Below are positions 1-47,664 of a DNA stretch of 47,664 nucleotides, one piece after another. The stretch spans positions 1 to 47,664 of the forward strand of contig JAOUNA010000005.1 of the NCBI GenBank assembly GCA_029881215.1, read 5' to 3'. Made by a program: the position numbers and the translations under genes. The stretch's first letter is position 1. Each line of letters opens with the position of its first letter. Origin of the DNA: Myxococcales bacterium (lineage in GTDB: Bacteria > Myxococcota_A > UBA9160 > SMWR01). The notes below the pieces were generated by a model. It did no database searches and had not been told where the DNA came from. It saw nothing but the letters and a program-made list of their open reading frames with translations.

Positions 1-224
1 CTGCCGTGATCGCCGCCATGGGGGGCATCCTCTCGGAGGTCGGTGCGGCGCTGATGGTGGGCGCCAACCTCGAAGGCGAGACGCGCGTGCTCACCACGGC
101 CATCGTCATGTACGTCGGCATGGGCGAGTACGAGATGGCGATCGGACTGGCCGCCGTGCTCATGGGACTCATGCTGGTGCTGACAGGCGTCCTCACCGCC
201 GTGCAGCAGAGTGGCCGCAGATGA
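1..224 (+). CDS. tupB: ABC transporter permease C-terminal fragment, tungstate TupB-like (5' end outside window)
   Basis: ORF runs in from the left edge. SEVGAALMVGANLEGETRVLTTAIVMYVGMGEYEMAIGL resembles the C-terminal part of TupB/WtpB permeases, and the stop overlaps the start of an ABC ATPase. Confidence 0.75.
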   Translation, partial: AVIAAMGGILSEVGAALMVGANLEGETRVLTTAIVMYVGMGEYEMAIGLAAVLMGLMLVLTGVLTAVQQSGRR

Positions 225-1303
225 GCGGTGCGGCGCTGCTCTCTGCGCGCGAGCTCCGTGTGGAGCGCCGCTCGCGGCGCGGCTCCTTCACGCTGCAGAT
301 CGACGCGCTCGATCTTCGCGCGGGCGAGGTGCTGGCGATCCTCGGCCCCAACGGGGCCGGCAAGAGCACGCTCTTGCGCGCGCTCGCCGGCCTCGAGCAC
401 CCCGCGCGGGGCGCCATCGATTCCGCGGCCGCCGGCCCCATCACCCTGGTCTTCCAGCGGCCCGCTGCCTTTGCCGGCTCCGTCGCGCACAACGTGGCGG
501 CCGCGCTGCTCGGGCGCGGCCTCGAGCGCGCCCAGCTGGAGCGGCGCGTACGCGAAGCGCTCGAGCGCTTCGAGATCGCGTCGCTCGCGCCGCGCCGCGC
601 CCACACGCTGTCGGGTGGCGAGCTGCGCAGGCTGGCCCTCGCGCGCGCCTTCGTGCTCGCCCCTGCGGTGCTGCTGCTCGACGAGCCCTTCGACGATCTC
701 GACGCGAGCGGCCAGGCATCGCTCTCCCTCGATCTGCGCCGCGCCATCGGCGACACCGGCGTCGCGGTCGCGATGGTCACCCACGATCTGCGCCGCGCGC
801 TGCTCCTGGCCGACCGCATCGCCGTGCTGCTCGAGGGGCGGCTGGCGCAGATCGACCGGCGGGATTCCGTGCTCGAGAAGCCGCGCACGCCCGAGATCGC
901 GCGCGTCGTGGGCATGTCGAACCTGGTGCGCGGTGTCGTCGTCGCAGCGCCGGACGGCGGTCGCCGCGTCGAGGTCGACGCCCACCACGCCATCCCCGTG
1001 CGCACCGCGCTCGAGACGGGGTGCGGCGTCTGGGCGGGCATTCGTCCGGAGCACCTCAAGATCGACGTGGGTCGGGGCGGGAGCGGGATCGCGATCGGGA
1101 AGGCCGTCGTGCGCAGCGTGGTGGACGACGGCGTCGCGGCCAGCGTTGCGCTCGCCTGGGCGGGTGAGGAGCTGCACACCCACCTGCTCGCAGGGCGCGG
1201 CCTGGCCCGCTCTCTCGAGCCCGGCGCTCTCGTCGTGCTGGCGGTCCAGCCGGAGCACGTGCACCTGATTCCCGTCGCCGAGGCGCCGCGCGCGGCGGGC
1301 TAG
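221..1303 (+). CDS. tupC: ABC transporter ATP-binding protein, tungstate/molybdate type with C-terminal TOBE-like region
   Basis: Walker A GPNGAGKST, signature LSGGELRRLALARAF, Walker B VLLLDEPFDDLD. The C-terminal extension (GIRPEHLKI...) is typical of oxyanion importers. Start overlaps the tupB stop. Confidence 0.8.
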   Translation: MSGAALLSARELRVERRSRRGSFTLQIDALDLRAGEVLAILGPNGAGKSTLLRALAGLEHPARGAIDSAAAGPITLVFQRPAAFAGSVAHNVAAALLGRGLERAQLERRVREALERFEIASLAPRRAHTLSGGELRRLALARAFVLAPAVLLLDEPFDDLDASGQASLSLDLRRAIGDTGVAVAMVTHDLRRALLLADRIAVLLEGRLAQIDRRDSVLEKPRTPEIARVVGMSNLVRGVVVAAPDGGRRVEVDAHHAIPVRTALETGCGVWAGIRPEHLKIDVGRGGSGIAIGKAVVRSVVDDGVAASVALAWAGEELHTHLLAGRGLARSLEPGALVVLAVQPEHVHLIPVAEAPRAAG

Positions 1304-1314
1304 CGCCGCGCGCG
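1287..1314 (+). terminator. Strong GC hairpin at the end of tupC (11-bp perfect stem, 6-nt loop)
   Basis: CGCGCGCGGCG (1287-1297) / GGCTAG loop / CGCCGCGCGCG (1304-1314). The loop contains the tupC stop codon. No T-tract. Lies between convergent tupC and metF. Confidence 0.55.
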
Positions 1315-1336
1315 TTCCGCATGCCCGGCCGGGAGC

Positions 1337-2203
1337 TCAGAGACCGAGCGTCTCGCGCAGCGCCACCAACACCTCGCGGGTCGCCGGCGATCGGTTCAGC
1401 GTGTAGAAGTGGATGCCCGGCGCGCCGTGCTGGAGCAGATCTGCGCACTGCGCGGTGGCGTGGCGCACGCCGATGTCGTGGACCGCATCCGCATCGTCCG
1501 CGACCGCCTCGAGCTCGCGCGCGAGGGCTTCGGGGATGCGATTGCCGTTGAGCGCGGCGATGCGCTGGATGCCCTTCACGCTGGTGATGGGCATGATGCC
1601 GGGCACGATGGGCACACCGATGCCGGCCGCCCGGGCCCGCTCGACGTACCGCAGGAAATCCTCGTTGTCGAAGAAGAGCTGCGTCAGCAGGAATTCGCAG
1701 CCGGCGTCGACCTTGAGGCGGGCGTGTGCGATCTCGGCGTCCCAGTCGGGCGACTCCGGGTGCATCTCGGGGTGCGCCGCGCCGCCGACGCACAGGCCGA
1801 ATTCGCGCGCGAAGGCGGCCAGGTCCGAGGCGTGCTGGAAGTCTCGCGGCGCGTGGGCGCCGCCGGCCGCCGGCAGATCGCCGCGCAGGGCGAGAATGTT
1901 CGCCACGCCGCCGATGCACAGCGCATCCAGCACGCCGCGCATCTCGTCGCGCGAATAGCCCATCGTCACGACGTGGGCCATCGACTCCACCTTGACTTCC
2001 TGCTCGATGCGCGCGATCAGGGCGAAGGTCAGCGGGCGTCGGTCCTTGGCGAGCGGACAGGTGACCGAGACGTAGTCGGGCGCGAGTCGCGCCAGATCTC
2101 GGATCGTCTCGAGCAGCTCGTTGGCGGCGACCAGATTGCGCGGCGGAAAGAACTCGAAGGAGAAGATGGGTCGCCGCTGCGCGTAGAGATCGGCGATGCG
2201 CAT
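1337..2203 (-). CDS. metF: 5,10-methylenetetrahydrofolate reductase
   Basis: MRIADLYAQRRPIFSFEFFPPRN...YVSVTCPLAKDR...ALRGDLP...FLLTQLFFDNEDF...VPGIMPI is a classical MetF. ATG at 2203 overlaps the menE stop. Confidence 0.93.
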   Translation of the reverse strand: MRIADLYAQRRPIFSFEFFPPRNLVAANELLETIRDLARLAPDYVSVTCPLAKDRRPLTFALIARIEQEVKVESMAHVVTMGYSRDEMRGVLDALCIGGVANILALRGDLPAAGGAHAPRDFQHASDLAAFAREFGLCVGGAAHPEMHPESPDWDAEIAHARLKVDAGCEFLLTQLFFDNEDFLRYVERARAAGIGVPIVPGIMPITSVKGIQRIAALNGNRIPEALARELEAVADDADAVHDIGVRHATAQCADLLQHGAPGIHFYTLNRSPATREVLVALRETLGL

Positions 2204-3705
2204 CACTCGTTTGCTCCGTGATCGTCGTGTTGCATTTCGAGCAGCCGGTGGCGCTGCAGCTTGCCGGCCGCGTTGCGCGGCAGGGAGGTCGCGCGGTAGA
2301 AGGCCAGGGGAACCTTGTAGCCGGCCAGCCGCTCGCGGCAGAACGCGCGCAGCTCGCGCGCCGAGGGCGCGTCTGCGCCGGGGCGCGGCACCCACCAGGC
2401 GGCGGGTCGCCGGCCGTACTCGTCGTCGTCGACACCGGTCACCCCGACGTCTGCAATGGCGGGGTGCTCGCGCAGCGCCGCCTCCACCTCCGCCGGGTAC
2501 ACGTTCTCGCCGCCCGAGATGATGAGGTCGCTGCGGCGATCGAAGACGCGGAGCCGACCCTCCGCATCGAGTGCGCCCATGTCGCCCGTGCGCAGCCACC
2601 CGTCGCGCAAGCTCGTGCCCTCGCCTTCGGGCTCGCGGATGTAGCCCGACATGACGCTCGGGCTCTTCACCCAGATCTCGCCCTCGACGCCGGTCGGCAC
2701 GGGCGCACCGCGCGCGTCCACGATGCGCAGCTCCGTGCCGAGCAGCGGCGTTAATCCCGCGTCCGGACCGCCCTCCTCGCAGGCCGGGCGCGTCGCCACC
2801 TGGGACGCCGCCTCCGTCAAGCCGTAGGTGAGCGCGATCGGGAAGCGGCGCGCGCGCGCGCGCTCGAAGATCTCGCGGGAGCAGGGTCCGCCCCCGATCA
2901 GTGCGCAGCGCAGATGCGCGGGCGCGTCGCGCCCGCCGCGCGCCTCGAGCACGCGTTGCAGCATCGTCGCGGTGAGTGAGACGTGCGTGACGCGCTCCGT
3001 GTCGATGGACCGGTTCACGGCGTCGGCATCGAAACGGCGGTGCAACAGCGTCGACGTGCCGCAGAGGACGCCGCGCAGCAGGATGGAGAGCCCGCCCACG
3101 TGGAAGAGGGGCAGGCAGGCGAGCCAGTGGTCGTCGCGATGCACCCCGAGGTGCATCGATGCGCTGACGGCGCTCCACAGAAAATTGTCGCGGCTCAGGC
3201 AGGCGCCCCTCGGGCGCCCGGTGGTTCCCGAGGTGTAGAGAATCGCGAGGGGGGCGGCTGTGCCCGCGCGGGGGGCGAGCGGCTCCAGGTGGATCGGCGC
3301 GGTCGTATCGTCGAGCGCGTCGGCCGAGACGCGCTCCACCCCCGGTGCCATCCTCGCGGTGACGGCCGCTGTTTCCGCCAGGGCCTCGCTCCCGTGGAGC
3401 AGCAGCCGCGCGCCGCTGTCGCCCAGCTGGAAGCACAGCTCGCGCGGGCTGAGGCGCACGTTCAGCGGAAGCAGCGTCGCGCCGCAGGCGTCGAGCGCGT
3501 GCAAAATTTCGACGAAGCGCAGCTCGTTCTCGAGAAGCACGGCGACGACGTCTCCGCAGCGCACGCCGCGTGCGCGCAGCGCCGCGGCGAGGTGGCGCAC
3601 GCGCAGCGCGAGCGCTCCGAAGCGGAGGGTCGCTCCGTCCACATGCAGCGCAGCGCGGTCCGGCGTGACCGCGGCGCGCTCGAAGAGCCAGGGAGCGTTC
3701 AGCAT
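2203..3705 (-). CDS. menE: o-succinylbenzoate--CoA ligase
   Basis: AMP-binding motif ILYTSGTTGRPRGACLS, YGLTEAASQVAT, GWLRTGDMG...DRRSDLIISGGENVYPAEVE; located inside the men gene array. Confidence 0.88.
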   Translation of the reverse strand: MLNAPWLFERAAVTPDRAALHVDGATLRFGALALRVRHLAAALRARGVRCGDVVAVLLENELRFVEILHALDACGATLLPLNVRLSPRELCFQLGDSGARLLLHGSEALAETAAVTARMAPGVERVSADALDDTTAPIHLEPLAPRAGTAAPLAILYTSGTTGRPRGACLSRDNFLWSAVSASMHLGVHRDDHWLACLPLFHVGGLSILLRGVLCGTSTLLHRRFDADAVNRSIDTERVTHVSLTATMLQRVLEARGGRDAPAHLRCALIGGGPCSREIFERARARRFPIALTYGLTEAASQVATRPACEEGGPDAGLTPLLGTELRIVDARGAPVPTGVEGEIWVKSPSVMSGYIREPEGEGTSLRDGWLRTGDMGALDAEGRLRVFDRRSDLIISGGENVYPAEVEAALREHPAIADVGVTGVDDDEYGRRPAAWWVPRPGADAPSARELRAFCRERLAGYKVPLAFYRATSLPRNAAGKLQRHRLLEMQHDDHGANE

Positions 3706-4835
3706 CGCGCGCGCCGCTCCTGCGTCGGGCCCGTCGCCACGCGCGCAACGGCCTTGGGCTTCGGCACGACGCCGAGTCCGGGTCCCTCCGGCAACGCGCG
3801 CGCGCCAGCGTGCACGCGCGGAAGCAGTGCGAGATCCGCCGCGAGCAGCGCGTCGCCGGCGAGGCCCGCCGCGCGCAGCGGGGCGGGCAGGGAGGCCGCG
3901 AAGTGCAGCGCGGCCGCGCTGCCGATCGCGGCGTCGAGCAGGCCGGTCACCACCACGTCGATGCCGGCGCCGAGCGCGCACGCGGCGATGCGCTGCGCGG
4001 GGCGCAGTCCGCCGAGCGCCGCCGGCTTCACGATCAGGCAATCCGCGGCCTTGCGCGCGATGAGCGCCCGGGCCTGCGCCTCGTCGCGGACGCTCTCGTC
4101 GGCGGCCACCGGAACGGACGCCGCCGCGCGCACGCGCGCCAGCGCGTCGAGGTCGCCCGCGGCGACGGGCTGCTCGACGAAGGCCGGCGCGAGCGGCGCG
4201 AGCGCTGCGAGCGTGCGCTGCGCGGTGGCTTCGTCCCAGGCGCCGTTCGCGTCGAGGCGCAGCTCGATCGCGGCGCCAATCGCCTCGCGCACGGCAGTGG
4301 CGCGGGCCACGTCGCGGTCCGGTGTATCAAATCCCAGCTTGAGCTTCAGCACGCGAAAGCCGTGCGCGACGGCCTGCCGGGCGTGGCGCACAGCCGTCGC
4401 GGCGTCGCCGGCGCTGATCAGCGCGTTGACCGGAACCGACGCGTGGGGCTGCGCCGCGCGATCTGCGCAGAGCAGCGCCGCCACGCTCCGATCGCTCGCG
4501 CGCGCGAAGAGATCGTGCAGCGCGAAGTCGAGGCCGGCCCGCGCACTCGGCGCGCCGGGCGTGCACTGCGCCACGCGATCGAGCGCGGCGTCGAGATCGC
4601 GGACCTCCGCTTCGAGCAGCGCCTCGAGCCCCGCGGCGAGCGCCCGCTGTGTCTGCGCCAGCGGCTCGAGTCCGAACCCGGCGATCGGCGTGGACTCCCC
4701 CCAGCCCGTCGCCCCGTTCTCCGCTTCGAGGCCGATGAGCACGCCCTCGCGCGCCGCCTGCTCCCCGCGCGCGGTCACGAGCGGACGCCGCAGCGGAATG
4801 CGGAAGGGCGTGAGCGTCGCGCGCGCGATCCTCAT
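3699..4835 (-). CDS. menC: o-succinylbenzoate synthase (enolase superfamily)
   Basis: [24 protein letters not shown]...LKLKLGF...ELRLDANGAWDEATA...FVEQPV...VAADESV; men operon context. Confidence 0.87.
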   Translation of the reverse strand: MRIARATLTPFRIPLRRPLVTARGEQAAREGVLIGLEAENGATGWGESTPIAGFGLEPLAQTQRALAAGLEALLEAEVRDLDAALDRVAQCTPGAPSARAGLDFALHDLFARASDRSVAALLCADRAAQPHASVPVNALISAGDAATAVRHARQAVAHGFRVLKLKLGFDTPDRDVARATAVREAIGAAIELRLDANGAWDEATAQRTLAALAPLAPAFVEQPVAAGDLDALARVRAAASVPVAADESVRDEAQARALIARKAADCLIVKPAALGGLRPAQRIAACALGAGIDVVVTGLLDAAIGSAAALHFAASLPAPLRAAGLAGDALLAADLALLPRVHAGARALPEGPGLGVVPKPKAVARVATGPTQERRARC

Positions 4836-5752
4836 GCGGCGCCTCCGATCCAGCCCAGCGCGAACAGCAGCGCGAAGACGAGGCCGAGGCGCGCCGTGTC
4901 GGCCAGCGCGTCGTTCAGCGCCGGGCCATCCACGCGGCGCCACACCACGCGCAGCAGGCGCACGGCGCGCGGCAGCGTCGCGAGCGGCAGCAGGATCCAC
5001 GCGGAGACCTGCGCGCCGAGCCAGAGGCCGACCGGCACCGCGTAGGCCAGCACGAGCAGCGCGCCGAACTCCACACGCGTGCCCCGGCGGCCGATGCGCA
5101 CGGCGAGCGTGCGCTTGCCCGCGCGCTGATCCGTGTCGATGTCGCGCAGGTTGTTGACGACCAGCACGGCCGTGGCGAGCGCGCCGATGCTGAGCGAGGC
5201 CGCGAGCGCATCAGCGGGAAGCGTCAGCAGCTGCACGTAGCAGGTGCCGCACACCGCGGCGACGCCGAAGAAGACGAAGACCGCGACATCACCGAGGCCG
5301 TGATAGGCGAGCGGCCAGGGCCCGCCGGTGTAGGCGATGCCCGCCGCGATGGAGAGTGTCCCGAGCAGCGCGATCGGCCAGCCGGCGACGGCGATCAGGT
5401 AGAGCCCGACGAGCCCGGCCGCGGCGAAGACGAGCGCGGCGCCGCGACGCACCTGGGCAGGCGTGAGCCAGCCCATCTGCACGGCGCGCGGCGGCCCGAT
5501 GCGGTCCTCGCCGTCGGCGCCCTTCTCGGCGTCGAAGAAGTCGTTGGCGAGGTTGGTGCCGATCTGGATGAGCACGGCGCCGAGACACGCCGCCAGCGCG
5601 GGGCCGACTCGAGCGCCGCCGTGCGCGTGGGCCACCGCCGTGCCCACCAACACCGGCGCCGCCGACACGGCCAGCGTGCGCGGTCGCGAAGCGCTGGCCC
5701 AGGCCCGCCACGCGTTCGGCGCCGCGAGCGAACGGGGCGCTACGGTCGCCAC
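4832..5752 (-). CDS. menA: 1,4-dihydroxy-2-naphthoate polyprenyltransferase
   Basis: UbiA-family protein with [21 protein letters not shown] and [25 protein letters not shown] start at 5752 chosen because it overlaps the menB stop. Confidence 0.88.
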
Positions 5753-6567
5753 GGGAACCGCGAGAAATCGGGCTCGCGCTTCTGCACGAAGGCATCGCGG
5801 CCCTCCTGGCCCTCTTCGGTCATGTAGAAGAGCATGGTGGCGTTGCCCGCCAGCTCCTGGATGCCCGCCTGCCCGTCGCAGTCGGCGTTGAACGCCGCCT
5901 TGAGGCAGCGAATGGCGATGGGGCTGTGGCGCAGGATCTCGCGCGCCCAGGCGACCCCCGTGGCCTCGAGATCTTCGAGCGGCACCACCGCGTTGACGAG
6001 ACCCATCTCCAGCGCCTGATGCGCGTCGTATTGCCGGCACAGGTACCAGATCTCGCGCGCCTTCTTCTGTCCGACCACCCGCGCCATGTAGGACGCGCCG
6101 AAGCCGGCGTCGAAGCTGCCCACGCGCGGGCCCGTCTGACCGAAGCGCGCGTTCTCGGCCGCGATGCTGAGGTCGCAGATCAGGTGCAGCACGTGCCCTC
6201 CGCCGATCGCGTAGCCGGCCACCAGCGCGATGATCGGCTTGGGCAGGCTGCGGATCACGCGCTGCAGGTCGAGCGCGTTGAGGCGCGGCACGCCGTCGTC
6301 GTCCACGTAGCCCGCGTCGCCGCGCACCTTCTGGTCGCCGCCGGAGCAGAATGCGTCCGGGCCCTCGCCCGTGAACAGGATGACGCCGATCTTGGCGTCC
6401 TCGCGCGCGCGGGCAAAGGCATCGATCAGCTCGAAGAGGGTGCGCGGGCGGAATGCGTTGCGCACCTCGGGCCGCGCGATGGTGATCTTGGCGATCCCCT
6501 CGCCGTTGGTCTCGAAGCGGATGTCGTCGTAGTTGCGGACGCTCTTCCAGTCGACGGGGCTGCTCAT
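5740..6567 (-). CDS. menB: 1,4-dihydroxy-2-naphthoyl-CoA synthase
   Basis: Crotonase fold with [65 protein letters not shown] (MenB hallmark) and C-terminal DFSRFPWRP. Confidence 0.95.
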
Positions 6568-7460
6568 GGATTGACCTCTCTCGGTTGGCGGTGACTGTCG
6601 AGCCTGCCCGGTGCGCTGCGTGCGTCGGCCTCGACCTGCTCGAAGAAGCTGTGCGCGATGCGCTGGAACGCGGCGGGGTTCTCGAGATGGGCGGCGTGTC
6701 CGGCGGCCGGAAGCATCACGACGCGCGCGTCGGGCAGGCGCGCGGCCAGCTCCGCGGCGATGGCGCGAAACTTTGCGTCCTCCTCGCCCACCGCGAGGCA
6801 GACGGGCAGGCGCAACGCCGACAGTCGTTCGTGGAGCGGCGCCTGCGCGCCGGCGCCCATGCCGCGCAGCGCGTACGCCAGCGCGTGTGCGCCGCACGCG
6901 AGCCGCTGGGCGCGGGCCGCGGCGCGCGCGGTTTCGGAGAGGCGGCGCTGCTGGCTCGCGAAGAGCGGACGCGCCATCCAGGCCTCCACGAAGGCGGGCA
7001 CGCCGTCGCGCTCGATGCGCTCGGCCAGCGCGCCGTCCTCGCGCCGTCGTGCGGCGCGTGCCGCCGCGTCTGCGATGCCGGCGCTGGCGCCCACGAGCAG
7101 CGCCGAAGCGATCCGCTCCGGCCGGGCGGCGCACAGCGCGAGCGCCACGCGGCCGCCCATCGAATAGCCGAGCAGGTGCGCGCGCCGCGCGACGACGGTG
7201 TCGAGCACGCCGGCCAGCTGGCGCACGCAGCGCTCCATGCGGTAGAGCGCCGGATCGCGTGGCGCGTCGCTCTTGCCGTGCCCGATGAGGTCGACCGAGA
7301 GGGTGTGGAAGCGGTCGGCGAGGCCGTCCGCGACCTCCGCCATGCTCTCGCTCGAGCCGGTGAAGCCGTGCAGCAGCACCACATCGGGTCCCGCACCGCG
7401 TGCGACCACGTGCAGGCGCACGCCATCGCTCGCGATCCAGCGCGCGTCGGCGCTGCTCAC
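6564..7460 (-). CDS. menH: Alpha/beta hydrolase, SHCHC synthase MenH-like
   Basis: [54 protein letters not shown] start at 7460 overlaps the menD stop. Confidence 0.85.
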
Positions 7461-9274
7461 GGCGCGCCCTCCTGTTCGCGCGCGCCGAGCGCCGCGGCCA
7501 CCGCGGCTTCGAGCGCGTGAAACTGCGCGATGTTTCGATCCCGATCCACGGGGACCGCGAGAACGGACACGCGCGGCGTCGTGAGCGCGTCCTTCAGCGC
7601 GGCGCGCAGATGCTCCCACGAGCTGGCGCGCGCGAACGCCGCGCCCATGGCGCGGCACAAGGGCTCGAGATCGATGCCGTGGGGCGTGCGGAAGTGGGTC
7701 TCGAACGAGACCGCTGCACCGAAGCGCGCCACGGGCAGGAAGGAGAAGATCCCACCCCCGTCGTTGTCCAGCACCACGATCACGAGCGGCAGCGCGAGCC
7801 GCTGCGCCGCGAGCAGCGCTGCGCAGTCGTGCAGCAGCGCCAGGTCACCCGTCAGCAGCACGACGGGTCCCGGGTTCGCGGCGGCTGCGCCGAGCGCGCT
7901 CGAGATCATGCCGTCGATGCCGTTGGCGCCACGGTTGCAGAGCACGCGCAGGCGCCGCGCAGAGGCGGGCAGGAACGCGTCGAGATCGCGCACGGGCATG
8001 CTGTTCGAGACGTAGAGCACGGTGTCGTCCGGCAGGCACGCCGCGAGCTCCCGCACGGCGCGCGCTTCCAGCAGCGCGTCGTCCGCCTGCAGCAGCTGCT
8101 CGACGGCGCGTGCCGCGCGTCGGTCCGCGTCGAGAAAGCTCTCGAGCCAGGGCGATGCGCCGCGCGCCGGGAGCTGCGCGAGCAGCGCGTCGCACAGCGC
8201 GTTCGGCTCGGCGCACAGCAGCTGCGACGTCAGGTGGGACGGGTCGTTCCAGCCGGCGTCCGGATCGATGCGCACCAGCTCCCGCGGCGGCTGTCGCTCG
8301 AGCCACAGGCGGTAGGCCTTGCTGGTGGGCGCCAGGCCGAGCTGCAGCACGAAGTCGGGCGCGTGCGCCGCCGCGAACGCGTCGTCGCGCAGCAGCAGGT
8401 CGGCGTGGGCCACGACCGGCGCGGCCCCCACGTGCGGCCCGCAGCGGAGCTGAGAGGTGGGCTCGGCGAGCAGCGGCCAGCCCAGGCGCTGGGCGAGGCG
8501 CGCGACGCGCTCCACGAGCGCTGCGTCCGCATCCAGCGGCCCGCAGGCGATCGCGCCGCGCGCGCAGGACGCCATGCGCTCGGCGAGCTCTGCCACCTGC
8601 TCCTGCGTCGCGGTCGGAGCGCCCCGCGTCACCGTCGTGTAGGGCTGCTCTCCGCGTCCGCGCGCGGCCAGCGGATCTCGCGCGCCGAGATCTTCGGGAA
8701 CGTCGCCGGCGACGGGCCGGGGATCCAGGGGCTCGCGCAGCGGAAAGTTCAGGTGCACGGGACCCGGCGGCGCAGCGCGCGCGGCATCCACGGCGCGGCA
8801 CGCCAGGGCGCGCGCGTAGCGCAGCAGCGCGCCGCTCGCCTCCGGCGCAGCCACCTCGGCGAACCAGCGCACGTGGGGTCCGAACAGGCGCAGCTGGTCG
8901 ATGCTCTGGCCCGCGCCCCAGTCGCGCAGCTCCGCCGGCCGATCCGCCGTGAGCACGAGAAGCGGCACGCGCGCGTAGGACGCCTCGATCACCGCCGGGT
9001 GGAAGTTCGCTGCCGCGGTGCCCGAGGTGCAGAGCAGCGCCACGGGTGCGCGAGAAGCCTTGGCCAGACCCAGCGCGAAGAATCCGGCCGAGCGCTCGTC
9101 CAGGAGAGACCAGCAGCGCAGCGCCTCGTGGCCGCTGGCGCACGCGGCGAGCGGGGCGGAGCGGGAGCCAGGACACACGCAAACGTGTCGGACGCCGGCC
9201 CGCGCGAGCTCTTCGAAGAGCGCGCGACAGAAGGCCCAGTTGCGATTCGGAGCGCCGGACACGTCGCGTTGCAT
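7457..9274 (-). CDS. menD: 2-succinyl-5-enolpyruvyl-6-hydroxy-3-cyclohexene-1-carboxylate synthase
   Basis: ThDP enzyme with [51 protein letters not shown] and [16 protein letters not shown]. Confidence 0.93.
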
Positions 9275-9275
9275 C

Positions 9276-10703
9276 TCAGATCTCGAGCAGCGGCGTGAGC
9301 AGCGCGCGCAGCTTGAGCCGCGTCTCCTGCAGCTCCGCACCGGGCTGGGAGCCCACCACGATGCCCGCTCCCGCGAACAGATGCGCGGTGCGGCCACGCA
9401 GCAGCGCCGAGCGCAGCGCGACCGCCAGCTCGCCGCCGCCCGCCGCGGTCACGAAGCCGATCGCCCCGCCGTACCAACCCCTCTCCACCGCTTCGTGTCG
9501 ATCCAGCCAGCGCAGCGCGGCATCCCGCGGCGCGCCCGCCACCGCGGAAGTCGGATGCAGGCGGTCGGCGAGCTCGAGGATGTGCTGTGCGCGCGAGAGC
9601 GTGCCCTGGATGGGCGTCTCGAGGTGCTGGATGCCTTCCAGGCGCAGCACCGCGGGCGCTTCCGGCGCGTGCAGCACATCGCACAGCGGCGCCAGCGCAC
9701 CGCGCAGCTCGCGGGCGACCACCGCGTGCTCGGACTGCTCCTTCTTGCTCTCGAGCAGCGCGCGCGAGAGCGCGGCGTCCTCCTCGGGGCTGTGGCCGCG
9801 CGGCGCCGATCCCGCCAGCGCCGCGGTCTCCACGCGCCGCCCCTCGAGGCGCAGCAGGCGTTCGGGCGTGGCGCCCAGGAACGTCGCATCTGCGTGTCCG
9901 ACCGCGAAGATCGTGCAGGACGGATAGCTGCTGCGCAGCGCGTCGAGTACCTCGCAGGCGGCGAAGGGGCGCTCGCAATCGATGCGCACCGAGCGTGCCA
10001 GCACCACCTTCTCGAACTCCCCCGCCGCGAGCGCGCGCAGCGCCTCGGCGACGCCCGCCGCGTACGCCTCCGCGGTGCGATCCGCCCGCGCCCGATAGGC
10101 GGGGGCCGCGGGCGCGCCGCTGTGGCTGCTCGGGATCGCACATTGCGCGTCGCGCGCCTCGGCCGCGTCGGCTGCGAGATCCCGGCGCAGCGCCGCCGCG
10201 ACCTGGGCTGCATTCGCGCCGGGCTCGACGCGCCGCACGCGCATGTGCCAGGTGGCGTCCGGGGCGCGGACCCAGGCGCACTCGGGCAAGACCAGGCGTC
10301 CCGGCGGAAAGCCCGCCCAGACCGGCGAGCTCTTTCCCGTATCCACGCACGCGAATCCCGCGACGAGGAGCGGATCGATCGACGGCGCCCGGGGCTCGCC
10401 GCAGACATGCAGCACAGCACACAGTGCGCGCGCTGCCGCGGCTGCGTCGGCGAACCGCTCCGCACCGCGGGTCTCGATCACTGCCGCCGCCCCGGTCGCG
10501 GCCAGCGCCACGCCCTGCGCGGGTCGCTCCCAGAAGAAGCGCTCCGTCCCGGCTTCCGCGGCCGCGGCGAAGCGCTGCAGCGGATCGCACAGCGCCGCCA
10601 GCGCGCGCGCCGCGACCCACTGCGCACGCCGCTCGCGCCGTGCGGCCGCGCAGGCTTCCGAGACCACCCGATCGAGCTCGGCGAGGGCGGGTGTCGGCTT
10701 CAC
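9276..10703 (-). CDS. menF: Isochorismate synthase
   Basis: Chorismate-binding enzyme with EFEKVVLARSVRI, FLGATPERLLRLEGRRVETAALAGSAPRG, LEGIQHLETPIQGTL, LHPTSAVAGAPRDAAL. GTG start at 10703 overlaps the ubiE stop. Confidence 0.88.
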   Translation of the reverse strand: MKPTPALAELDRVVSEACAAARRERRAQWVAARALAALCDPLQRFAAAAEAGTERFFWERPAQGVALAATGAAAVIETRGAERFADAAAAARALCAVLHVCGEPRAPSIDPLLVAGFACVDTGKSSPVWAGFPPGRLVLPECAWVRAPDATWHMRVRRVEPGANAAQVAAALRRDLAADAAEARDAQCAIPSSHSGAPAAPAYRARADRTAEAYAAGVAEALRALAAGEFEKVVLARSVRIDCERPFAACEVLDALRSSYPSCTIFAVGHADATFLGATPERLLRLEGRRVETAALAGSAPRGHSPEEDAALSRALLESKKEQSEHAVVARELRGALAPLCDVLHAPEAPAVLRLEGIQHLETPIQGTLSRAQHILELADRLHPTSAVAGAPRDAALRWLDRHEAVERGWYGGAIGFVTAAGGGELAVALRSALLRGRTAHLFAGAGIVVGSQPGAELQETRLKLRALLTPLLEI

Positions 10704-11401
10704 GTGCGCAGCCCCGTCACGATCTGGGCCGCGCCGAGCAGCAGGGGCGTCTTGCGCAGGCGCTCGAAGCCGGCCTTGGCCAGCTCGGCGCACAGCTCGG
10801 GCTCCGGCGGCAGATACGCCGTCGACTGCGGCAGGTAGGCATACGCCGCGCGGTCCGAGAGCCAGGCGCCGAGTCGGGGCACGGCGCGGTCGAAGTACAG
10901 CGAGTGCAGCGCGCGGAGCGGTGCGCTGCGCGGCCGGTCGACCTCGAGGAATGCAAAGCGCCCTGCCGGCGCGAGCACGCGCGCCATCTCCGCGAAGGCG
11001 TCCGGCAGCGATACGAAATTGCGCAGCGCGAATCCGCACAGCAGCGCCGAGGCGCTGCCGTCCGCGAGCGGCAGCGCGGCGCCGTCGGCCTGGAGGAAGA
11101 CGGCGGGGATGTGCCGCCGCAGCGCGCCGCGCAGCATCTCCCGGGCGAAATCCACGGCGATCACGCGCGCGCCGCGCGCGCAGGCGAGCTCGGCCAGATC
11201 TCCCGTTCCGCAGGCGAGGTCGAGCACCGTGTCCCCCGGGCCGATGGCGATTGCGTCGAGCGCGCGGCGCCGCCAGCGCTGGTCGAGTCCACCGGTGAGC
11301 AGCCGATTCATGCGGTCGTAGCGCGGCGCGATGCGGTCGAACATGCGGCGCACGCTCTCGCGCTTGCGCTCGGTGGGCGGCAGGGCGCCTACTCCTTCCA
11401 C
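10700..11401 (-). CDS. menG: Demethylmenaquinone methyltransferase (UbiE/MenG family)
   Basis: VRRMFDRIAPRYDRMNRLLTGGLDQRWRRRA...VLDLACGTGDLAELA...GFALRNFVSLPDAFAEMARVLAPAGRFAFLE. Confidence 0.9.
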   Translation of the reverse strand: MEGVGALPPTERKRESVRRMFDRIAPRYDRMNRLLTGGLDQRWRRRALDAIAIGPGDTVLDLACGTGDLAELACARGARVIAVDFAREMLRGALRRHIPAVFLQADGAALPLADGSASALLCGFALRNFVSLPDAFAEMARVLAPAGRFAFLEVDRPRSAPLRALHSLYFDRAVPRLGAWLSDRAAYAYLPQSTAYLPPEPELCAELAKAGFERLRKTPLLLGAAQIVTGLRT

Positions 11402-12150
11402 GCGACCTCCACTTCGAGGTGCGCGGCTTCCGTGGCTTCGAGGGCCGCTTCGAGCGCCTTCAGCTCGTCCTTGCCGCGCAGGCGATGCAAGGCGCGCGTC
11501 ACCAGCGTGCGCTGGAAGTGCACGGCGACGAGCCGCGTTGCCAACGGCAGGAGCGTGCGGAAGGCACGCGTGATGGCTTCGCTGTCGGCCGTGTCGGGCT
11601 GTGCCTTGCGCACGTGATCGTCGAAGAGCTCGATGGCGGCATCGACCAGATCCTGGACGTGGCGCGCGTGTGTGACGGCGCGCTCGAGCAGGGTCTGCAG
11701 CGGAAATCCCGCCTCGAGCAGCGCCAGGCCCGCGCGCGCCATCTCGAGATCGGCTTCGCTGAAGCGCTCTTCGCCGTCGACGACGAGCGGCACGAGCAGG
11801 CCCGCAGCCAGCGCCGCCTGGATGAGCGCCTCCGGGATCCCCGCCTCGCGCGCCAGCGCAGCACGCGACAGCATGCGCTTGCCGACGCCCTCCTCGACGA
11901 GTGCCTCGAGCAGTGGCTGGCGGCGTTCGCTGCCCGTCGGTCCCGCGAGCACGCGGCGGATCTGGGCCAGCGTGAATCCCTGACGCTGCAGCGCGCGGAT
12001 GCGCCGCAGCCGCTCGAGATGCGCGCGATCGTAGACGGCGACCCGCCCCTCGCGGCGCGGCGACGGCAGCAGGCCGCGGCCCTGGTAGAAGCGCACCGTG
12101 TCGACGCCGACGTCGGCGGCGGCTGCGAGCTCTTCCACTCGATATTCCAT
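11389..12150 (-). CDS. MerR-family transcriptional regulator heading the men array
   Basis: N-terminal MEYRVEELAAAADVGVDTVRFYQGRGLLPSPRREGRVAVYDRAHLERLRRIRALQRQGFTLAQIRRVL is a MerR winged HTH, followed by a long alpha-rich C-terminal domain. Confidence 0.88.
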   Translation of the reverse strand: MEYRVEELAAAADVGVDTVRFYQGRGLLPSPRREGRVAVYDRAHLERLRRIRALQRQGFTLAQIRRVLAGPTGSERRQPLLEALVEEGVGKRMLSRAALAREAGIPEALIQAALAAGLLVPLVVDGEERFSEADLEMARAGLALLEAGFPLQTLLERAVTHARHVQDLVDAAIELFDDHVRKAQPDTADSEAITRAFRTLLPLATRLVAVHFQRTLVTRALHRLRGKDELKALEAALEATEAAHLEVEVAWKE

Positions 12151-12173
12151 GCGATGATTCTAAGAGTCATCGC
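12151..12173. promoter_or_regulatory. Near-perfect 23-bp palindrome (operator candidate) directly abutting the merR start codon
   Basis: GCGATGATTCTAAGAGTCATCGC: 10 of 11 base pairs plus a central base are self-complementary, and it covers the -10 element on the minus strand. Confidence 0.7.
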
Positions 12174-12185
12174 TCGCAGTGTCGA
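12157..12185 (-). promoter_or_regulatory. Sigma70-type promoter for the merR-men array: TCGACA-N17-TAGAAT, 6 nt before ATG (apparently leaderless)
   Basis: Minus strand TCGACA CTGCGAGCGATGACTCT TAGAAT CATCGC ATG. An A/T-rich tract (12190-12216) lies just upstream of the -35. Confidence 0.65.
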
Positions 12186-12292
12186 GCCCAATATTTCCTG
12201 AATTATTTCAAAATCTTGGGGTTCAGCTTGGGCGCGGGGCGGAAGGGCGATGGCACGGGGACCGGGTGCGCGGGCGCGCGCGGCCTCCCGGC

Positions 12293-13021
12293 TCAGCGCA
12301 CGCGTACGTCGAAGGGCTTGAGCAAGCGGAACTCGAGCAGCGAGCCGGCCGTGATGCGCTCGCCCGATTCCGGAGCGGCGGGGGTCCCCGCGACCGCGGC
12401 GCTTGCCGGAGCGCCGGCTCCCGCCGGCTCTGCGGTCTGGTGGGTGCTGGTCAGGATCTTCAGCATCTGTCCCTGCAGCATGATCTCGGTCAGCTCGAGA
12501 TCCAGGCGGCCGGCGCCCGCGCCGCTGGCGCTCACCTCGGCGACTCTTCCGTAGACGGGCGTGTTCGCGGGCGCGATGGCGACTCCCTCCACCACGATCG
12601 GCGCCTCCAGCAGCGCCGCGAAGCGGTCGCCGGCGGCGCTGCGGCGCGGGTCGAGCGAATCGGACAGGCGCGCGCGCAGGCGCGTGCCCGCCGGCACCGT
12701 CGCGGCGCGCGGCGCGTCCAGCGCGGGAGCAGCGCTCGCCGGGCTCGGCGCCCGTGCTTCGGCTGGGCCGGCGCTCGCCGGCGCGGCCGGAGCCAGCGGC
12801 GTGGCGGCCGCGCTCGGCGCGGAGAAACCGATCGCCGAGACTTCTGCGATGCGGAAGATCTGCAGCGCGCCGCCCACCTCGAACTGGATTTCCTGCTGCG
12901 TGGCGCCGCGGAAGGTCCCTTCGACGCTGCGTCCGTCGCGCGTCTTCAGGACGTCGGCGCCCGCGCTCGATGCCAGCGCCAACGCCAGGGCCACGAACAT
13001 GGCCCTTGCTGCGATTCGCAT
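12293..13021 (-). CDS. Exported hypothetical protein (signal peptide, Ala/Pro-rich linker, C-terminal beta-rich domain)
   Basis: MRIAARAMFVALALALASSAGADVLKTRDGRSVEGTFRGATQQEIQFEVGG...VPAGTRLRARLSDSLDPRRSAAGDRFAALLEAPI; upstream SD GAGAGGGGAG. Confidence 0.7.
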   Translation of the reverse strand: MRIAARAMFVALALALASSAGADVLKTRDGRSVEGTFRGATQQEIQFEVGGALQIFRIAEVSAIGFSAPSAAATPLAPAAPASAGPAEARAPSPASAAPALDAPRAATVPAGTRLRARLSDSLDPRRSAAGDRFAALLEAPIVVEGVAIAPANTPVYGRVAEVSASGAGAGRLDLELTEIMLQGQMLKILTSTHQTAEPAGAGAPASAAVAGTPAAPESGERITAGSLLEFRLLKPFDVRVR

Positions 13022-13182
13022 GGATACTCCCCTCTCGATTCCCCCAGGTGGAGCATCGGTCCTCCGCGGCCGCGACTTGTGGCTCGAGTCACAGTTCGGA
13101 CCCCAGGCGGGGAGCCGATTCCAGTAAGATGCCGGCGGCGGCGCGGACCCTTCCGCGCGCAACCCAACCGAGGAGAAGCCCG

Positions 13183-13638
13183 ATGTGTCGATTCGTTCCG
13201 AACTCGCTGTTGTGGCTGGGGATTCTGGCCCTCGCCCTGGCCCAGAATGCCAGCGCCCAGGTGAGCGTCGGCCCGCGCGTCGGGCCCGGGATCCCGGAGC
13301 TCCGGCTGGCCGAGCGGAACAGCGAAAAGCTCGGGCTGGACGAGAAGGGCGTCGAGGCCGTCAAGAAGATGATCGAGGAAGCCAACGCGCAAGAGGAAAA
13401 GCTCAGTGAGCAGATGCGCGACGCGCGCGTCAAGATGCGCGATCTGCTCGATCAGGAGCTGCCGGGCGAAGCCGCCTTGCTCGCGCAGTCGGATGCGATG
13501 GCGAAGCTCACCGCGGAGATGCAGAAGCACCAGCTGAAGGCCTCGCTGGCGCTGCGCGCCTTGCTCACGCCGGAGCAGCGCAAGACGTTCATGGAGCTGC
13601 GCAAGGCGCCCCAGCCCCGGCGTCGCCGGCCGCGCTGA
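13183..13638 (+). CDS. Small exported protein, Spy/CpxP-like (LTxxQ-type helical protein)
   Basis: SD GAGGAGAAG then MCRFVPNSLLWLGILALALAQNASAQ; helical body with C-terminal LRALLTPEQRKTFMELRK. Confidence 0.65.
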   Translation: MCRFVPNSLLWLGILALALAQNASAQVSVGPRVGPGIPELRLAERNSEKLGLDEKGVEAVKKMIEEANAQEEKLSEQMRDARVKMRDLLDQELPGEAALLAQSDAMAKLTAEMQKHQLKASLALRALLTPEQRKTFMELRKAPQPRRRRPR

Positions 13639-13650
13639 TCGAGATCCCGC

Positions 13651-15417
13651 TCAGCGCCGACGCTGCGGTGCGTAGAGATCCGTGATGGTGCCGATCGCCA
13701 TCTCGGCGGCGAAGCCGAGGGTCTCCGAGAGCGTCGGGTGCGCGTGGATCGTCAGCGCCAGATCTTCGGCGTCGGCGCCGAGCTCGATGGCGAGCGTCGC
13801 CTCGGCGATCAGCTCTCCCGCGTGGGGTCCGACGATGCCCGCGCCGAGCAGGCGCCGCGTGTCCGCGGCGAAGAGCAGCTTCGTCACGCCGTCGTTGCGG
13901 CCCATGCCGAGCGCGCGACCACTCGCGGCCCAGGGGAACGCGCCCTTCTCGATCTCGATGCCCTGCTCCTGCGCCTGCAGCTCCGTGAGTCCGGTCCAGG
14001 CGATTTCCGGATCGGTGTAGGCGACCGAGGGAATCGTCCGGGCGTCGAACGCGGCCGGCAATCCCGCGATCACCTCGGCCGCCGTCTTGCCCTGGTGGCT
14101 CGCCTTGTGCGCGAGCAGCGGAGGGCCGGTGACGTCGCCGATGGCGAAGATGTGCGGGACGTTCGTGCGCTGCTGTGCGTCGACGCGGATGAAGCCGCGC
14201 TCGTCCAGCGCCACGCCCGCGCGCTCGGCGGCCACGCGGTCCGCGTTCGAGCGCCGACCCACGGCCACCAGCACGCGATCGAAGCTCGCGACCTCCGGTG
14301 CCCGCGCGCCCTCGAAGTGCACGCGCAGGCCGTCCTCGTCCGGGACGACGCGCGTCACCCGCGTCCCGAGGTAGATGCCCGCGTAGCGCCTCTCGATGCG
14401 GCGCTGCAGGGGGCGCACCAGGTCCGGATCCACGCCCGTGAGCAGCGCGGGCAGCAGCTCGACCACGGTCACCTCCGAGCCCAGCGCGTCGTAGACGGCG
14501 GCCATCTCGAGCCCGATGACACCGCCGCCGATCACGAGCAAGCGTCGGGCCTCGCCGTCTACCTCGAGCGCGGCGCTCGAATCCAGGATGCGCGGGTCGT
14601 CTTGGGGCAGATCCGGCAGCGGCATCGCGCGCGAGCCCGGCGCGAGCACGGCGTGGTCGAAGGAGACGCTGCGCGTGCCCTGCGCGGTCTCCACCTCGAC
14701 CCGATGCGCCGAGGTCAGACGGCCGCTTCCCGTCAGCACCTCGATCTTGCGCTGGGCGGCGAGCTTCGCGAGCCCGGCGGTGAGTTTGCCGACGACCGCG
14801 TCCTTGCGCGCGCGCAGCCGCGCGAAGTCGATGCGCGGCGGTCCGAACTCGACGCCGTGCGCGCCGAGCGCGGCCGCCTCCGCGATCACGCCCGCCGCGT
14901 GCAGCAGCGTCTTGGACGGGATGCAACCCACGTTGAGGCACACGCCGCCGAGCCTCGCGTGGCGCTCGATCAGCACCACGCGCTTGCCGAGATCGGCGGC
15001 GCGAAACGCGGCGGTGTATCCGCCCGGCCCGGCGCCGAGCACCAGCACCTCGGCGTGCACGTCTGCGCCCAGCTCGGCGCGCGCGCTGCGCGGCTCGGCG
15101 GGCGCTGCGGCGTCGGCCGCAGCGCGTGGCGGGCGCGCCTCGCTCTGCGCGGGCGCCGCCGGGTGCGCCTCGGCCTCCGCCAGCTCGAGCGTTGCGATGG
15201 GGGTGCCCTCGCGGACCGGATCGTTTGGCGCCACCAGCACCTCGCGCACCACGCCGGCGTGCGGGGACGGAATCTCCATGCTGGCCTTGTCGCTCTCGAT
15301 CGCGATCAGCGACGCCTCGGCCTCCACGCGCTCGCCCGGCGCCACGAGCACCTCGATCACGCTGACGCGCTCGAAGTCGCCGATCTCCGGGACCCTGACG
15401 GTGAAGAGGCGCGGCAT
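13651..15417 (-). CDS. lpdA: Dihydrolipoamide dehydrogenase (E3) with N-terminal lipoyl domain
   Basis: Lipoyl motif IESDKASMEIPSPHAG, then VLGAGPGGYTAAFRAADLG, RLGGVCLNVGCIPSKTLLHAA, IFAIGDVTG and C-terminal HAHPTLSET. Confidence 0.93.
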   Translation of the reverse strand: MPRLFTVRVPEIGDFERVSVIEVLVAPGERVEAEASLIAIESDKASMEIPSPHAGVVREVLVAPNDPVREGTPIATLELAEAEAHPAAPAQSEARPPRAAADAAAPAEPRSARAELGADVHAEVLVLGAGPGGYTAAFRAADLGKRVVLIERHARLGGVCLNVGCIPSKTLLHAAGVIAEAAALGAHGVEFGPPRIDFARLRARKDAVVGKLTAGLAKLAAQRKIEVLTGSGRLTSAHRVEVETAQGTRSVSFDHAVLAPGSRAMPLPDLPQDDPRILDSSAALEVDGEARRLLVIGGGVIGLEMAAVYDALGSEVTVVELLPALLTGVDPDLVRPLQRRIERRYAGIYLGTRVTRVVPDEDGLRVHFEGARAPEVASFDRVLVAVGRRSNADRVAAERAGVALDERGFIRVDAQQRTNVPHIFAIGDVTGPPLLAHKASHQGKTAAEVIAGLPAAFDARTIPSVAYTDPEIAWTGLTELQAQEQGIEIEKGAFPWAASGRALGMGRNDGVTKLLFAADTRRLLGAGIVGPHAGELIAEATLAIELGADAEDLALTIHAHPTLSETLGFAAEMAIGTITDLYAPQRRR

Positions 15418-15420
15418 GGC

Positions 15421-16752
15421 TCAGAGGATCAGGCGGCGCAGGTCGGAGAGGAGCTCCGCCAGACGCGTGGTGAAGCGCGCCGCGGCGGCGCCGTCGACGA
15501 CCCGGTGATCGTAGGAGAGCGAGAGCGGCAGGATCAGGCGCGGCACGAACGCGCCGTCCTGATGGACCGGCTTCCACTGCATGCGGCTCACGCCCAGGAT
15601 CGCCACCTCCGGATGATTGACGATCGGCGTGAAGAAGGTTCCGCCGATCCCACCCAGGCTCGAAATGCTGAAGCTCCCCCCCTGCAGATCCGAGGGCTGC
15701 AGCTTGCGCGCGCGCGCCTTCTCCGAGAGCTCCGCCAGCTCCGCCGCAATCGCGTAGAGACCCTTGCGATCCGCGTCCCGCACCACCGGAACGACGAGCC
15801 CTCCCTGCGTGTCGACGGCCACGCCGATGTGGTAGTAGCGCTTGACGATGAGATTCTCGCCGGTGTGGTCGAGCGATGCATTGAAGTGCGGAAACTCCTG
15901 CAGCGCGTGCGCGCATGCCTTGAGCAAGAACGGCAGGAAGGTGAGCTTGATGCCGCGCGCCTGCGCCTCTTCCTTCATCGCGCGGCGGAAGGTGTCGAGC
16001 TCCGTGATGTCGGCCTCGTCGAATTGGGTCACGTGTGGCACGGTCACCCAGCTGCGGTGCAGATGGGCCGACGAGAGCTTGCGGATCCGGTTGAGCGGCT
16101 CGGTCTCCGTCGGACCGAACTGGGAGAAGTCGAAGCGCAGCGGCGCGGCGACGGCGACGCCGGCGATGGGAACGCCCGCGGCGGTTCCCTTGACGATCAT
16201 GCTCTTCACGTAGCCCTGGACATCTTCCCTGCGGATGCGCCCCTTGCGACCGCTGCCCGGCACCAGGCGCAAGTCCACGCCCAGCTCGCGGCCCAGGCGC
16301 CGCACCGAGGGACTCGCGTGGGCTTCCAGCGCCTGCGCCGCGGTCTCGCTCTGCGCGGGCGGCGGAGTCGCCTCTCTGGATTCCGGCGCCGCGCCGTCCG
16401 CCTGCGGCGCGAGCTCTTCGGCGCGCGCCGTGTCGCGCGGCTCCGGCTCGACGCGTGGCGCCGTTCCTGCTTCTTCCTGCTCCGGCGCCTCGCTTTGCGC
16501 CCGCGCGCTCTCGTCGATCTCGATCACCGCGATCAGCGAGCCCCGACTCACCCGGTCTCCGACCGAGGCCTTCATCTCCACCACCACGCCCGCGAAGGGC
16601 GACGGAATCTCCATGCTGGCCTTGTCGCTCTCGAGCACGATCAGCGAATCTTCTGCAGCGACACGGTCGCCGGCCGAGACGAGCACCTCCGCCACATCGA
16701 CGTTCTCGAACTCGCCGATGTCGGGCAGCAGGACTTCTCTTTCGACGCCCAA
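15421..16752 (-). CDS. aceF: Pyruvate dehydrogenase E2, dihydrolipoyllysine acetyltransferase (one lipoyl domain)
   Basis: Lipoyl motif LESDKASMEIPSPFAG, E3-binding ASPSVRRLGRELGVDL, catalytic SLSYDHRVVDGAAAARF. Confidence 0.93.
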   Translation of the reverse strand: MGVEREVLLPDIGEFENVDVAEVLVSAGDRVAAEDSLIVLESDKASMEIPSPFAGVVVEMKASVGDRVSRGSLIAVIEIDESARAQSEAPEQEEAGTAPRVEPEPRDTARAEELAPQADGAAPESREATPPPAQSETAAQALEAHASPSVRRLGRELGVDLRLVPGSGRKGRIRREDVQGYVKSMIVKGTAAGVPIAGVAVAAPLRFDFSQFGPTETEPLNRIRKLSSAHLHRSWVTVPHVTQFDEADITELDTFRRAMKEEAQARGIKLTFLPFLLKACAHALQEFPHFNASLDHTGENLIVKRYYHIGVAVDTQGGLVVPVVRDADRKGLYAIAAELAELSEKARARKLQPSDLQGGSFSISSLGGIGGTFFTPIVNHPEVAILGVSRMQWKPVHQDGAFVPRLILPLSLSYDHRVVDGAAAARFTTRLAELLSDLRRLIL

Positions 16753-16773
16753 GAAAACCTCCGAACCCGCCCG

Positions 16774-19434
16774 CTACACCGTCGCCGGGTTGGGCTTGGC
16801 GGGGTCGATCTCGTACTTCTCGATCGCCTTGCGCACGGTCGCCGCAGATACCGCGCCCTCGTCGGCGAGTGCCTTGAGCGCCGCCAACGCGACGAAGCGC
16901 CGATCCACCTCGAAGAAGTGTCGCAGGCGCTCGCGCAGGTCCGAACGCCCGAAGCCGTCCGTTCCCAGCACAATGTAGCGTCGCGGTACGAAGGCTCGGA
17001 TCTGATCGGCGTAGGCCTTCATGTAATCGGTCGCGGCGACGACCGGGCCCGTTCGCTCGCACAGCATCTGGCTCGCGTAGGGTTGGCGCGGCGTCTCCTC
17101 GGGGTGGAGCAGGTTCCAGCGCTCGGCTTCGAGCCCTTCGCGGCGCAGCTCGCTGAAGCTGGTGACGCTCCACACGTCGGTCTCCACGTCGAAGTCGCCG
17201 CGCAAGAGCTCGGCGGCTGCGAGCACCTCGCGCAGGATCGCCCCGCTGCCGAGCAGCTGCACGCGCCGTTCGGCGGCGGCCGCCCCCGAGCGGATCCGGT
17301 ACATGCCCTTCAGGATCCCCGCCTCCGCGCCTTCGGGCAACGCAGGGTGGGGGTAATTCTCGTTCATCACCGTGATGTAGTAGAACACGTCCTCCTGCTC
17401 GGCGAACATGCGGCGCAGCCCCGCGTGCACGATCGTCGCCAGCTCGTACGCGTAGGTCGGATCGTAGGCAACGCAGTTGGGAACGGTCGCCGCCAGCAGA
17501 TGGCTGTGACCGTCCTGGTGCTGCAGACCCTCGCCCGCAAGTGTCGTGCGTCCCGACGTGCCGCCCATCAGGAAGCCGCGGGTGCGGGAGTCGCCCGCCG
17601 CCCACAGGAGATCGCCCACGCGCTGGAATCCGAACATCGAGTAGAAGATGTAGAAGGGAATCACGTGGACGCCGTGGTTCGCGTGCGCCGTTCCCGCGGC
17701 GACGAACGACGAAGCGGCACCCGCCTCGCAGATGCCCTCCTGGAGGATCTGTCCCTTCCGATCCTCCCGGTAGTACATCACCTTGTCATGATCGACGGGC
17801 TCGTAGAGCTGTCCCTCGGAAGCGTAGATGCCGAGCTGGCGGAACAGTCCCTCCATCCCGAACGTCCGGGCTTCGTCCGCGACGATCGGCGCGATGTGCT
17901 TGCCGATCGCCTTGTCCCGCGCGAGCGCGGTGAGGATGCGCACGAACGCCATCGTGGTGGAGATCTCGCGCTCGCCGGATCCCTTGAGCAGTGCGTCGAA
18001 GCTCTCGAGCGGAGGGATTTCGAGCGGCGCGGCGTCCACCCGGCGCGCGGGCAGATAGCCGCCGAGGGCCGCGCGGCGCTCGTGCAGGTAGCGCAGCTCC
18101 GGGCTGTCTTCCGCGGGCTTGTAGAACGGAGCCTCGGCGAGCTTCTCGTCGGGAATGGGGATGCGGTAGCGGTCGCGAAAGGCGCGCAGCGCATCCTCTC
18201 CCATCTTCTTCTGTTGATGGGTGATGTTCTGGCCTTCGCCGGCCACGCCCATCCCGTAGCCCTTCACCGTCTTGGCGAGGATCACCGTGGGCTGGTCCGC
18301 GTGCTTCACGGCCGCCGCGTAGGCGGCGTAGACCTTCTGCGGATCGTGCCCACCGCGGTTGAGCTGCCAGATGTCGTCGTCGGTCATGTTGGCGACCATC
18401 TCGCGCAGCTCCGGGTGCGCGCCGAAGAAGTGCTCGCGGGTGTAGGCGCCGCCGCGCACCTTGTAGTTCTGGTAATCGCCATCGACCGCCCGTTCCATGC
18501 GCTCGAGCAGCACGCCGTTCTTGTCCTTGGCGAGCAGGGGATCCCAGCGATCGCCCCAGATCACCTTGATCACGTTCCAGCCGGCGCCGCGGAAGGTGCC
18601 CTCGAGCTCCTGGATGATCTTGCCGTTGCCCCGCACCGGGCCGTCGAGGCGCTGCAGGTTGCAATTGACCACGAAGATCAGGTTGTCGAGCTTCTCGCGG
18701 GCGGCGAGTCCGATGGCGCCGAGCGCCTCCGGCTCGTCCATCTCGCCGTCGCCCATGAAGACCCACACCTTGCGCTCGCTGGCGTCGATCAGCTCGCGGT
18801 TGTGCAGGTAGCGCATCAAGCGCGCCTGATAGATGCCCAGGATCGGGCCGAGGCCCATCGAGACGGTGGGAAACTGCCAGAAATCCGGCTGCAGCCAGGG
18901 GTGCGGGTACGAGGAGAGGCCGTCGCGCTCCACCTCGCGGCGGAAGTCGTAGAGCCTCGACTCGCTGATCCGGCCCTCCAGGAAGGCGCGCGCGTAGATG
19001 CCCGGCGAGGAGTGGCCCTGGAAGTAGACGAGGTCGCCGCCGAAGTCCGGCGTCGGCGCGTGGAAGAAGTGATTGAATCCCACCTCGTAGAGTGTCGCCG
19101 CGCTGGCGAAGCTCGAGATGTGACCGCCGAGCTCGGCGCTGCGGCGGTTGGCCTGCACGACCATCGCCATCGCGTTCCAGCGGATGATCGAGCGGATGCG
19201 GTGCTCGATCCCGGGCTCGCCCGGCGAGGCCTCCTCGTCGTTCGCGTGGATGGTGTTGACGTAGGCGGTGGCCGCCCGGTGCGGCAGGTGGACACCGGAG
19301 CGGCGCGCTTGGTCGATCAGCGCTTCGATCAGATAGTGGGCGCGTTCGGCGCCCTCGTTGCGCAGCGCCGATTCGAGTGCGTCGAGCCACTCGTGGGTCT
19401 CCTCGGGGTCGATGTCGACGGATCGATCGGACAT
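16774..19434 (-). CDS. aceE: Pyruvate dehydrogenase E1 component, homodimeric type
   Basis: MSDRSVDIDPEETHEWLDALES...GGHISSFASAATLYEVGFNHFF...FMGDGEMDEPEALGAIGLAAREKLDNLIFVVNCNLQRLDGPVRGN...TVKGYGMG. Confidence 0.95.
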   Translation of the reverse strand: MSDRSVDIDPEETHEWLDALESALRNEGAERAHYLIEALIDQARRSGVHLPHRAATAYVNTIHANDEEASPGEPGIEHRIRSIIRWNAMAMVVQANRRSAELGGHISSFASAATLYEVGFNHFFHAPTPDFGGDLVYFQGHSSPGIYARAFLEGRISESRLYDFRREVERDGLSSYPHPWLQPDFWQFPTVSMGLGPILGIYQARLMRYLHNRELIDASERKVWVFMGDGEMDEPEALGAIGLAAREKLDNLIFVVNCNLQRLDGPVRGNGKIIQELEGTFRGAGWNVIKVIWGDRWDPLLAKDKNGVLLERMERAVDGDYQNYKVRGGAYTREHFFGAHPELREMVANMTDDDIWQLNRGGHDPQKVYAAYAAAVKHADQPTVILAKTVKGYGMGVAGEGQNITHQQKKMGEDALRAFRDRYRIPIPDEKLAEAPFYKPAEDSPELRYLHERRAALGGYLPARRVDAAPLEIPPLESFDALLKGSGEREISTTMAFVRILTALARDKAIGKHIAPIVADEARTFGMEGLFRQLGIYASEGQLYEPVDHDKVMYYREDRKGQILQEGICEAGAASSFVAAGTAHANHGVHVIPFYIFYSMFGFQRVGDLLWAAGDSRTRGFLMGGTSGRTTLAGEGLQHQDGHSHLLAATVPNCVAYDPTYAYELATIVHAGLRRMFAEQEDVFYYITVMNENYPHPALPEGAEAGILKGMYRIRSGAAAAERRVQLLGSGAILREVLAAAELLRGDFDVETDVWSVTSFSELRREGLEAERWNLLHPEETPRQPYASQMLCERTGPVVAATDYMKAYADQIRAFVPRRYIVLGTDGFGRSDLRERLRHFFEVDRRFVALAALKALADEGAVSAATVRKAIEKYEIDPAKPNPATV

Positions 19435-19440
19435 TGCGCT

Positions 19441-20376
19441 TCAGGCCCTTCCCGCGCCCGCCGCGCGGCGTTCCGGGCGGGTGCGTCGCAGACGTTCGAA
19501 GTCCGCATCCGCGTGGTAGGAAGATCGGGTGAGCGGCGAGGACGAGACGAGCAGGAAGCCACGCTCTCGCGCCGCCGCCGCGAAGGCGTCGAACTCCGCC
19601 GGCGTCGCGTAGCGCGCGACCGGCGCGTGGCGCGGCGTGGGCTGCAGATACTGACCCACGGTGAGAAAGTCCACGCCGGCGCCGCGCAGGTCGTCCATCA
19701 CCGCGAGCACCTCCTCGCGGCTCTCGCCGAGACCCAGCATGAGTCCGGATTTCGTGAATGCACGCGGCGCGTGTTGCTTCGCGCGCGCGAGCAGCTCCAG
19801 CGAGTGGGCGTAGTCCGCGCCGGGTCGGATGGCGCGGTACAGGCGCGGCACCGTCTCCACGTTGTGGTTGTAGACATCGGGGCGCGCCGCCGCGACGCGC
19901 TCGAGCGCGCCCGGCTTGCGCCGGAAGTCCGGCGTGAGCACCTCGACGCTGACGCCCGGCGCGCGGCGCCGGATCGCCTCGATGCAGCGCGCAAAGTGCG
20001 CCGCGCCGCCATCGGGCAGATCGTCGCGGTCGACCGAGGTGATCACCACGTGGCGCAGGCGCAGGTCGGCCACCGCCTCCGCGACGCGCGCGGGCTCGTC
20101 GACATCCGGCGCCGCGGGGCGACCCGTCGCCACCTTGCAGAACGCACAGGCGCGTGTGCAGACGGCGCCGAGGATCATCAGCGTCGCGTGGCCCTGCGAC
20201 CAGCACTCCCCGGCGTTGGGGCAGGCTGCCTCCTCGCACACCGTGGCGAGGCGATGCTGCCGCAGGCGCTGACGCGTCGCGTCGACGCGCGCTGAGCGCG
20301 GCACCCGCACGCGAATCCACGGCGGTCTGCGTGCGAGCGGAGGGGTCGGCGCAGCCGTTCGCGATCGCTCATGCAT
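19441..20376 (-). CDS. lipA: Lipoyl synthase (radical SAM)
   Basis: [41 protein letters not shown] with both Cys triads, and [24 protein letters not shown]. Start ATG 20376 or GTG 20385. Confidence 0.93.
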
Positions 20377-20481
20377 GATGCGCACCGAGTGTCACGGGGT
20401 GGGGCGGTGGCGTCAAGCGACCCGATCCGGTTGCGCGACAGCACGCGGCCGCGCGCAGCTCGGCTGCGGCAGCGCGGCGCC

Positions 20482-21519
20482 TCAACGGTCGTTCGGGTGC
20501 GGCGCCTCGCGATCGACGTAGAAGTGCACCATGTGCTCGATCGCCTCCTCGAGGCCGATCTTCGGCTCCCACCCGAGCAGCGTGCGGGCGTTGCTGATGT
20601 CGGGCACCCGCGTCTGGATGTCCTGATAGCCCTCGCCGTAGTACTCCCGCGACGAGACCTTCTCGACCACGGCGGTCTTGCGCAGGTGCCGGTAGCGGTC
20701 GAAGCGCGACAGCGTTTCGATCAGCAGCTCGGCGAGCTCCGCGATCGAGCAGTCGTTCCTCGGATTGCCGATGTTCATGATGCGCCCGTCGGAGCTGCCG
20801 CCCTGGTTCACCAGGATGCGCATCAGCGCCTCGACGCCGTCGCGGATGTCCGTGATGCAGCGCCGCTGGCTGCCGCCTTCCACGAGCTGGATCGGCTCTC
20901 CGCGCATCAGATGGCCGAGGAACTGCGTCACCACCCGGCTGCTTCCCTCCTTGGGGATCGAGATGTCGTCCAGATTGGGGCCGATCCAGTTGAACGGACG
21001 GAAGAGCGTGAAGCGCAGCCCCTCCTTCTGCCCGTAGGCGTAGATCACGCGGTCGAGCAGCTGCTTCGAGCACGAGTAGATCCAGCGCTGCTTCGAGATC
21101 GGGCCGAGCACCAGGTTGCTCGTCTCTTCGCTGAACGCGTCGTCCGTGCACATGCCGTAGAGCTCGGAGGTCGACGGGAAGACGACGCGCGTGTCGTAGC
21201 GCACGGCGTGTCGGATGATGCGCAGATTCTCCTCGAAGTCGAGCTCGAAGACCTTGAGCGGCTCCTCCACGTAGCTCTTGGGGGTCGCGATCGCGACGAG
21301 CGGGAGCACGACGTCGCATTTCTTGACGTGGTACTCGATCCATTCGCGATTGATCCCGATGTCGCCTTCGAGGAATTGGAACCTCGGGTGGTCGAGGTGC
21401 TCCTCGATGTGATCCGAGCTGATGTCCATGCCGAACACCTGCCAGTCGCTGTCCGCGAGGATGCGGCTCGTGAGCGAGTGACCGATGAAGCCGTTGACGC
21501 CGAGGATCAGAATCTTCAT
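20482..21519 (-). CDS. NAD-dependent epimerase/dehydratase, UDP-glucuronate decarboxylase / ArnA-dehydrogenase-like
   Basis: [21 protein letters not shown]...[37 protein letters not shown]...[14 protein letters not shown]...[15 protein letters not shown] resembles the ArnA C-terminal decarboxylase, without a formyltransferase domain. Confidence 0.82.
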
Positions 21520-21701
21520 CGCTTCGATCCGCCTCCGATGTGCGCCGTGGCCCGGCCGCTGCGCCGCGCCTGCGGCTCCGGCTGGGTGGAGAGGACTGTC
21601 GCAAGCCCCGGGTCGGGCGCGGGTCCGTCGAGCGCTCTCCCCCGCGGGCCCGACGCACGGCCGGCGAGGGTATCCGATCTGTTGCCGGGCTTCCCGCGCC
21701 G

Positions 21702-22811
21702 CTACGCGGAGCCCAGCACCTCGGTCATGATGTGGCCGGCTCCATCGGGCACGTCCAGGGGCGCCAGCGAGGCGATCAGCTGCTCCAGGTCGCGCTCGAC
21801 GGCAGGGGTCAGCTCGGCGAAGCGCAGGTACCAGCCGGCCTCGGCGTCGTCGCGCGCCACGATGGCCTTGAGCATGACCGGGCTCACGCCCACGCCGCCG
21901 TAGATGGCGAGCTTGATCTCTTCGCCGAGATCGAAGAGCGCCTCGCGCTCCACGCGCATGCCCCGCGGCGAGATGTCCCGGCCGATCAGCACGCGCGCGA
22001 TGCCTTCGCCCCCTCCCAGCACCTGTCGATTGTAGAGCCGGCGCGGCAGTGCGCGTCGGTCTCCGTCGACGGGCACCACCGCGCGGCGCCGGTGACGCGC
22101 GCGCGCGGCCGACGCCTCCGAGCCGGGATCGATCTGCAGCGACGGCCTCGGGCGAAAATCGATCGGCTGTCCCGCCATCAGTGCGCGCAGCGTCACGCGG
22201 TCGCGCAGCTCGATCGCGTCGAAGGCGATGGAGACGTCGTGGCGCGGCGGCTCGCTGCCCTTCACATCGCGCACGCTCAGCACGCGCCCGTTCACGCGCA
22301 GCCCGCGCGGTCCGGTGAGCTCGCGGGAGAACTCCAGGATCGCCCGGCCGCCCGGCTCGGGGGGCTCGTGCGTGATCAGCCCGCAGCCACCGATCGAGAG
22401 CTGGGCGAGCTGAGCGTCGAACTCCCGATCGTCCACCCAGAGTCCGACGGGACCGTCGATCACGACGCGCAGCATGCGCCGCCGCTCGGGGCCTTCGTAG
22501 CCGGCGCGCTGCGTGAGCAGGCGCAGCACCGCGGCTTCGATGGGGCGCTGCAAGAGGAAGTCGCAGGGCACGTCTGCCGTGCTCTCATCCGTCGCGTCGC
22601 AGACCACCAGGTGGAGGTAGTTGGCGGGCAGGGCTGCGCCCGGCCCGCGAGCCCGCGCGGATGTCGTCACGAGCAGGGGAATGGCGCGCTGCGGGCCATC
22701 CCCCTTGGGGAGCTCGTCCACGAACGGGACTCCCAGATCGGTGAGCATCGAACGCACGTCGGTGAGCTCCCCGTCGTCGAGGATCACCGCGTGGGGAGAC
22801 TCGAACGCCAT
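21702..22811 (-). CDS. Tandem PilZ-domain protein with N-terminal receiver-like region
   Basis: Two PilZ-like segments (PERRRMLRV...LSIGGCGL and RRRAVVP...[11 protein letters not shown]). The N-terminal [24 protein letters not shown]...LHLVVCDA resembles a degenerate receiver fold. Confidence 0.65.
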
Positions 22812-22891
22812 CCCGGCCCCCTCTGGTCGCTCGCCGCTTCATCGGCTTCGCAGGGGTGGGTCTGAAGCGCCGCTCGGCGCTCCGCGGCGGG

Positions 22892-23230
22892 CTACGCCCG
22901 GGCTGCCGCCGCCGGCCCCCCGAGCTTCTTCTGCAGCTCGCCGCTGGCGAACATCTCGCGCACGATGTCGCACCCGCCCTGGAACTCGCCCTCCACGTAG
23001 AGCTGGGGGATCGTGGGCCACTGCGAGTACTCCTTGATGCCCTCGCGGATCTCCGGATCCGCCAGCACGTCCACGGTGGCGTACTCGGGCAGCAACGCGT
23101 CCAGGATCTGCACGACGCTGGCCGAGAAGCCGCACTGCGGAAAGCGCCGCTCGCCCTTCATGAAGAGCAGCACGCGGTGTTGCTTGACCAGCGCGTCGAT
23201 GCGCGCGCGCGTCTCGTCGCTCGAACTCAT
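22892..23230 (-). CDS. grxD: Monothiol CGFS glutaredoxin (Grx4/GrxD family)
   Basis: [27 protein letters not shown]...[35 protein letters not shown]. Confidence 0.92.
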
Positions 23231-23724
23231 TGGGCTCTCCTCTTCGCGGCGGCGCCGCGCTCCAGCGGGATGGGCTCGAGCCAGCCTTCGACCCAGCTTC
23301 CCATGGCCGGTTCGTCGCGTCGCAGGTCCGCCAGGCTGATGCGGTCCAGCGCCTCGCGCAGCGCGTTCTGCAGGGCGCTCCAGATCGCGCGGATCGAGCA
23401 GTTGCCCGTGCGCACGCAGCGCTTGCGCTGGCCCGGGTGGCACTCGCAGAAGGTCTGCGAGAAGAACGCACCGCCCAGCACCTGAAGCGCGTTCCAGACG
23501 CTGATCTCGTCGGCGGGTCGCGCCAGCCGGTAGCCGCCCACCGCGCCGCGCACGCTGCGCACGAGCTCGCCGAGGCGCAGCTCCCGCATCAGTTTGGCGG
23601 TGTACTCGGGCGACAGCCCCTCCGCCTCGGCGATCTGGGCGATCGAGACGGGGCCGTCGCCGTCCGCGCGCGCCACCTGCATCAGGCAGCGCAGACCGTA
23701 TTCCTCGCTGGCGAGAAGCTGCAC
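23227..23724 (-). CDS. Rrf2-family transcriptional regulator with probable Fe-S ligand cysteines
   Basis: [20 protein letters not shown]...[39 protein letters not shown] and [21 protein letters not shown]. The GTG start at 23724 reproduces the usual Rrf2 N-terminal spacing to YGLR; an ATG at 23736 would overlap the -10. Confidence 0.85.
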
Positions 23725-23731
23725 GGCGCGG

Positions 23732-23759
23732 AGCATAGAATTCTGTACCCTCGCGTCAA
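23732..23759 (-). promoter_or_regulatory. Promoter of the rrf2-grx pair: TTGACG-N16-TATGCT, 7 nt before GTG (apparently leaderless)
   Basis: Minus strand TTGACG CGAGGGTACAGAATTC TATGCT CCGCGCC GTG. Confidence 0.55.
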
Positions 23760-23905
23760 GATTGTCCGGGCGAGTCACGGCGCGGCGCCCCGCGGCGGCT
23801 CGGGATTCGGCCCGCTTCGGGCCGGGTTGGAAGCGGAGCCGCCGGCGGGACTAGAATGCACTGCCGGCGTCGGCCTCCGCATTGGGAGCTGCAAGAGGAT
23901 CCGCG

Positions 23906-24934
23906 TTGCCCCCCACCACCGATCAACTCGGCCGGCCGCTGCGAGACCTGCGCATCTCGGTCACGGACCGCTGCAACTTCCGCTGCCCGTACTGCATGCC
24001 GGCCGAGATCTACGGCGAGAAGTACCACTTCCTGCCGCGGCCCGAGCTGCTGAGCTTCGAGGAGATCGAACGCCTGGCGCGGCTCTTCGTGGACCTCGGC
24101 GTTGCCAAGATCCGCATCACGGGTGGCGAGCCGCTGCTGCGTCACCAGCTGCCGGGCCTGATCGAGCGGCTGGCGGCGCTGCGGGGCGTGCGCGATCTCG
24201 CGCTCACCAGCAACGGCGCGCTGCTCGCGGAGCAGGCCAAGTCCCTGGCGGACGCGGGCCTCTCGCGCGTCACGGTGAGTCTCGACAGCCACGACGCCGC
24301 CGTGTTCCGGCGCATGAGCGGTCGCGACGCGAGCCCCAGCGCGGTGCTGGAAGGCATCGAGGCGGCGGAAGCCGTCGGGCTCGGTCCGGTCAAGATCAAC
24401 TGCGTGGTGATGCGCGGCGTGAACGACGATGGCCTCGTGGAGCTCGCGCGCCGCATGCGGGGAACGGGGCGCATCCTGCGCTTCATCGAGTACATGGACG
24501 TGGGCACGCTCAACGACTGGGATGTCGCGCGCGTCGTGACCGCGAAGGAGATCGTGGAGCGCATCGACGCCGCGCTCCCGTTGGTGCCCGCCGAGCCGAA
24601 CTACCGCGGCGAGGTGGCGCGCCGCTACGTCTACCGCGACGGCGGCGGAGAGATCGGCGTGATCGCCTCCGTGAGCCAGCCCTTCTGTGGCGACTGTACG
24701 CGCGCGCGCCTCACCACCGAGGGCAAGCTGGTCACCTGCCTGTTCGCCTCGGATGGCGTCGACCTGCGCGCCCCGCTGCGCGCGGGCGAGAGCGACGCCG
24801 CCCTGCTCGAGCGCATCGCGGGCGTGTGGTCGCGCCGCAGCGACCGCTACTCCGAGGAGCGCACCGCCCACACCGAGCTGCCCGGCCGCGCCCTGCGGCG
24901 CCGCAAGCTCGAGATGTACCAGGTCGGCGGCTAG
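23906..24934 (+). CDS. moaA: GTP 3',8-cyclase (molybdenum cofactor synthesis)
   Basis: LRISVTDRCNFRCPYCMPAEIYGEKYHFL, IRITGGEPLLR and C-terminal FCGDCTRARLTTEGKLVTCLFA. TTG start at 23906 has upstream AGAGGAT; start uncertain. Confidence 0.93.
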   Translation: MPPTTDQLGRPLRDLRISVTDRCNFRCPYCMPAEIYGEKYHFLPRPELLSFEEIERLARLFVDLGVAKIRITGGEPLLRHQLPGLIERLAALRGVRDLALTSNGALLAEQAKSLADAGLSRVTVSLDSHDAAVFRRMSGRDASPSAVLEGIEAAEAVGLGPVKINCVVMRGVNDDGLVELARRMRGTGRILRFIEYMDVGTLNDWDVARVVTAKEIVERIDAALPLVPAEPNYRGEVARRYVYRDGGGEIGVIASVSQPFCGDCTRARLTTEGKLVTCLFASDGVDLRAPLRAGESDAALLERIAGVWSRRSDRYSEERTAHTELPGRALRRRKLEMYQVGG

Positions 24935-25000
24935 CGGAAGGCGATCGAGCGCCCCGTTCGGAGTCCGCGCCGCGCGCTGCTCGCGATCGGCGCTGCGCTC

Positions 25001-26380
25001 TCAGAGGAGCGGCGCGAGCAGGCGGATCACGCCCTCGAAGAGCTCCTGCACGCGCCCGGCCTCTGGGACACCGCGGCGCGTTGCCTGCATCAGCTCCGTC
25101 ATCCATTTCTCCACGCAGAGCACGTCCGGCTCGCTGTAGAGCGCGGTCATGACCTCGTAGTCGAGATACAGGCTGCGCAGATCGAGATTCGCGGAGCCGA
25201 GCATGGCCAGGCGCCGATCCACGAGGAGTGCCTTGGCGTGCATCATGCCCGGCCGGAAGAGATGCACGCGCGCGCCGGCGCCCTGGAGGTCGCGCAGATA
25301 GTTGCCGCGTGCCCAGTCGGCCAGGCGGTGGTTCGATCGCTCGGGAAGCAGCAGGCGCACATCGACGCCGCGCCGGGCGGCGAGCGCGAACGCGTCGAAG
25401 AGGCCGGCGTCGGGGATGAAGTACGGCGTCGCCAGCCACAGACGATTGTGCGCCGAGAAGGCGGCCTGCAGCACGCCAGCCGAGATGACATCTTCGGTGG
25501 TGTCGGGCCCCGAGGCGATGACCTGGACTCGGCCCTCACCCGCTTCCGTGGCGGCGGCCTCGGGGACCGGATCGCCCGCCAGGGGCTCGCCCGTCGCATA
25601 CGCCCAGTCCGCGCGCGCCAGCGCGGCGTACGCCGCGACGGCCGGGCCTTCGAGCACGAAGGCCAGATCCGTCCAGCGATCCGGCCGGGGATCCGGCCCC
25701 ATGTACTCACGCGCCACGTTCACGCCGCCGGCTAGCGCGATGCGGTCGTCTACGACGACGAGCTTCCTGTGGTTGCGCAGGTTGGCACGCAGCCACACGG
25801 AAGGGTTCAGGAGGGAGTGGAAGAAGGCGACCTGGCCGCCCGCCTCGCGCAGCGCGCGAAAATGCCGGCTCCGCGTCGTGAGCGAGCCGTAGCCATCCAG
25901 GAGCAGTCGGACGCGGACGCCCGCACGGGCGCGCTCGGTCAGCTGCGCCAGCACGTCGCGCCCGATCTCGTCGGGATGCAGCACGTAGAAGGTGGCGGAG
26001 ACGCTGTCCTGCGCCTGATCCAGCAGCGCCATCAGGGAGGCGTAGGTGGCTTCTGCTCGGGTGCACAGCCGCACGCGATTGCCCGCGCTCGCCGCGGCTA
26101 CGCCGAAGCCGCACAGCAGATCCTCCACGGGATCCGTGCCGCGCGCGCGCGCCCGCGCGGGCGTGACGTGCGCCTCGTGCGGCGTGCCCAGCTTGCGCCG
26201 CCCCAGCAGGAAGAAGAGCGGCACGGCGACATACGGCACGAGAATGGCGAACGCGATCCACGCGAGCGCGCTCTGCGGCGAGCGGCGCTGGCGCAGCACC
26301 GCCCCGAGCATCACGATGCCCGCCGCGAATGCGAGCGTCAGGATCAGATGGGAGAGAACGAGGCTCCAGTTTATCGGCAC
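25001..26380 (-). CDS. cls: Cardiolipin synthase / phospholipase D family protein
   Basis: Two N-terminal TM segments; HKD motifs NHRKLVVVDDRIALAGGVNV and HAKALLVDRRLAMLGSANLDLRS. Start uncertain (GTG 26380). Confidence 0.88.
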   Translation of the reverse strand: MPINWSLVLSHLILTLAFAAGIVMLGAVLRQRRSPQSALAWIAFAILVPYVAVPLFFLLGRRKLGTPHEAHVTPARARARGTDPVEDLLCGFGVAAASAGNRVRLCTRAEATYASLMALLDQAQDSVSATFYVLHPDEIGRDVLAQLTERARAGVRVRLLLDGYGSLTTRSRHFRALREAGGQVAFFHSLLNPSVWLRANLRNHRKLVVVDDRIALAGGVNVAREYMGPDPRPDRWTDLAFVLEGPAVAAYAALARADWAYATGEPLAGDPVPEAAATEAGEGRVQVIASGPDTTEDVISAGVLQAAFSAHNRLWLATPYFIPDAGLFDAFALAARRGVDVRLLLPERSNHRLADWARGNYLRDLQGAGARVHLFRPGMMHAKALLVDRRLAMLGSANLDLRSLYLDYEVMTALYSEPDVLCVEKWMTELMQATRRGVPEAGRVQELFEGVIRLLAPLL

Positions 26381-26569
26381 GGGCTTTCCTGTGTCACGTG
26401 CATGCGCGCCCGGCACACGACACTGATCTCGAGCAAGGTCTCCGCGTGCATGCTCGCACCCCGCGTGTGCTCTGCCAATGCGGCGCGGCCCGATGCCTCC
26501 GCTCGCGCGCAGCGGGTTCCGGGCGCGCCGGGATCGCGCGCCCGCAGCCCGGTTCTGCGCACCGCGCGA

Positions 26570-27667
26570 TCAGCCCGCGCGGACGGCCGCGGGAAACCAG
26601 TGGCGCGTGCGGTTGCACACGGCGCACACGGAGAGCATCACCGGCACCTCGACCAGCACGCCCACCACCGTCGCCAGGGCTGCCCCGGACTCCGGGCCGT
26701 AGAGCGCGATGGCCGTGGCCACGGCCAGCTCGAAGAAGTTGCTCGCGCCGATCAGCGCACCCGGCGCAGCCACGCCGTGGGGCACACGCAGCCACTTCAT
26801 GAGCGCGTAGGCCAGGCTCGAGTTGAAGTAGACCTGCAGCAGGATCGGGATCGCGATCAGCACCACGTGGAAGAAGCGCGCGGTCAGGTTGTCGGCCTGG
26901 AAGGCGAAGATCAGCACCAGCGTCGCGAGCAGCGCGAGGGTCGTCACCGGGTGGAAGCGGGGCAGGAAGCGCTGCTCGAACCACGCCTCGCCTCGGCTGC
27001 GCAGCAGCAGGCTGCGCGTGATGCTGCCGAGCGCGAGAGGGATCACGATGAAGATCCCCACCGAGTAGAGCAGGATGTCGAAGGGCACGTGGAGGTCGCT
27101 CGTTCCGCTGATGAGCAAGGTCACGATCGGTGCGAAGAGAAGCAGCATGATGAGGTCGTTCAGCGAGACCTGGACCAGTGTGTAGGCTGGATCGCCGTCC
27201 GTGAGGTACGACCAGACGAAAACCATCGCCGTGCAGGGCGCCGCCGCCAGGATGATGACACCGGCGAGGTACTGGTCGGCGAGCTCCGCGCCGATCCACG
27301 GCTCGAAGACGTGCTGGAAGAAGACGGCGCCGAGGGCGGCCATCGTGAACGGCTTGACCAGCCAGTTCACGAACAGCGTCACCAGGATACCCCGCGGCCG
27401 GCGGCGCACCTCGAGCACGCTCGCCAGATCGATCTTCAGCATCATGGGAAAGATCATCAGCCACAGCAGGATCGCGATGGGCGCGTTGATGTGGCTGTCG
27501 CTTCCGAACTCGAGGCCGCGCAGCGCGCCGGTGGCGCCCGGCAGGAGCACGCCGAGCGCGACGCCCGCGACCATGCACAGCGCCACCCAGAGCGAGAGCC
27601 AGCGTTCGAAGGGTGCGAGCTGTTTCGCCGGCCGGGCAGCTGCTTCGGAGCCCGCAGCGTCCGGCAT
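26570..27667 (-). CDS. acr3: Arsenite efflux permease, ACR3 family
   Basis: Multi-TM protein: FPMMLKIDLASV, LAGVIILAAAPCTAMVFVWSYLTDGDPAYTLVQVSLNDLIML, ALIGASNFFELAVA. ATG overlaps the arsC stop. Confidence 0.92.
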   Translation of the reverse strand: MPDAAGSEAAARPAKQLAPFERWLSLWVALCMVAGVALGVLLPGATGALRGLEFGSDSHINAPIAILLWLMIFPMMLKIDLASVLEVRRRPRGILVTLFVNWLVKPFTMAALGAVFFQHVFEPWIGAELADQYLAGVIILAAAPCTAMVFVWSYLTDGDPAYTLVQVSLNDLIMLLLFAPIVTLLISGTSDLHVPFDILLYSVGIFIVIPLALGSITRSLLLRSRGEAWFEQRFLPRFHPVTTLALLATLVLIFAFQADNLTARFFHVVLIAIPILLQVYFNSSLAYALMKWLRVPHGVAAPGALIGASNFFELAVATAIALYGPESGAALATVVGVLVEVPVMLSVCAVCNRTRHWFPAAVRAG

Positions 27668-28185
27668 CAAGCGGAGACCGGCGCGCTGGCGCTCCGCCGC
27701 CCGATTTCGTCGAGGCGGGCTCGCAGGCGCATGCGGTCGATAGAGGCCAGGGGCAGCACGGTCAAGAGCGCGACGCGGCGCTCGAGCTCCAGGTAGGCGT
27801 GCCGGAAGGCCTGCCGCTGCTGCAGGGGCGAGGCGTCGAGCGCGGCGGGATCCGCGAGGCCCCAGTGGGCCGTCAGCGGGTGTCCGGGCCAGGCGGGGCA
27901 TACCTCCCCTGCGGCCGCGTCGCACACGGTGAAGATGAAGTCGAGCGGCGGCGCGCCCGGCGCGACGAACTCGTCCCAGGGCTTGCTGCGCAGCTTCGAG
28001 ACGTCGTAGCCGCGCTCGGCCAGCAGCTCGAGTGCCAGCGGATGGACGCGCCCGGTCGGGTGGCTGCCCGCGCTGTGCCCGCGGAAGCGACTGCCGCCCA
28101 CGCGGTTCAGGATGGCTTCGGCCAGGATGCTGCGCGCCGAGTTTCCCGTGCACAGGAAGAGCGCGTGATAGGTCTTGTCGGACAT
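27667..28185 (-). CDS. arsC: Arsenate reductase, low-molecular-weight phosphatase type
   Basis: LFLCTGNSARSILAEAILN P-loop, SAGSHPTGRVHP and FTVCDAAAGEVCPAWPGHPLTAHWGLADPAA. Confidence 0.9.
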   Translation of the reverse strand: MSDKTYHALFLCTGNSARSILAEAILNRVGGSRFRGHSAGSHPTGRVHPLALELLAERGYDVSKLRSKPWDEFVAPGAPPLDFIFTVCDAAAGEVCPAWPGHPLTAHWGLADPAALDASPLQQRQAFRHAYLELERRVALLTVLPLASIDRMRLRARLDEIGRRSASAPVSA

Positions 28186-28209
28186 CCGGTGCCTCCCGAG
28201 GGTCGCGCC

Positions 28210-28587
28210 CTATCCGCAGCGCGCGCGGGGCGCGCGGCGGCGCAGTCGCGCGCGGTCCTCGGCGAGCCCATCGAGCTCGCCGAGGCAGCGCCGCACGCAG
28301 CCGACCAGTGATTGATGCAGCGCCGACGGCGCGGGGGCCAGCGCGTAGACCTTCCACTTGCCCTCGCGGCGCACCTGCACGAGGCCGGCGCGCCGCAGCG
28401 TGGCGAGGTGGCGCGAGATCTTGGGCTGGCTCTCCTCGAGCACCGCGCACAGATCGCAGACGCAGAGCTCGCCGTCGGACAGCAGGCTCAGGATGCGCAG
28501 GCGCGTGGCGTCGGCAAACGCACCGAACAGGCTGGTCGGTGCCACGCGGATGGGCTCGGCGTCGCGGCGCGTGGCGCGCGAATTCAT
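28210..28587 (-). CDS. arsR: ArsR-family metalloregulator
   Basis: FGAFADATRLRILSLLSDGELCVCDLCAVLEESQPKISRHLATLRRAGLVQVRREGKWKVYAL, with the ELCVCDLC metal-binding loop. Confidence 0.93.
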   Translation of the reverse strand: MNSRATRRDAEPIRVAPTSLFGAFADATRLRILSLLSDGELCVCDLCAVLEESQPKISRHLATLRRAGLVQVRREGKWKVYALAPAPSALHQSLVGCVRRCLGELDGLAEDRARLRRRAPRARCG

Positions 28588-28603
28588 ATGCGAAGAAGCA
28601 TAT
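28586..28603. promoter_or_regulatory. ArsR operator candidate (ATATGC-N6-GCATAT) overlapping the arsR start codon
   Basis: Perfect 6-bp inverted repeat, 28586-28591 and 28598-28603, covering part of the -10 and the first bases of arsR. Confidence 0.65.
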
Positions 28604-28624
28604 ATGTCTGCGCCGTGCCGTCAA
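28597..28624 (-). promoter_or_regulatory. arsR promoter TTGACG-N16-TATGCT, 9 nt before ATG (leaderless or near-leaderless)
   Basis: Minus strand TTGACG GCACGGCGCAGACATA TATGCT TCTTCGCAT ATG. Confidence 0.6.
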
Positions 28625-28639
28625 GCCGATCCCGATTCT

Positions 28640-28655
28640 TGTGACGCTCGTCACA
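28640..28655. promoter_or_regulatory. CRP/FNR-superfamily-like binding site TGTGA-N6-TCACA
   Basis: TGTGACGCTCGTCACA: perfect 7-bp arms with a 2-bp centre, between divergent arsR and the outer-membrane protein gene. Confidence 0.55.
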
Positions 28656-28799
28656 TAATCACTGCTCCCCGGCGCGTAGCCTGGGTGCTTCGGACCGCGG
28701 GCGCTGGCGCATGCGGCCCGGCGAAGGTGCAGCGGATCGAGCGCTGCCCGCGTCGCGCGCGCCACCCCTGCCAACCCTCCAAAGTGACGAGGAATCGAC

Positions 28800-29339
28800 A
28801 TGTCACGACGCTGGATCGCACTTCTCACGGCTGCAACGGTTTTGTGTTTCGCCACGGCGGCGCTCGCTCAGAGCCGCTCGAGTCAGGACGACGACGATCG
28901 CGCCCGCTTCAGCATGGGCGCGAGTCTGGGCTTTCTCGCGGACGATCCCGGCGGGGTCTCCCTCGGCTTCGAGGCGCCGATCGAGTTCAACCGCCACGTC
29001 TCGGTGGGACCCTGGCTGACGGTCGCGCTGGCCGACGATTTCCTGCTGCTCTCGGGCACGGCCAACGTCCGCTACCACTTCGATGTCTTCGAGGGCGAGC
29101 GGCTGCGCAAGCTCCGGCCCTTCCTGCAGGGCGGCATGGGCGTGACCTACTACGACGACGATCGCACCGGAGACGAAGACACCGGCTTCCTGCTCAACAT
29201 GGGGCTCGGCGCCGAATACGAGACGAGCGAGCACGTCTCGGTGGGCAGCCAGATCATGTTCAACACGGTGCCCACGTTCCAGCCGAGCCGGGCCTTCTAC
29301 TGGACGTGGCAGTTCATCGGGGTGCGCTACCGCTTCTAG
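28800..29339 (+). CDS. Outer-membrane beta-barrel protein
   Basis: Signal peptide MSRRWIALLTAATVLCFATAALAQ, alternating amphipathic strands and terminal WQFIGVRYRF (C-terminal aromatic beta-signal). Confidence 0.75.
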   Translation: MSRRWIALLTAATVLCFATAALAQSRSSQDDDDRARFSMGASLGFLADDPGGVSLGFEAPIEFNRHVSVGPWLTVALADDFLLLSGTANVRYHFDVFEGERLRKLRPFLQGGMGVTYYDDDRTGDEDTGFLLNMGLGAEYETSEHVSVGSQIMFNTVPTFQPSRAFYWTWQFIGVRYRF

Positions 29340-29373
29340 CCGGCGGCTGCGCCGGGCCCCCGCATTCCGGGCA

Positions 29374-29397
29374 GCGCGCCGCGGGAGCGCGGCGCGC
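29374..29397 (+). terminator. GC hairpin downstream of the outer-membrane protein gene (10-bp perfect stem, GGAG loop)
   Basis: GCGCGCCGCG GGAG CGCGGCGCGC in the 29340-29438 intergenic region. Confidence 0.5.
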
Positions 29398-29438
29398 GCG
29401 CTCGGGGATGCGCCGCGAAGGCGCTACCGTGCGCCCTC

Positions 29439-30647
29439 GTGGAGCACGCGCTCGCCTGGCTCGGCGGACTCTCGCTGGCGGCCTGGTCGATCCTCACCCT
29501 CGGCCGGGCGCGTTTCTGGTACGCAGACCAGCGCCTCGAGGGCGGCGAGGCGCCCCCGATTCCCTGGCCCGCGGTGGCGGCGGTGGTGCCCGCGCGCGAC
29601 GAGGCGGACGTGGTGGAGTCCGCGCTGACGTCCCTGCTCGATCAGGACTACCCGGGCGCGTTTCGCATCGTGCTCGTCGATGACGAGAGTCGCGACGGCA
29701 CGGGCGAGATCGCGACGCGGCTGGCGGCGCGTCACCCGCGCGGAGCGCGGCTCGTCGTGCTGCGCAGCGCGCCGCGGCCCGCCGCTTGGGTCGGCAAGGT
29801 GTGGGCGCTCGCCTGCGGCGTGGCGCGCGCCGAGCGCGAGCTGCCCGACGCGGCCTACTGGCTCTTCGCCGACGCGGATGTGCAGCACAGCCCGGGCAAT
29901 CTGCGCCGCCTGGTCGCCAAGGCCTGCGCCGATCGACTCGATCTGGTGTCGCTCATGGTGCGCCTGTCCGACGCGCGCGGCTGGGAGCGCCTGCTGGTTC
30001 CCGCCTTCGTCTACTTCTTCCAGAAGCTCTACCCGTTTCGCGCGGTGAACGATGCGCGGCGCCGGGTGGCCGGGGCCGCCGGCGGCTGCGCGCTGGTGCG
30101 GCGCGAGGCGCTGGAGCGCGCGGGCGGCGTCGAGGTGCTGCGCGGCGAGATCATCGACGATTGTGCGCTGGCGCGCGCGATCAAGCGCGGCGGGCCGATC
30201 TGGCTCGGACTCACGTGCAGCGAGCGCTCGCTGCGCCCCTACGGCGGCCTGCGCGGCGTGTGGCGCATGGTGGCGCGCAGCGCCTTCACGCAGCTGCGCC
30301 ACTCCAACGCACTGCTGGCGGGCACGCTGCTCGGGCTCGTGCTGCTCTACGGCGCACCGCCGCTGCTCGCGCTGGGCTATCCGCTGCACGGGCACGCGCT
30401 GGCGGCCCTGCTCGGCGCCGCGGCCTGGCTCGTCCTGGCGCTGTCCTTCGGCCCGACGCTCGCGCTGTACGAGCGCCCCGCCTGGTGGGGCTTCCTGCTG
30501 CCCGTGGCCGGCCTGCTCTACGCCGGCATGACGCTCGACTCGGCGCGGCGTCACCGCCGAGGCGAGGGCGCCAGCTGGAAGGGGCGCAGCGGCGCGGGCA
30601 GCCCCGCGGCCGCCGGACGCGCGGACGGCCCGGCGCCCTCGGGCTAG
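29439..30647 (+). CDS. hpnB: Family 2 glycosyltransferase, HpnB-like (hopene-associated)
   Basis: AVVPARDEADVVESALTSLLDQDYPGAFRIVLVDDESRDGT...WVGKVWALACGV...YWLFADADVQHSPGNLRRLV...GGCALVRREALERAGGVEVLRGEIIDDCALARAIK; C-terminal TM segments. Confidence 0.72.
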   Translation: MEHALAWLGGLSLAAWSILTLGRARFWYADQRLEGGEAPPIPWPAVAAVVPARDEADVVESALTSLLDQDYPGAFRIVLVDDESRDGTGEIATRLAARHPRGARLVVLRSAPRPAAWVGKVWALACGVARAERELPDAAYWLFADADVQHSPGNLRRLVAKACADRLDLVSLMVRLSDARGWERLLVPAFVYFFQKLYPFRAVNDARRRVAGAAGGCALVRREALERAGGVEVLRGEIIDDCALARAIKRGGPIWLGLTCSERSLRPYGGLRGVWRMVARSAFTQLRHSNALLAGTLLGLVLLYGAPPLLALGYPLHGHALAALLGAAAWLVLALSFGPTLALYERPAWWGFLLPVAGLLYAGMTLDSARRHRRGEGASWKGRSGAGSPAAAGRADGPAPSG

Positions 30648-31402
30648 CGCGCCTCGGCGGCCCGCGCCTCGGCGAGGGCGCGCTGCAGCTGATCGGCCCA
30701 GTACTCGAACGCACCCAGCACGTCGCTCCAGCTCTCGTCCACACCCTCGAGCCGCTTGCCGCCCTGGCGCCGGTCGACCACGGCCACCAGCAACGTGTCG
30801 CTGGGGGCATCCACGATGCGCGCCTCGATGCCCGCGCTGCCCACGAAGGCCTGGGTGCCCGTGGTGAGTCGCTTGAGCTCGGAGATCGGGCGGATCGGCA
30901 GCGCCGAGGAGAGCGTGTTGAGCACCACGTCCGAGCGCCGCGCCTCGGTCAGCGCCACCTGCACGCGCAGCACACCGCTGCCGGGGCGCTGCACCAGCGT
31001 GTAGTCGCTCTCGAGGTGCCTCACCATCGCGGCGTACAGGTGATTGGCCAGCGTCTCGAGATCTTCGCGGGGCAGGTCGTGCAGCGCCGTGCCCACGCCG
31101 TAGTACACCACGACCGGGTCGATCAGGACCCTGTCGTAGCTGCCCAGTCGCGCGCCGGGCTTCACGTAGGAGAGGGCGGCTCCATCCGATCCCTGCCGAG
31201 GCGTGAGGAGGCTGTAATCCCGGAGGAAGCCCGAGTAGCCCAGCGGCTGGGCCGGCTCGGTGGTCGCACACGCCCCGATGCCGAGTGCCAGCGCGCAGCA
31301 CGCGATGCCTCGCGTCCAAGGGTTGCCGCCGCTCGCTGCGCGCGGTCTCCGGCGCAGTCCCGATCTGCTCCGCTGCGCCGCCAGCTTCGCCTTCTCGCGC
31401 AT
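30644..31402 (-). CDS. Putative lipoprotein, DUF3313-like
   Basis: Lipobox-like ALGIGACATT; YSGFLRDYSLLTPRQGSDGAALSYVKPGARLGSYDRVLIDPVVVY...ADQLQRALAEA. Confidence 0.65.
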   Translation of the reverse strand: MREKAKLAAQRSRSGLRRRPRAASGGNPWTRGIACCALALGIGACATTEPAQPLGYSGFLRDYSLLTPRQGSDGAALSYVKPGARLGSYDRVLIDPVVVYYGVGTALHDLPREDLETLANHLYAAMVRHLESDYTLVQRPGSGVLRVQVALTEARRSDVVLNTLSSALPIRPISELKRLTTGTQAFVGSAGIEARIVDAPSDTLLVAVVDRRQGGKRLEGVDESWSDVLGAFEYWADQLQRALAEARAAEAR

Positions 31403-31538
31403 GGTCTCTCCGTCCCGTTGCCGTGTTGTCGCGCTCGCCCGCCCGGTGGGGGCGCGCACCGATGCTAGCTCGGCGCGGCGCTCGCCGTACCGGTTTGCCA
31501 GCCGCGCGGCGCGCGCCTACCGTGCGGCAATCGGAGCC

Positions 31539-33764
31539 ATGAGCGAAGCAGGCACGGCCGATCTCGTGCTCGTCGGGGGCGGGCACGCCCACGTGCAGGT
31601 GCTGCGCCGCGTGGCGATGGCGCCGCTCCCCGGTGTGCGGCTCTGCGTGGTGCTCGACCGTCCCGTCGCTGTGTACTCCGGCATGGTGCCCGGCTGCCTC
31701 GCCGGCGACTACGCGGCCCACGAGCTCGAGATCGACGTGCTGCCCCTGGCGCGCCGCGCGGGCGCGCGCGTGCTGCTCGCTGCCGCCACGGGCATCGACG
31801 TGAAGCGCCGGCGCATCGCGCTCGAGGGTCGGCCCCCGGTCGTGTACGACGTGGCGAGCTTCGACGTGGGCTCGGGCGTGCGCGGCCTCGATCTGCCCGG
31901 CGTGCGCGAGCACGCCCTCGCCACGCGGCCCATTGGCCACTTCGTCGCGCACATCGAGGAGCGCCTGCGGGAGGCGGCGCGCGATCCCGGCGCGCCGCCG
32001 CTGCGCATCGCCGTGGTCGGTGCAGGCGCCGCCGGGCTCGAGCTGGCGTGCGCGCTGCGCGCGCGGCTGCGCACGGCCCAGCGCGCGGCACAGATCCATC
32101 TGGTGAGCGACAGCGCGCGCGTGCTCGAGGATCAGCCGCCGCGCATCTCGCGCCGGGCTGCGCGCGCGGTCGCGCTGCGCGGCGTCGAGCTTCACCTGGG
32201 TATGCGCGTCGCGCACGTCGAGGCGGGCGTCGTGTTCTTCGAGGATGGCGGCCGTCTGGCCTGCGACGAGATCGTCTGGGCGACCGGCGCGGCGCCTCAC
32301 GCCTGGCTGGCCGCCTCGGCGCTTCCGGTGGACGCGCGCGGCTTCGTGCGCATCGAATCGACGCTCCAGGTCGTCGGGCATCCCGACCTCTTCGCCGCCG
32401 GGGACTGCGCTTCGTACGCGGATCACGCCTGGGTGCGCAAGGCGGGCGTGTACGCGGTGCGTCAGGGTCCGCTGCTCGACGCCAATCTGCGCGCGCGCCT
32501 GCGCGGCGAGGGATTGCGCGCGCAGCGTCCACAGCGCGACTTCCTGACGCTGCTCAATCTGGGTGGGGGCGAGGCGCTGGCTGCCAAGTGGGGGCTCGCC
32601 GCTCAGGGGCGCGCCGTGTGGCGCGTCAAGGACTGGATCGACCGGCGCTTCGTGCGGCGCTTCCAGGTGCTCGCCGCGGACGCGGCGCCCGCGGCCGGCT
32701 TCCCGCGCCCGCGGCGCATGAAGCGGGAGGCGATGACGTGCGGGGGCTGCGCCGCGAAGCTCGCGGCGCCGGCCCTGTCCCGCGCGCTCGATCGCCTGCC
32801 TCCCGCGCCCGCGGATCCGTCGGTGTGCCTCGGATTGGCCCGACCCGACGATGCCGCTGCGCTGACGCTTCCGCGGGGCGACGTGCTGCTGGCGAGCCTC
32901 GACGCGTTTCGCGCCTTCTGCGACGACGCCTGGCTCGTGGGTCGCGTGGCGGCGGTGAACGCAATCTCCGACGTCTTCGCGACCGGCGGTCGGCCGCGTC
33001 ACGCGCTCGCCCTCGTCACCTTGCCCGAAACCGATCTGGCGCGCGCGGAGGAGACGCTCTACCAGGTGCTGTCGGGGGTGCGCGAATCCCTCGATCCTCT
33101 GCGCGTGTCGCTGGTCGGTGGCCACACCACCCGGGGCGATGCGCTGCTCGTGGGTCTGGCCGTCACCGGCACGCTGGAACCGGGGCAGTCGCTCTTGTCT
33201 CTCGACGGGCTGCGGCCCGGACAGCATCTCCTGCTCAGCAAGGCGCTCGGCACGGGCGTGGTGCTGGCGGCGGATCGGCAGGGACTGGCGCGCGGGGTCT
33301 GGCTGCAGGGTGCGTTCGCGTCGATGCTGCGCCCCAACGACGCCGCGCTGCGCGTGGCGCGGAGCTTCGACGCGGCGGCCTGCACCGACGTGACCGGCTT
33401 TGGTCTGCTGGGCCATCTGTGTGAGATGCTGCGCGCGAGCCGCGCCTCGGCCCGGCTGCGGCTCGACGCGCTGCCGGCGCTCGACGGCGCGCTCGCGCTG
33501 CTGGCGCGCGGCGTGCGCAGCAGCGCCCACGCGCAGAACGCGCTGGCGCTGTCCGTGCTCGCCGGCGGGGCGCCGGGCGAGCCGCGCGCCGCCGCGGAGC
33601 TGCTCTGCGACCCCCAGACGTCCGGGGGGCTTCTGTTCGGGGTCGCGGCGGAGCGCTCCGCACAGGCGCTCGACGCCCTGCGCGCCGCCGGAGAGAGCGG
33701 GGCGGCGGCCATCGGGGAGGTGCTCCCGGTGCGCCGCGACGGCGCTCTCGTCGAGCTCGTCTGA
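31539..33764 (+). CDS. selD: FAD-dependent oxidoreductase fused to selenide,water dikinase
   Basis: N-terminal LVLVGGGHAHVQVLRRVAM...IAVVGAGAAGLELACAL...LFAAGDCA. C-terminal MTCGGCAAKLAAPALSRAL...NAISDVFATGGRPRHALAL...VGGHTTRG...DVTGFGLLGHLCEM...DPQTSGGLL. Confidence 0.9.
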   Translation: MSEAGTADLVLVGGGHAHVQVLRRVAMAPLPGVRLCVVLDRPVAVYSGMVPGCLAGDYAAHELEIDVLPLARRAGARVLLAAATGIDVKRRRIALEGRPPVVYDVASFDVGSGVRGLDLPGVREHALATRPIGHFVAHIEERLREAARDPGAPPLRIAVVGAGAAGLELACALRARLRTAQRAAQIHLVSDSARVLEDQPPRISRRAARAVALRGVELHLGMRVAHVEAGVVFFEDGGRLACDEIVWATGAAPHAWLAASALPVDARGFVRIESTLQVVGHPDLFAAGDCASYADHAWVRKAGVYAVRQGPLLDANLRARLRGEGLRAQRPQRDFLTLLNLGGGEALAAKWGLAAQGRAVWRVKDWIDRRFVRRFQVLAADAAPAAGFPRPRRMKREAMTCGGCAAKLAAPALSRALDRLPPAPADPSVCLGLARPDDAAALTLPRGDVLLASLDAFRAFCDDAWLVGRVAAVNAISDVFATGGRPRHALALVTLPETDLARAEETLYQVLSGVRESLDPLRVSLVGGHTTRGDALLVGLAVTGTLEPGQSLLSLDGLRPGQHLLLSKALGTGVVLAADRQGLARGVWLQGAFASMLRPNDAALRVARSFDAAACTDVTGFGLLGHLCEMLRASRASARLRLDALPALDGALALLARGVRSSAHAQNALALSVLAGGAPGEPRAAAELLCDPQTSGGLLFGVAAERSAQALDALRAAGESGAAAIGEVLPVRRDGALVELV

Positions 33765-33992
33765 GACCGGCCTCGCTTGACAAGCTCAGCCGCGGCGATT
33801 ACCCCCACCGCATCGGGCGGGTCGGCCCGGCGGCGGGCTCGCAGCGCAGACACGGGGGGTGCGCACGGGAGCGGGCTCGGGCAGCGGACTCGGACCGGCG
33901 GTCGGAACCCCCGACGGCCTGCGGAATCACGAGATGCAGCGCGGATGCGGCGGGCAGTCAGGGAAAATCGCGGCAGCGGTCGGGTGGATGCG

Positions 33993-35096
33993 GTGAGCCA
34001 GGTCAAGATCGCAATCGTGGGCGTCGGAAACTGTGCGAGCTCTCTCGTGCAGGGCCTCTCCTACTACCGAGACGCGCAGCCGGATACGGCCATCGGGCTG
34101 ATGCACTGGGAGATCGGGGGCGTTCGGCCCCACGATGTGGAGGTGGTCGCGGCCTTCGACGTAGACCTGCGCAAGGTCGGCAAGGACGTGGCCGAGGCCA
34201 TCTTCGAGAAGCCGAACTGCACGCAGGTCTTCTATGCCGGCGTTCCCAAGACGGGCGTGCGCGTGCGCATGGGACGCGTCCTCGACGGCGTCTCCGAGCA
34301 CCTGCAGGACTACCCCGAAGACCGACGTTTCATCGTGTCGGATCAGGCGGAAGCTTCGCACGACCAGGTGGTCGCCGCGCTGCGCGACGCGGGCGCCGAG
34401 GTGCTCGTCAACTACCTCCCCGTCGGCTCCGAACAGGCGACGCGCTTCTACGCCGAGTGCGCGCTCGAGGCCGGCGTCGCCCTGGTCAACTGCATTCCCG
34501 TCTTCATCGCCAGCGATCCGGAGTTTGCGGCCCGCTTCGAGGCGCGCGGCCTGCCGATCATCGGGGACGACATCAAGGCCCAGCTCGGTGCGACGATCAC
34601 CCACCGCACGCTCACCGATCTCTTCCGCCGGCGCGGCGTGCGGCTCGAGCGCACCTACCAGCTCAACACCGGCGGCAACACCGACTTCCTCAACATGCTG
34701 AACCAGAGCCGCCTGGCCTCGAAGAAGATCTCGAAGACGGAGGCCGTGCAGGCGGTGGCGGCGCAGCGCATCGCGGAGGAGAACATCCACGTCGGACCCA
34801 GCGACTACGTCGCCTGGCAGAACGACAACAAGGTCTGCTTCCTGCGCATGGAGGGCAAGCTCTTCGGAGACGTGCCCATGCACCTCGAGCTGCGCCTCTC
34901 GGTCGAGGATTCGCCCAACTCGGCGGCCGTCTCGATCGATGCCATCCGCTGCGCCAAGCTCGCGCTGGATCGCGGGCTCGCCGGCGCGCTGGAGGTGCCG
35001 TCCGCCTGTCTCATGAAGCATCCGCCGCGCCAGCTCACCGACGACGAGGCGCACCGCAGGATGGAGCAGTTCATTCGCGGCGACGTCGCGCGCTGA
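33993..35096 (+). CDS. ino1: myo-inositol-1-phosphate synthase
   Basis: VKIAIVGVGNCASSLVQGLSYY...GDDIKAQLGATITHRTL...TYQLNTGGNTDFLNM...KKISKTEAV. GTG start 33993 or 33984. Confidence 0.9.
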   Translation: MSQVKIAIVGVGNCASSLVQGLSYYRDAQPDTAIGLMHWEIGGVRPHDVEVVAAFDVDLRKVGKDVAEAIFEKPNCTQVFYAGVPKTGVRVRMGRVLDGVSEHLQDYPEDRRFIVSDQAEASHDQVVAALRDAGAEVLVNYLPVGSEQATRFYAECALEAGVALVNCIPVFIASDPEFAARFEARGLPIIGDDIKAQLGATITHRTLTDLFRRRGVRLERTYQLNTGGNTDFLNMLNQSRLASKKISKTEAVQAVAAQRIAEENIHVGPSDYVAWQNDNKVCFLRMEGKLFGDVPMHLELRLSVEDSPNSAAVSIDAIRCAKLALDRGLAGALEVPSACLMKHPPRQLTDDEAHRRMEQFIRGDVAR

Positions 35097-35223
35097 GTCG
35101 CGCGAGCGAATCGGCGGGGCGCCCAAGGGTCCGGCGCGCGTGCGGATCCGAGTGCGCGCAGCGCGCCTCCCGGCGGGCGCGCCGCTGCTCTAGACTTCCG
35201 CGTCGCTCACGCAGGAGGAGAAG

Positions 35224-36960
<1,737 letters not shown>

Positions 36961-36962
36961 GC

Positions 36963-37002
36963 GGCGCCGGCTGCCGCGGGTCGCGTGGGCTGCGCCGGCG
37001 CC
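36963..37002. terminator. Candidate bidirectional terminator between convergent glnS and the stator-like operon
   Basis: 9-bp perfect inverted repeat GGCGCCGGC (36963-36971) / GCCGGCGCC (36994-37002) with a 22-nt loop; no T-tract. Confidence 0.35.
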
Positions 37003-37005
37003 CGC

Positions 37006-38043
37006 TCAGTCGATCAGCGCACCGGGCGCATCCGCGATGAAGTCGGAGCGGATCGGCTGGTCGCGATCGAGGGCGACCCAGCCGGACGCGAAGCCCGCTT
37101 CGTTCGCCTGCTCGCGGGCGCTCAGGTAGACCTCGAAGCTGTCGTCCCAGACGTAGTACTGGAAGTACGTCCGGTGCGGGTGCAGCAGCGAGAGGTCGCG
37201 CCGGTAGAGGGACTCGCGCTGCACGATTTCCTCGAGCGTCTCGCCGTGCGTCACGTCCCGCCATTCCAGCTGTCCGTAGAACTGGTCGGGGCCCAGGTTG
37301 AGCACGTGCCAGCGCAGCGCGCGCGTGCCGAGATCGTTGCGCTGGAAGTGGCTCACCACGCGGTTGCGGTCGAGGGCGAGCGGCACCGGGCGCTCCAGGC
37401 TCCAGCGCCCCGCCGACGCGTCGAGCAGGCCACGATTCAGCGCGGCGAAGAGCTCGTCCGTGCGCACGCGGAAGATGCGCCCGTAGCGCGCGAAGTAGAC
37501 GATGCGCGTGGCGCCTGGCGGCGGCGGGCGCGGATCCGGCAGGCGCGCTTCGTGACGCGCGGCCCGCGCCCCGCTGTCCGCCAGCTGCGCGTCGAGCGCG
37601 CCGATGCGGGTGCGCAGTGCGGCGATCTCGTCCTCGAGCGCCCGCGCCCGGCGCCGCGTCTCCGCGGTGCGCTCGTGGAAGCTGGCCGGATCTGCGGCCG
37701 CGGCCGCCTCGATGCGGGCGCGGCTCTCGGAGATCTCGGCGTGCAGCAGCGCCAGCGCGTCGCGCCGCGCGCGGTGCGCGTCGGTCAGCTCGCCGCGGCG
37801 GGGCAGCAGCGGTGCGAGCGCGGCGCTGATGCGATCCGCCTCGGCGCGGGTCAGCTCGAGCGCCTCGCGCGTCAGCTCGGGGCGCGCCGCCATCTCCGCG
37901 CGCAGCCGCTTCATCGCGTCGCCAACGCTGATCTGGGTCACCGCCAGGAGCACCACGAGGATGCCGGTCACGTTGGCCATGGTGTCGAGCAGTGAATCGA
38001 GATTCTGGACGTCGGCGCGGTGTCGGGTGCGGCGGGTGGCCAC
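37006..38043 (-). CDS. ExbD/MotB-like stator subunit A: single N-terminal TM retaining Asp, coiled coil, periplasmic domain
   Basis: MATRRTRHRADVQNLDSLLDTMANVTGILVVLLAVTQIS (TM with LLDTM), then a charged coiled coil and an uncharacterised C-terminal domain; third gene after a MotA/TolQ/ExbB homologue. Confidence 0.65.
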   Translation of the reverse strand: MATRRTRHRADVQNLDSLLDTMANVTGILVVLLAVTQISVGDAMKRLRAEMAARPELTREALELTRAEADRISAALAPLLPRRGELTDAHRARRDALALLHAEISESRARIEAAAAADPASFHERTAETRRRARALEDEIAALRTRIGALDAQLADSGARAARHEARLPDPRPPPPGATRIVYFARYGRIFRVRTDELFAALNRGLLDASAGRWSLERPVPLALDRNRVVSHFQRNDLGTRALRWHVLNLGPDQFYGQLEWRDVTHGETLEEIVQRESLYRRDLSLLHPHRTYFQYYVWDDSFEVYLSAREQANEAGFASGWVALDRDQPIRSDFIADAPGALID

Positions 38044-38047
38044 GCGC

Positions 38048-38833
38048 TCAGCCTCCCGCGCCGCGCAGCAGCGAGAAATCGAGCGCCCCGTCCCCCGGCA
38101 GGGGGATCTCTCCGTAGCGCTGGCGCAGCACGCCCGCCTGGATCGCCGCCTGCCGGCAGGTCGCTACCCCGCCCGGCCGGATCATGAAGACGACGGTGGC
38201 CCCCTCGGCGTTCTGCACGCTGCGCAGGAAGCGGCGGTACTCCGCACTCGTGGCGATGCGGTGCATCGGCACCTCGGTGCGCTGCCGCGCGCGGCCTTCG
38301 TAGAGCACCAGCGCGTCGCTGCGGCACTCGGCGAAGTGCGGGTCGAGGCCGTAGCCGCTGCCGGAGGGCTGGATCAGGATCGGCGCCGCGGCGCGCGCCT
38401 GCCGGCGACGCTCGAGTGCGTCGCGCCGCTCACGCGCGCTGGCCTCGAGGGCGTCGCGCGTGTCCGCGAGGGCCTCCAGTCGGTCCTGCTCGCGCGCGAG
38501 TGCCTCGCGCAGCGGCGCGCTGCTCTCGAGCCGCGCGCGGGCCTGCTCCGCCGCGCCCGCCAGCCGCACCTGCTCCTGGCGCGCCGCACCGATCTGCGCG
38601 TCGAGGGCGTCGATCTCCTCGGCCAGCGCCGTCAGCTCCGCGAGCTGGCGGCGGCCCGCGGCGAGGTCGCGCTCCATGCGCTCGAACTGCTCGAGATCGA
38701 TGGCGCCGCGCGCGACCTGCCCGATCGCCGTCGCGGCGATCATCAGGGTGAGCGCGCCGATCACGCAGGCCAGCACGCTCAGGAAGGGAAAGAGCGAGAC
38801 GGCGGGGTGGCTGCGCTTGCGCGGGCGCGCCAC
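38048..38833 (-). CDS. ExbD/MotB-like stator subunit B: single N-terminal TM with Ser at the Asp position, coiled coil, periplasmic domain
   Basis: MARPRKRSHPAVSLFPFLSVLACVIGALTLMIAATAIGQ, then a coiled coil and a domain ending VVFMIRPGGVATCRQAAIQAGVLRQRYGEIPLPGDGALDFSLL. Confidence 0.65.
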   Translation of the reverse strand: MARPRKRSHPAVSLFPFLSVLACVIGALTLMIAATAIGQVARGAIDLEQFERMERDLAAGRRQLAELTALAEEIDALDAQIGAARQEQVRLAGAAEQARARLESSAPLREALAREQDRLEALADTRDALEASARERRDALERRRQARAAAPILIQPSGSGYGLDPHFAECRSDALVLYEGRARQRTEVPMHRIATSAEYRRFLRSVQNAEGATVVFMIRPGGVATCRQAAIQAGVLRQRYGEIPLPGDGALDFSLLRGAGG

Positions 38834-38836
38834 GGA

Positions 38837-40687
38837 TCAGCGCCTGCGCAGGAATCGCCACAGCGCGGCGCGTGAGGGCGCGGGCGCGCCCGCGGTCTCA
38901 CGCGCGCTGTGTTCGAGCTGGGCGAGCTGTCCGCGCCACGGCGCCGTGAGCTCGCGGGCGACGGCCTCGAGTCGATCGGCCAGCGCCGGCGGCAGCGCGT
39001 CGAGGGAGTCCGAGAACCGCTGCTGCGCCGCGCGCGCCTCGCCGCGCAGCGCGTTCAACGTGCGCGCGAGATCTTCGGACGCGCTGCGCAGCGCCGCGAC
39101 CTGGGCTTCCTGCAGCGCGGCCGCCTGGCGCAGGCCCGTCTCGCGTCCGCGCTCGAGCGCGTCGAGCTGCTCGGCCCCCTCCAGGAGTCGCGCCGCGGTG
39201 CTCTGCTCGACGCGTCCGAGCTGCGCGTCGATGTGCTCGAGCGTGGTCGCAAGGCGTCCGGCGGAGTCGCGCAGCTGGTGCGCCTGCTCTTCCTGCGCGG
39301 CCACGAGCTCGCGCTGCAGCGCGTGCGCGTCGCGCGCGATCTCGGCGAGCCGCGTGGCGAATCCGGCCAGCTGCTGGCCGCTCTCCTCGCGCAGCTCCGC
39401 CGCCTCGCCGCGAATCCGCGCCAGCGTGTGCGCGAGCTGATCGCCGGCCGCGGTCAGGGTCTGGGCCTGACTGCGGTGCGCCTCCGTCGCGGCCTGCTGT
39501 TCTTCCTGCACGCGCCGGTGCAGTCGCTCGATGCCGGCGAGCTGATCGTCGAGGCGGTGCGCGCCTTCTGCCTGGATGCGCCGCGCCTCCGCCGCCATGC
39601 CCTCGAGCGAGCTGCGGAAGTCGCGCAGCAACCCGCGCTGCGTCTCGGCGAGCTCGTCGCTCGCCTCGCGCTGCCGCTCCATCGCCCAGTGTGCGAGCCG
39701 ATCCATCTGCTGGTCCTGACGCAGGCGCAGCTGCTCGTCGATCTTCTCCCATCCCGAGACGACGTGGGCCGTGAGCGTCTCGCCGATCTGACCGAGGCGG
39801 TCGAGCCAGCCGCGCAGCTCGCTGTGGTGGGCCGCCATCTCGCGCGCGATGGCGTGCTCGATCGCGCCTTCCTCCGGGTGGATGCCGCGCCGCGCGTCGT
39901 CGAGGCGCCGCACCAGGCGCTGGTCGCAGTACTCCTCGACGGCCGCCAGGAAGTCTTCTTCGGCCTTCTGCAGCCAGCTGGCCGGAAACATGATCAGGAT
40001 GCTCATCACCAGCGCGAGCAGCGTGGTGTCGAAGGCGACCGCGAGCCCCGTGGTCACGCTGCCGATCGAGTTCTTCATCACCTCGAGATCGACCGCCGCG
40101 CCGACGGACGCCGAGAAGCCGCCGACCGCGGCGCCGATGCCGATCACCGTGCCGATGAAGCCGAGGATCGGCACCGCCCAGATGAACACACGCACCATGG
40201 TGTAGCTCGACTCGACCGCGTCGGCGTCGATCTGGGCCTGACTCGAGAGCTGATCCACCACCTCGCGGGCGTCGCGGCGCGCCTCGAAGTGGTGCAGCGC
40301 GCGGCGGATGCGCTCGACCAGCGCGTTGCCGCGCGCGGAGGCGGGCAGCTCGTCGAGCTGGGCGGCGAAGGCGGCGGCGTTGTCCGGCGTGATGCGCGCG
40401 CCGATGCGCTCGGGCAGCAGGTCGAGCTCGAGCGCTTCCCGCTGGCGCGCGATGCGTCGATACTTCAGCAGCAACATCACCGCCGCCCAGAAGGACAGGT
40501 ACGAGACGACGTAGGGCACCCAGCCGCGGGCGCCGAAGAGCTCGCCCAGGTAGGTGCCGGAGAGCGGGAACACGACGGCCGCGTAGAAGACGAGCGTCGC
40601 CACCAGCGCCGCCGCGCCCGTTACGGACAGTCGCAGGTCTGTGCGGCCGCTGGCGCGCCGCCCGTCTCGTGCTGCTCGGTTTGACAT
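38837..40687 (-). CDS. MotA/TolQ/ExbB-family proton channel with long C-terminal cytoplasmic coiled-coil tail
   Basis: TM segments LRLSVTGAAALVATLVFYAAVVF and YVVSYLSFWAAVMLLL, plus the channel core VFIWAVPILGFIGTVIGIGAAVGGFS...GSVTTGLAVAFDTTLLALVMSILIMFPAS, then roughly 360 aa of Glu/Gln/Arg/Ala-rich coiled coil. SD GAAGGAAGG. Confidence 0.85.
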   Translation of the reverse strand: MSNRAARDGRRASGRTDLRLSVTGAAALVATLVFYAAVVFPLSGTYLGELFGARGWVPYVVSYLSFWAAVMLLLKYRRIARQREALELDLLPERIGARITPDNAAAFAAQLDELPASARGNALVERIRRALHHFEARRDAREVVDQLSSQAQIDADAVESSYTMVRVFIWAVPILGFIGTVIGIGAAVGGFSASVGAAVDLEVMKNSIGSVTTGLAVAFDTTLLALVMSILIMFPASWLQKAEEDFLAAVEEYCDQRLVRRLDDARRGIHPEEGAIEHAIAREMAAHHSELRGWLDRLGQIGETLTAHVVSGWEKIDEQLRLRQDQQMDRLAHWAMERQREASDELAETQRGLLRDFRSSLEGMAAEARRIQAEGAHRLDDQLAGIERLHRRVQEEQQAATEAHRSQAQTLTAAGDQLAHTLARIRGEAAELREESGQQLAGFATRLAEIARDAHALQRELVAAQEEQAHQLRDSAGRLATTLEHIDAQLGRVEQSTAARLLEGAEQLDALERGRETGLRQAAALQEAQVAALRSASEDLARTLNALRGEARAAQQRFSDSLDALPPALADRLEAVARELTAPWRGQLAQLEHSARETAGAPAPSRAALWRFLRRR

Positions 40688-40861
40688 CCCGACCTTCCTT
40701 CGCGCGCAGTATCCCACAGCTTGCCGGAGGCGCCTCGGGCCGGTCCGCAACGGGAAAAAACCCATGACACCCCGGCGACTTGCGGCCGTGCGGGGCGTCC
40801 CGAGCCGGAGCGTGCGGGGGCGCGCATTGCGCGAATCGGATGCGGCTCTACGCTCGCGGCC

Positions 40862-41599
40862 ATGCTGCACTGCCGCGCGCTGCCGCTCTTCGCGCTGCTG
40901 CTCGTCGGGCTCGGGGCGCCGGCGGGGGGCGCGTGGGCGGAGACCGCGCTGCACGAGGCGGCCCGCGCCAACGATCTCGCGCGGATCGAAGCGCTCGCGG
41001 CGCGGCGCGGACCCGATCCGAACGACGTGAATCACAGGACGCCCCTGCACGTCGCGGCCGCTGCGGGAAATCTCGAGGCGGTGGCGCTGCTGCTCGATCT
41101 GGGCGCCGATCTCTCCGCCGTGGATGCGCTCGGCTGGACGCCGCTGCACTACGCCGCGCGCGAGGGACGCGTCGAGGTCGTGCGCCTGCTGATCGAGCGC
41201 GGGGCAGACGTGGACGAGCGCAGCCGCCAGCGTCAGTCGGCGCTGCAGCTCGCCGCGCGCTGGGGCCACGCGGAGGTCGTGGCGCTGCTGATCGAGGCCG
41301 GCGCGTCGCCGAACACGCGCCGCCGCCGCGATGCGAGCGCCCTGCATCTCGCGGTGATGAGTCGCAACGCCGAGACGGTGAAGCGGCTCCTGGCCGCGGG
41401 CGCACGCCCGAGCGCGCGGGGCGGCCGCGGCGTCACGCCGCTTCACCTCGCTGCCTACCAAGGGGATGCGAAGATCGTCGCGCTGCTGCTCGCGGCGGGT
41501 GCGGAGGTCGGCGCGCGCAATCAGGACGGCCGCACCGCCGCACAGGTTGCCGAGCGCAGCGGACATCCGGGGCTGCTGCGCGCCGACGCGGTCGATTAG
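40862..41599 (+). CDS. Exported ankyrin-repeat protein
   Basis: Signal peptide MLHCRALPLFALLLVGLGAPAGGAWAE, then about six ankyrin repeats (RTPLHVAAAAGNLEAVALLLDLGADL, WTPLHYAAREGRVEVVRLLIERGADV, ...). Confidence 0.9.
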   Translation: MLHCRALPLFALLLVGLGAPAGGAWAETALHEAARANDLARIEALAARRGPDPNDVNHRTPLHVAAAAGNLEAVALLLDLGADLSAVDALGWTPLHYAAREGRVEVVRLLIERGADVDERSRQRQSALQLAARWGHAEVVALLIEAGASPNTRRRRDASALHLAVMSRNAETVKRLLAAGARPSARGGRGVTPLHLAAYQGDAKIVALLLAAGAEVGARNQDGRTAAQVAERSGHPGLLRADAVD

Positions 41600-41699
41600 C
41601 CGCGCGCTCGGGCGCGACTCCATACTGTTGCGGTCGAGGGCCGCCCCGGCGGGGAGGCGTCGCGTCGCGCTCTCGGGTCGCCCCGAGTCGAGGAGGTCG

Positions 41700-42827
41700 A
41701 TGCACGTGGAGAGCCTGCGGGTTACCTACCGCCTGGATGTCGAGCCCGCCGCCGCCGCGGCGCGCGCGGAGGAGGTGGCCCGGGAGCAGACGGTCGAGGT
41801 GCCGCGCAGCGTGGTGCGCGACGCCTTCGTCGAGCACCACGTCCTGGGCCGGGTCGAGCAGCTCGTGCCCGGACCCGACGGCAGCAGCCTCGCCACGATT
41901 GCATTTCCCGTGGCCGCCACCGCCCTCGACCCCGCGCAGCTGCTCAACGTGCTCTTCGGCATGACCTCGCTGCACGCGGACGCGACCTGCGTCGATGCGG
42001 AGTTCCCCGAGTCGCTGCGCGCCGCGCTGCAGGGACCGCGCTTCGGACTCGAGGGCTTGCGCAAGCTGCTCGGCGTCCACGAGCGCGCGCTCACCTGCAC
42101 GGCGGTCAAGCCCCTCGGTCAGTCTCCCCAGGCGCTGGCGCAGCTGCTGAAGAGCTTCGCGCGCGCCGGGATCGACGTGATCAAGGACGATCAGGGGCTC
42201 GCGGACCACCCCTTCTGCCCCTTCGAAGCGCGCGTGCGCGCCTGCCTCGACGCCGCTCGGCAGGTCGCCGACGAGACCGGACACCACGCAGTGTATGTTC
42301 CCCATCTGAGCGGCACGCCCGACGCCGTGGATCGGCAGCTGGGCATCGCGGAGGCCTGCGGCGCGCGCGCGGTGATGGCCTCGCCCATGCTGATCGGGCT
42401 GCCCGGCTTCTGGGAGCTGTGCCGGCGGCGCGCGGCGCTGCCGGTCTTCGCGCACCCCACGCTGGGTGGCGCGCAGCGCTTCGCCCACGATCTGCTCTTC
42501 GGCAGCCTGTTCCGGCTGTTCGGGGCGGATGCGGTCATCTTCGTCGGCTACTCCGGGCGCTTCGACATCCCGCGCGAGGTGTGCCGCTCCCTCGCCGCGC
42601 GCCTCCGGCGACCCTGGGGGACGGTGCTGCCTGCGCTGCCCGTGCCCGGCGGGGGCATCCAGCTCGAGAACGCCGCAGAGATCGTCTCGTTCTACGGCAA
42701 CGACGTGATGCTGCTCGCGGGCGGAAGCCTCCAGCTGGAGGAGGGCGCGGTCGAGCAGCGCAGCCGGGCCTTCGTCGCCGCGGTTCGCGACGCCTCTGCG
42801 CGGAATTTCGAGTCGAAAAACTCCTAG
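41700..42827 (+). CDS. RuBisCO-like protein (form IV RLP-type)
   Basis: RFGLEGLRKLLGVHERALTCTAVKPLGQSPQALAQLLKSFARAGIDVIKDDQGLADHPFCPFEARV, FAHPTLGG, LPVPGGGIQLENAAEIVSFYGNDVMLLAGGSLQ; SD GAGGAGG directly upstream. Confidence 0.88.
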   Translation: MHVESLRVTYRLDVEPAAAAARAEEVAREQTVEVPRSVVRDAFVEHHVLGRVEQLVPGPDGSSLATIAFPVAATALDPAQLLNVLFGMTSLHADATCVDAEFPESLRAALQGPRFGLEGLRKLLGVHERALTCTAVKPLGQSPQALAQLLKSFARAGIDVIKDDQGLADHPFCPFEARVRACLDAARQVADETGHHAVYVPHLSGTPDAVDRQLGIAEACGARAVMASPMLIGLPGFWELCRRRAALPVFAHPTLGGAQRFAHDLLFGSLFRLFGADAVIFVGYSGRFDIPREVCRSLAARLRRPWGTVLPALPVPGGGIQLENAAEIVSFYGNDVMLLAGGSLQLEEGAVEQRSRAFVAAVRDASARNFESKNS

Positions 42828-43020
42828 ACACGCGACTGCGTCCGGGGCGAGAATTTTGTCGGGCATCCCATGAGGATTGCCCCCGATCCCCGGCGCACTC
42901 GTGGGAAGGGAAAGCGCCGGGCATCGGGACCCGCCTCTGGATTCTCGAGTGATTGGGTCAGGCGGACTGGGCCCGGCCGCGCGCCGGGTCCAGTCCTCGC
43001 CACGCTGCGGCGCCGGCGAA

Positions 43021-45270
43021 TCAGAAGCGCTGGCCCAGGAAGAGGTAGCCGGAGCTGTTGCCCCCCTCGGCGAGACCGTATGCGAGGTAGAGGGGCCCGA
43101 GCGGCGTGTCGATGCCGAGGAAGACGCTGCCCGCGACGCTCAGGCCGGCGGCGTCGATCTCCTCGAGGCGATTGAACGCATTGCCCGCTTCGATCGAGCC
43201 GCCCACGTACACGGGCAGCTGCAGCGTGAAGAAGCGCGGGTCTGCCACGCGCCGGTAGCCGACCAGCCGGCCCAGCAGCACGTGCGGGCCGGTGCGCGCG
43301 CCGCGCGTCAGGCCGGAGAGCTGGAACAGACCACCCAGGGAGAAGATGGGCGCGTCGCTGATGTCGGCGCGCTCCGCCCAGCTCGTGTCGAAGACGAAGC
43401 CGGGCACGACGGTGTTCTCGCCGAAGGAGAAGGCGATGTTGCCGCCGGTGCGCAGCAACGCCAGGGAATCGTCCGCGCCGAAGGCGCTCGGCGTGATTTC
43501 CCCGTCCGCCCTCAGGATTCCGCCCTTGCGCGGAAAGCGCACGCTGTCGAGCGTGTCGACGAGCAGGCGTCCGATCGCCGCACCGCCTTCGAAGCGCGTC
43601 GTCGGCAGACTCGGATCGCCGACCTGACGCTCGAACGCCGCGTCGATGTAGCCGATGCCTCCGCGCACTTCGGCCCAGTTGCCGAACTGCCAGCCCAGGA
43701 AGCCCGCCGCCTGGAAGCTCGGGATCTCGTAGGTGGCGATGCGATCCCCACCGACGAACAGGTTGAGGCTCTCGATTCCTGCTCTCACTTCGGGCGCGAA
43801 GAACAGGCGACCGCCGTACTCGAGCGGCTGGTAGAACTCGGTCGAGATCTCGCTCTCTTCGCCCACCTGCAGGCGGGTGCGCCACTCCGCGCCGAGGCCG
43901 TTCAGCGGCATGCTGGTCGCCAGCACCGCCACGTTGAAGGCGCTCTCGGCCCGGAAGTTCGTGTCGAGATTCAAGCCGAAACGCAGGAAGGTGCGCCCGG
44001 TCTCCTTCCCGATGGTGTGAATCACGAGCGCGTGCGCTCCCTCGTGCTCTTCGAGCGAGAAGCTGACGCGGTCGAACACGCCGGCGCCGTACAGCTTGTC
44101 GAGATCCTGCTGCAGCTGCGCCGGATCGAGCGCCTGGCCCGGCTCGACGTGGACGTGCCGGCGGATCACGTGGGTGGAGAGCCCGGAGCGATTGTCGAAG
44201 CGCACGCGCTCGACCAGGGGCGGCTCCCGCGAAATGCCCCGGCGCCGCAGCTCGCTCGGTGCGTCTGGCTGCGCGAGGCGCGCGAGCTCCGGCGCGAGCG
44301 CGCGCGCCGCCGCTGCGCCGCGGGCGATGGCCTCGCTCCCCATCTCGAAGCTGGCCGACGTGATGCCCTCGAGATCCGGTCGGATCAGCAGGTCGTGCTC
44401 GCCGAGCCGGGCGAGCTGCCGGAGCGTGTTCTGATACATGAGCACGGTGAGCATCTGTCCGGAGATGCTGAACGCGGAGCTCACGTTGTCCTGGCCCGCC
44501 GGGCTCGTCCCGATGTCGACCGCGATCACGACGTCCACGCCCATGGCCTGCACCACGTCGACCGGCAGGTTGCGCGCCACGCCGCCGTCGACCAGCATGC
44601 GCCCGTCGATCTCGACCGGCGAGAACACCGCGGGGATCGCCATGCTCGCGCGCATGGCCTGCGCGAGATCTCCCTCGCCGATCACGACGGATTCTCCGCT
44701 GCTCGCGTCGGTGGCGACCGCGCGGAACGGAATGGGCAGGGCATCGAAGTCGCGCACCGTCGCGACGGGCACGCTCAGCACTTGCAGGAGGTTGGTGATC
44801 TTCTGCCCCTCGATGAAGCCCCGCGGCAGGGCCACCTTGAAATCCTTGATGTAGAGGCGCAAGCCGGTGAGGAAGTCGAAGTCGTCCTGCTTGCGCCGGA
44901 AGGAGCGCTCGCGCCGCGGCGGCACGTCGTTGAAGACCGCGATCCAGTCGATTTGGCTGACCACCTGGCGGAGCTCCGCCGGCGAGAGGCCCGACGCGTA
45001 GAGCCCGCCCACCACCGCGCCCATGCTGGTGCCCGCGATGACGTCCACCGGCACGCGGAGCTCCTCGAGCACCTCGAGCACGCCGACGTGGGCAAAGCCG
45101 CGCGCACCGCCGCCGGAGAGCACCAGGCCCACGCGCGGTCGCCCCGCGTCGCCCGCGCTCTCGGGCTCGGCGCCCAGCGCGTGCTGCGGCGCCGCGAAGG
45201 CGATGGAGAATGCGGCCAATCCGAGGGCGGCGGCGCGAAGCGCGGATCCTTCGATGGTTCGCTGGCGCAC
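43021..45270 (-). CDS. Patatin-like phospholipase fused to POTRA/Omp85-type barrel (PlpD-like, type Vd secretion)
   Basis: VGLVLSGGGARGFAHVGVLEVLEEL, VIAGTSMGAVVGGLYASG (GxSxG), DGGVARNLPVDVV, POTRA-like HVHVEPGQALDPAQLQQDLDKLYGAGVFDRVSF, barrel ending FLGQRF. GTG start. Confidence 0.9.
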   Translation of the reverse strand: MRQRTIEGSALRAAALGLAAFSIAFAAPQHALGAEPESAGDAGRPRVGLVLSGGGARGFAHVGVLEVLEELRVPVDVIAGTSMGAVVGGLYASGLSPAELRQVVSQIDWIAVFNDVPPRRERSFRRKQDDFDFLTGLRLYIKDFKVALPRGFIEGQKITNLLQVLSVPVATVRDFDALPIPFRAVATDASSGESVVIGEGDLAQAMRASMAIPAVFSPVEIDGRMLVDGGVARNLPVDVVQAMGVDVVIAVDIGTSPAGQDNVSSAFSISGQMLTVLMYQNTLRQLARLGEHDLLIRPDLEGITSASFEMGSEAIARGAAAARALAPELARLAQPDAPSELRRRGISREPPLVERVRFDNRSGLSTHVIRRHVHVEPGQALDPAQLQQDLDKLYGAGVFDRVSFSLEEHEGAHALVIHTIGKETGRTFLRFGLNLDTNFRAESAFNVAVLATSMPLNGLGAEWRTRLQVGEESEISTEFYQPLEYGGRLFFAPEVRAGIESLNLFVGGDRIATYEIPSFQAAGFLGWQFGNWAEVRGGIGYIDAAFERQVGDPSLPTTRFEGGAAIGRLLVDTLDSVRFPRKGGILRADGEITPSAFGADDSLALLRTGGNIAFSFGENTVVPGFVFDTSWAERADISDAPIFSLGGLFQLSGLTRGARTGPHVLLGRLVGYRRVADPRFFTLQLPVYVGGSIEAGNAFNRLEEIDAAGLSVAGSVFLGIDTPLGPLYLAYGLAEGGNSSGYLFLGQRF

Positions 45271-45348
45271 TGCGCCCCCCGCTGCTCGCTGCTGGCGGAC
45301 CTCGGCCGCCAGCTTATCCGCTCCGCGCTTCCGCGAGAAGCCCCGCGC

Positions 45349-47661
45349 TCAGAGCAGCGCGAGCTGCCGCGGGCGATCCAAGGCATCGTCGAAGTGCTCG
45401 CCGACGTGCGACAGGATGGCCTCGGCCACGGGGCGCAGCACCCGCTCCAGGTAGTGAGACCGGTCGATCTCTGCGGATAGCGCGCGCCCGGGCAGCAGGG
45501 GCTCCGGGCCGCTGCGCGTGATGACGTAGCGCACGACCGGACCCGCGCGTCCTCCCGCCTTGCGCGCCGCCTGCACGTGCGGGGGCGTGGTGGCGGTGTA
45601 GCGCTCGAGCGAGCCCTTGCGCACGCGTTTGGCGTAGACGAGCTCCGCGTCGAGCGCGCCGCTGCGCAGGCTCTCGATCACCTCGCGCAGGAAGGGCTGC
45701 ACGGGCTCGCCGCGAAACAGGCGCAGCAGCAGGCCGCGCTGCAGGCGGCCCGCCACGCTGGGCCAGTCGCGGCGCACCGCCTCGAGGCCCACGATCTCGA
45801 GCGTGCCATTACACAGACCAGCGTAGCGCTTCTTGCTACCGCTGCGGCCTCCGCGCACGCGCGGCATGAAGAAGCGCTCGAACACCCGCTCGAGCTCGAG
45901 CACCAGGCGTGGCTCCCGCGCGTAGCGCGCGCGGATCTGCTCGGCGATGGCCGCCTCGACCCGGTCGCGCAGCTGCTCCGCCTGCGCGCGCGCCGCGGCG
46001 AGCGGGCCCGGTCCTAGCTGCACGAACACCGAATCCGTATCGCCGTAGAGGACGTCGGCGCCCTCCGCCTCGAAGGCGGCCTGGGTCCAGTGCAGCGTCT
46101 GCTGGCCGAAGCTCGTGATCGCGTTCGCGATCTCCGGATCGAAGAAGCGGCACGACGCCGCGCCGAGCACGCCGAAGAGCGCGTTCATCATGATCTTGAT
46201 GGCGCGATCCGCGTGCCGATTGCCCGCCGCACGGGCGCGCTCGCGCCGCTGCATGAAGTGCTCGATGATCTCCGGGAGGATCGCCTCGCTGCGCGAGAAG
46301 CGCGCCCCGTTCGGCGCAACGATGGCGCCGTCGCCGGCCAGGGCGTGCGCGAGCGGATCCAGATTGAAGGTGCGGATCAGGCTCGGGTAGAGGCTCTTGA
46401 AGTCGAAGACCGCGACATTCGCGAAGAGGCCCGGTGTCGAGTCGAGTACGGCGCCCCCGTGCACCTCGGTGCTCTGGCGCTCGGTGTCGACGCTCGGCGC
46501 CACGAAGCCCTTGCGCCGCAGCGCGGGGAGATAGAGCAGATCGAAGGACGCGATGCTCGCGCCCACGCGGTCGAGCTGCATGCCCGAGAGCAGGCTGCGC
46601 TCGATCGCGAGGTCGAGCAGCCCCTCGCGTTCGAGAATGTCGAGCACGAGGCGTGCGTCCTCGCGGTTGTAGGCCACCAGCGCCGCCGGGTCCTCCCGGT
46701 AGAGCCGCTCGATCTCGCCGGCCTTGTCCGCGATGTCGGCGTCCATGTGCTTGCCGCGGCCGAGGATCGCCCGGGCCGCCGTCTCGAGCCGATAGTCCGG
46801 CAGGCGCAGCGCGTCGCGCACCAGCGGGATGCCATCGAGCACCACGCGCCCGGGCAGCACCGCGCGGCCCTGGCGCGTGAAGCCCGCATCTCGCTGGAAG
46901 AGCGGGGCGCCCTCGACGCGCCCGAGGTCCGGCGAGACGCGCCGCGCCCTGCAGCGCGCGACCAGCGTCTGCAGATCGAAATCGACCACGTTCCAGCCGG
47001 TGAGGATGTCGGGATCCAGCGCGCGGACGCGCGCGAGGATCGCGGCGAGCAGCGCGCGCTCGTCGACGTGGCAGAGCGCGCCCGCCACCGCCCGCGCCGA
47101 GACGAGGTGCACCTCGTCCGCGCCGTCGCCCACCAGCGCCGCGGAGACGATGGCGCTCGCATCCGGCGTGGTCTCGAGATCGATGCAGAGCACGCGCAGC
47201 CGGGGTCGGCAGTCGGCGGGCTGCAGCGCGGGATTCGCGAAGTGCAGCAGGCCCGGCCGCGGCGACGCGCTCGGCCCGTCGATGTCGACACCGGCGCGGA
47301 TGCCGCGGTCGATCAGATAGCGGTAGGGGAAGCGGATGTCCGCTTCGAGCGGCCGCGCGATGTGGTCGCGCAGCGGCGGCAGCGCGGACGGCACGGGCAG
47401 CGTGACGCGGGCCACCGCGCCCCCGTCCAGCTCGCGCAGCTCGGAGGCCTCGATCGAGAGCGCCGGCCCGCGCGGCAGCGCGTCGCGCTGTGCAATCGGG
47501 ACGAAGAAGTAGGGGCGGAAGCGGTCGTCCTCCACCCAGAATGCCGGGCCGTCCTCGAGGCGGCCGAAGAGCTGCACGACGGGAACGCCGTCGCGCACTC
47601 GGTAGGTCGGCTGGAGGATGAATCCGCGCGGCACGGGGCTGGCCTCGGTGGGTCTCGGCAA
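45349..47661 (-). CDS. polB: DNA polymerase II, family B (start at or beyond the window edge)
   Basis: Exonuclease motifs CIDLETTPD, GWNVVDFDLQTL and YNREDARLVLDIL; polymerase motifs FDFKSLYPSLIRTF, KIMMNALFGVLGA and YGDTDSVFV. Confidence 0.93.
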   Translation of the reverse strand: MPRPTEASPVPRGFILQPTYRVRDGVPVVQLFGRLEDGPAFWVEDDRFRPYFFVPIAQRDALPRGPALSIEASELRELDGGAVARVTLPVPSALPPLRDHIARPLEADIRFPYRYLIDRGIRAGVDIDGPSASPRPGLLHFANPALQPADCRPRLRVLCIDLETTPDASAIVSAALVGDGADEVHLVSARAVAGALCHVDERALLAAILARVRALDPDILTGWNVVDFDLQTLVARCRARRVSPDLGRVEGAPLFQRDAGFTRQGRAVLPGRVVLDGIPLVRDALRLPDYRLETAARAILGRGKHMDADIADKAGEIERLYREDPAALVAYNREDARLVLDILEREGLLDLAIERSLLSGMQLDRVGASIASFDLLYLPALRRKGFVAPSVDTERQSTEVHGGAVLDSTPGLFANVAVFDFKSLYPSLIRTFNLDPLAHALAGDGAIVAPNGARFSRSEAILPEIIEHFMQRRERARAAGNRHADRAIKIMMNALFGVLGAASCRFFDPEIANAITSFGQQTLHWTQAAFEAEGADVLYGDTDSVFVQLGPGPLAAARAQAEQLRDRVEAAIAEQIRARYAREPRLVLELERVFERFFMPRVRGGRSGSKKRYAGLCNGTLEIVGLEAVRRDWPSVAGRLQRGLLLRLFRGEPVQPFLREVIESLRSGALDAELVYAKRVRKGSLERYTATTPPHVQAARKAGGRAGPVVRYVITRSGPEPLLPGRALSAEIDRSHYLERVLRPVAEAILSHVGEHFDDALDRPRQLALL

Positions 47662-47664
47662 ATT

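What the first reader, a model, noticed from the sequence alone, without database searches (positions are those of the whole stretch)
37950..38833. Asymmetric plug pair: one ExbD/MotB-like TM keeps the Asp, the other has Ser
Seen: the 38043 protein has NLDSLLDTMANVTGILVVLLAV (Asp20, codon 37984-37986). The 38833 protein has LFPFLSVLACVIGALTLMI with Ser19 (codon 38777-38779) where ExbD-type proteins have xPFxDVxLVLL. Established: the membrane Asp of MotB/ExbD/TolR carries the proton and is normally present in both protomers. Inference: the two proteins form an obligate heterodimer with one protonatable site, giving a half-driven or one-step stator.
Basis: partly seen in the sequence, partly recalled or inferred. 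Interest (0 to 1): 0.75.

Follow-up and report, generated by a model that had tools for sequence, protein, structure and literature searches.

The report
Proton motor with lopsided axle pair
The window holds a three-gene proton-driven membrane motor whose two axle proteins are paralogues, only one of which keeps the proton-binding aspartate; this uneven pairing holds in every complete pair read, from several distant bacterial phyla, so nature may already have built a motor with half the usual proton sites.

Summary
On the minus strand lie three tightly packed genes: A (MotA/TolQ/ExbB family, above the Pfam cut-off), B (Ser19) and C (Asp20). Profile alignment puts B-Ser19 and C-Asp20 opposite the essential ExbD/TolR aspartate. 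B and C are paralogues. The A-B-C order held in all 71 distant loci with all three genes. B carried Ser or Ala and C carried Asp in 72 of 72 distant pairs, and Ser/Asp in all 26 complete pairs of the own class. The loci come from Myxococcota, Planctomycetota, Verrucomicrobiota, Lentisphaerota, one gammaproteobacterium and Cyanobacteria, plus single MAG contigs labelled otherwise. No acidic residue was seen at the B position. Controls: 29 of 29 canonical ExbD/TolR proteins, and both members of three tandem ExbD pairs, keep Asp. A second TolQ-plus-two-ExbD cassette in the same genome shows the same asymmetry with Asn. Best reading: an A5:B1:C1 motor with one carboxylate, predicted to use about 5 rather than 10 protons per turn. 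The heterodimer and its stoichiometry are inferred, not shown. Novelty: a new variant of the 5:2 motor family, with general relevance if confirmed.

The parts
38837..40687 (-). Gene A, MotA/TolQ/ExbB-family channel subunit, 616 aa, with a long C-terminal coiled-coil tail
   Evidence: PF01618 E 9.2e-10, 38.8 bits, above cut-off 22.9; homologues upstream of B in all 71 distant loci where all three genes were found
38048..38833 (-). Gene B, plug protein without the aspartate, 261 aa: N-terminal TM helix, ~100-residue coiled coil, TolR-like periplasmic domain
   Evidence: AlphaFold2 mean pLDDT 88.9; best PDB fold match is TolR 5by4, E 0.039, prob 0.91
37006..38043 (-). Gene C, plug protein with the aspartate, 345 aa: N-terminal TM helix, coiled coil, periplasmic alpha/beta domain
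   Evidence: AlphaFold2 mean pLDDT 80.7; paralogue of B
38777..38779 (-). Codon of B Ser19, at the position of the ExbD/TolR aspartate
   Evidence: 27/27 in class; Ser or Ala in 80/80 distant B; aligned with ExbD Asp by hhalign
37984..37986 (-). Codon of C Asp20, putative proton carrier
   Evidence: 27/27 in class; 72/72 in distant loci; aligned with ExbD Asp
37996..37998 (-). Codon of C Asp16, a second nearly invariant acid one helical turn before Asp20
   Evidence: Nearly invariant, 90% or more; Gly in the L025/L026 subgroup
38720..38791 (-). B TM segment, residues 15-38, motif LFPFLSVLACxIG
37924..37998 (-). C TM segment, residues 16-40, motif LDxLLDTMxNVVGIL
40148..40150 (-). A Thr180, pore threonine aligned with the conserved Thr of TolQ/ExbB-type proteins (GxxGTV)
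   Evidence: 27/27; alignment with own-genome TolQ/ExbB-type proteins
40022..40024 (-). A Thr222, second pore threonine (AFDTT)
   Evidence: 27/27
40028..40030 (-). A Asp220, conserved acid two residues before Thr222; hydrophobic in own-genome TolQ/ExbB, which instead carry a Glu at the position of A Val217
   Evidence: 27/27 in class; most distant loci have AFDTT, with AFGTT or AFNTT in some planctomycetes

Best explanation
A, B and C form a proton-driven 5:2-type inner-membrane motor in which the central dimer is a B-C heterodimer (A5:B1:C1). Only C carries the carboxylate (Asp20) that takes a proton from the periplasmic half-channel and releases it to the cytoplasm. B supplies the second helix of the axle, the second strand of a long periplasmic coiled-coil stalk and a TolR-like domain, but no proton site. 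Each A subunit would then be pushed only when it passes C, so the motor should move about 5 protons and 5 large (~72 degree) steps per turn instead of about 10 protons and 10 steps of 36 degrees. Two non-identical axle strands would also let the stalk bind two different partners at its far end. Shown here: the genes, their order, the conserved D/S(A) split, the B-C paralogy, the retained channel threonines of A, and matched stalk lengths between clades. Inferred: heterodimer, stoichiometry, step size, direction of force, and anything about what the stalk acts on.
For: A is a PF01618 member above cut-off and keeps both pore threonines. A-B-C occur in this order in 70 distant loci, and in one more (L048) where the stop-to-stop frame merely starts early. 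B and C co-occur in the own class: 28/28 genomes with B also have C, and the one extra genome with C has only a 50-residue match in a 61-aa frame at a contig end. B residue 19 is Ser (65) or Ala (15) in 80 distant loci, C residue 20 is Asp in 72/72, and the Ser/Ala difference needs one change on the tree of A. hhalign places Ser19 opposite Asp20 and both opposite ExbD Asp. B and C profiles match at prob 98, E 3e-14, also TM-only E 1.5e-5 and C-terminal domain only E 1e-6. Stalk lengths of B and C move together between clades: medians 42/162, 145/269, 154/279, 207/322 residues. Controls are D/D. The 10-ions-per-turn reasoning is in PMC9389320; the 36-degree model with two Asp exchanging protonation is in PMC12905483.
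Against: No complex was modelled or measured; the structure tool folds single chains only. Co-occurrence in one operon does not prove a mixed dimer, and C could form homodimers. Stalk-length agreement rests on four clade medians, shows no consistent trend within clades, and the text pattern used returned no C length for many loci. C has two acids (Asp16, Asp20) and A has an unusual conserved Asp220, so the number of proton sites per complex may not simply be one. One of the two peptide patterns used in the genome scan contained the Ser, which favours Ser-type B; the other did not, and it returned Ala-type but no Asp-type B.
Confidence: 0.6

Rival explanations
1. The working motor is A5:C2 with two Asp as usual. 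B is a separate, proton-dead paralogue that swaps in for one C (or forms A5:B2) to keep the motor off or tune it, much as a dominant-negative subunit would.
For: C alone has everything a plug needs; paralogues that lost the catalytic residue are often regulators (general knowledge). Nothing here excludes C homodimers.
Against: B is present with C in every complete locus, in fixed order A-B-C, without solitary C in the class, and its TM motif LFPF(L/M)SVLAC is the most conserved part of B, more than expected for a loosely used brake.
Confidence: 0.2
2. The second acid has been moved rather than lost: C Asp16 (one turn before Asp20) and/or A Asp220 serve as the second carrier or as a relay, so the motor still handles the usual number of protons with all plug acids on one helix.
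For: C Asp16 is nearly invariant and B lacks any acid; A Asp220 is 27/27 in class and present in most distant loci, at a place where own-genome TolQ/ExbB are hydrophobic; A lacks the Glu that those proteins have at the position of Val217.
Against: Asp16 is replaced by Gly in one subgroup (L025/L026) and A Asp220 by Gly or Asn in some planctomycetes, while C Asp20 never varies.
Confidence: 0.15
3. B is not in the pore at all: it is a side-bound force transducer like TonB or TolA, and C2 is the plug.
For: Three-gene systems with a separate transducer are the rule for Ton and Tol (PMC12204202).
Against: B lacks the SHLS/His motif described for transducers; its TM aligns to ExbD (PFxDV to PFLSV), it is a paralogue of C, its best PDB fold match is TolR, and cyanobacterial B proteins match PF02472/TolR models sub-threshold.
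Confidence: 0.05

Closest known systems
ExbBD and TolQR (PF01618 + PF02472; Ton and Tol-Pal motors)
   Same: MotA/TolQ/ExbB-type channel subunit with two pore threonines; single-TM plug proteins with a PFx(D)V motif and a TolR-like periplasmic domain
   Different: One plug gene forming a homodimer with two Asp; here two paralogous plug genes, one with Ser/Ala, plus a ~100-residue coiled-coil stalk
AglRQS gliding motor of Myxococcus xanthus
   Same: One MotA-like protein with two different plug proteins
   Different: AglQ and AglS both carry the conserved Asp, and it is not known whether they form a heterodimer (PMC9389320); B and C here do not reach PF02472
[quoted passage not shown]
   Same: tolQ-like gene with two unlike tolR-like genes; the window genome has a second cassette of this look on contig C97 (TPR, TolQ-like, ExbD with Asn, ExbD with Asp)
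   Different: The passages of that paper read here do not discuss an aspartate asymmetry in that pair; no TPR or vWA gene was recognised beside A-B-C as a conserved neighbour
ZorAB of Zorya defence
   Same: MotA-like protein with a long cytoplasmic coiled-coil tail
   Different: ZorA models far below cut-off (16.3 bits against 100); no OmpA-like domain in B or C
V-ATPase c/c'' rings (own knowledge)
   Same: Duplicated proton-site units in which part of the carboxylates were lost, lowering protons per turn
   Different: Unrelated proteins; comparison of principle only

Membership tests
MotA/TolQ/ExbB proton channel (PF01618), protein A | Pfam gathering score | tested here: met
   38.8 bits, cut-off 22.9
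MotA/TolQ/ExbB proton channel (PF01618), protein A | Two pore threonines of the TolQ/ExbB type | tested here: met
   Thr180 and Thr222 aligned with own-genome TolQ/ExbB-type proteins, 27/27 in class
ExbD/TolR (PF02472), proteins B and C | Pfam gathering score | tested here: not met
   No PF02472 match for window B or C; cyanobacterial B only about 16 bits against 25.4
ExbD/TolR (PF02472), protein B | Membrane aspartate | tested here: not met
   Ser19 in the aligned position
ExbD/TolR (PF02472), protein C | Membrane aspartate | tested here: met
   Asp20 aligned with ExbD Asp, invariant
ExbD/TolR (PF02472), proteins B and C | TolR-type periplasmic fold | tested here: inconclusive
   B: TolR 5by4 is the top PDB match but E 0.039; C: 5by4 only rank 11, E 0.5
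AglRQS | Both plug proteins with Asp | tested here: not met
   B has Ser
Zorya ZorA/ZorB | NCBIfam ZorA cut-off and a ZorB with OmpA-like domain | tested here: not met
   16.3 bits against 100; no OmpA match in B or C
TPH-vWA motors (PMC12204202) | vWA domain in the plug protein, one Asp per monomer | tested here: not met
   No vWA match in B or C; B without Asp
5:2 rotary motor (mechanism) | Five channel subunits around a dimeric axle | not testable with these tools
   Only single chains could be folded

The most novel reading that the evidence does not exclude
Asymmetric axle pairs are a widespread and so far unrecognised design in 5:2 proton motors. At least two families (A-B-C with Ser/Ala + Asp, and the TPR-TolQ-ExbD-ExbD cassettes with Asn + Asp) have fixed a one-carboxylate axle, giving a motor with half the proton sites, larger steps and a stalk of two unlike strands.
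Probability: 0.45. Interest if true: 0.85.

Novelty: new variant of a known kind. Interest (0 to 1): 0.7.

Why it matters
[quoted passage not shown] A conserved natural motor whose axle has one carboxylate would make this testable by comparison rather than by crippling a two-site motor. It would also show that gear ratio can evolve in this family as it does in rotary ATPases, and would give a working hypothesis for gene trios found in several phyla whose plug proteins have no Pfam family.

Tried and rejected
Zorya defence system: rejected, models far below cut-off and no OmpA-like domain. Plasmid copies of B: none. Conserved neighbours that would tell the function: the all-against-all comparison of flanking genes found no gene shared by the cassette loci as a whole; most clusters are confined to one taxon and the one that spans phyla looks like a common response-regulator family. 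Sequence search of the PDB with B and C profiles: coiled-coil noise only. Fold search of C: no convincing match. My own error: and one protein each used an out-of-frame stretch for the Asn-type ExbD of the second cassette; repeated in frame, and only those (with the in-frame reading) are relied on for that family. Searching the literature for an earlier statement that heterologous TolR pairs lack one Asp: none found in the library, which does not include most subscription papers.

Full report
What is there. On the minus strand lie three genes with 3 and 4 bases between them. A (40687..38837, 616 aa) is a MotA/TolQ/ExbB protein (PF01618, E 9.2e-10, above its cut-off) with a long coiled-coil tail. 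B (38833..38048, 261 aa) and C (38043..37006, 345 aa) have no Pfam, NCBIfam or PADLOC family; their weak matches look like coiled-coil noise.

Conservation in the class. B has relatives in 28 of 91 class genomes. A search started from C instead, over 386 genomes of the phylum, returns the same 28 genomes plus one with only a short match at a contig end, and otherwise only weak coiled-coil-like matches, so within the class B and C go together. In alignments of 27 sequences each, B Leu14-Phe15-Pro16-Phe17-x-Ser19-Val20-Leu21-Ala22-Cys23-x-Ile25-Gly26-x-Leu28 and C Leu18-x-Asp20-Thr21-x-x-Asn24-Val25-x-Gly27-Ile28-Leu29 are invariant. These are the best conserved parts of proteins that are otherwise about 25-45% identical.

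Conservation beyond the class. The genome scan with the B alignment kept 80 loci from Myxococcota, Planctomycetota, Verrucomicrobiota, Lentisphaerota, one Achromatium and Cyanobacteria, plus single contigs labelled Chloroflexaceae, Spirochaeta and Gracilibacteria that branch inside other groups on the tree and may be mis-binned. Some of the Myxococcota-type loci are the same ones as in the class search. A, B and C were all found in 71 loci and stand in the order A-B-C in all; in L048 only the upstream stop-to-stop extension makes B appear first. Residue 19 of B is Ser in 65 and Ala in 15; residue 20 of C is Asp in all 72 pairs read. Ala is confined to one planctomycete branch and needs one change on the tree of A. 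One of the two scan patterns contained the Ser and so favours it; the other did not, and it brought in the Ala forms but no Asp form.

Is it the same position as in ExbD? Profile-profile alignment of the TM parts puts B VSLFPFLSV against ExbD INVTPFVDV (Ser over Asp, E 0.0012, short), C NLDSLLDTM against NVTPFVDVM (Asp over Asp, E 4e-5), and B against C with Ser19 over Asp20 (E 1.5e-5). Full-length B and C profiles match at probability 98, E 3e-14, part of which may be coiled coil; the C-terminal domains alone match at E 1e-6. In cyanobacteria, where the stalk is short, both end in a similar RPDxxExFxxARxxxxxxxxxGxEP-like segment, and B shows sub-threshold matches to ExbD and TolR models. The AlphaFold2 model of B (pLDDT 88.9) has TolR 5by4 as its best PDB match, at a modest E of 0.039; C gives no clear match.

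Controls. In the same class, 29 of 29 single ExbD/TolR proteins read have Asp, and in three tandem ExbD pairs both members have Asp. The asymmetry is therefore a property of particular families, not of the lineage.

A second asymmetric family. Contig C97 of the same genome holds a TPR-like gene, a TolQ-like gene, an ExbD with Asn (ELDMTTFLNLMVVLVPFLL; PF02472 43.7 bits) and an ExbD with Asp (SLTSLMDVFTILVFFLL). Across relatives in the phylum the first protein has Asn in 24 of 29 loci read and Asp in 5; in 21 of the Asn loci and 3 of the Asp loci a downstream partner was read, always with Asp. My first search for this family used a wrong reading frame; the in-frame repeat is. [quoted passage not shown]

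How it probably works. A keeps both pore threonines (Thr180, Thr222), so the proton path is likely intact. B and C are paralogues, always adjacent, and their stalks change length together between clades (medians 42/162, 145/269, 154/279, 207/322 residues for B and C; only four clades, no consistent trend within clades). The simplest reading is a B-C axle inside an A pentamer with one proton site. [quoted passage not shown] Two further acids complicate the count: C Asp16, one turn from Asp20, and A Asp220, where own-genome TolQ/ExbB proteins are hydrophobic and instead carry a Glu at the position of A Val217. Asp220 becomes Gly or Asn in some planctomycetes and Asp16 becomes Gly in one subgroup, whereas C Asp20 never varies, which is why I rank Asp20 as the only essential carrier.

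What is not known. The heterodimer, its stoichiometry, the step size and the task of the motor are not shown. No neighbouring gene is shared by the loci as a whole, so the load is unknown. Rivals (C2 motor with B as regulator; relocated acid; B as side transducer) are listed with what would refute each.

Noticed in passing
G000 contig C97 (locus L192, 1-3491): A second cassette in the same genome, TPR-like gene - TolQ-like - ExbD with Asn - ExbD with Asp; its TolQ-like protein, like A, lacks the Glu of TolQ/ExbB and has Asn-Thr-Thr where A has Asp-Thr-Thr.
   Followed up: partly
window 38837-39900, minus strand: A of the window and its nearest relatives has a longer coiled-coil tail (616 aa in all) than most other class members; several weak ZorA-like matches lie in this tail.
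   Followed up: no
L080-L092, L099, L100 (Ala-type loci): In Ala-type planctomycete cassettes B is 620-870 aa long, with a low-complexity Ser/Gly-rich stretch and an extra C-terminal part after the TolR-like part.
   Followed up: no
window 31260-33764, plus strand: Long ORF that reads like a pyridine-nucleotide oxidoreductase fused to a SelD-like selenide water dikinase (by eye, not searched).
   Followed up: no
L042-L057 group, flanking the cassette: A divergent gene of about 420 aa with one TM segment lies next to the cassette in 16 Myxococcota-type loci; it was not found in the loci of other phyla.
   Followed up: no
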